Origin: Alphaproteobacteria bacterium | GTDB lineage: Bacteria > Pseudomonadota > Alphaproteobacteria > Puniceispirillales > Puniceispirillaceae | DNA length: 35,622 nt | Assembly (NCBI GenBank): GCA_009919335.1 | Contig: RGCC01000004.1 | Span: 1-35,622 of the forward strand | Direction of reading: 5' to 3' | Part shown: one piece after another, positions 1 to 35,622 of the stretch | Layout: every line of letters starts with the position of its first letter | How positions within the stretch are numbered: the first letter of the stretch is position 1 | Translations under genes and position numbers: made by a program | The notes under the pieces: generated by a model | Told to the model about the DNA's origin: nothing | The model's database searches: none | The model's input: only the letters and a program-made list of their open reading frames with translations

Positions 1-1
1 T

Positions 2-2868
2 GATGACGGTTTCACGCGCGGGCGCTATGCCACCGACGCGTCAATCTATCAAATGATGCCGCATGGCGTCGTGATTCCGAAAACGATTGCCGATATCGCG
101 GCCACAATCGCCTTTTGTCGTGAACAGGGAATGGCGCTTTTGCCGCGTGGTGGTGGCACCTCGCAATGTGGCCAGACGGTCAATCATGCGCTGGTTCTAG
201 ATAACACGAAATATCTGAACCGGATTCTAGAGTTGGATGTTGAAAACCGTGTTTGCGTTGTCGAGCCGGGCATCGTTCTGGATGAATTAAATCGCCAGCT
301 AAAGCCGCATGGCTTGTGGTTTCCGGTGGATGTTTCGACCTCTAGCCGCGCAACAATTGGGGGTATGACGGCAAATAACAGCTGCGGCGGTCGGTCAATC
401 CGTTACGGCATATTCTTGGTGATGGCAGTCACGCATCTTTTGGCAAATATGATCCGTCTGCGCCCGCCGCCACTGGCCAGCTGGGCACGATTCTGCCGGA
501 ATTATTGGCACTCGGCAAAACGCATAGCGATGAGATTCTGTCCAGTTTTCCCAAAGTATTGCGCCGTGTTGGCGGTTACAATATTGATGCGTTAATCCCT
601 GATGCGATGGCGCTTCGGCCCGGCGGCAAGGCCGGTGACGGGATTAATCTTGCGCATCTGCTTGTTGGCTCTGAGGGTACGCTTGCTTATTCAACCGCGA
701 TCACGCTGAAACTCTCGCCATTGCCTGCCAGAAAAGTCATGGGGCTTTGTCATTTCCCGACCTTCTATAAGGCGATGGATGCCGCCCAGCATCTGGTCAC
801 GCTTGACCCGGTTGCTGTCGAGTTGATTGACAATACCATGCTTGATCTGGCGCGGTCCATCCCGCTATTCCGTTCGACCGTCGAGGCCTATATCAAGGGC
901 GAGCCTGCGGCAATTCTGGTGGTCGAGTTTGCCGAGGATGATCCGGCCGAAAACCGGCGCCGCCTTGAAGCGTTAGAAGCGATGATGGCTGATCTTGGCT
1001 TTGGCTGGGATAAACCGGGCGACTCGACTGGCGGCACGGTCATTCTACGCGAAACCGAGGATCAGGCGCGGATCACCGAAATGCGCAAATCCGGCCTTAA
1101 CATCATGATGTCGATGAAAACCGCAGCAAAGCCGGTGTCTTTTGTTGAGGATTGCGCGGTCGAACTAGCCGATCTGGCCGAATATACCGACAAGCTGACC
1201 CGCATTTTCACCAAATATAATACCACTGGAACATGGTATGCGCATGCGTCGGTTGGCTGTCTTCATGTGCGGCCGGTTCTAGATATGAAAAACGCTGATG
1301 ATGTTGCCGCCATGCGAGGCATCGCCGACGAGGCGTTCCAACTGGTAAAAGAATATGGGGGCTCGCATTCGGGCGAACATGGCGATGGCATTGCCAGATC
1401 CGAATTTAACGAGGTCATGTTCGGCAGCAAAATGACGGATCTGTTTCGCCAAGTTAAACGCTTGTTCGATCCGCAGGGAATTTTCAATCCGGGGAAAATC
1501 ACCGATGCACCAAAGATGGATGACCGGTCGCTGTTTCGCTTTGCGCCGGGATACAAAATTGATGATTTCCCGACCCGATTAAATTGGGATGCGTGGCCGG
1601 GTTCGGCTGGCGGGCTGCAGGGCGCGGTTGAAATGTGCAACAACAATGGCGCCTGCCGCAAGCTTGAGGGCGGCGTCATGTGCCCGTCCTTTCGGGCGAC
1701 GCGCGATGAGCGCGACTCGACAAGAGGCCGTGCCAACAGCCTTAGACTAGCTCTATCCGGCCAGCTTGGCGCGGCGGCGATGGTAAGCGACGAGATGGCT
1801 GAAACGATGAAACTGTGCGTTTCTTGCAAAGCCTGTAAACGCGAATGCCCTACCGGTGTCGACATGGCGCGCATGAAGGTCGAGGTCACCGCACTTCGCA
1901 CCGAATCCAAAGGCCTGTCGCTCCATGACAAGCTGATTGCCCATCTTCCCGATTACGCGCCCTATGCCGCCGCTATTGCACCTCTTATCCGCCTACGCGA
2001 CATTATCCCGGGCTTTGCATGGCTAAGCGAGAAGCTGACCGGGTTCAGCGCGCGCCGTCCATTACCGCAGTGGCAACGAAACTGGTTCCGCAATCGCGAA
2101 TTGCCAAGCCTTCCCGCCAGCACAAAACCGCCAGTGTTGCTGTTTATTGACAGCTTTAACCGGTATTTTGAGCCGGAAAACATCCGTGCCGCCGTTCGGG
2201 TACTGGAACGCGCTGGCTATGATGTCTTTACGCCAGCGCCATCAGACGCGAAACAGCCGCTTTGTTGTGGGCGCACATTTTTATCAACGGGCATGATTGA
2301 CCGTGCCCGTCATGAGGCAACGCGTCTGGTTGCCGCCATGGCACCATTTGCCAAAGACAATATCCCAATTGTCGGTCTAGAGCCGTCCTGCACACTCGCC
2401 CTTCGTGACGAAATTCCGGCATTGCTGAACAACAAGGACGCCCAAGCCGTTGCTGCTGCCACGCTGACCTTTGAGGAATTGCTGGCCCGCGACAAACCTA
2501 AACTGCCACTCAAATCTGGCAAAGCCAAAGCCCTGTTGCATGGACATTGCCATCAAAAAGCATTTGATGCGGTGCGCCCGATTGAGGACGTGCTGTCATG
2601 GATTGACGGGCTGGCGGTCGAAAAAATCGAGACCAGCTGTTGCGGGATGGCGGGTGCCTTTGGCTATGGTGCAGATACTTTTGATGTCTCAATGAAAATG
2701 GCAAACTCTGCGTTACTGCCAAAAATCCGTGAAGCGGATGATGATACGCTTATCATTGCCGATGGCACATCATGCCGTTGTCAGATCAAGGACGGCACCG
2801 CCCGTGATGCAAAACATGTCGCAATTATTCTGGACGAATGGATGAAAGCCCCTAATAATGAGCGCTAG
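2..2868 (+). pseudogene. FAD-linked D-2-hydroxyacid dehydrogenase with Fe-S and CCG domains (5'-partial, frame-disrupted)
   Basis: This is a membrane-associated-type dehydrogenase of the D-lactate / D-2-hydroxyglutarate (YdiJ-like) family, expected to oxidise a D-2-hydroxyacid to a 2-oxoacid and pass electrons to the quinone pool. The frame is open from base 2, so the start lies outside the window. The N-terminal part shows the FAD_binding_4 fold (PRGGGTSQCGQ, then a TANNSCGGRSIRYG stretch). The second part holds the FAD-oxidase C-terminal domain (SGEHGDG), cysteine clusters for iron-sulfur binding (CNNNGACRKLEGGVMC and CVSCKACKRECP) and two CCG-type motifs (LCCGRTF, SCCGMAG) typical of GlpC/heterodisulfide-reductase-like domains. 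The frame changes near 405-413: SIRYG is followed directly, one frame over, by ILGDGSHASFGK. Relatives have roughly 11 more residues here, inside the FAD domain. With that gap restored the protein would be near 990 residues, normal for the family. It is non-functional as read unless the break is an assembly error. Confidence 0.85.
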
Positions 2869-2897
2869 AGCTAACCAAAATCTAGGGTCATAACTAG

Positions 2898-3522
2898 ATG
2901 GACAAATTACCGTCGGCAAAAATAAGAGACTCGCTTGAACAGCGAATTGTCGAAGGTGAGCTTGGACATGGCAAGCGTCTTGATGAAACCGAATTATCCA
3001 GCTTTTACGGCGTGTCGCGCACACCGGTCCGCGAGGCGCTGCAACGCCTAGCCGAGTCCGGTCTTGCCGAACATTTGCCGCGTCGTGGCACTTTTGTGCG
3101 CGCGCCCAGCCTTAGCCAGCTTGTTGAGATGTTCGAAGTGATGGCCGAACTGGAATGTATGGCAATTCGGCTTGCGGCGCGGCGCGCAACCAGCGCGGAT
3201 ATCAACGCGCTGATAAAGGATAATGAAACCTGCCGCGCCGCCGTTGCTGCGGGTGACACAAAAAAATACTATGAGGTGAATGCCCGCCTTCACGGCAGGA
3301 TTTACCAGATGTCAGGCAATAGCTTTCTTGCCCATGAGGCCCGCCGCCTACATGACCGCTTGCGTCCGTTTCGGCGGCTTCAACTGCGCGTACGGGGGCG
3401 GATGGACGAATCAATGGCCGAACGAACGGGCCATGGAAACGATGAAAAAGCATATCACCATTGTTGGCGTGCGCTTTAATGACCTTGTTTCAAGCTTTAA
3501 CAGCATCATGGGTGACGAGTAA
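2898..3522 (+). pseudogene. GntR-family transcriptional regulator, FCD subfamily (frame-disrupted near the 3' end)
   Basis: An N-terminal winged helix is followed by an FCD ligand-binding domain. The HTH core is clear (GVSRTPVREALQRLAESGL, about residues 35-55). The FCD part includes the conserved NARLHGRIYQMSGN helix with a metal-binding-type histidine. The ATG at 2898 lies 29 bases after the dehydrogenase stop, which suggests co-transcription and local control of the dehydrogenase and the following TPP enzyme, probably by an organic acid. Near 3419-3427 the frame breaks. The protein reads MDESMAE and then, one frame over, NERAMETMKKHITIVGVRF to a stop at 3522. About 12 residues of the usual SMAEHxxIVDAIxxGD helix are missing, so the loss is probably near 35 bases. 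The upstream frame by itself ends at 3479 with an unrelated tail. The break removes part of the FCD domain but not the DNA-binding domain. Confidence 0.85.
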
Positions 3523-3661
3523 TTTTTTACGCCCAAAAACAGGTTGCCCAAAAATAGATTACCGGCGCGTCAGTTGCGGCCATAAAGCCGCCGCTTGCCA
3601 AGAGTTTAGTCAGTCTCACAAACGATCAAACCCACGCTATTTTTCAAGCCATTTTTGTTGG

Positions 3662-3676
3662 AAGCCGTTTCGGCTT
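3662..3676. other. Small inverted repeat (6-bp stem, 3-base loop)
   Basis: AAGCCG TTT CGGCTT lies in the 230-base gap between the GntR gene and the TPP-enzyme gene. There is no T-run, so it is not a convincing intrinsic terminator. It could be an operator or attenuator-like hairpin for the downstream gene. The rest of this gap shows only a loose direct repeat (GCCCAAAAA, twice near 3532-3556) and no gene. Confidence 0.3.
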
Positions 3677-3752
3677 ATGCCATGCTCTATCGTCGATATT
3701 TTTACGATCAATACGCGCATCGATCACAGGTGAGCAGTCGGGGGATTTTACT

Positions 3753-5555
3753 GTGTCAGATACAAATGAGTTGAATGGCGGACAGGTTATCATTGATTAT
3801 TTGATCAAGGAAAAAGTGCCTTATGTTTTTGGCCTGTGCGGCCATGGCAACATTGGTCTGATTGATGCCATGCATGAACGCCAAGATGATATCGGCACAA
3901 TCTCGGTGCATCATGAAAGTGTCGCGGGTTTCATGGCAGATGTCTATTACCGCGTGTCTGGTCAGCCAACTGCGACCTTTACCTCATGCGGCCCGGGATC
4001 GGCAAATCTGCCAATCAGCCTTGGCAATGCTTTTTTTGACTCGGTTCCGTTCCTTGCGATCACCGGAAATGTGCCAACGAGCCAGTTTAATCGAGGTGCA
4101 TTTCAGGAAACCTATCGCCATTATCAAGCCGATTTCCCGTCAACGGTTCAGGCCTATTGCAAACGCGTCTATCAGCCCACCCGCGGCGAACAAGTGCCGC
4201 TAATGATGCGTCAGGCGTGGAAAACCATGACAACAGGTCGACCCGGCCCGGTCGTTCTCGACGTTCCTTTCGATATCTTCAAGGAAGCTGCTGCCAGTGA
4301 AACCCCTGATCCGGCAGCATGGTCAGCGAATATTTCATCACGTTGCGGGGCTGATCCTGATGGCGTGGTCACGGCAGTTGATATGCTGCTGTCGGCAGAA
4401 AAGCCGGTGATTGTCGTGGGGCAGGGCGTGCGCTATGGCGGCGCCGCTGATGAATTGCTGGCGCTAGCCGAACGCTTGCAGATACCGGTAGCATCATCGG
4501 CAAGTGGGCTTGGCGCAATTCCGGTTCAACACCCCCTATCCCTCGGCCTTGTCCAGCGTGGCGGCACTTATCAATCCAATCATGCCTGCCGGCAAGCCGA
4601 TGTTCTGCTTGCGCTTGGTGTCAGGTTTGATGATCGTACATCCAGTTCGTGGATTCCGGGCTATTCATTCACGATTCCGCCCACACGCTTAATCCATGTT
4701 GACATTGATCCAGAAGAAATCGGCCGAAACTATCCAGTTGCGTTGGGGCTGATGGCGGATGTCCGTACCTTTTTGCGGCAGGTTCTGGCAGAGCTTGACC
4801 GGCGCGGCCATAGCGGTGAGCCAACGCCAGCAAGCCGCAAATGGCTGGCCGCAATTGATGGTTATCGCGCCGAATGGAACGCGTTTGTTGCTCCGGGGTT
4901 TGTTGATGATAGCAGCCCGATTAACCCGCAACGCGCCGCGGTCGAGATTGATAAGGCACTGCCTGAAGATGCAATTCTGGTCAGCGATATCGGCGTGCAT
5001 CACAATTGGCTGTTGCAATTTTGTAACCCAACCCGCCCGGACTCATTGATCGGATCAATGGGATTTGGCCCCATGGGATTTGGTGTCGCCGGTGTAATGG
5101 GGGCCAAACTTGCCGCCCCTGACCGGCCATGTGTTTCAGTTTGCGGTGATGGTGCCTTCTTTATGCATGCCAATGTTCTGGGAACTGCGGTCGAGTATAA
5201 TATTCCGGTTGTCTGGGTGGTCTGGAACAATTACGCCTATGGGTCAATCCGCGGTCTGCAACGGGGTTATCTTGACAGCCGCGAGCTAGCAACAGATTTC
5301 CATCATCCGGATACCGGCCTTCCCTATAACCCCGATTTTGCGGCGATGGCTCGCGCGGCTGGTGTTGAGGGGGTTAGCATTGACCGCCCGGGCGATCTAG
5401 GCGACGCCATTCTGGCGGGTATCAAAAGCAACCGCCCCTATTTAATTGATGCCAATATCAGTGGCGATTTAAACCCACCCGGTGCTGGCGTCTGGGAAAT
5501 TCCCGGCCTTGGCGTTAACAAGCCTGCAATTGGCGAGCGCTATATTCCCAAATAG
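3753..5555 (+). CDS. Thiamine-diphosphate-dependent enzyme (acetolactate synthase / 2-oxoacid decarboxylase-like)
   Basis: A 600-residue protein with the three-domain layout of the acetolactate synthase-like TPP family. The N-terminal PYR domain carries the catalytic glutamate in HHESVAGFMAD (E55). A central TPP_M domain (about residues 205-345) binds FAD or a nucleotide in some members. The C-terminal PP domain has the ThDP/Mg motif GDGAFF (about residue 465) followed by the NN pair in VVWNNYAYG. It would decarboxylate a 2-oxoacid or join a 2-oxoacid-derived unit to an acceptor; the substrate cannot be read from sequence. The start is GTG at 3753, with a GGGGGA ribosome site about 7 bases upstream. 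It follows the 2-hydroxyacid dehydrogenase and GntR genes on the same strand, suggesting the order 2-hydroxyacid, 2-oxoacid, TPP chemistry. It is not a sulfoacetaldehyde acetyltransferase by motif. Broad family is certain, substrate unknown. Confidence 0.88.
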   Translation: MSDTNELNGGQVIIDYLIKEKVPYVFGLCGHGNIGLIDAMHERQDDIGTISVHHESVAGFMADVYYRVSGQPTATFTSCGPGSANLPISLGNAFFDSVPFLAITGNVPTSQFNRGAFQETYRHYQADFPSTVQAYCKRVYQPTRGEQVPLMMRQAWKTMTTGRPGPVVLDVPFDIFKEAAASETPDPAAWSANISSRCGADPDGVVTAVDMLLSAEKPVIVVGQGVRYGGAADELLALAERLQIPVASSASGLGAIPVQHPLSLGLVQRGGTYQSNHACRQADVLLALGVRFDDRTSSSWIPGYSFTIPPTRLIHVDIDPEEIGRNYPVALGLMADVRTFLRQVLAELDRRGHSGEPTPASRKWLAAIDGYRAEWNAFVAPGFVDDSSPINPQRAAVEIDKALPEDAILVSDIGVHHNWLLQFCNPTRPDSLIGSMGFGPMGFGVAGVMGAKLAAPDRPCVSVCGDGAFFMHANVLGTAVEYNIPVVWVVWNNYAYGSIRGLQRGYLDSRELATDFHHPDTGLPYNPDFAAMARAAGVEGVSIDRPGDLGDAILAGIKSNRPYLIDANISGDLNPPGAGVWEIPGLGVNKPAIGERYIPK

Positions 5556-5591
5556 GCGCGCCCCCCAGCAGCATAGATCATGTTACTGCGG

Positions 5592-5610
5592 ATGATCGCG
5601 CGGTGATCAT
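5592..5610. other. Inverted repeat between convergent genes
   Basis: ATGATC, a 7-base loop, then GATCAT, in the 75-base gap between the convergent TPP-enzyme and acyl-CoA synthetase genes. The stem is weak and lacks a T-tract, so a terminator role is only a suggestion. Confidence 0.2.
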
Positions 5611-5630
5611 GGCCCACATATAACAGGCAC

Positions 5631-7268
5631 TTATTTGACCGCCTTGGCCTGCTCGCGAAGCACCGTTTTCTGGATTTTACCTGTCTGGGTTTTCGGCAGG
5701 GCAGAAAACACAAAATGGCTTGGCAATTTATAGCTCGCCAGATGCTGGCGACAAAAGGCCCGCAGCGAGTCCATATCCGGCTCGGCTGCACCCGGCTTTA
5801 GCGTGATAAAGGCACATGGTGTCTCGCCCCATTTATCATCAGGGCGGGCAACGACGGCCGCTTCCATAATATCGGGATGCTGATAAAGCGCCTCTTCAAC
5901 CTCAAGGCTGGAAATATTCTCACCGCCGGAAATGATGATATCTTTTGACCGGTCTTTTACCTCGGCATAGCCATCTGGATGCAGTACCGCCAGATCGCCA
6001 CTGTGAAACCAGCCACCTGCCGACGCCTTTGCCGTATCTTCGGGATTCTTCAGATACCCCTTCATAACGGTATTGCCGCGAAGCATAATTTCACCAATGG
6101 TTTTCCCATCGGCGGGAACCGGTTGCATGGTTTGTGGATCAACGACCTGATAATCGCCAGCCAGAACGTGCGGCACCCCTTGACGCGCCATTTTCTGGGC
6201 ACGGGCAGCAAGCGTCATCTCCTCCCAATCGGCCTGCATTTCGCAAATCAGTGATGGCCCATAGGATTCGGTCAACCCATATAGATGGGTGATTTTAAAC
6301 CCCATGGTTTCCATATCATCAATGACCTTGCTAGGCGGTGCGGCACCGCCTGTGGCAACCTGCACCGGCACCTCTTTTGCGGTCTTTGGCTTTGCCTCAT
6401 CGGGTGCATGGATCAACAGCGACAACACAATCGGCGCGGCCGCCATATGCGTTACATTTTCGGCCTCGATCAGACGAAAAACCTCGGCCGGATCGATCGC
6501 GCGAAGGCAAACATGCGTGCCGCCAACGGCCGTTACCGCCCACGGATGCGTCCAGCCATTGCAATGAAACAGCGGCAACGTCCAAAGATAGGTGCTGCTG
6601 GTGCTAAGCCCCATCGCCAGAACATTACCAAGCGCATTCAACGCCGCGCCCCGGTGCGAGTAAACCACGCCTTTTGGGTTGCCGGTCGTGCCCGAGGTAT
6701 AGCTGAGCGAAATTGGCATCGTTTCATCTTGCAAATCGAACAGCGGCGTTGTCTCCAGCCCACTTGCCAAAAAGCTCTCATAATCCGTGTCACCGATCAT
6801 ACGGCCAGCCTCGATTGCCGGATCGTCGATGCCAATCACCCTGATTTTGCGGCCACAAAGCGATAATGCTGCCTCGGCGACATCGGCATATTCACGGTCA
6901 ACAAACAGCATCTGGCTTTCGCCATGATCAAGAATTGTGGCAATTGTCTTGGCGTCAAGGCGGGTGTTGATGGTGTTCAGAACGGCACCCGTCATCGGTA
7001 CAGCGAAATGCAGCTCTAGCATTTCCGGCACATTTGGGCATAGGACTGAAACCGTAGTTTGCGGTTTAATCCCCGACCCGATGAGTGCCGCCGCCAGCTT
7101 TTTACAGCGTTGGCCAAATTCGCCATAGGTGATCCGCCGTGCGCCATAGGCAATCGCCGTTTTTGTCGAAAAAACATAGGCAACGCGCTGGATAAAATGC
7201 ACCGGCGATAGCGGCTGCATATCAGCCCCTTGCATATCTAGCGCGGCGAATAGTGATCCTTCAGACAT
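5631..7268 (-). CDS. AMP-forming acyl-CoA synthetase (medium-chain / DmdB- and LvaE-like family)
   Basis: A 545-residue member of the ANL superfamily that adenylates a carboxylic acid with ATP and transfers it to CoA. The P-loop-like AMP-binding motif is YTSGTTGNPKGV. Downstream are the YGLTESYGP motif, the hinge region WFHSGDLAVLHPDGYAEVKDR and the C-terminal catalytic lysine motif (PKTQTGKIQK). It is full length for the AlkK/DmdB-type group. GAGG sits just before the ATG at 7268. It is the last gene of a three-gene minus-strand run (SDR, acyl-CoA dehydrogenase, synthetase) with gaps of 36 and 25 bases. With the divergent APH kinase, the set suggests a 4-hydroxyacid or levulinate-type substrate rather than DMSP: no DmdC-sized dehydrogenase is present. 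The family call is sure, substrate specificity is inferred. Confidence 0.9.
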   Translation of the reverse strand: MSEGSLFAALDMQGADMQPLSPVHFIQRVAYVFSTKTAIAYGARRITYGEFGQRCKKLAAALIGSGIKPQTTVSVLCPNVPEMLELHFAVPMTGAVLNTINTRLDAKTIATILDHGESQMLFVDREYADVAEAALSLCGRKIRVIGIDDPAIEAGRMIGDTDYESFLASGLETTPLFDLQDETMPISLSYTSGTTGNPKGVVYSHRGAALNALGNVLAMGLSTSSTYLWTLPLFHCNGWTHPWAVTAVGGTHVCLRAIDPAEVFRLIEAENVTHMAAAPIVLSLLIHAPDEAKPKTAKEVPVQVATGGAAPPSKVIDDMETMGFKITHLYGLTESYGPSLICEMQADWEEMTLAARAQKMARQGVPHVLAGDYQVVDPQTMQPVPADGKTIGEIMLRGNTVMKGYLKNPEDTAKASAGGWFHSGDLAVLHPDGYAEVKDRSKDIIISGGENISSLEVEEALYQHPDIMEAAVVARPDDKWGETPCAFITLKPGAAEPDMDSLRAFCRQHLASYKLPSHFVFSALPKTQTGKIQKTVLREQAKAVK

Positions 7269-7293
7269 ACCTCAAACTCCCCCCGGGTTCACA

Positions 7294-8502
7294 TTAATCA
7301 TGGCCAACACCCCAGCCCCAGAAATCATCACCGGACTGTTGTAGAAACCGGCTGATAACCATCTGATGCACTTCGGTCGCGCCATCAACCAGCAGCGCCT
7401 GCCGACCATAACGATAAATCCACTCTAATACCGTATCGGTGGAATAGCCACGCGCACCACAAATCTGGATGGCATCACTCGTGACACGGTTTAATAATTG
7501 CGAGACGTGAATTTTTGCGATTGAAATATCCTGACGTGCCTTTGATCCCTGCTCGATCCGCCATGCAGCACGCATTACCATCACCCGGCCAATCTCGATA
7601 TCCATCGCCGCCTGACCAAGTTTCATCTGAATTGATTCGCGGTCGATCAGCTTGACGCCAAAACCGCTGCGGTTGCTGGCATAATCGGCGGCAATATCAA
7701 CCGCACGTTTTGCCAGTCCCAGCCAGCGCATACAATGTGTCAACCGTGCTAGCCCCAGCCGGATCTGGGTGACTTTCAAGCCTTTGCCCTCGCCCATGAG
7801 CACCCGTTCATCATCCAGTTCCATACCGTCAAACACCAATTCACAATGCCCACCATGTTCTTCGGGCCCCATGATGCCGATGCGGCGCTGAATGCGCCAG
7901 CCCGGATCATCACGATGAAACAGAAAGGCCGTTAACCCGTCACGGGCACCATCGCCGGTCTTTGCCATCAGGATAAAATGCGCTGCCTCACCCGCGCCGG
8001 TGATGTACCATTTACGGCCATTTATCACCCATTTACCATTGACCCGCTTTGCCGTGGTCTGGATCATGCTTGGGTCAGAACCGCCACCCGGTGCAGGCTC
8101 GGTCATGGCAAAGGATGACCGCACATCACCATTAATGATTGGCGTTAACCAGCGGTCTTTCTGGGCGGGCGTTGCAACCATGTTCAAAATATACATATTG
8201 CCATCGTCAGGCGCCGCACAGTTAAAGGCGACCGGCCCGAAAATCGAATAATTCATTGCCTCATATAATACCGCCATACCGGTTGGCCCATAACCAAGCC
8301 CGCCCTGCTCACGCGGGATTTGTGGCGCCCATAAACCAGCATCCTTGACCTTGCTGCGAAGCGCCCGCAACACCGCCATATCAATATTGCCATAGGCATC
8401 ATAATTTTTGCGATCAGCCTCTAGCGGCACGATTTCGTCGCGCACAAAGGCACGCAGCTTGTCATGGTCCGCCTGTAAATTGGCATCAATTGAAAAATCC
8501 AT
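7294..8502 (-). CDS. Acyl-CoA dehydrogenase of the ACAD10/11 (LvaC-like) type
   Basis: A 402-residue flavoprotein with the full acyl-CoA dehydrogenase fold: N-terminal helical domain, the beta-domain motif FAMTEPAPGGGSDPSMIQT, and a C-terminal helical domain with QICGARGYSTD. Where short-chain dehydrogenases have their catalytic glutamate (YEGTSE), this protein reads LVDGATEVH. That matches the DG-xx-EVH form I know from ACAD10/11, which act with a kinase domain on 4-hydroxyacyl-CoAs. In the Pseudomonas levulinate pathway the related LvaC turns 4-phosphoacyl-CoA into enoyl/3-hydroxyacyl-CoA. The neighbouring APH-type kinase supports this reading. An AGGA sequence lies about 12 bases before the ATG. 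It is encoded between the SDR and acyl-CoA synthetase genes, very likely in one operon. An ordinary FadE-type fatty acyl oxidation role is possible but less likely. Confidence 0.88.
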   Translation of the reverse strand: MDFSIDANLQADHDKLRAFVRDEIVPLEADRKNYDAYGNIDMAVLRALRSKVKDAGLWAPQIPREQGGLGYGPTGMAVLYEAMNYSIFGPVAFNCAAPDDGNMYILNMVATPAQKDRWLTPIINGDVRSSFAMTEPAPGGGSDPSMIQTTAKRVNGKWVINGRKWYITGAGEAAHFILMAKTGDGARDGLTAFLFHRDDPGWRIQRRIGIMGPEEHGGHCELVFDGMELDDERVLMGEGKGLKVTQIRLGLARLTHCMRWLGLAKRAVDIAADYASNRSGFGVKLIDRESIQMKLGQAAMDIEIGRVMVMRAAWRIEQGSKARQDISIAKIHVSQLLNRVTSDAIQICGARGYSTDTVLEWIYRYGRQALLVDGATEVHQMVISRFLQQSGDDFWGWGVGHD

Positions 8503-8538
8503 ATTCGCGTAATCCTATTCTTTTTTTTGGCGATAATA

Positions 8539-9273
8539 TTATAAACTGGCACTCATCCCGCCATCAATGGTCAGGGTCTCACCGGTCATATAGCTATTCG
8601 CCGGATCCAACAGAAAAAGCAGCGCCGGCATCAACTCGGCAGGGGATGCAAACCGGCGAAGCGCAGTGCGTTTTTGCAGCTTTACACCGGCGTCGCTTGA
8701 TAGAAAGTCACGATTTAAATCAGTAACCACATAGCCCGGCGCCAGCGCATTAACCCGAATATTGTCACGCGCCAGCTCCAATGCAGCCGCGCGTGTCATC
8801 TGAATGATGGCTGCCTTGCTCATCGCGTAAATACCAGTATGCGGCAAAGGCCGGTGACCTAAAACCGAGGCTATATTAACGATCACACCGCCGCCAGCCG
8901 CCTTTAGTGCAGGAACCGATGCCTGTAATATCCATAGGCTGCCAAGTAAATTGGTGTCAATCAAACGCCGGACTTCATCTTCATCGCTTTCATGCAACGC
9001 CGAGGTCATGGCAATGCCGGCATTATTGACCAGCCCGTCAAATTGCTGACCCGCGAGATGCCCAGATAGATGTCCAGATTTCGCGACATCAGCAACCACA
9101 ATATCATGCCCGTCACCGGGAAGGCCCTTGATCATTGCCGCCAATGCCCCTGCATCACGGCCGAGTGCAAGCACGCTTCCACCAGCCTTGGCAATCGTCT
9201 GACAAAAAGCCGCCCCAAGCCCGCGCGCCGCGCCGGTAACTAAAATCCTTTTGCCGTCGAGCTGTCCGGTCAT
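8539..9273 (-). CDS. Short-chain dehydrogenase/reductase (SDR; LvaD-like by context)
   Basis: A 244-residue classical SDR. The cofactor-binding motif TGAARGLG is at residues 14-21, NNAG follows in the middle, and the active-site Ser/Tyr/Lys pattern appears as VNIASV followed by YAMSK. The C-terminal PGYVVTDLN and GETLTIDGG stretches are typical of FabG/3-hydroxybutyrate-dehydrogenase-like enzymes. It would interconvert a hydroxyl and a keto group on a small acid or its CoA ester. GGAGAG lies about 9 bases before the ATG at 9273. It is the first gene of the minus-strand run SDR, acyl-CoA dehydrogenase, acyl-CoA synthetase. In the known levulinate pathway an SDR (LvaD) reduces 4-ketoacyl-CoA to 4-hydroxyacyl-CoA, and the context here fits that, but substrate identity is inferred. 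Confidence 0.9.
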   Translation of the reverse strand: MTGQLDGKRILVTGAARGLGAAFCQTIAKAGGSVLALGRDAGALAAMIKGLPGDGHDIVVADVAKSGHLSGHLAGQQFDGLVNNAGIAMTSALHESDEDEVRRLIDTNLLGSLWILQASVPALKAAGGGVIVNIASVLGHRPLPHTGIYAMSKAAIIQMTRAAALELARDNIRVNALAPGYVVTDLNRDFLSSDAGVKLQKRTALRRFASPAELMPALLFLLDPANSYMTGETLTIDGGMSASL

Positions 9274-9285
9274 CTTATCTCTCCA

Positions 9286-9309
9286 AGGTCAATAGTTCAG
9301 GTTTGACCT
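9286..9309. promoter_or_regulatory. Perfect 7-bp dyad in the divergent SDR / APH-kinase promoter region
   Basis: AGGTCAA, a 10-base spacer, then TTGACCT. It sits just upstream of the SDR ribosome binding site inside the 216-base gap separating the divergently transcribed SDR and kinase genes. Half-sites are 17 bases apart centre to centre, close to two helical turns, as for a dimeric regulator. The binding protein is unknown and no regulator gene is adjacent to this pair. Confidence 0.4.
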
Positions 9310-9489
9310 CATTTATGCTTGTCTGAATAACGGTCATTGAAGGTGGTGTCTTTTTTTCGCCATTGCCTGAAACAGCCTAGTAAACTTACGCTAGCTGAGC
9401 CAATATGGTCAAAACAATCTTCTCTGCCATCATGTGATTCTATCGGCAGTTTATTATCAACTCCGTTACTGTTGAGCCCGAGCCAGAAC

Positions 9490-10563
9490 ATGACCAATCC
9501 TGAAAACGGCCCCAATACCGCGCGTGACCCGTCTTTCTATAAGCCTCTCGTTGCATGGCTGAGAGACGCTGCACCTGATATCGGCGTGCCGTTATCTTTG
9601 GATAAATTTTCCACTGGCCAGTCGAACCCAACCTACCGGCTGCAAACCGATCTTGGCGGCGCGGATGGCCGCTTTGTGCTGCGTACCCAGCCCGCCGGAT
9701 TGCTGCTGAAATCAGCCCATGCCGTTGACCGTGAATATCGCGTAATGAAGGCATTGGGGAAAAGCCCGGTGCCCGTACCCGATATGATTGCCGTCTGCGA
9801 TGATCCAGATGTGGTCGGTATGAAATTTTTTGTCATGCGCGAAGTTGATGGCGAAACGCTGTTTGATCCGGCATTAGCCAGCTATAGTGCCGGTGACCGC
9901 GGCGCCCTGTTTTATGCCAAAATTGACGTGCTTGCCGCACTCGCCGCGATTGATCCGATTGCGCAAGGGCTGGAAGGCTTTGGGAAACCAACCGGCTATA
10001 TCGACCGCCAATTCGCCACATGGACACGCCAATATCGTGCCAGCGAAACCGAAACGATCGCCGCAATGGAATTTCTGATTACCGAATTGCCCGCCTGTCT
10101 CGACGGGGATATGCCCGGATTTTGCATTATCCATGGCGATTTCCGGCTAGATAATCTGCTGATCCGCAATCGCACCGAAATTGCCGCGCTGATTGATTGG
10201 GAACTTAGCACGCTGGGGCCCGCCTTTATTGATCTTAGCTATTGGTGTGCAATGCTGCGGATGCAGTCTGACTGGCCGATTGGCGGGCTTGGTGGTATCA
10301 ACCGGACCGGCCTTGGCATACCTGATGAGGCGCAATTGGTCAGCGCCTTCTGCGCAAAAACTGGGCTTGATCGTCCGGCAAATTGGGAGGCGTTGATTGC
10401 CTTTCAATGTTTCCGTTTCGCCGCAATCCTGCAAGGCGTTCTAAAACGCCACCTAGATGGTAATGCGTCAGCTGACAATGCGGCATCGGTCGGTGGTCAA
10501 GCGCAACTCGTTGCCATGCTTGGCGCTGATATTCTGTCACGCTATCTTGGCAAAACCGCCTGA
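9490..10563 (+). CDS. APH-fold phosphotransferase, ACAD10/11 N-domain / LvaA-like acyl-CoA kinase
   Basis: A 357-residue protein of the aminoglycoside-phosphotransferase / choline-kinase-like fold. It has the catalytic loop HGDFRLDN (H215, D217, N222) and the metal-binding IDWE motif (D236). The N-lobe has the FSTGQSNPTYRL nucleotide-binding loop (residues 40-51) and a VLRTQP lysine-region segment. This subtype is the stand-alone form of the kinase domain fused to acyl-CoA dehydrogenase in ACAD10/11, and of LvaA, which phosphorylates the 4-hydroxyl of 4-hydroxyacyl-CoA. It is not expected to confer antibiotic resistance. The ATG at 9490 was chosen because homology begins shortly after it; the open frame extends upstream to 9337 but that stretch is promoter-like. 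It is divergent from the SDR/dehydrogenase/synthetase operon. No LvaB-like small partner gene follows: the next gene is convergent and only 29 bases away. Confidence 0.88.
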   Translation: MTNPENGPNTARDPSFYKPLVAWLRDAAPDIGVPLSLDKFSTGQSNPTYRLQTDLGGADGRFVLRTQPAGLLLKSAHAVDREYRVMKALGKSPVPVPDMIAVCDDPDVVGMKFFVMREVDGETLFDPALASYSAGDRGALFYAKIDVLAALAAIDPIAQGLEGFGKPTGYIDRQFATWTRQYRASETETIAAMEFLITELPACLDGDMPGFCIIHGDFRLDNLLIRNRTEIAALIDWELSTLGPAFIDLSYWCAMLRMQSDWPIGGLGGINRTGLGIPDEAQLVSAFCAKTGLDRPANWEALIAFQCFRFAAILQGVLKRHLDGNASADNAASVGGQAQLVAMLGADILSRYLGKTA

Positions 10564-10592
10564 TTGACCCCCGTTGACCAAGATTGTTGGTC

Positions 10593-11339
10593 TCAATAGA
10601 GGCTTTTCATCCAGCGGTGAAGCCGCGCGCCATCATGGTCGCTGCCATCGCAAAGACGATCAACCAGATTGAAATGATGCAAGCCCCCGCATCCGTGAAA
10701 CATGACCTGATCTCCGCGCTGGCGCAACGCATCTGCCATAATCCATGATTGATCAATCCACCCCGACGGCTCGCCGCCGCCAACTGCGATATAATAGGCC
10801 GGCCCAACCGCAGGCATATGGGTCAGGCAGTTCCAGTTACTGGCCTCATCCTTACTAAGCCGCACATCGTCATTGACCGCCAATTCTCGAACCAGCTCGG
10901 TTTCATATATTCCCGACAAGGCCGCAATACCGGCAAGCCTGCCCTGCAATTTCGGGTGATGTGACAAATGCAGGGCGATATGCGCGCCCGCCGAATGCCC
11001 GAGCATGATGATCGGCTGATCTTGGCCTGCAGCATCCAGAGTGCCGATAATCTCGTCAATACCGACATGAAGATGCTGCATCATCTGGGTCACGCTAACC
11101 TCAGGGCATAGCGGGTAATTCATATTCACCAGCCCAAACCCGCTTTTGGCAAGATCTGCCATATGATGATCCATATCGGCCTTGTCCAATGCACGCCAAT
11201 ACCCACCATGGATATTCAGAATAATTGGCTGATTTGCAGCCCCTGGATGCAGGTCAAACTGCATCAGGCGATGCGCCCCATAGGCCACATTAAACCTGCC
11301 GGTCAGCTCCTCATGATGACGCCATTCAACCCAGCTCAT
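10593..11339 (-). CDS. Alpha/beta hydrolase, arylformamidase (kynurenine formamidase)-like
   Basis: A 248-residue alpha/beta hydrolase with the oxyanion-hole motif HGGYW (about residues 44-48), the nucleophile elbow GHSAGAH, and a C-terminal histidine in GLHHFNL completing the likely Ser-Asp-His triad. The HGGYW form is typical of eukaryotic-type kynurenine formamidases and related esterases. It would hydrolyse a small ester or formamide in the cytoplasm. Its ATG overlaps the stop of the upstream molybdoenzyme gene by 4 bases (ATGA), so translation is coupled. No tryptophan or kynurenine genes are present, so a kynurenine role is not supported, and the substrate may relate to that of the molybdoenzyme. 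Confidence 0.82.
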   Translation of the reverse strand: MSWVEWRHHEELTGRFNVAYGAHRLMQFDLHPGAANQPIILNIHGGYWRALDKADMDHHMADLAKSGFGLVNMNYPLCPEVSVTQMMQHLHVGIDEIIGTLDAAGQDQPIIMLGHSAGAHIALHLSHHPKLQGRLAGIAALSGIYETELVRELAVNDDVRLSKDEASNWNCLTHMPAVGPAYYIAVGGGEPSGWIDQSWIMADALRQRGDQVMFHGCGGLHHFNLVDRLCDGSDHDGARLHRWMKSLY

Positions 11340-13660
11340 GTAGAATTCTGCCCTGATATTTTGCGGCCATCTAAAATAACGGGCGGCTTATGCGCCGTCA
11401 TCGTAACCGACCCGCCGGTCCATAATTCCACCTCAACAAGACATGAATGTGCGGCGGGTCCCTGCGCCAGCTTTGAGGTGCCAATATCCGGCGTCAACAC
11501 ATTCGGATTACCGTGATGGCAGCTAAGGCCAGATGTTCCTGAAAGGTCTGGATCAAACCATGCGCCAGTGCTGACAATCAGCACCCCCTGCATCACCTCA
11601 TCACTGACAACCGCGCCGCAAAGACACGCACCGCGATCATTATAAAGCCGCACGATATCGCCGTTTACAATCCCACGTGCCGCTGCATCTTGGCGATTAA
11701 TCTTGACCGGCTCATGTCCGTCAATCTTGGAAGCGCGGCTAATACTGCCATGATCAAGTTGCGAGTGCAGACGGGCGGTTGGCTGGTTACCAAGAAGGTG
11801 AAGTCGGGTGCCGCAATCAGGGCTGCCAAGCCACTCTGGCGGAACAAACCAACACGGGTGCGCTGCGCAATCATCATAGTTAAAACCGGCGATCGTTTCT
11901 GAATAGATCTCGATCTTGCCACTTGGCGTTGACAGCGGATTGGCGATCGGGTCAGCGCGAAAATCAGCCAGCATAACATGGGCTTCTTCTGGTGGTTCCA
12001 GCTTGAACCAGCCTTCGTCTCGAAACGCATCATAGCCGGGCAATTCATGGCCTTGTTGGGCGGCGGCCTGTTTCGTCATATCATAGAGCCAGCGTTGCCA
12101 ATCTTCGGCATTACGGCCTTCGGTAAAGGCATCTTCAGCCCCCATCCTTGCAGCAATCCCGCGGAAAATTTCAAAATCATCACGCGCATCACCAACCGGT
12201 GCAATGGCCGCCTGCATCGAGACGAAATAATTATCCATCGGCGACATCGCAATATCGTCTCGCTCCAGCGTTGTTGTGCAAGGCAGAACAATATCGGCGT
12301 GTTTGGCAAGGGCGTTCCAGCACCATTCATGCGCAATAATCGTCTCTGGTTTCTGCCAGCCCGCACAAAGTCTATTCAAATCCTGATGATGATGAAAAGG
12401 ATTGCCACCGGCCCAATAGATCATCTTGATATCGGGATAACGGTAACGCACACCATCATAGTCAAATTCATCACCAGGATTGAGCAGCATATCAGCAATA
12501 CGCGCCACCGGAATAAAACTTGAAACCCCGTTTATGCCCTGCGGCATGGCCGCAACCGGCAGCCGCTGAATATCATTACCAACCGTATTTACCGCCGAAT
12601 AACCAAGCCCAAATCCGCCCCCGGGCAAGCCGATCTGGCCAAGCATCGCCGCCAGCGTAATGCCAGCCCAAAATGGCTGTTCACCATGCGCCTGTCGGGT
12701 TAGTGACCAGCTAAATGACAACATGGTTCGTGATTGCGCCATTTTAATCGCCAGCGCCTCGATCGCCTCCACCTCAATATTGCAAAGCGCGGCCGCCCAC
12801 GCGGCATCCTTAACCAGACCATCAGTGGCACCGGTCAGATAATCGGCAAAAGCATCAAAGCCAACACAATACCGGTCAAGAAAACTGCGGTCATGCAGCC
12901 CCTGATCAAACAGCGTATGGCACAGGCCAATCATCAGCGCTGTATCACTGTTCGGGCGTATCGGCATCCATTCAGCATTAACATCATCAATCATGTCCGC
13001 GCGCAACGGTGACACTGAGACAAATTCAACACCGTTTTGATGCGCTGCGAGAATGGACTCCTTCTGAATATGCCGACCAAGTCCGCCCTGCCCAATTTGC
13101 CCATTCTTCAGTGGCACCCCGCCAAAAGCGACAAATAGCTGTGCATGGTCACGCACCGACTTCCAGCTCGTCTGATTGTATATGTAATCACGGAAATGCC
13201 CAATCACATGCGGCACGATAACCTCAGCGGCAGCAAAGCTGTAGGTGTTGACCGATTTTGTATAGCCGCCAATGCTGTTCAAAAATCGGTGTAACTGCCC
13301 CGGCGCATGATGAAACCGGCCGGCGCTTGCCCAGCCATAAGAACCAGCATAGATCGCCTCATTTCCATATGCGCTGATAACCCGGTCCAGCTCGGCGGCA
13401 ACGATTTGATCTGCCTGATCCCAGCTTACCCGAACAAATGGATCGAGGCCGCGGCGTTCGGGATGACTTGCCGGCCCATGATCCAGCCAGCTTTTACGGA
13501 TCATTGGCCCAATGATGCGCGATTCATGATCAATAACGTCAACGATACCCTTTCCAATCTCAGTCGGATCGGAATCTTCAGCGAAATGGCTGAGGCCGGT
13601 CAATCGGCCGTCCTTTACATGAGCGTGATAGGTACCCCAATGTGCGCTTGTTAGGCTCAT
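11336..13660 (-). CDS. Molybdopterin oxidoreductase, biotin-sulfoxide / TMAO / DMSO reductase family (BisC-like)
   Basis: A 774-residue protein, the length of BisC, with the DMSO-reductase-family layout. It has no N-terminal Fe-S cysteine motif and no Tat signal, so it is probably cytoplasmic. Visible family features are AGSYGW (Tyr108, Trp110, equivalent to active-site residues of DMSO reductase), the NTYSFAAAEV segment whose Ser141 aligns with the molybdenum-ligating serine, and the C-terminal molydopterin-binding domain (LLGNQPTARLHSQLDHG, VSTGAWFDP). It would reduce an S- or N-oxide such as methionine sulfoxide, biotin sulfoxide or TMAO. The start was set at the ATG at 13660 because AAGGGA lies upstream and the family N-terminus (TSAHWGTY) begins there; an in-frame extension to 13729 has no support. 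It is the first gene of a two-gene operon with the hydrolase. Confidence 0.9.
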   Translation of the reverse strand: MSLTSAHWGTYHAHVKDGRLTGLSHFAEDSDPTEIGKGIVDVIDHESRIIGPMIRKSWLDHGPASHPERRGLDPFVRVSWDQADQIVAAELDRVISAYGNEAIYAGSYGWASAGRFHHAPGQLHRFLNSIGGYTKSVNTYSFAAAEVIVPHVIGHFRDYIYNQTSWKSVRDHAQLFVAFGGVPLKNGQIGQGGLGRHIQKESILAAHQNGVEFVSVSPLRADMIDDVNAEWMPIRPNSDTALMIGLCHTLFDQGLHDRSFLDRYCVGFDAFADYLTGATDGLVKDAAWAAALCNIEVEAIEALAIKMAQSRTMLSFSWSLTRQAHGEQPFWAGITLAAMLGQIGLPGGGFGLGYSAVNTVGNDIQRLPVAAMPQGINGVSSFIPVARIADMLLNPGDEFDYDGVRYRYPDIKMIYWAGGNPFHHHQDLNRLCAGWQKPETIIAHEWCWNALAKHADIVLPCTTTLERDDIAMSPMDNYFVSMQAAIAPVGDARDDFEIFRGIAARMGAEDAFTEGRNAEDWQRWLYDMTKQAAAQQGHELPGYDAFRDEGWFKLEPPEEAHVMLADFRADPIANPLSTPSGKIEIYSETIAGFNYDDCAAHPCWFVPPEWLGSPDCGTRLHLLGNQPTARLHSQLDHGSISRASKIDGHEPVKINRQDAAARGIVNGDIVRLYNDRGACLCGAVVSDEVMQGVLIVSTGAWFDPDLSGTSGLSCHHGNPNVLTPDIGTSKLAQGPAAHSCLVEVELWTGGSVTMTAHKPPVILDGRKISGQNST

Positions 13661-13827
13661 TTGATCGCATCCCTTTGCTGCCCCGCCATGGATTGGCCGA
13701 CACATTCTGCCAGCGCGTGACGTCCGCATTTCTATGACAATACGCGATTGCCGGCGAAAATCTAGCGGAAATCAAACCCCATTTTTGCTGCGGTTTTAAT
13801 CCCTTTGCCTCTCGGTTTTTACCACTT

Positions 13828-13849
13828 TACTGACCGGCGCTACTGACCG
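13828..13849 (+). repeat. Short direct repeat in divergent intergenic region
   Basis: TACTGACCG occurs twice with a 13-base period in the gap between the divergent molybdoenzyme and metallo-beta-lactamase-fold genes. It may be a pair of regulator half-sites; nothing else was recognised in the gap. Confidence 0.25.
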
Positions 13850-13939
13850 CCTCTGGATATTTTTTTGTTGCGATTGGTGATGGTAACGGCACACTTAAAA
13901 CCTCGTTTATCTCTTATCGCTGTAACTGGATGAATGTTT

Positions 13940-14749
13940 ATGTCAAACCTCACCTTACCTGATCTTCCCGTCTATGAGCTTTATGCCATTCGTTATGCCA
14001 CCCGTGACGCCGTCAGAAGCGAGCATTTTATTGGCGGCGATCCACATGATGGCCCGATGCCGATGGATTATTTTATCTGGCTGGCAAAATCTGAAAATCA
14101 TATTGTGGTGATTGATACAGGCTTTACCGCCGATATGGCGACCAAGCGTAACCGGCAATTCATCCAGTGCCCGATCAAGACTTTAGACGCGCTTGGCATT
14201 CAAGCCGATGCTGTTGATGATGTTATTTTAACCCATCTTCATTATGATCACTCGGGCCATTTCGACCGGTTTCCCGGGGCACAGTTTCATCTTCAGGAAC
14301 AAGAGCTGCAATATGCAACTGGCCGCTACATGCGCTATCCGCAATTGCAACACGCGTTTGAGCTGGATGATGTATGCGGGATCGTGCGCCTTAATTACGC
14401 GCAAAAAGTTACATTCTATGATGGCGACGGTGAGGTTTCCACAGGACTGCGGCTGCACCGCACTGGCGGCCATTCCGCCGGGCTGCAATTTGTGTCGGTT
14501 CACACCAAGCGCGGCTGGGTAGTTCTAGCCTCGGATGCCAGCCATTATTATGAACATATGGAGAGCTATCGGCCTTTTACCATCGCCTTTCACGTTGGCG
14601 AAATGATGGAAAGTTTTGACCGACTGAAAAAGGTCGCACCAAGTCTCGATCACATTATTCCCGGCCATGACCCAAAGGTAATGAAAAAATATCCGGCACT
14701 GGCTGGAAAAGATGGCTTGGTGGTGCAACTTGACGAGAACCCTGTTTAA
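13940..14749 (+). CDS. Metallo-beta-lactamase-fold hydrolase, N-acyl-homoserine-lactonase-like
   Basis: A 269-residue MBL-fold protein with the zinc motif HLHYDHSGH in the first half, a later metal-binding histidine in GGHSAGLQ, the aspartate in LASDASHYY, and a final histidine in IPGHDP. This full set of dinuclear-metal ligands and the overall layout resemble AttM/AiiB-type lactonases. Quorum quenching or hydrolysis of a lactone from organic-acid metabolism are both possible. The ATG at 13940 is preferred over 13934 because GGA at 13928-13930 is then spaced 9 bases away. The gene is divergent from the molybdoenzyme operon and converges on the SET-domain gene with only 6 bases between stops. 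Since 4-hydroxyacids form gamma-lactones, a link with the nearby Lva-like module is conceivable but unproven. Confidence 0.85.
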   Translation: MSNLTLPDLPVYELYAIRYATRDAVRSEHFIGGDPHDGPMPMDYFIWLAKSENHIVVIDTGFTADMATKRNRQFIQCPIKTLDALGIQADAVDDVILTHLHYDHSGHFDRFPGAQFHLQEQELQYATGRYMRYPQLQHAFELDDVCGIVRLNYAQKVTFYDGDGEVSTGLRLHRTGGHSAGLQFVSVHTKRGWVVLASDASHYYEHMESYRPFTIAFHVGEMMESFDRLKKVAPSLDHIIPGHDPKVMKKYPALAGKDGLVVQLDENPV

Positions 14750-14755
14750 CGCTGT

Positions 14756-15145
14756 CTATGCGCGGCTAGCCCAATATTCCTCGCCGTAATCATGAAGAAT
14801 TTCATCACCAGCCCTGATGTCGGCAAGCGCGGTGAATTCGATAAACCGGTTATCAACATCGGCAATTTGCCATTCTGCATTTGCCGGTGAGCCATGATTA
14901 TAGATCATCCCGCACCCCAGCACGCAAAGATAATCGCTTTTCACATCAGGGCTGGTAAAAAGGTAATCATTCAGCCGGTTGATTTCATGTAAATCATCGT
15001 CATCGATTACCAAATAGAAACAGCGTTCGATCAGGCTACCTTTTGGCAAATCGACACACGCAAAGACGCCAAGCCCATGCAACGGTGAATCGCGAACCTC
15101 AATCCGTGCGGCCTGATGGCCGGCAAGAGGTGCAAGCTCTTTCAT
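14756..15145 (-). CDS. Small SET-domain protein
   Basis: A 129-residue stand-alone SET-domain protein, a putative lysine methyltransferase. The fold signatures are DSPLHGLGVFA (SAM-binding GxG region), MIYNHG (the NH motif) and GDEILHDYGEEYW (post-motif tyrosine). The start at 15145 is supported by GGAG about 9 bases upstream; longer readings upstream lack family similarity. Similar short SET proteins occur sporadically in bacteria and their targets are mostly unknown. It is encoded alone, convergent with the lactonase-like gene and divergent from the Old Yellow Enzyme gene. Confidence 0.85.
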   Translation of the reverse strand: MKELAPLAGHQAARIEVRDSPLHGLGVFACVDLPKGSLIERCFYLVIDDDDLHEINRLNDYLFTSPDVKSDYLCVLGCGMIYNHGSPANAEWQIADVDNRFIEFTALADIRAGDEILHDYGEEYWASRA

Positions 15146-15356
15146 TGTTATATCTCCGTATAGGGATTGCTGACAACTGATACCACTGACGCGGGGATAT
15201 GATAAAGCTTTCCTGTTCAGGGGTAAATTATACTGTTGCCTTGAGCCGGTTGACCAGCGAAGATATCCTCGTAAAAATATTAATGTTGCTATCGTGCAGC
15301 ACAAATTTTGTTTTTCTTATTAATTATTTGGCCAATCGCAAATCAAGTCTATTATC

Positions 15357-16577
15357 ATGACAACAACAGCTCACTCCTCACTTCCCTTGCTATTCACTCC
15401 AATAAAATTGCGTGGTCTCGAAATACGCAATAGAATAATGGCATCTCCAATGTGTCAATATTTGTCAGAAGATGGCGGCCCTAATGACTGGCACCTAATG
15501 CATTTAGGCCGCCTTGCTATCGGAGGCTGTGGCATTGTTTTTGGCGAAGAGACTGCGGTCGAACCGAATGGCCGCAAAACATACTCTTGCGCAGGCATGT
15601 ATGACACAAAGCATGTAGGGGCGTATCGTCGCCTTACTAATGTTATAAAAGAAAATGGAGCAGTGCCCGCTATTCAATTGGGGCACTCTGGCCGTAAAGG
15701 GTCCTGCCATGGTGCTATCGAAGGCTGGCGGCCACTCGAACTCGAGGACGCCAAGTATGGGAAAGCTCCCTGGCAAGTCATGGCCCCTACGGCACATAAC
15801 TGTCCCCCTCGTCCTATTTTCCCAAAAGAAATGGATCTTGATGACATAAAAAAGGTGATCAGCTCTTTTCGCACAGCTGCTAAAATGAGCATCGACTCCG
15901 GTTATGAAATTGTTGAGATTCATGGCGCGCACGGCTACCTGATACATCAATTTCTCTCATCAACCTCAAACCAAAGGGAGGACGCTTATGGTGGAAGCCT
16001 TGAGAACAGAATGAGGCTTGCCGTCGAGGTTGCTGTGGCTGTCAGAGAAGTTTGGCCTCAAGATAAACCTGTTTTTTTCAGGCTTTCTGCTGTTGATGGC
16101 AAAGGGGGTAGCTGGTCACTTTTTGAGTCAATCCAGCTAGCCGCAGCACTCAAAGCAGTTGAGATTGATATGATTGATGTATCTTCTGGAGGAGTGATGG
16201 GCGACAGCGAGATGCCCATGGTGCCACGCATACCAGCCTATCAGGTCGAGTTTTCAAAACGCATAAGATCAGCAGTTGGAATCAAAACTGTTGCTGTTGG
16301 CGGTATAACAGAACCAAAACAAGCCGAAGAAATATTGCAAGCAGGCGATGCTGATTTGATAGCTTTAGCACGCGAACTTTTGTGGAATGCTGACTGGCCC
16401 TCCCACTCAGCAAAGGCATTAGGGTTAAAAGATCCGTTTGCCTACCTCCCGGAGGGCTATGCTCATCGCCTTCGCCTTCGGGAGAGCCAAAAAGAAATGA
16501 AGATAAATCAAGACGAAACGGAAATTACCAAAAGTCTGAGTTATTTTCTCAGTAATGCCGATGATCCCGCAGATTAG
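15357..16577 (+). CDS. NADH:flavin oxidoreductase, Old Yellow Enzyme family (YqjM-type)
   Basis: A 406-residue FMN-binding TIM barrel of the OYE family that would reduce activated C=C bonds with NAD(P)H. It has the YqjM-class cysteine motif ASPMCQY near the N-terminus, the QLGHSGRK segment, the substrate-binding pair in EIHGAHGYL, the FLSSTSNQREDAYGGS family signature, and C-terminal phosphate binding in VAVGGI and IALAREL. Codon use differs from all neighbours: AGA/AGG arginine, ATA isoleucine and A/T-ending codons are frequent, and the surrounding DNA is more AT-rich. No clear ribosome site precedes the ATG at 15357. These signs suggest recent acquisition. Function in the local pathways is unknown; reduction of an unsaturated acid or ketone is plausible. 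Confidence 0.92.
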   Translation: MTTTAHSSLPLLFTPIKLRGLEIRNRIMASPMCQYLSEDGGPNDWHLMHLGRLAIGGCGIVFGEETAVEPNGRKTYSCAGMYDTKHVGAYRRLTNVIKENGAVPAIQLGHSGRKGSCHGAIEGWRPLELEDAKYGKAPWQVMAPTAHNCPPRPIFPKEMDLDDIKKVISSFRTAAKMSIDSGYEIVEIHGAHGYLIHQFLSSTSNQREDAYGGSLENRMRLAVEVAVAVREVWPQDKPVFFRLSAVDGKGGSWSLFESIQLAAALKAVEIDMIDVSSGGVMGDSEMPMVPRIPAYQVEFSKRIRSAVGIKTVAVGGITEPKQAEEILQAGDADLIALARELLWNADWPSHSAKALGLKDPFAYLPEGYAHRLRLRESQKEMKINQDETEITKSLSYFLSNADDPAD

Positions 16578-16610
16578 ACTAGTGGCTTAATTTGATAATA
16601 AACAATCGTG

Positions 16611-17396
16611 TTATTTAATTGGGTTCGCGCCACCATAAGTCCAGCGGTAATGCGGTGGTGTTGGGCCTTTATTCCTCTCTTTGCGGCCAGCTTGCTCATG
16701 CGCATGCGCAAGTGCCCCAACCGATCTTGACAGACAGAAAAGGCCGCGCGCCAATGCAGGCTCAAACCCAAGCTCGGCATAAATTACCGCGGTCACACCA
16801 TCAACATTCATCGGAATTGGCTTGCCTTTTAAATCGGCTAGAAACCGTTCAACCCCCACCGCAATTTCGGCAAAGCCACCATCGCAGATGTTTGCTGCAA
16901 CCGCCGCCTCAAGCAGCGTCATCAACCGCAACGATCGTGGGTCAGCGTTCTTATGAAAGCGGTGACCAAATCCCGGAACAAGACGATTATTCGCCTGATA
17001 GACAGTCTTGATCGCCGTTTCTAGCGGCATCTCCACCGCCTGTGCTTTGACATCATGGAAGAATTGCATGGCCTGCTCGCCGGCACCGCCATGAACATCG
17101 CCTAGCATATTGATCGCGTTCGCCATCGCATTATTAAGCGACAGGCCGCAGCTAACCGCCATCCGCGCCGCAGCAATTGAGGGCGCTTGTGGGCCATGAT
17201 CAACCGCTGACACCAGCGCCGCCTCAAGCAAGGCCGCCTGTGATTTATCAGGCCGCGTGCCACGGGTCATCAGCCAGACCATTTCAGCAAAGCCGATATT
17301 GCCGATCAAATCCTCAATCGGAAACCCCCGCAGCCGAATTTGACCCGGCGCCATATCAATAATATCGGTTTGCCACCAATCTGCTACATCCGTCAT
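16611..17396 (-). CDS. Citryl-CoA-lyase-like protein (short citrate-synthase homologue)
   Basis: A 261-residue protein matching the C-terminal two-thirds of citrate synthase and the length of Hydrogenobacter-type citryl-CoA lyase. Catalytic residues are all visible: His102 in GDVHGGA, His145 in VPGFGHRFH, Asp199 in MNVDG, and an arginine in FCLSRSVG. True citrate synthases are about 370-430 residues. The expected reaction is reversible cleavage of a 3-hydroxy-3-carboxyacyl-CoA, citryl-CoA or an analogue, into acetyl-CoA and a 2-oxoacid. The start is the ATG at 17396 with AGGAG about 10 bases upstream; the upstream in-frame extension runs into the CoA-transferase. It is the last gene of the six-gene minus-strand operon, 19 bases after a CoA-transferase. 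Fold and catalytic residues are seen, the substrate is inferred. Confidence 0.88.
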   Translation of the reverse strand: MTDVADWWQTDIIDMAPGQIRLRGFPIEDLIGNIGFAEMVWLMTRGTRPDKSQAALLEAALVSAVDHGPQAPSIAAARMAVSCGLSLNNAMANAINMLGDVHGGAGEQAMQFFHDVKAQAVEMPLETAIKTVYQANNRLVPGFGHRFHKNADPRSLRLMTLLEAAVAANICDGGFAEIAVGVERFLADLKGKPIPMNVDGVTAVIYAELGFEPALARGLFCLSRSVGALAHAHEQAGRKERNKGPTPPHYRWTYGGANPIK

Positions 17397-17415
17397 GGCC
17401 TTCACTCCTTTACCG

Positions 17416-18633
17416 CTATGCGTTGGTTTCTGCTTCAATTGCATCATCGGCAAGACCAATGATACCGTCAGCATATAATTCCTTGATCTGGGCGGCTGAA
17501 AACCCAAGGCTTTCAAGACATGGGCCAGTATCAGCGCCAATGACCGGCGGATTACGCGTTAGATTGCCAATGCGCCCATCAAGGCTTATCGGCAGGTTTG
17601 GCAGCCGGCCTTTTTCCCCATTGGGCATGATAGTTTCAAGAAGGTAACCACCGTCATTTAGGTGCGGATCGTTGAACAGCGCTTCGGGCCGCGCGATCGG
17701 CGCAAATGGCAGATCAGCCGCAATCGCTTTTTCGGTCACCGCCGCCAGATCCAGACCGGCGATCGTCGCCGCCAGCCGTGGCAACAGACGCGCGCGCGCC
17801 TCGATACGCTGATTATTGGTTGCCAGCGTTGCATCAGCACCCAGATCATCAAAGCCAAAAATATTACAAAATCTGAGCCAATGCTTATCCGAGGTGATGC
17901 CAAGAAACACCATGTGATCATCCTTGGTGCGGAATTGATCATAAATCGCCCATGCAGATACCCGTGCCGGCATCGGCGGCACCGGCTCATCCGACTGGGC
18001 GGCATAGGCAAGATGCTGGCCCATCAGGAACATCGCGCTTTCAAACAATGCCGATTTAACCAATTGCCCTTGGCCGGTTTTTTGCCGTTCTATCAATGCT
18101 GCCTGAACCGCAACAACACCAAATGTACCGCCCATAATATCGACAACGGACGCACCCGCGCGCAATGGCTGACCGGGCGGCCCAGTCATATAGGCCAGCC
18201 CACTCATCATTTGCACAACCTCATCAAGCGCAATCCGGTTTTCATAAAGGCCCGGCAAAAATCCCTTTAACGACAGATAGATCAGACGCGGGTAATCTGC
18301 GCCTATTTGACCGTAATCAAGCCCCAGCCGTGTCATCGTTCCGGGGGCAAAATTTTCAATCAGCACGTCAGTTTTAGTCAAAAGCCGTTTGACGATCCCA
18401 AGGCCGCGCGGATCTTTCAGATTAAGTGCCACACTTTGCTTATTACGGTTAAAAAAGGGAAAGTAACCGGTACCAAAGCCCTTTAACCGCCGTGTCGGAT
18501 CACCGGCAACAGGCTCAATCCGGATCACCTCAGCGCCAAGATCAGCAAGGATCAATCCGGCGGTTGGCCCCATAACCGTGTGGCCGAAATCAAGCACGCG
18601 CAACCCCGCAAGCGGCATGGCATCGGCACTCAT
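17416..18633 (-). CDS. CaiB/BaiF family (class III) CoA-transferase
   Basis: A 405-residue class III CoA-transferase, which moves CoA between carboxylic acids through an aspartyl-CoA thioester intermediate. The N-terminal LRVLDFGHTVMGP segment, the VLIENFAPGTMTRLGLDY motif and the nucleophile region VVDIMGG (catalytic aspartate about residue 170) are all present. The length is normal. Its ATG overlaps the stop of the upstream ADP-forming acyl-CoA synthetase gene by 4 bases (ATGA). It is followed by the citryl-CoA-lyase-like gene. The acid substrate is unknown; a dicarboxylic acid with succinyl-CoA as donor fits the operon context. Confidence 0.9.
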   Translation of the reverse strand: MSADAMPLAGLRVLDFGHTVMGPTAGLILADLGAEVIRIEPVAGDPTRRLKGFGTGYFPFFNRNKQSVALNLKDPRGLGIVKRLLTKTDVLIENFAPGTMTRLGLDYGQIGADYPRLIYLSLKGFLPGLYENRIALDEVVQMMSGLAYMTGPPGQPLRAGASVVDIMGGTFGVVAVQAALIERQKTGQGQLVKSALFESAMFLMGQHLAYAAQSDEPVPPMPARVSAWAIYDQFRTKDDHMVFLGITSDKHWLRFCNIFGFDDLGADATLATNNQRIEARARLLPRLAATIAGLDLAAVTEKAIAADLPFAPIARPEALFNDPHLNDGGYLLETIMPNGEKGRLPNLPISLDGRIGNLTRNPPVIGADTGPCLESLGFSAAQIKELYADGIIGLADDAIEAETNA

Positions 18634-20840
18634 ATAGTGTCTCCGCCGGCACCATTTTTCGGGCCTATCCGGACCAGCGCATCAAGCATCAGAACGCCAT
18701 CAGATCGCACCAATACCGGATTAATCTCGGCCTCGGCAATCCGGTCACTACCAGCCAGCCTTGATAGGTTTGTTATCAACCTAGCCAATGCGTCAAGATC
18801 GCCTTTGGGTTTTCCGCGATAGCCACGAAGGGCGGCAAAGCCCTTCACCTCGGCAATCATCTTATGCGCGGTTGCAATACTGACCGGTGCGGGGCGTATA
18901 GTTACATCTTGGTAAATCTCGGCAAAAATACCGCCGGCGCCAACGGTAATGACCGGCCCAACCAGATTATCATGCCGCAACCCAACCAGCGCCTCGCCAA
19001 GCCCGAGGGCCATTTCTTGAACCAGCACCCCATCAATATGTGCCTTTGGCGCATGAATTTTTACCGCACGCTGCATCTCGGCAATCGCCGCCTCAAGCGC
19101 CGCCTCAGATTCAATCGACAGAACCACCGCACCATAATCAGATTTATGCGGCAAATCCGCCGAGACCAGTTTAGCAACCAGCGGGAATTCTAACCCTGTT
19201 TCAGCCACCATGGCCGATGCTTTAAACGCTGCATCATCACCGGCCGGTAAAAATAAATGCCGCGGCCCCTCGATACCAAGCGCGGCAAAAAGCCGGCACC
19301 CATCAACCTCATTCAACAGCCCCCCGGCATCACCGATTTTGGCAGTCGAAATCATTGTCTCTAGCTGCTGCCCTATGGCCAGATGATCATCCGCCTTTGT
19401 GCCAATATGACGTTCATCACCATGATCATCTTGATCGGTTTCCACATCATCACACAGCAATAGTCCAATGCTGTCGGCACAGCTCTCGACACTGCCAAAG
19501 CATGGAATTCCAGCCGCCTCCAGCATCGTCATTGAGGTGACTGCAACCGGCAACGGAAAGGCCGCCACCGGTGCCGCTGCCGGATTTTCAGCAACCGCAT
19601 CAATAATGGGCTTTACCGCCAGTTCGGGATTAAACTGCGCCGACGAGCCAATCGCCACCACAACAATCCCGGTTTCGGGATCATTGATCAATTGAGTGAT
19701 GGCCTTTTTCATAATATCATACTGGGCACCGGCGAGCGTAACATCGACAAGTTTGCCACTGCCACTTGGAATGTTCTGCAACGTAAAAAACGCTTTCGAA
19801 GCCGGGCTTAATCCGGTCAACTCGACACCGCGGAGGCTGAGCTGGTCAACCAGCATCGCCCCACCGCCGCCAGTTGTCGTGACAACGGTTGCACGGCGTG
19901 GACGCGATCCCAATTGGGACTTTTTCATCAATAATGCCGGCGCTTCAAACAGCGCATCAAACTGGCGAACCTCGGCCACCGAATGCTGTGCTAGAAACGC
20001 CCGAACCGCCGCCGCCTCACCAGTCATGGCACCAGTATGCGAAACCGACAAGGCCTGACCATCGGTCGATTTTCCAAGCATATAGGCCACTACCGGCTTG
20101 CCAAGCCGTTTGGCCGCTTGGGCAAATTCAGCGAATATCTGCGGATTGCGCATGGTTTCCAGAAACAAGACAAACCCGTCGATATCTTCATCATCAACCA
20201 AGGTCAGGCCAAGCCTGCCAACACAAACCTGCGCCTCATTACCAAGCGAGACCAGCGCGGCAAAGCCGATATTTCGTGCCTGCCCCCGCGAAACAAGCGT
20301 GCCAATCAGACTGCCACTATGCGATAGAACCGCCAGCCGCCCGCGCGGTAAATCGTCGATTTTAAAGGCCGCATTGGTGGTGCAGACGAAGCCATTATTA
20401 GTGTTTACCACGCCCATCGAATTTGGCCCGATCAGCATCAGCTTGGCGGCATTCGCCTTTTCCACAAGCCGCGCTTGGCGTGCTTGCCCCTCGCTGCCGG
20501 CCTCGGCAAACCCGTCGGCCAGCACCGAGACAATCTGCACACCGGCGGCGATACAATCATCCAGCGCCGCCTCAACCAGTTCAGTGCCAAGCAGAATATA
20601 GGCGTGATCTATCTTTTCAGGGATTGCCGAGACCGACGGATAAGCCTTGATGCCAAGCACCTCGTCACGGCGCGGGTTGACGATATAAATTTTACCGGCA
20701 AACCCATGTTGCTGGCAGAATTGCAACGGCCGCGCCGACAGTTTTTTTGCATCACCCGATACACCAATGAGCGCAATTGATTTTGGCGCAACAAGCGCGC
20801 ACCCTAAATCATGCCCAGCCTCATCCGCAAAATCACCCAT
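18630..20840 (-). CDS. Acyl-CoA synthetase, ADP-forming (NDP-forming, ACD family)
   Basis: A fused ADP-forming acyl-CoA synthetase of about 736 residues. Domains in order are a CoA-binding Rossmann domain (residues ~15-130, SIALIGVSGD), a succinyl-CoA-ligase-like domain with the phosphorylated histidine in SVSHTGAMTG (His268), and an ATP-grasp_5 domain (from about residue 510, with FPLVAKLVS and GAVVLSI). It interconverts acid, CoA and ATP with acyl-CoA, ADP and phosphate, and is related to citryl-CoA synthetase and succinyl-CoA synthetase. ATG at 20840 has AAGGG about 9 bases upstream; an alternative ATG at 20864 has no visible ribosome site and lies 2 bases after the upstream stop. It is embedded in the operon between an acyl-CoA dehydrogenase and a CoA-transferase, so two activation options exist in one operon. 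Confidence 0.88.
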   Translation of the reverse strand: MGDFADEAGHDLGCALVAPKSIALIGVSGDAKKLSARPLQFCQQHGFAGKIYIVNPRRDEVLGIKAYPSVSAIPEKIDHAYILLGTELVEAALDDCIAAGVQIVSVLADGFAEAGSEGQARQARLVEKANAAKLMLIGPNSMGVVNTNNGFVCTTNAAFKIDDLPRGRLAVLSHSGSLIGTLVSRGQARNIGFAALVSLGNEAQVCVGRLGLTLVDDEDIDGFVLFLETMRNPQIFAEFAQAAKRLGKPVVAYMLGKSTDGQALSVSHTGAMTGEAAAVRAFLAQHSVAEVRQFDALFEAPALLMKKSQLGSRPRRATVVTTTGGGGAMLVDQLSLRGVELTGLSPASKAFFTLQNIPSGSGKLVDVTLAGAQYDIMKKAITQLINDPETGIVVVAIGSSAQFNPELAVKPIIDAVAENPAAAPVAAFPLPVAVTSMTMLEAAGIPCFGSVESCADSIGLLLCDDVETDQDDHGDERHIGTKADDHLAIGQQLETMISTAKIGDAGGLLNEVDGCRLFAALGIEGPRHLFLPAGDDAAFKASAMVAETGLEFPLVAKLVSADLPHKSDYGAVVLSIESEAALEAAIAEMQRAVKIHAPKAHIDGVLVQEMALGLGEALVGLRHDNLVGPVITVGAGGIFAEIYQDVTIRPAPVSIATAHKMIAEVKGFAALRGYRGKPKGDLDALARLITNLSRLAGSDRIAEAEINPVLVRSDGVLMLDALVRIGPKNGAGGDTI

Positions 20841-20866
20841 AATATTGCCCTTAATATCGCGCATGA

Positions 20867-22036
20867 TCAGCCATCAATTTTTGGCGGCTTTGGCGGGCGC
20901 TGCTGGAAACGCCGTTCAAAAACACCCTCGGCAATCCGGTTTTTCAGAATTTCTGTTGACCCGCCAGCAATCATCCAGCCGCGTGTCCGCCGCATGCAAT
21001 ATTGCACGATGCTGTCGTCACTAAAGCCCAGCGCACCCATCACCTGCAACGCCTCATTTGCGGCAAAGAAGCCAGCCTCGTTACATGCCAGTTTTGCCAC
21101 AGCCGAATCATGCGCCGATGGCAGGCCATTATCAGCCCGCGTTACTGCCCGCATCAGCAATAGCTGTGCAGCCTCAAGCCGCATTTCCATTTCGGCGAAT
21201 TTCCACTGTATCCCCTGAAATTCGCAAATATCACGGCCAAATTGTTGGCGCGTTTTGGCATGATCACGCGCCTCGCTAAATGCTTTGCGCCCAACCGCCA
21301 CGGCACGCGCGGCATTGCCGAGCCGTTCAATGTTAAAGCCGGATATCTGCTTTTTGAATCCCCCCGGGCCAAGCAGGATATTCGCCTTTGGTATCCGGCA
21401 ATTGTCAAAATAAAGCGGCGACCATGCCTCGCCATTCATATAGCGATAGCCCGGGCCAATGGTAAAACCTGGGGTGCCCTTTTCAATGATCGCCGACCCA
21501 ATACCCTCGGTACCCGGGCCAAACCGCAAATAGATCAGGAACAAGTCTGCCTCACCGCTATTCGTCCCGAAAACCTTGCTACCATTGATTAAGAAATCAT
21601 CCCCGTCAGGCGTTGCAGATGTTTTCAGTTCGGTAACAGATGACCCTGCATCGGGTTCGGACATACCAACCGACATCACCCCTTTTCCGGCCAAAAGGTC
21701 AGGCAGGAAGCGTGCCAGTTGATCATCACTAGCATATTCGGCGAATGTGCGGATTGCACCGAAATTGCCAGCCTGCACCACATCAGCACTGCGCGGACAA
21801 AATTCAGCAACCGCCTGAATCGCCAACACCGCATCGCTTAGACTGCCGCCGATACCGCCCTTGGCTTCGGGAATGGTAATCCCAAGAAGTCCCATCTCGG
21901 CAAACCGGGCGGCAATATCCCATGGATAGCCGTCGCTATTGGCCCGGTCAACCGCACCATCCGCCAGTTCAGCAGCGGCAAAGCGCCGGACCGTATCATA
22001 GAAAATCTGCTGATCTTGGGTGAGTTCGAAATCCAT
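20867..22036 (-). CDS. Acyl-CoA dehydrogenase family protein
   Basis: A 389-residue acyl-CoA dehydrogenase with the FAD/substrate segment VGMSEPDAGSSVTELKT in the beta-domain and FQGIQWKFAEMEMRLEAAQ and QVMGALGFSDD in the C-terminal domain. At the usual catalytic-base site it reads MIAGGSTEIL, so glycine (about residue 358) stands where short-chain enzymes have glutamate. In other acyl-CoA dehydrogenases the base comes from a different helix, so activity is not excluded. It would introduce an alpha,beta double bond in the acyl-CoA formed by neighbours. Its ATG directly follows the CoA-transferase stop with no gap. Whether it acts on a linear acyl-CoA or a substituted succinyl-CoA cannot be told from sequence. 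Confidence 0.9.
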   Translation of the reverse strand: MDFELTQDQQIFYDTVRRFAAAELADGAVDRANSDGYPWDIAARFAEMGLLGITIPEAKGGIGGSLSDAVLAIQAVAEFCPRSADVVQAGNFGAIRTFAEYASDDQLARFLPDLLAGKGVMSVGMSEPDAGSSVTELKTSATPDGDDFLINGSKVFGTNSGEADLFLIYLRFGPGTEGIGSAIIEKGTPGFTIGPGYRYMNGEAWSPLYFDNCRIPKANILLGPGGFKKQISGFNIERLGNAARAVAVGRKAFSEARDHAKTRQQFGRDICEFQGIQWKFAEMEMRLEAAQLLLMRAVTRADNGLPSAHDSAVAKLACNEAGFFAANEALQVMGALGFSDDSIVQYCMRRTRGWMIAGGSTEILKNRIAEGVFERRFQQRPPKPPKIDG

Positions 22037-23242
22037 CTAGGCATCCTCATCATCATTAAAAACAGCCGCCCCACTAGAGGCAAGCTGGCTAATTTCATCA
22101 TCGCTAAATCCAGCTGCCAATAATGCAGCCCGCCCCCCTTGGCCAAGGCGCGGCGGTGTCATTGCCGCGTGATCACTCAACGATGCCGGCGACAATCCAG
22201 CGATGCGTGCCGCTGGCAATTGACCAAACTCTTCGATCTCAACCCAGCCAATTGCCTCGGTTTCAGCAATTTGAGGATCGTCAAACAAATCATCATAATT
22301 ATGTACCGGCGCATTCAGTATATCGGCTTTCGACAACACATCTACCCAATGCGCCGTTGGCCTTTGCATAATGTGAGGCGCGACAAGATTGTTGATTTCT
22401 GCAGCGTTATCAAGCCGGGCCTCGGCCGAATTAAACCGCGGATCATCCAGCCATTCATTGGTGCCCAAATGCTGGCACAGGGCGGTAAAATGCGGATCAC
22501 GGCGCGCATTTAAACTAAGATAACCATCCGCTGTGGCAAAGGTGCCAACGGGTGCCCCAACCGGCTGAACAGCCGAGCCTTCAAATTTTTGTGCAACAAG
22601 ACGCGCCTCTTGAAAGGCCATCGCACTTTCCAAAAGGCTTGTTTGAATATGACAACCGCGTCCGGTTGTTGCGCGCCGGTACAGCCCGGCAAATACCGCC
22701 TGACTAAGATAAAGGCCGGTCGAATAATCAATCGCCAGCATATTGATCCGGCGCGGCAATCCAGCTTGATCCCGGTTGATGCTCATCAGGCCGGTATAGC
22801 CCTGCATCACGGTATCAGTTGCCGGCATACGGCTTTTCGGGCCCGTCGGGCCAAATCCGGTAACCGATGCATAAACAACGTTTGGGTTAACCGCCGCCAC
22901 AGCCGCATAATCAATGCCCAGTCGCTTTGTTACATTAGGCCGGTAATTTTCAATAATGACATCCGCCTTTGCCGCCAGCTTGAACGCCGCAGCACGGCCA
23001 TCAGGGCTTTTCATATCGAGGGCAAGGCTCTTTTTACCGCGGTTCAAGACGATTGATTCAGCCGAAAAATCGCCTTTGCGAAGACCAAGTGAGCGGCACC
23101 AGTCGCCACTACCTTGCGGCTCTACCTTGATAACACTGGCGCCGTTGCGGCCTAAAAGCAGCCCGCAATAGGGCGCAGCCACCCCTTGGGCAAATTCCAC
23201 AACAAGCAACCCGTCAAACGCATCTGCCATTGGATCGGTCAT
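22037..23242 (-). CDS. CaiB/BaiF family (class III) CoA-transferase
   Basis: A 401-residue class III CoA-transferase, clearly diverged from the one at 17416. Features are LLVVEFAQGVAAP, the VIIENYRPNVTKRLGIDY motif, and the catalytic-aspartate region NMLAIDYSTG. The ATG at 23242 lies 1 base after the crotonase stop and is preferred. An in-frame ATG at 23263 would overlap the crotonase gene by 20 bases and adds only seven residues. The C-terminus (AGFSDDEISQL) is typical of the family. It is the second gene of the operon and probably loads or unloads CoA on the pathway acid. The presence of two such transferases in one operon suggests separate acids at entry and exit, or activation of two related substrates. 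Confidence 0.9.
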   Translation of the reverse strand: MTDPMADAFDGLLVVEFAQGVAAPYCGLLLGRNGASVIKVEPQGSGDWCRSLGLRKGDFSAESIVLNRGKKSLALDMKSPDGRAAAFKLAAKADVIIENYRPNVTKRLGIDYAAVAAVNPNVVYASVTGFGPTGPKSRMPATDTVMQGYTGLMSINRDQAGLPRRINMLAIDYSTGLYLSQAVFAGLYRRATTGRGCHIQTSLLESAMAFQEARLVAQKFEGSAVQPVGAPVGTFATADGYLSLNARRDPHFTALCQHLGTNEWLDDPRFNSAEARLDNAAEINNLVAPHIMQRPTAHWVDVLSKADILNAPVHNYDDLFDDPQIAETEAIGWVEIEEFGQLPAARIAGLSPASLSDHAAMTPPRLGQGGRAALLAAGFSDDEISQLASSGAAVFNDDEDA

Positions 23243-23243
23243 G

Positions 23244-24035
23244 CTAGCGGCTCTTTTTGTCAAGAAACGCTGTTACCGCCTCATGATGCTCATCACTGGC
23301 ATAACAGATTGACTGCGCCTCAGAACCCAGCGCAAACACGGTTTCGAGCGTTAAATCAACTGACCGATTGACGATTGATTTTGACAAGGCCACAGCGCTT
23401 GGCGGTCCAAAGCACAGGCTTTGTGCCCAGTTGCGCGCCTCATCCAGCAATGTCTCGGCATCGGCCAACCGATCGGCAAGGCCAATCATTGCCGCCTCGT
23501 CAGCAGCGACGGTACGGGCACTGAAGATCAGTTCTTTGGCAACTGTTGTGCCAACACGGCGCGGCAGGAAATACAGCCCGCCGCCATCAGGAATTAAGCC
23601 GCGTTTCAGATAGGTCATCGAGAAGCTTGCCGCCGGCCCTGCAACAATAAAATCACACGCCAGCGCAAGATCACAGCCCAAGCCCGACGCGGCACCATTA
23701 ACCGCGGCAATCACTGGCTTGTCCATATGATAGATCGTGGAAATCAGACGATGCGTCTGTTTTTGCCGCTTCCAACCGTTAAATCCAACCTTGCCGCGCG
23801 GCGCCTCCAACCGTTCACGCATCCCACCAATATCGCCGCCAGCGCAAAACCCACGCCCCGCACCAGTGAGGACAACTGCGCCAACCTCGTCATCGGCGTT
23901 CACCTCGTTAAGCGAATCGATCAGGGCATTTCGCATCGCATCATTGATCGCATTTCGCTTTTCTGGCCGGTTTAATGTAACCGTCGCCACCTTGCCATCA
24001 CGGGCGACATCAATCAGGGGTTGTATGCTTGTCAT
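23244..24035 (-). CDS. Enoyl-CoA hydratase/isomerase (crotonase) family protein, PaaG-like active site
   Basis: A 263-residue crotonase-fold protein. Oxyanion-hole segments are visible (FCAGGDIGG about residues 63-71 and NGAASGLGCDLALACD). At the two positions that are glutamates in classical hydratases it has Asp122 (GCDLA) and Tyr142 (MTYLKRG), so normal syn-hydration is unlikely. It keeps the LIPDGGGLYFLPRRVG segment with Asp150, the arrangement seen in PaaG-like isomerases. An enoyl-CoA isomerase, hydrolase or atypical lyase activity fits better than hydratase. It is the first gene of the six-gene operon and starts at 24035 with GAGG about 10 bases upstream. It is divergent from the PrpD gene across a 253-base gap. 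Confidence 0.87.
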   Translation of the reverse strand: MTSIQPLIDVARDGKVATVTLNRPEKRNAINDAMRNALIDSLNEVNADDEVGAVVLTGAGRGFCAGGDIGGMRERLEAPRGKVGFNGWKRQKQTHRLISTIYHMDKPVIAAVNGAASGLGCDLALACDFIVAGPAASFSMTYLKRGLIPDGGGLYFLPRRVGTTVAKELIFSARTVAADEAAMIGLADRLADAETLLDEARNWAQSLCFGPPSAVALSKSIVNRSVDLTLETVFALGSEAQSICYASDEHHEAVTAFLDKKSR

Positions 24036-24080
24036 CAGGGGTTTGCCTCGGTGATTTATAGGATTGGACCGTCAGCACAA

Positions 24081-24094
24081 GCCTTTGCAAAGGC
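24081..24094. promoter_or_regulatory. 14-bp perfect palindrome between divergent operons (candidate operator)
   Basis: GCCTTTGCAAAGGC is a perfect palindrome in the 253-base gap between the crotonase-led minus-strand operon and the plus-strand PrpD/UbiD genes. It lies 46 bases upstream of the crotonase start, where a repressor would block its promoter. No regulator gene is adjacent, and no second copy was noticed in the window. Confidence 0.45.
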
Positions 24095-24288
24095 ATGAAA
24101 CGCGGCGAATAGATCATATATTCATCAAAAAGAATAAGGTAAAAAAATGCCCTTGTCATGCGGCAGATTTAATTACGCTTGCCATAGGAAAGATTTATTC
24201 AAAGACAGGCTATTTTGACCTTGCAGCACTGCCCGTCTGTTGAAACAATGCTAGTCACTTCGCGAGCATAGTCCCCCTTGGTGCCAAC

Positions 24289-25674
24289 ATGGTTCTTATA
24301 GAAAAAATCGCCGATTATATTGTGCAGGAACAAACCCGCACCCTTCCACCGCGCACGATCCATCACGCCAAACGCGCTGTGATCGACTGGTTTGCCGCAA
24401 TGTATCCAGGTGCTGTTCAGGACCCTAATCCGATGCTGCGCGCCGCCTTCCTTGACAGTGGTGATCCGCAGCACGCAATCATCTTTCCGACTGGTGATCA
24501 TTCGACAGTCAAAATTGCGGCCTTTTTGAATGGGGCTAGCGCTCATACCTCAGAATTTGACGATATTTTCCGCGATGGCGGACTGCATCCGGGCTGTGCG
24601 ACAATTGCAGCTGCGCTTGCCGTGGCGCAAAAACATACCTTATCCGGCGATGCCTTGCTGCGTAGCGTTATCGCCGGTTATGAAGTTAGCAGCCGGATCA
24701 GTGCTGCGATGGGCCGTGACCATTATCGTTATTGGCACACAACGGCGACGATCGCCACCTTTGGTGCTGCCGCTGCGGCGGCGGTGCTGTTGCGCCTGAA
24801 CCGAGATCAGACAGCCCATGCTTTGGCAACTTCGGCAACGCTTGCCGCCGGATTGCAGCAGGCTTTTCGTTCTGACGGGATGAGCAAACCGCTTCACGCC
24901 GGCCATGCCGCCGAAACCGGGGTAATGGCTGCGATTGCTGCCAGCAAAGGGGTGACGGGGGCGCTTGATGTGCTTGAGGGGCCAGCTGGAATGGGCGCCG
25001 CGATGAGCGGCACTGCCGATTGGGATAAAGCCACATCAGGCCTTGGCGATACCTATAATATAGAAATGATTACTTTTAAAAACCATGGTTGTTGCGGTCA
25101 CACCTTTGCCGCCATTGACGGGTTATTGGCGGTGATGAAAGCCGAGCAGATCAGCGCCGGTGATATTGCGGATATCGCCATCGCAACCTATGGTCCGGCG
25201 GTTTCGATTACCGATAGAGTTGATCCGCAAACCCCACAAGAGGGCAAATTTTCAATGCAATATGTGGTGGCGCACGCCGCGCATTATGGCAGTGTCCGCA
25301 TCGAGGCTTTTGCTCCAGACCGGATGCGTGATCCGGCTATTCGGGCGATGCTGCCCCATATTCAGGTCAGCCTTGATCCGGAAATTGACGCCGAATTTCC
25401 ATCGCGTCGGGCGGCGCGTATCTCCATCATGACGCGTGATGGCAGGACAGTTTCTCATTATCAACCCACCCGAAAAGGCGATCCCGATCTGCCGCTATCG
25501 GATGATGAATTGAACGCAAAATTCATCGAACTAACCTCGCCAATTCTTGGCAGCATTTCGACCAACGCGCTTTTGAAAAAATTATGGAAACTTGAAACCA
25601 TCGACGTCGCCAGCATAGCTACATCTGCCGTGATCCGCCGTGATGACGAAACCCGTAATAACTTGCCAAACTGA
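24289..25674 (+). CDS. MmgE/PrpD family protein (2-methylcitrate dehydratase / aconitate decarboxylase-like)
   Basis: A 461-residue protein with the two-domain MmgE/PrpD fold. The helical N-terminal domain includes FLNGASAHTSEFDDIF and the HPG motif (GLHPGCATIAAAL), and the C-terminal domain includes FKNHGCCGHTFAAIDG. The family contains 2-methylcitrate dehydratase, cis-aconitate decarboxylase and iminodisuccinate epimerase, all acting on polycarboxylic acids by proton abstraction next to a carboxylate. No iron-sulfur cluster is expected. It sits 19 bases upstream of the UbiD-family decarboxylase and is surely co-transcribed with it. No PrpB or full-length methylcitrate synthase is nearby, so the ordinary methylcitrate cycle is not supported. 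No clear ribosome site precedes the ATG at 24289, but no alternative start exists close by. Confidence 0.88.
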   Translation: MVLIEKIADYIVQEQTRTLPPRTIHHAKRAVIDWFAAMYPGAVQDPNPMLRAAFLDSGDPQHAIIFPTGDHSTVKIAAFLNGASAHTSEFDDIFRDGGLHPGCATIAAALAVAQKHTLSGDALLRSVIAGYEVSSRISAAMGRDHYRYWHTTATIATFGAAAAAAVLLRLNRDQTAHALATSATLAAGLQQAFRSDGMSKPLHAGHAAETGVMAAIAASKGVTGALDVLEGPAGMGAAMSGTADWDKATSGLGDTYNIEMITFKNHGCCGHTFAAIDGLLAVMKAEQISAGDIADIAIATYGPAVSITDRVDPQTPQEGKFSMQYVVAHAAHYGSVRIEAFAPDRMRDPAIRAMLPHIQVSLDPEIDAEFPSRRAARISIMTRDGRTVSHYQPTRKGDPDLPLSDDELNAKFIELTSPILGSISTNALLKKLWKLETIDVASIATSAVIRRDDETRNNLPN

Positions 25675-25693
25675 CCATGCTTTGGAGCACAAA

Positions 25694-27337
25694 ATGACCA
25701 CGACACCAGCCTATAATGATCTTCAGCAGCATATTGCCGCGTTGAAAGAGCGTAACCTCCTCATCGAGGTTGATCGTCAAATCGACAAAGACAGTGAAAT
25801 GCACGCATTGGTAAGGTGGCAATTTATTGGCGGCATGAAGGAAGAAGATCGCAAGGCGTTCTTGTTTACCAATGTTGTTGATGGCAAGGGGCGCAAGTTC
25901 GACATACCGGTTTTGGTTGGCGGTCTGGCCGCCAATCGCAGCATCTATAGCGTTGGCATGGGCAGCTCGGTAGACGAGATTCAGGCGAAATGGGACAATG
26001 CCATTTCAAACCCGATTGACCCGCAATTCATTGATGATGCGCCGTGCCATGAAATCATCGAAGATGGTGATAGCCTAAGCCAGCCGGGGCACGGTCTTGA
26101 TGCGCTGCCGATTCCGGTTTCAACGCCTGGTTTCGACAGCGCCCCGACGTTAAGCGCTGGCAATGTCATTACCAAAGATCCGGAAACTGGTGTGCAAAAT
26201 ATGGGCACCTATCGCTGTGCCTTAAAGGCGCCTGACCGGTTAGTTGTCAGAATGGCAACAAGGGTTGGTGGGGCCGGCGGTTACCAGCATTATCAGAAAT
26301 GCCAGCAGATGGGCATTACCGAAATGCCTGTGGCAATTGTACTTGGCTGCCCGCCTTATGTGGCTTTTATGGGGCCGCAGAAACTGCCGCTTGGGGTTGA
26401 TGAATTTACCGTTGCTGGCGGGCTTGCCGGTGCGCCGATCAATGTGACCACAGCAAAAAGCGTCGATCTGGTCGTCCCCGCCGAAGCCGAGATTGTGATC
26501 GAGGGCTTTATCGACACAACCAAAGTCGAACCTGAAGGCCCGTTCGGCGAGTCACATGGGCACATCGCGCTGGAAGAATATAATATGCCAATGCGCATTA
26601 CCACGATTACCCGCCGCAAAAAGGCGGTCGTGCCCTCCTATATCTCGCAAGTCGCACCAAGCGAGTCCAGCGTGATCAAACGGGTGGCCTATGAACCATT
26701 GTTCCTGCGTCATCTACGTGACGAAAACAACATTAAGGGCGTGAAGAAAGTATCGCTTCACGAACCATTGACCGGCCTGCTTCGTGTCACTGTTATCACC
26801 TGTGACGCCAAGATGCCCCGCACCGAAATATGGCGCGCCCTTTATAGCGCAGCGTTTTTCAAAGGGGATTGCAGCAAAATCTGTATTGCCGTGAATGAAG
26901 ATATTGATGTTGATAATGCCGACGCCCTTTTCTGGGCGATGTCATATCGCACCAACCCGTCCGAAGATATGCAAACCTTGCTGCATCGCGGCCAAGGTCA
27001 TGGGCCCAAGCGCGAGCATGATGGCGAGGAAGATTCCAGCGTGCTGATTGATGCGACAATGAAATCGCCAATGCCGCCACTGGCACTGCCAAGCAAGGAA
27101 TATATGGAACGCGCGAAAGACATCTGGGACGAATTGGGCTTGCCGCCGGTAAATGTGAAAATGCCATGGCATGGCTATTCACTTGGCGCATGGCACCAGA
27201 TATGGGACGATGCTGGCAGGCGCGCCGCCACCGGTGACTATCTGGAAAACGGCCGCATTTCAGCTGGTCAAACCCAAGAAAACCTCAAGCCTGAGTCAAA
27301 GCTGGATCCTGATACTGGCCTTCCTGCAAAAAAATAA
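25694..27337 (+). CDS. UbiD-family prenylated-FMN-dependent decarboxylase
   Basis: A 547-residue UbiD-family enzyme that (de)carboxylates alpha,beta-unsaturated or aromatic acids using prenylated FMN. The conserved glutamate region is VEPEGPFGESHGHI (Glu279 and Glu286 in particular), and the arginine-rich N-terminal half carries the GTYRCALK and MATRVGGAGGYQHY segments that bind the cofactor phosphate and metal. The length exceeds the ~490 residues of E. coli UbiD, with extra sequence at the C-terminus. ATG at 25694 is preceded by GGAG 9 bases away; an in-frame ATG at 25640 would overlap the PrpD gene. The UbiX prenyltransferase needed for the cofactor is not in the window. It follows PrpD closely, so dehydration to an unsaturated acid may feed this decarboxylase. 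A ubiquinone-synthesis role is unlikely in this context. Confidence 0.9.
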   Translation: MTTTPAYNDLQQHIAALKERNLLIEVDRQIDKDSEMHALVRWQFIGGMKEEDRKAFLFTNVVDGKGRKFDIPVLVGGLAANRSIYSVGMGSSVDEIQAKWDNAISNPIDPQFIDDAPCHEIIEDGDSLSQPGHGLDALPIPVSTPGFDSAPTLSAGNVITKDPETGVQNMGTYRCALKAPDRLVVRMATRVGGAGGYQHYQKCQQMGITEMPVAIVLGCPPYVAFMGPQKLPLGVDEFTVAGGLAGAPINVTTAKSVDLVVPAEAEIVIEGFIDTTKVEPEGPFGESHGHIALEEYNMPMRITTITRRKKAVVPSYISQVAPSESSVIKRVAYEPLFLRHLRDENNIKGVKKVSLHEPLTGLLRVTVITCDAKMPRTEIWRALYSAAFFKGDCSKICIAVNEDIDVDNADALFWAMSYRTNPSEDMQTLLHRGQGHGPKREHDGEEDSSVLIDATMKSPMPPLALPSKEYMERAKDIWDELGLPPVNVKMPWHGYSLGAWHQIWDDAGRRAATGDYLENGRISAGQTQENLKPESKLDPDTGLPAKK

Positions 27338-27427
27338 GAGCCTATAATCCTGCTTAATTCCTGCTTAATCCCCGCATAATTATACTCTTTTATCGCCGTT
27401 TTTCGCCGTGAAAGGCCAGCCCTAAAT

Positions 27428-28159
27428 TTGGACAGTTTTGAACTCGCATATGTGATGTGCGTCGCCTTTGTGACGGCCGCAATCAATAGCTTTATTGGCG
27501 TTGGTGGCGGGTTTTTGCCAGCCGTATTTCTGGCGCCGGTAATCGGCATGAAGTCGCTTTTGCCGATGCTGAGCGTAATGCTGCTGATCAGCAATTTTTC
27601 ACGCTCATGGATTAACCGGGCCGATTTTCACAAACGCGCATTTTTGCATATTGCCATTCCGGCAACCCCGATGGTGTTTCTGGGTAGCTACTTCTATTCG
27701 GTGCTTGAACCAAGAATGATTTCGCTGTTTTTGGGGGTGGTGATTTTATCTTCGATCCCGATCCGGCGCTGGGCTAAATCACGCGAAATCAAAACCTCAC
27801 CGCTGGTGCTAAGCAGTGTCGGCGGGCTCTTTGGTTTTCTGTGCGGGTCGGCGGTTGGCCCCGGCATGCTGTTGATACCCTTTATGCTTGGCTTTGGCCT
27901 GACACCGGTTAATTTTGTGGCCACTTTGGCGGTGATTGCCTCCTTTACCAATGTAGCGCGGGTTGCCAGCTTCAGCAGCCTTGGGCTGATTGACATGGAT
28001 TTGCTGATGATCGGATTGTTAGGGGGCCTTGCAACAATACCAGGCAATATCCTCGGCCGGAAAATCCTGAAAAAGCTGAAAGTAAACGCGCATACTCTTC
28101 TGGTCGATATCGTGACCTTGGGTGGCGGCCTGAACTTTATTTGGATAGCCCTTAAATAG
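27428..28159 (+). CDS. TauE/SafE-family permease
   Basis: A 243-residue integral membrane protein with about seven to eight hydrophobic segments and the family's glycine-rich first motif (INSFIGVGGGFLPAVFLAP), repeated in the second half as GLFGFLCGSAVGPGMLLIP. Such proteins move sulfite, sulfonates or other small anions across the inner membrane. The start is TTG at 27428, with AAAGG about 13 bases upstream; this is an unusual start, and M9 (27452) is an alternative. It lies 90 bases downstream of the UbiD gene on the same strand and may export the product or import the substrate of the PrpD/UbiD pair. Sulfonate chemistry is not otherwise evident here. Confidence 0.85.
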   Translation: MDSFELAYVMCVAFVTAAINSFIGVGGGFLPAVFLAPVIGMKSLLPMLSVMLLISNFSRSWINRADFHKRAFLHIAIPATPMVFLGSYFYSVLEPRMISLFLGVVILSSIPIRRWAKSREIKTSPLVLSSVGGLFGFLCGSAVGPGMLLIPFMLGFGLTPVNFVATLAVIASFTNVARVASFSSLGLIDMDLLMIGLLGGLATIPGNILGRKILKKLKVNAHTLLVDIVTLGGGLNFIWIALK

Positions 28160-28207
28160 ACCTACCGCCGCCAATCTTATCAGCATCATCCCGGTAACTG
28201 GTAATAC

Positions 28208-28231
28208 GATTTCGGGCCATATGATTTCGGG
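28208..28231 (+). repeat. Short tandem direct repeat in convergent gap
   Basis: GATTTCGGG occurs twice with a period of 15 bases (28208-28216 and 28223-28231) in the 108-base gap between the convergent permease and enolase-family genes. No hairpin terminator was found there. Confidence 0.3.
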
Positions 28232-28267
28232 TCACAAGCTGGGCGCGATGAAATTACGGGGGGCAAA

Positions 28268-29380
28268 TCACCCTACCGTATAGAGCGCCAGCTTCTCCTC
28301 ATCCAGATCAATCGTCAGGCCTGCCCCGTCCGGCACTTGAAAGCTGCCTGCACTGATATCAAGCCGGGTTTTAGCAACAGTATCCTTGACCTTTAGCGGC
28401 CCAACACACTCAAGACCAGGCAGAATATTGCTGGATGATGCGCCAACCATAATTTCGGCCATCGTGCTCATATCGAGACCAAATCCATGCCCCATAACGA
28501 CCTTTAGGCCAGCCGCCTCGGCCGTTGCCATCATCTGCACTGCCGGCATGATGCCGCCAGCCTGTGCAATGCCAAATTTCACCAGATCGGCGCAGTCAGC
28601 CTCGATCACTTTTAACAGGCTGGCATGATCACTAATCGCTTCATCCGCCATGATGCTGATCCCGCCAACGCGCCTAATTTCAGCCAATCCAGCCAGATCA
28701 TCGCGCGGAACCGGCTGCTCAAACAGCTGCAGATCACATTGACGAACCGCGGCGCATAATTTGATCGCATCCTTCACGCTATATTGCTCATTCGCATCCA
28801 TGCGCAACTGCATATCCGCGCCAACCGCAGCGCGTACCGCCTCGACCCGCTGGATATCGGCATCAACATCGCCGCCAATTTTAATTTTCAGCGATTTGAA
28901 ACCCGCTTTTGCCCAGCGCGCTGCATCCAACGCCGCTTCATCAGCTGGTAATTCACCGACCCATCCATTAAACACAACCTCACCCGCCACCGCTCCGCCA
29001 AGATAGTCACATAAAGAAATGCCCAAGCGCCGACAGGCCAGTTCAATCGCAGCCATTTCAACTGCGGCTCTAGCACCAATTTGCACATCCGCCACCGCGC
29101 CGATCATATCCGACAGCCGATTTATATTTGTGGCTGACTGCCCCAGCACAAGCGGTTTGATTTTCTGCGTAATCGTTGCCGCAATATCCTCGGCGCGGTC
29201 AGGAAATACCGCCCGCGTTGACGGATCAACACTGCTAATCCCATACGACCCGTCAGATGCAGTCATTCTGACCACCACGCCTTTGGTGACATTTTTGGAT
29301 TTTCCACCACTGGAAAAAACCCCAACCAATGGCATTGCAACAACAAAGACCTCAAGCGCCTGAATGCTAACCGGTTTCAT
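28268..29380 (-). CDS. Enolase-superfamily enzyme (mandelate racemase / muconate-lactonizing type)
   Basis: A 370-residue enolase-superfamily protein with a capping N-terminal domain and a TIM barrel. Visible active-site residues follow the muconate-lactonizing subgroup: the KxK pair in SLKIKIGG, metal ligands in MDANEQ, FEQPVP and MADEA, and a second-side lysine in LVKFGIAQAGG. It abstracts the proton alpha to a carboxylate, leading to racemisation, cycloisomerisation or dehydration. Residues near the C-terminus (LECVGPLKVKDTV) recall proline-betaine / cis-3-hydroxyproline dehydratase relatives, but I cannot assign a substrate. AGAGGAA lies about 7 bases upstream of the ATG. It is 78 bases downstream of the DUF3604 gene, forming a two-gene operon. 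Confidence 0.88.
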   Translation of the reverse strand: MKPVSIQALEVFVVAMPLVGVFSSGGKSKNVTKGVVVRMTASDGSYGISSVDPSTRAVFPDRAEDIAATITQKIKPLVLGQSATNINRLSDMIGAVADVQIGARAAVEMAAIELACRRLGISLCDYLGGAVAGEVVFNGWVGELPADEAALDAARWAKAGFKSLKIKIGGDVDADIQRVEAVRAAVGADMQLRMDANEQYSVKDAIKLCAAVRQCDLQLFEQPVPRDDLAGLAEIRRVGGISIMADEAISDHASLLKVIEADCADLVKFGIAQAGGIMPAVQMMATAEAAGLKVVMGHGFGLDMSTMAEIMVGASSSNILPGLECVGPLKVKDTVAKTRLDISAGSFQVPDGAGLTIDLDEEKLALYTVG

Positions 29381-29458
29381 TAACTGTTCCTCTTTTAAAC
29401 TATGACGCTCTTTTGACTTATGAAGCGGGCCTTTACGGCATTATTCTGGGCTGAGACA

Positions 29459-31654
29459 TTATTTGGCCTTTTGAACATAAATCGGGCTACTCCATGCCTG
29501 ATGACCATCTTCTTGGGTAACACGCACATAAAGCCGCTGTTCAGTGCCGCTTTCAAGGCTGAACGACTGCTCACCAGATAGCGTGTAGCTGTCCAGCACA
29601 TCAGGCAACCGCTCAATATGCAGGCGGATATCCATACCGCCGCAATCGACGGAAATACCGTTCTGGTCAATGTCAGCCACCGATGCCTCGAGGGATTCGA
29701 AATTGGTTTGCACCTTGACCATGCCTGCCAGCGCCGCATCATCAAGCCAGAAATCCACCGATGATGCGCCGCCTGTGGTGACGGTTTTCCACTCAACCCT
29801 TGTGGCAGAAACCTGCTGCGGCTGCCGGTTCGGATTCCAGAAATTCACCGCATTTATGCGCTTAACCGTTCCGGCGCTGAACGCCGTCGAGGCGTCCCAT
29901 TTGACCAGCCGGCCACGGCCACGATAATGCTGTCCGGCGCAGGTAACACGCAACCGGCTAAGCGGACTTTGATCGTTCCATGGACGGATTGTGCGCACCA
30001 GATCCAGACCATTGAATATATCTACACGCTCGAGTGGCGCTGTCCCGATAATCTCAAATTCAAGGTTAAGCTTATCCGCATCACTGGTGGCGATATCGCC
30101 AATTTGCAAATGCTGATCGCCGGCGCGTGCTGTCACATTCATATAGATCCGCGCACCGGTTGTTGCGTAATGACGGCGATTGCGAAAAGCGCCAAAGAAG
30201 GTATCACGATCCAGTTTAGGCAACAGATGACAGGTCAGCCCGCCATATGAGCCAAATTGGCTATCGCCCGGATATTCGGCACCCGGCCGGCCCTTATGGC
30301 CATCACTTGATCCGACGATGCCAACCCGATAGCCGGACTCGAACGCATCACGAAGAATCCATTCAAAGGTTCCCCAAGACGAATGCACCTCGACTGATGG
30401 CTCTAGTTTCGCATCATGCGCATATTTGATATCGGCATAGCGTCCACCGACATGAGCAACAACAATGGCGTCTTCACCCTGCAGCTTTTCGATCAGATCA
30501 GGCGTTGATAACACGTCATTTTCAGGATGGGTGCGATCACTTATCAGCGCACGGCTAGACCGGTAAATTGGCCGACCTTCGCTGCGAAACCAGACATTGT
30601 GATCACCGCCAAGGCCGGTATTGCCCGACCATTCATAACCGGGCAAGGTCATAAAGCGGCCATCTTCATTATATTCGGCGGTCAATTCATTTAGATGCTG
30701 CCAGAACGCATCGGTTATCTGAAAATCATTTCCCTGATGGCCTGCGATATCAAGAAACGCCTTATTGCGGGCAAAGTCAAAATACTCACGCGCAGTGCCA
30801 ACCCCAATTGTCTCGCCGCTTTGGGCGTGCATGTCACTCCAGAAATGCGCCCATTCAGCCTTGCGGATTACAAGCGGGTTTGTCGTCGCAATCACCGCAT
30901 CCTGTTCATTGAGCACGCTGATATGCAAAACCCCCTCAGCATCGACTGACAGGTCTTCAATAACTGCCGCAAAATCGCCCGCCTTGAGATCAACCACATC
31001 AGGCAAACCGTTTACAGGCATATTGCTTTTCAGCCTGATCTGGCCACCAAGCCGGTTGGACGGATTGCCCCAGCAATCATCACCCTTTATCGACAGCCGA
31101 AACGCCTCGGCGGGGCGGCGCAATGTTGGCAAAACAGCCTTCCAATTGACCGGATCACCGGGCACCATTGAAATCGTCGGATTTGCCGCACTTGGCAGGG
31201 CGATGAAATCTTGTGTGGCAAACGGGTCGACGGTGATCTGAAAGGTAAAAGCAGACTCGCAAAAAGTCTGCATCAACCAGCCGGGCGATCCCTTTGTTTG
31301 ATTGCCAAAGATAATCTCAATCCTGTCGCCCTCGCGCAAAAAGCGCAGGCAGCGGATATAAAGGCTTTTGTTCCACGGGCGAATATTACGCCGCGCCTCC
31401 CACGACACATCTAGGACGGCACCATTCGATGCCTCAACCGTGGTATATCCGGGCGCTGCCGGATCATCGAATTGGATTGTTGATCCATCAAAATGGCCCC
31501 GAAACCCGATACGCAACCCGCCCTGATCGTCAAGGCCGAATTTGCCTGCAGTATAAACCAGTTTAAAGGTCTGATAGGTACCAACTTCAAAGCTGCCCAA
31601 TGGCGATAGCGTGGCTTCACCCATCAGGTCTTGGCGATAGTCATTATAGGGCAT
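29459..31654 (-). CDS. DUF3604-family protein with PHP-like metal site
   Basis: A 731-residue protein. An N-terminal beta-rich region (residues 1-275) leads to a PHP-like metal-dependent hydrolase domain. Likely metal-binding motifs are FWSDMHAQSGE (about residue 285), IAGHQGNDF, VAHVGGRYAD and SSDGHKGRPG. The C-terminal third is again beta-rich. This matches the DUF3604 family, whose function is poorly defined; members are common in marine bacteria. No signal peptide is apparent, so it is probably cytoplasmic despite its size and beta-rich content. It is encoded upstream of the enolase-family enzyme and transcribed with it. Hydrolysis of a phosphate or other ester would be typical PHP chemistry, but I do not assign a function. 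Confidence 0.82.
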   Translation of the reverse strand: MPYNDYRQDLMGEATLSPLGSFEVGTYQTFKLVYTAGKFGLDDQGGLRIGFRGHFDGSTIQFDDPAAPGYTTVEASNGAVLDVSWEARRNIRPWNKSLYIRCLRFLREGDRIEIIFGNQTKGSPGWLMQTFCESAFTFQITVDPFATQDFIALPSAANPTISMVPGDPVNWKAVLPTLRRPAEAFRLSIKGDDCWGNPSNRLGGQIRLKSNMPVNGLPDVVDLKAGDFAAVIEDLSVDAEGVLHISVLNEQDAVIATTNPLVIRKAEWAHFWSDMHAQSGETIGVGTAREYFDFARNKAFLDIAGHQGNDFQITDAFWQHLNELTAEYNEDGRFMTLPGYEWSGNTGLGGDHNVWFRSEGRPIYRSSRALISDRTHPENDVLSTPDLIEKLQGEDAIVVAHVGGRYADIKYAHDAKLEPSVEVHSSWGTFEWILRDAFESGYRVGIVGSSDGHKGRPGAEYPGDSQFGSYGGLTCHLLPKLDRDTFFGAFRNRRHYATTGARIYMNVTARAGDQHLQIGDIATSDADKLNLEFEIIGTAPLERVDIFNGLDLVRTIRPWNDQSPLSRLRVTCAGQHYRGRGRLVKWDASTAFSAGTVKRINAVNFWNPNRQPQQVSATRVEWKTVTTGGASSVDFWLDDAALAGMVKVQTNFESLEASVADIDQNGISVDCGGMDIRLHIERLPDVLDSYTLSGEQSFSLESGTEQRLYVRVTQEDGHQAWSSPIYVQKAK

Positions 31655-31838
31655 GGCTGGGTCTACCTTGATTTGATGAGGGATACGAGATTATGGCGGC
31701 GGCCGGATCATAACCGCTATCTAATATGAAAAGGTAAAATGGGCAGAATGAAAAGGAAAACTTGTGCAGTTATGATGCAAAATAGATAATGCCCATACGT
31801 AACCAGCCCAAAATCAGCGGCATTCTTCATTGCATGCG

Positions 31839-31848
31839 GCAAATTTGC
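31839..31848. promoter_or_regulatory. Palindrome GCAAATTTGC (candidate operator)
   Basis: A perfect 10-base palindrome in the divergent DUF3604/SLC13 gap. It resembles the 12-base palindrome at 31991, differing by one added A/T pair in the centre. Confidence 0.3.
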
Positions 31849-31990
31849 GTCGCAGAAAAACGCAGATGCCTATTTCTTATGCATTATGTCAAAAAATACT
31901 AGATTTTGAGACTTGCTAGGCTAAAGTTCACTCAAGTTTAATTTACCGTCTGAAACACCTTAACATCAACCTCACATTCAGCCCTGACAT

Positions 31991-32002
31991 GCAAAATTTT
32001 GC
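31991..32002. promoter_or_regulatory. Palindrome GCAAAATTTTGC upstream of the SLC13 gene (candidate operator)
   Basis: A perfect 12-base palindrome ending 22 bases before the SLC13 start codon and just ahead of its GAGGAAAAGG ribosome site. That is a typical place for repressor binding. Confidence 0.35.
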
Positions 32003-32024
32003 GCGAGGAAAAGGCATATATTAG

Positions 32025-33763
32025 ATGAATACCTTGATCGAAAATGCTGGCATGTCCCTCGAAATGCTGTTCCTGTTCGGGCTGATCGTTGGTGCGTTAT
32101 TTTGTTATGCAAGTGAAACCATACCAATGGAAGTTACCGCCCTTGGGGTAATACTTATCCTATTGGTGTTCTTTCACTTTGCGCCAATCATTGATGCAAA
32201 TGGCGTTAATCAACTCCCCACGAGCAAGATATTATCAGGCTTTGCCAATCCGGCGATGCTGACCGTTCTGGCCTTGCTCGTTGTGGGGCAAGGCGTCGTC
32301 AAAACCGGTATTCTCGAGATTTTCTCGCGCCATGTGCTGAGCCTCAGCATGGGTAGATTATGGATAGCCACTTTAATTTCATTGATCACGGTGCTTTTTA
32401 TCAGTGCCTTTTTGAACAATATTCCTGTGGTCATTATCTTCATCCCGATCATGCAAGGTATTGCCCAAAGATTTCATGTGCCAGCATCAAAATTATTGAT
32501 GCCGCTGAGTTTTGTTGCGGTGGTGGGCGGCATGACAACACTGGTCGGATCCGGTACGAATTTGCTGGTATCAAACGCGCTGATCGAGGCTGGATTACCG
32601 GGGTTTAGCTTTTTTGAGTTCACCCTTCCCGGATTACTTCTTGCCGGTACCGGCCTTGCCTATGTGATGCTAATTGCGCCAAAATTCCTGCCGCACCGTA
32701 CCAGCCTTAGTCACCGGATGCGGGAACGTCTTGATCAGCATTTCATGGCGGAAATCTCGATCGACAACGACTCGAAACTGATTGGCCAGTCACTTGGGGT
32801 TCGGATGTTTCAGGAATTACCTGAAATAAATATCCGCATGATCAACCGTCTTGGCAAAACCATTTTACCACCTTTTACAGGACTTAAATTGCGGCATGGC
32901 GACACCATCGCGCTGTCGGCAACGCGCGAAGACCTGACAAAACTGATGGAGTCCGGCTATGGCCTGACACCTGCCGAGGGTTATCGGCGCAACCCGACCA
33001 GCCACCAAAAGTCTGAACAGATCATTGTTGAGATGATGGTCACGCCGTCATCATCGCTGGTGGATTCGACGATTGGCCGCACTGGTTTTGAATATCGGCA
33101 TAATTGTCAGGTTCTCGGCACGCATGGGACAGGCAAAATTATCCGCTGGTGATCTGTTGCTGGTCAAATGCGACGCCGAAACGCTGCGCGGGTTGCGCGA
33201 GGATCTTGATGTTGTTCTGGTCGAATTCTCAGTTGAAGAATTACCTAACCTGAAGGCAGCAAATCTATCAATTTGCATTTTTATGGCGGTTGTTCTGTCG
33301 GCAGCATTTGGCCTTGTGCCGATTGTCATATCATCGTTCTTTGGCGCGTTGGCGATGGTGGTGACGAACGTCATCACCCTGCCTCAGGCCGCTCGTGCGC
33401 TCGATCATAAAGTCATAACGACCATCGCAGCAGCGCTTGCGCTTGGTGTTGCGATGGAGGCGACTGGCGCCGCGACCTATCTTGCCAACCTGATCTTGTC
33501 GCACCAAAACCTGCGCCGTTTTATTTGCGCCTATTGGTCTTCATATCGGTGCCGAGATCGGGGTTGATCCCCGCATTTTTGCAATCACCATCGTCTTTGC
33601 AGCCAATTGCGCCTTTGCCACCCCGTTTGCCTATCAGACCAGCTTGTTGGTGATGGGGCCGGGGAGTTACCATTTCAAAGACTTTTTCAAAGTCGGGTTT
33701 CCGCTGGTGATCCTGATCTGGCTGGTTTATTCGGCCTTTGTGCCTTGGTATTACGGGTTGTAG
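32025..33763 (+). pseudogene. SLC13/DASS-type anion transporter with TrkA-C domains (frame-disrupted twice or more)
   Basis: An inner-membrane permease of the SLC13/CitT family, typically moving dicarboxylates or sulfate. The first half is normal, with N-terminal membrane helices and the signature VGSGTNLLVSN (about residue 180). A cytoplasmic TrkA-C-type region follows. Near 33117-33122 the frame changes: EYRHNCQVLG is followed, one frame over, by RMGQAKLSAGDLLLVKC, with about 4-5 residues missing. Membrane helices then continue until ATYLANLIL. Near 33500-33520 the frame changes again to AVLFAPIGLHIGAEIG, and the protein ends at a TAG at 33761-33763. Roughly 25-30 residues containing the second SNN-type signature of the family are absent there. 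Without the breaks the protein would be about 610 residues. As read, no functional transporter can be made. It lies 49 bases upstream of a CoA-transferase gene, suggesting substrate uptake coupled to activation. Confidence 0.85.
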
Positions 33764-33812
33764 TTATAAACGCTAGCCATCGCACCGCGCCGCACAGGAA
33801 GGTTTAGACAGC

Positions 33813-35037
33813 ATGGAAAAAGCCAAAGCTGCCGGTCGGCAACCCTGGAAAAAAGTGCAATTCTCTCCAGCAAGCACGGGCCCCCTTAATGGGTTGCGCG
33901 TGGTTGATCTATCGCGCCTTGTTGCTGGCAATATGGCATCGCTTCAACTTGCCGATGCGGGCGCCGATGTCACGAAAATTGAGCCATTACCCGCAGGAGA
34001 TCCGCTTCGCGCTTGGCAGCAGGATGGGATCCAGACATTCTGGTCGGTCTATTGCCGCAACAAGAAAAGCCTCGCGCTGGATTTCCGGCATGATCAATCA
34101 ATCGGCATTTTAACGCGGCTGATTGACCGGGCTGATGTCCTGATCGAAAGCTTTCGAACGGGAACGTTGGAATCGATGGGGTTGGCACCGGCACAGCTGC
34201 ATCAACGCAATCCGGGTTTGATCATTTTACGTGTATCGGGATTTGGCCAGACCGGCCCCTACAGCCACCGCCCCGGCTTTGGCACGATGGTCGAGGCTAT
34301 GTCAGGATTTGCCAGCCGTACTGGCGAGGTTGGTGGCGGACCGCTACTACCGCCGGTGGCACTGGCGGATATGGTGTCCGGCCTTTATGGGTCAAACGGC
34401 ATTATGATGGCCTTGCAAAGCCGCCAGAAAACCGGCCTTGGACAGGTTATTGATCTTGCATTACTAGACTCGATGGTGTCGGTTTTAGGGCCCGATGCGT
34501 TTGATTATGCCGTTACTGGGGCAGTGAAACAACGCGTTGGCAATGGCTCAAACACGGCAAGCCCGCGGAACATCTATCAAACATCGGATCATCATTACAT
34601 TGCCATTTCAGCATCCATTCAATCGACCGCCAAACGGCTATTTACGGCAGTTGGCGCTGGCGAGATGATTGAAGATCCGCGCTTTTCCAACAATGCGGCG
34701 CGGGTCGAGCATCAGGCCGAAATTGACAAAATCATTGGTGGCTGGATTGCAAAACGCAACCGGCAAGAGGTTATGACAATTTTTGAGTCCGAGGGTATTA
34801 CCGCAGCACCGGTGAATGACATTGCCGACAATGCGGCGGACCCGCATTTTATCGAACGCGGCATTTATGTCGCGGCCGAGGATATGTCGGGCAGCGAGGT
34901 AGCGATGCACCAGCCCTTGCCGATCATGCAGAATAACCTGCCAGCATAGTCGCAGCCTGCTAGCCGAGGCCGGATTTCACGATGATGAGATTGACCAATT
35001 GATTGCCGATCACGCCATTGCCCACCAGCCAGACTAG
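33813..35037 (+). pseudogene. CaiB/BaiF family CoA-transferase, frame-disrupted close to the C-terminus
   Basis: A third class III CoA-transferase. The intact frame from 33813 to 34949 (378 residues) covers GLRVVDLSRLVAGNMAS, the VLIESFRTGTLESMGL motif and the catalytic-aspartate region VALADMVSGLYG. It stops at 34949 after MHQPLPIMQNNLPA. The usual family tail resumes one frame over as QHSRSLLAEAGFHDDEIDQL and ends at a TAG at 35035-35037. About 15-18 residues (the TPG-xIR-xxGP-xLG region) are missing, so the loss is near 44-53 bases around 34935-34943. The core fold and nucleophile survive, so partial activity cannot be ruled out. GGAAGG lies about 14 bases before the ATG. It follows the SLC13 transporter gene in the same direction. 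Confidence 0.85.
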
Positions 35038-35197
35038 CCATCATCATCTGCCAAGGCCCCAATATTTTGACATGATATTTTGGGCGACAACCGATCGAAG
35101 GTGGCGTAACTTAACCAAATCAACTATGCCGATATCTGGCTAAGGCGTCGTTAAGCCTGCCGGTTTGAGGCCCTGCCCAAAGAAATCACCAATAGCC

Positions 35198-35622
35198 ATG
35201 CCAGCCACCTTTTACGCCTTTCTAACCGCCCGCGCTGCCGTCAGTCTTGTTACCGCAATGCTGTCAATTGCGATTGGCTGGCATCTTTATCAAAATAGTG
35301 GTGACCCCTTTGATCTGGCGCTCGTCGGGCTTATGCAGATCCTGCCGATTTTTCTGTTCTTCTTTGTGACCGGCTGGGCCACCGACAGCCTGCCGCGCAA
35401 AGCACTGCTGATCATCTGCACGATCAGTGAAATGGTGATTTTAGGCGGCATAACGCTTGTTATGCTGGCTGATGAGCTGAATCTAACGATCATCTTTTCG
35501 TTGTTATTCGCGCATGGCGGCGTCAAGGCATTCTATACCCCGGCACAACAAGCGATCATCCCCAATATCGTGCCGGCAGATATGCTGTCGCGGGCGATTG
35601 CGCTAAATTCAACCATTGGCAA
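35198..35622 (+). CDS. MFS transporter, EntS / MFS_3-like (3'-partial)
   Basis: The first 141 codons of a membrane protein that runs off the window. It begins MPATFYAFLTARAAVSLVTA and shows at least four hydrophobic segments. The MFS loop-2/3 motif is recognisable as GWATDSLPRKALLI, and the later FYTPAQQAIIPNIVPAD segment is typical of the enterobactin-exporter-like (MFS_3) branch, whose members export siderophores, macrolides or other small molecules. The ATG at 35198 has no strong ribosome site; the 160-base gap before it shows no gene. The substrate is unknown. Confidence 0.82.
   Translation, partial: MPATFYAFLTARAAVSLVTAMLSIAIGWHLYQNSGDPFDLALVGLMQILPIFLFFFVTGWATDSLPRKALLIICTISEMVILGGITLVMLADELNLTIIFSLLFAHGGVKAFYTPAQQAIIPNIVPADMLSRAIALNSTIG

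Follow-up and report, generated by a model that had tools for sequence, protein, structure and literature searches.

A modular operon in SAR116 bacteria that may degrade a substituted succinate, with a predicted citrate-synthase-fold lyase as an optional ending

Six adjacent genes in a SAR116 bacterium raise the question of whether they form one route from an organic acid to acetyl-CoA, with a short homolog of citrate synthase as the cleaving enzyme. The original prediction was that they might: a substituted succinate (methylsuccinate-like or larger) would be activated, dehydrogenated, hydrated, and finally cleaved by an equivalent of the citryl-CoA lyase of Hydrogenobacter.

Gene content and conservation of the operon

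The window (the whole stretch of DNA that we analyzed, 35,622 nucleotides) is from an assembly of 1.81 Mb, and the nearest named relatives of the organism are Candidatus Puniceispirillum (SAR116). The operon consists of six open reading frames on the minus strand, from 24035 to 16611. We assigned families with Pfam and NCBIfam. In order of transcription, and followed by three neighbors, the genes are:

23244..24035, minus strand: CRO, crotonase-family protein (PF00378, 197 bits; aligned to solved hydratases)
22037..23263, minus strand: CT1, class III CoA-transferase 1 (PF02515, 328 bits; Asp aligned with the family III Asp)
20867..22036, minus strand: ACD, acyl-CoA dehydrogenase (PF00441/02771/02770)
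18630..20864, minus strand: LIG, NDP-forming acyl-CoA ligase with CoA-binding, Succ_CoA_lig and ATP-grasp domains (PF13380, PF13607, PF13549)
17416..18633, minus strand: CT2, class III CoA-transferase 2 (PF02515, 349 bits; placed by tree and partner map)
16611..17396, minus strand: CCL, short citrate-synthase-fold protein of 261 amino acids, predicted lyase (NF004864, 401 bits, cut-off 261)
24289..25674, plus strand: MmgE/PrpD protein, divergent from the operon (PF03972/PF19305)
25640..27337, plus strand: UbiD-type decarboxylase adjoining MmgE/PrpD (PF01977)
15357..16577, plus strand: old-yellow-enzyme-type oxidoreductase, convergent with the operon (PF00724)

Taking the listed TTG as the start of CT1, this gene overlaps CRO by 20 nt; CT1 and ACD are separated by 0 nt and ACD and the ligase by 2 nt; the ligase and CT2 overlap by 4 nt; and a gap of 19 nt precedes the lyase. 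We moved the start of the lyase from the listed TTG at 17540 to the ATG at 17396, because AAGGAG lies just upstream of this ATG and because homology begins there as well. The arrangement recurs unchanged in a closed genome (2.59 Mb) from the same species, where the genes are 99-100% identical (locus L144) and 20 kb is colinear with the window at 99.5%, so it was not created by binning. Four further Puniceispirillum-type assemblies (L035-L038) also have this order. Thus, the family assignments, the spacing, the closed genome, and the four assemblies all confirm that this is a tight six-gene operon of the predicted families.

The old-yellow-enzyme-type gene borders the operon in the genus loci that we examined (L035-L038, L144, L244-L249, and L251). 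The UbiD-type gene is syntenic in most operon-bearing relatives (L035, L036, L038, L244, L247, and L251) and is absent from beside PrpD in L245 and L246. This decarboxylase is a candidate neighbor that may be linked to the pathway.

The predicted citrate-synthase-fold lyase

CCL has the short form of the citrate synthase fold (PF00285, 135 bits). It scores 401 bits against NF004864 (cut-off 261) and falls below the cut-off of NF004869 (189 bits versus 212), which is the model that holds the assayed citryl-CoA lyase. The nearest solved structure is the citryl-CoA lyase 6hxp (profile E = 1e-52), which we take to be the Hydrogenobacter (thermophilus) enzyme. A fragment of 6hxp has the opposite pattern, with 394 bits on NF004869 and 185 bits on NF004864, under its cut-off of 261. 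CCL therefore belongs to a sister subfamily of the one that holds the assayed Hydrogenobacter enzyme, and the predicted equivalence of the two is not supported. Our literature search found no assayed member of NF004864.

The residues expected of a citrate-synthase-type enzyme (His69, His104, His147, Arg156, Asp201, and Arg226) are kept in 60 of 60 CCL homologs, which range from 49% to 100% identity, and the catalytic His104, His147, and Asp201 align with 6hxp. The arginines equivalent to R329 and R401 of citrate synthase are invariant across this set; by our reading of the alignment, the third arginine that contacts a carboxylate in citrate synthase is replaced by a glycine beside an invariant lysine. 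Arg226, which is also found in all 60 homologs, corresponds to the citrate synthase residue for the distal carboxylate. Judging from these residues, CCL is probably a lyase for a 3-carboxy-3-hydroxyacyl-CoA, and its substrate would probably carry a further carboxylate. Residues and genomic context together support a cleaving role well, and we consider that role likely.

Tricarballylate (converted via aconityl-CoA to citryl-CoA) is a candidate substrate only: it would fit the retained Arg156 and Arg226, but the replacement of the third carboxylate arginine counts against it. We also considered HMG-CoA, because the nearest solved structure to CT2 is a hydroxymethylglutarate CoA-transferase; we dropped it because CCL homologs never vary at the residue for the 2-oxo carboxylate. 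In a lyase paralog on another contig (C188), Phe and Thr replace the catalytic His and Asp, and we left this protein out of the comparisons.

CoA-transferases and the swapping of lyase partners

Both CT1 and CT2 contain PF02515 and the family III aspartate of class III (CaiB/BaiF) CoA-transferases. Of 39 CT2 homologs, 17 are accompanied by an HMG-CoA-lyase-type gene (at most 200 nt away in 16 cases and at 2.9 kb in one), seven have CCL (one of these at 6.5 kb), and 15 have neither within the stretches examined, most of which were only about 5-11 kb. The CT2 tree has a single switch between these two non-homologous types of lyase. The HMG-type neighbor in Azospirillum lipoferum passes the NCBIfam model for HMG-CoA lyase (292 bits, cut-off 246). 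Five sampled alphaproteobacterial loci with HMG-type lyases, as well as an Acidiphilium plasmid, contain LeuC and LeuD, which would be expected if the acid were a 2-substituted malate.

Viewed from the side of the lyase, about 44 of the 51 genome loci with CCL have an adjoining class III CoA-transferase gene (many of these loci are from mutually close relatives), often together with TctABC (a tricarboxylate importer) and an IclR regulator. Most of these partner transferases form one clade that is separate from CT2 (23 rows, 99/98 support). Two unrelated lyases share a single transferase clade, and CCL in turn has partners from two transferase clades; we regard this exchange as the strongest evidence that CT2 and CCL would load CoA and then release acetyl-CoA by cleavage. 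The original prediction of a CoA-ester pathway in which the citrate synthase homolog acts degradatively is supported.

The upstream genes

Orthologs of ACD (56-67% identity) are followed by an NDP-forming ligase in most loci. Related clusters in other bacteria carry a 3-hydroxyacyl-CoA dehydrogenase fusion and a thiolase, which corresponds to ordinary β-oxidation. ACD has a glutamate at the position used by isovaleryl-CoA dehydrogenase, and a glycine at the position of Glu376 in medium-chain acyl-CoA dehydrogenase (MCAD). This placement would suit a branched β carbon, short of proving it. The methylsuccinyl-CoA dehydrogenase (Mcd) of Pseudomonas aeruginosa has its glutamate at the same position. 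We rejected a desulfinase role for ACD: its best NCBIfam match scores 263 bits, far under the cut-off of 600, and 5AF7 (presumably a desulfinase structure) has Gln where ACD has Glu.

As predicted, CRO lacks the glutamates of hydratases. In an alignment to solved hydratases, it has Asp at the position of Glu144 and Tyr at the position of Glu164, so it does not qualify as a classical enoyl-CoA hydratase, and hydration is still the weak link. CRO also carries the Asp in IPDGGG. CRO could be an isomerase, in which case hydration would be performed by PrpD or by an enzyme encoded elsewhere.

The divergent MmgE/PrpD gene appears to belong with these genes. Its product has both Pfam domains and the residues shared by Msi and IDS epimerase, as a member of the family should. 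A MmgE/PrpD gene adjoins ACD in five other loci (L121, L106, L107, L139, and L140) and adjoins it or shares its cluster in L236, and in 16 of 21 plasmids an ortholog of CRO (55-59% identity) is found no more than 7 kb from MmgE/PrpD. The known substrates of the MmgE/PrpD family have a 1,4-dicarboxylate backbone in common (PMC12290011), which supports a substituted succinate as the substrate. In many species MmgE/PrpD is associated with both ACD and crotonase, and the succinate-type part of the original prediction is supported; the methylsuccinate-like part is not, as discussed below.

Modules across the genus

Across 16 Puniceispirillum genomes, a core of MmgE/PrpD, ACD, and the NDP-forming ligase is present in 12, and the genomes with ACD are also those with PrpD. 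CRO and CT1 are found in nine genomes, and CT2 and the lyase in only six. The lyase is always accompanied by CT1 and CRO in those loci of the genus that could be read. Three genomes have PrpD-CRO-CT1-ACD-LIG without CT2-CCL (L244-L246), and one has PrpD-ACD-LIG only (L248). Absences from incomplete assemblies carry less weight, but the L244 genome is 99% complete. Two other genomes contain remnants: in G010, CRO is truncated and 40 residues of CT2 are left, and in G007, 27 residues of CCL remain together with a fragment of CRO. ACD, LIG, and PrpD are intact in both, while CRO, CT1, CT2, and the lyase have all decayed in both.

The operon is modular, with a conserved core and optional gene pairs. 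Because the core is present in 12 of 16 genomes and CT2-CCL in only six, the lyase is an optional ending rather than the fixed end of one route. Furthermore, because L244-L246 keep the upstream genes without CT2 and the lyase, the upstream steps must be useful on their own. Our neighborhood search had a mixed outcome for the original prediction. The six-gene order does recur in the genus, but the idea of a single fixed six-step route is not supported.

One route or two?

If the operon encodes a single linear route, we propose the following. The MmgE/PrpD protein would act on the free acid, by epimerization or by (de)hydration. The NDP-forming ligase, perhaps with CT1, would form the CoA ester, and ACD would oxidize it to the α,β-unsaturated ester at a branched β carbon. 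The crotonase or another hydratase would then give a tertiary 3-hydroxy ester, which is the weakest step. CT2 would load or exchange CoA on the 3-hydroxy acid, and CCL would split the 3-carboxy-3-hydroxyacyl-CoA (of the citryl or alkylmalyl type) to acetyl-CoA and a 2-oxo acid. For the last two steps we rely on the residues and on the exchange of CCL for HMG-CoA-lyase-type enzymes. That this modular operon degrades a substituted succinate with a 1,4-dicarboxylate core, and ends in cleavage by CT2 and the lyase, is about an even bet.

The main rival is that one transcript serves two independent routes. PrpD, CRO, CT1, ACD, and the ligase would form a pathway like β-oxidation that is finished by housekeeping enzymes, and CT2 and the lyase would act on a separately imported acid of the citrate or citramalate type, as an equivalent of citrate lyase that is based on a CoA-transferase. 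This would account for the otherwise intact operons of L244-L246, for the stand-alone pairs of CoA-transferase and lyase beside tricarboxylate transporters in many proteobacteria, and for the β-oxidation genes beside ACD-ligase in other bacteria. It does not readily account for the nested presence of the modules in the genus, or for the joint decay of CRO, CT1, CT2, and the lyase in G007 and G010. Also, the two types of module have come together outside the genus: Agrobacterium larrymoorei has ACD-LIG and CCL-CT2 within 15 kb, genome G075 (L130) has CT2-CCL near LIG and ACD, and genome G456 (L233) has both module types, with the HMG-type lyase. The co-occurrence is independent in these three unrelated bacteria. 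On balance we doubt the two-route explanation, but it is a serious possibility.

It is improbable that the operon encodes the methylsuccinate/itaconate pathway of Pseudomonas and Cupriavidus with non-orthologous enzymes, so that the lyase would convert citramalyl-CoA to acetyl-CoA and pyruvate. The enzyme logic would match that of the Ict-Mcd-Ich-Ccl-Msi cluster (PMC12290011), MmgE/PrpD lies beside ACD in both, and ACD and Mcd place their glutamate alike. However, identity to the P. aeruginosa enzymes, whose cluster we read from locus L149, is only 31% for ACD and 35% for PrpD, too little for us to call them orthologs, and the lyase retains the distal-carboxylate Arg226. Moreover, genes for Ict, a CitE-type Ccl, Ich, and a Msi-like protein lie at 1.0765-1.0807 Mb in the closed genome from this species (L153) and would encode a putative methylsuccinate-type pathway. 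Because this separate locus exists, the operon in the window probably serves another acid.

Finally, a biosynthetic role, in which a short synthase would form citrate or an alkylmalate from acetyl-CoA and a 2-oxo acid and CT2 would free the product, is very improbable. In its favor, the reaction can run in both directions, and CCL has the fold and the residues of citrate synthase. But the assembly encodes a normal full-length citrate synthase elsewhere, relatives of CT2 pair with HMG-CoA-lyase-type enzymes, TRAP importers, and regulators of the catabolic type, and the lyase itself occurs with tricarboxylate importers.

Implications

More broadly, we tentatively propose, at a little less than even confidence, that NF004864 lyases, which are widespread in proteobacteria, work with a class III CoA-transferase to cleave CoA esters of the alkylmalyl or citrate type that are distinct from citryl-CoA; that they alternate with HMG-CoA-lyase-type lyases beside the same transferase clade; and that in SAR116 they form the optional last stage of a substituted-succinate pathway that has not been described before. 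Proteins in NF004864 are annotated as citryl-CoA lyase, a marker of carbon fixation by the reverse TCA cycle, yet heterotrophs also have them, next to genes for CoA-transferases and tricarboxylate importers. Should their role be catabolic, as alkylmalyl- or citryl-CoA lyases, this annotation misleads surveys of carbon fixation, and one could test for a branched-dicarboxylate pathway in a lineage that is abundant in the ocean. The genus offers a natural series (core only, core with CRO-CT1, full operon, and decayed) for testing the substrates of each module.

Comparison with known systems

A literature search for citryl-CoA lyase with a CoA-transferase and an acyl-CoA dehydrogenase, and for SAR116, found no such operon. 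The closest described pathway is the degradation of methylsuccinate and itaconate by Ict, Mcd, Ich, Ccl, and Msi in Cupriavidus necator and P. aeruginosa (PMC12290011). Like that pathway, the operon would use PrpD on the free acid, followed by CoA activation, ACD, hydration, and cleavage to acetyl-CoA and a 2-oxo acid. However, the methylsuccinate cluster has a MaoC-type hydratase and a lyase with the CitE fold, whereas the operon's candidate hydratase is of the crotonase type and its lyase has the citrate synthase fold. The MaoC and CitE types are absent from the operon, and their homologs sit at the separate locus. Also unlike the methylsuccinate cluster, the operon includes an NDP-forming ligase.

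The Ccl of Hydrogenobacter thermophilus (6HXP) has the same short fold and catalytic His/His/Asp as CCL. It differs in its subfamily, with each enzyme under the cut-off of the other's model, and in its partner, which is citryl-CoA synthetase instead of a CaiB-type CoA-transferase.

CT2 and CCL also resemble succinyl-CoA:D-citramalate CoA-transferase (EC 2.8.3.20) and (R)-citramalyl-CoA lyase (EC 4.1.3.46) (PMC8307300). Each pair combines a CoA-transferase with a lyase that releases acetyl-CoA (for CCL, by prediction), and in 17 loci the CT2 clade is itself paired with HMG-CoA-lyase-type genes, but CCL is a non-homologous protein with the citrate synthase fold. In Chloroflexus, the citramalate enzymes are encoded by a gene pair.

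Lastly, dicarboxylate-type clusters with an NDP-forming ligase, such as the one on an Acinetobacter plasmid, have an orthologous ACD (66% identity) followed by the ligase, as in the window. Those clusters carry 3-hydroxyacyl-CoA dehydrogenase, thiolase, or TctABC, whereas the operon in the window has neither 3-hydroxyacyl-CoA dehydrogenase nor thiolase and ends in CT2 and the lyase instead.

Loss of the lyase pair, and a second homologue

In two of the loci that we compared, fragments of the short citrate-synthase-fold lyase (CCL) or of its partner, the class III CoA-transferase CT2, lie between the genes for the NDP-forming acyl-CoA ligase and the old-yellow-enzyme-type oxidoreductase:

L249:8638-8718, CCL remnant, 27 residues
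L247:7706-7825, CT2 remnant, 40 residues

As read from the sequences, these remnants are direct traces of the loss of the CT2-CCL pair.

The window's own genome encodes a second short citrate-synthase homologue on another contig (C188), and this gene is found across much of the genus:

L148:7228-7995 (also at L147), second short citrate-synthase homologue

Its arginine residues are retained, while the catalytic histidine and aspartate are replaced by phenylalanine and threonine. Normal lyase activity is probably not possible for a protein of this sequence.

Sequence gaps and a transporter in the window

At four sites (411/412, 33120/33121, 33501, and 34939/34940), stretches of about 30-76 bases that are present in the species' closed genome (G438) are missing from the window. 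The missing bases break at least two genes into overlapping ORFs: that of the FAD/FeS oxidase, which is open over 1005 codons in G438, and that of the CitMHS transporter (614 codons). These breaks are probably assembly faults.

27428-28159, TauE/SafE-family transporter, adjoining UbiD and MmgE/PrpD

In Azoarcus KH32C (L090), another TauE gene is close to the CCL cluster.

Comparison with other pathways

G438 also has a separate locus with homologues of methylsuccinate/itaconate pathway enzymes:

1.0765-1.0807 Mb (L153), homologues of Ict (50% identical), CitE-type citramalyl-CoA lyase (44%), and itaconyl-CoA hydratase (42%), with an Msi-like MmgE/PrpD gene (31%)

A neighboring gene set resembles fumarate reductase/succinate dehydrogenase.

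At six loci (L205, L214, L217, L218, L223, and L157), LeuC-LeuD, a CoA-transferase, and an HMG-CoA-lyase-type gene are clustered, which looks like a compact cassette for alkylmalate or citramalate degradation in alphaproteobacteria. Cupriavidus metallidurans CH34 encodes a CCL homologue (57%; NC_007974.2, 718665-719429), although according to its genome paper the strain encodes no citryl-CoA synthetase/lyase route (PMC2864759). On a Ruegeria plasmid (L086), an acetate kinase and a phosphate acetyltransferase fusion adjoin TctCBA, a CoA-transferase, and CCL; this cluster is possibly a CoA-transferase-based equivalent of citrate lyase, with energy gain.
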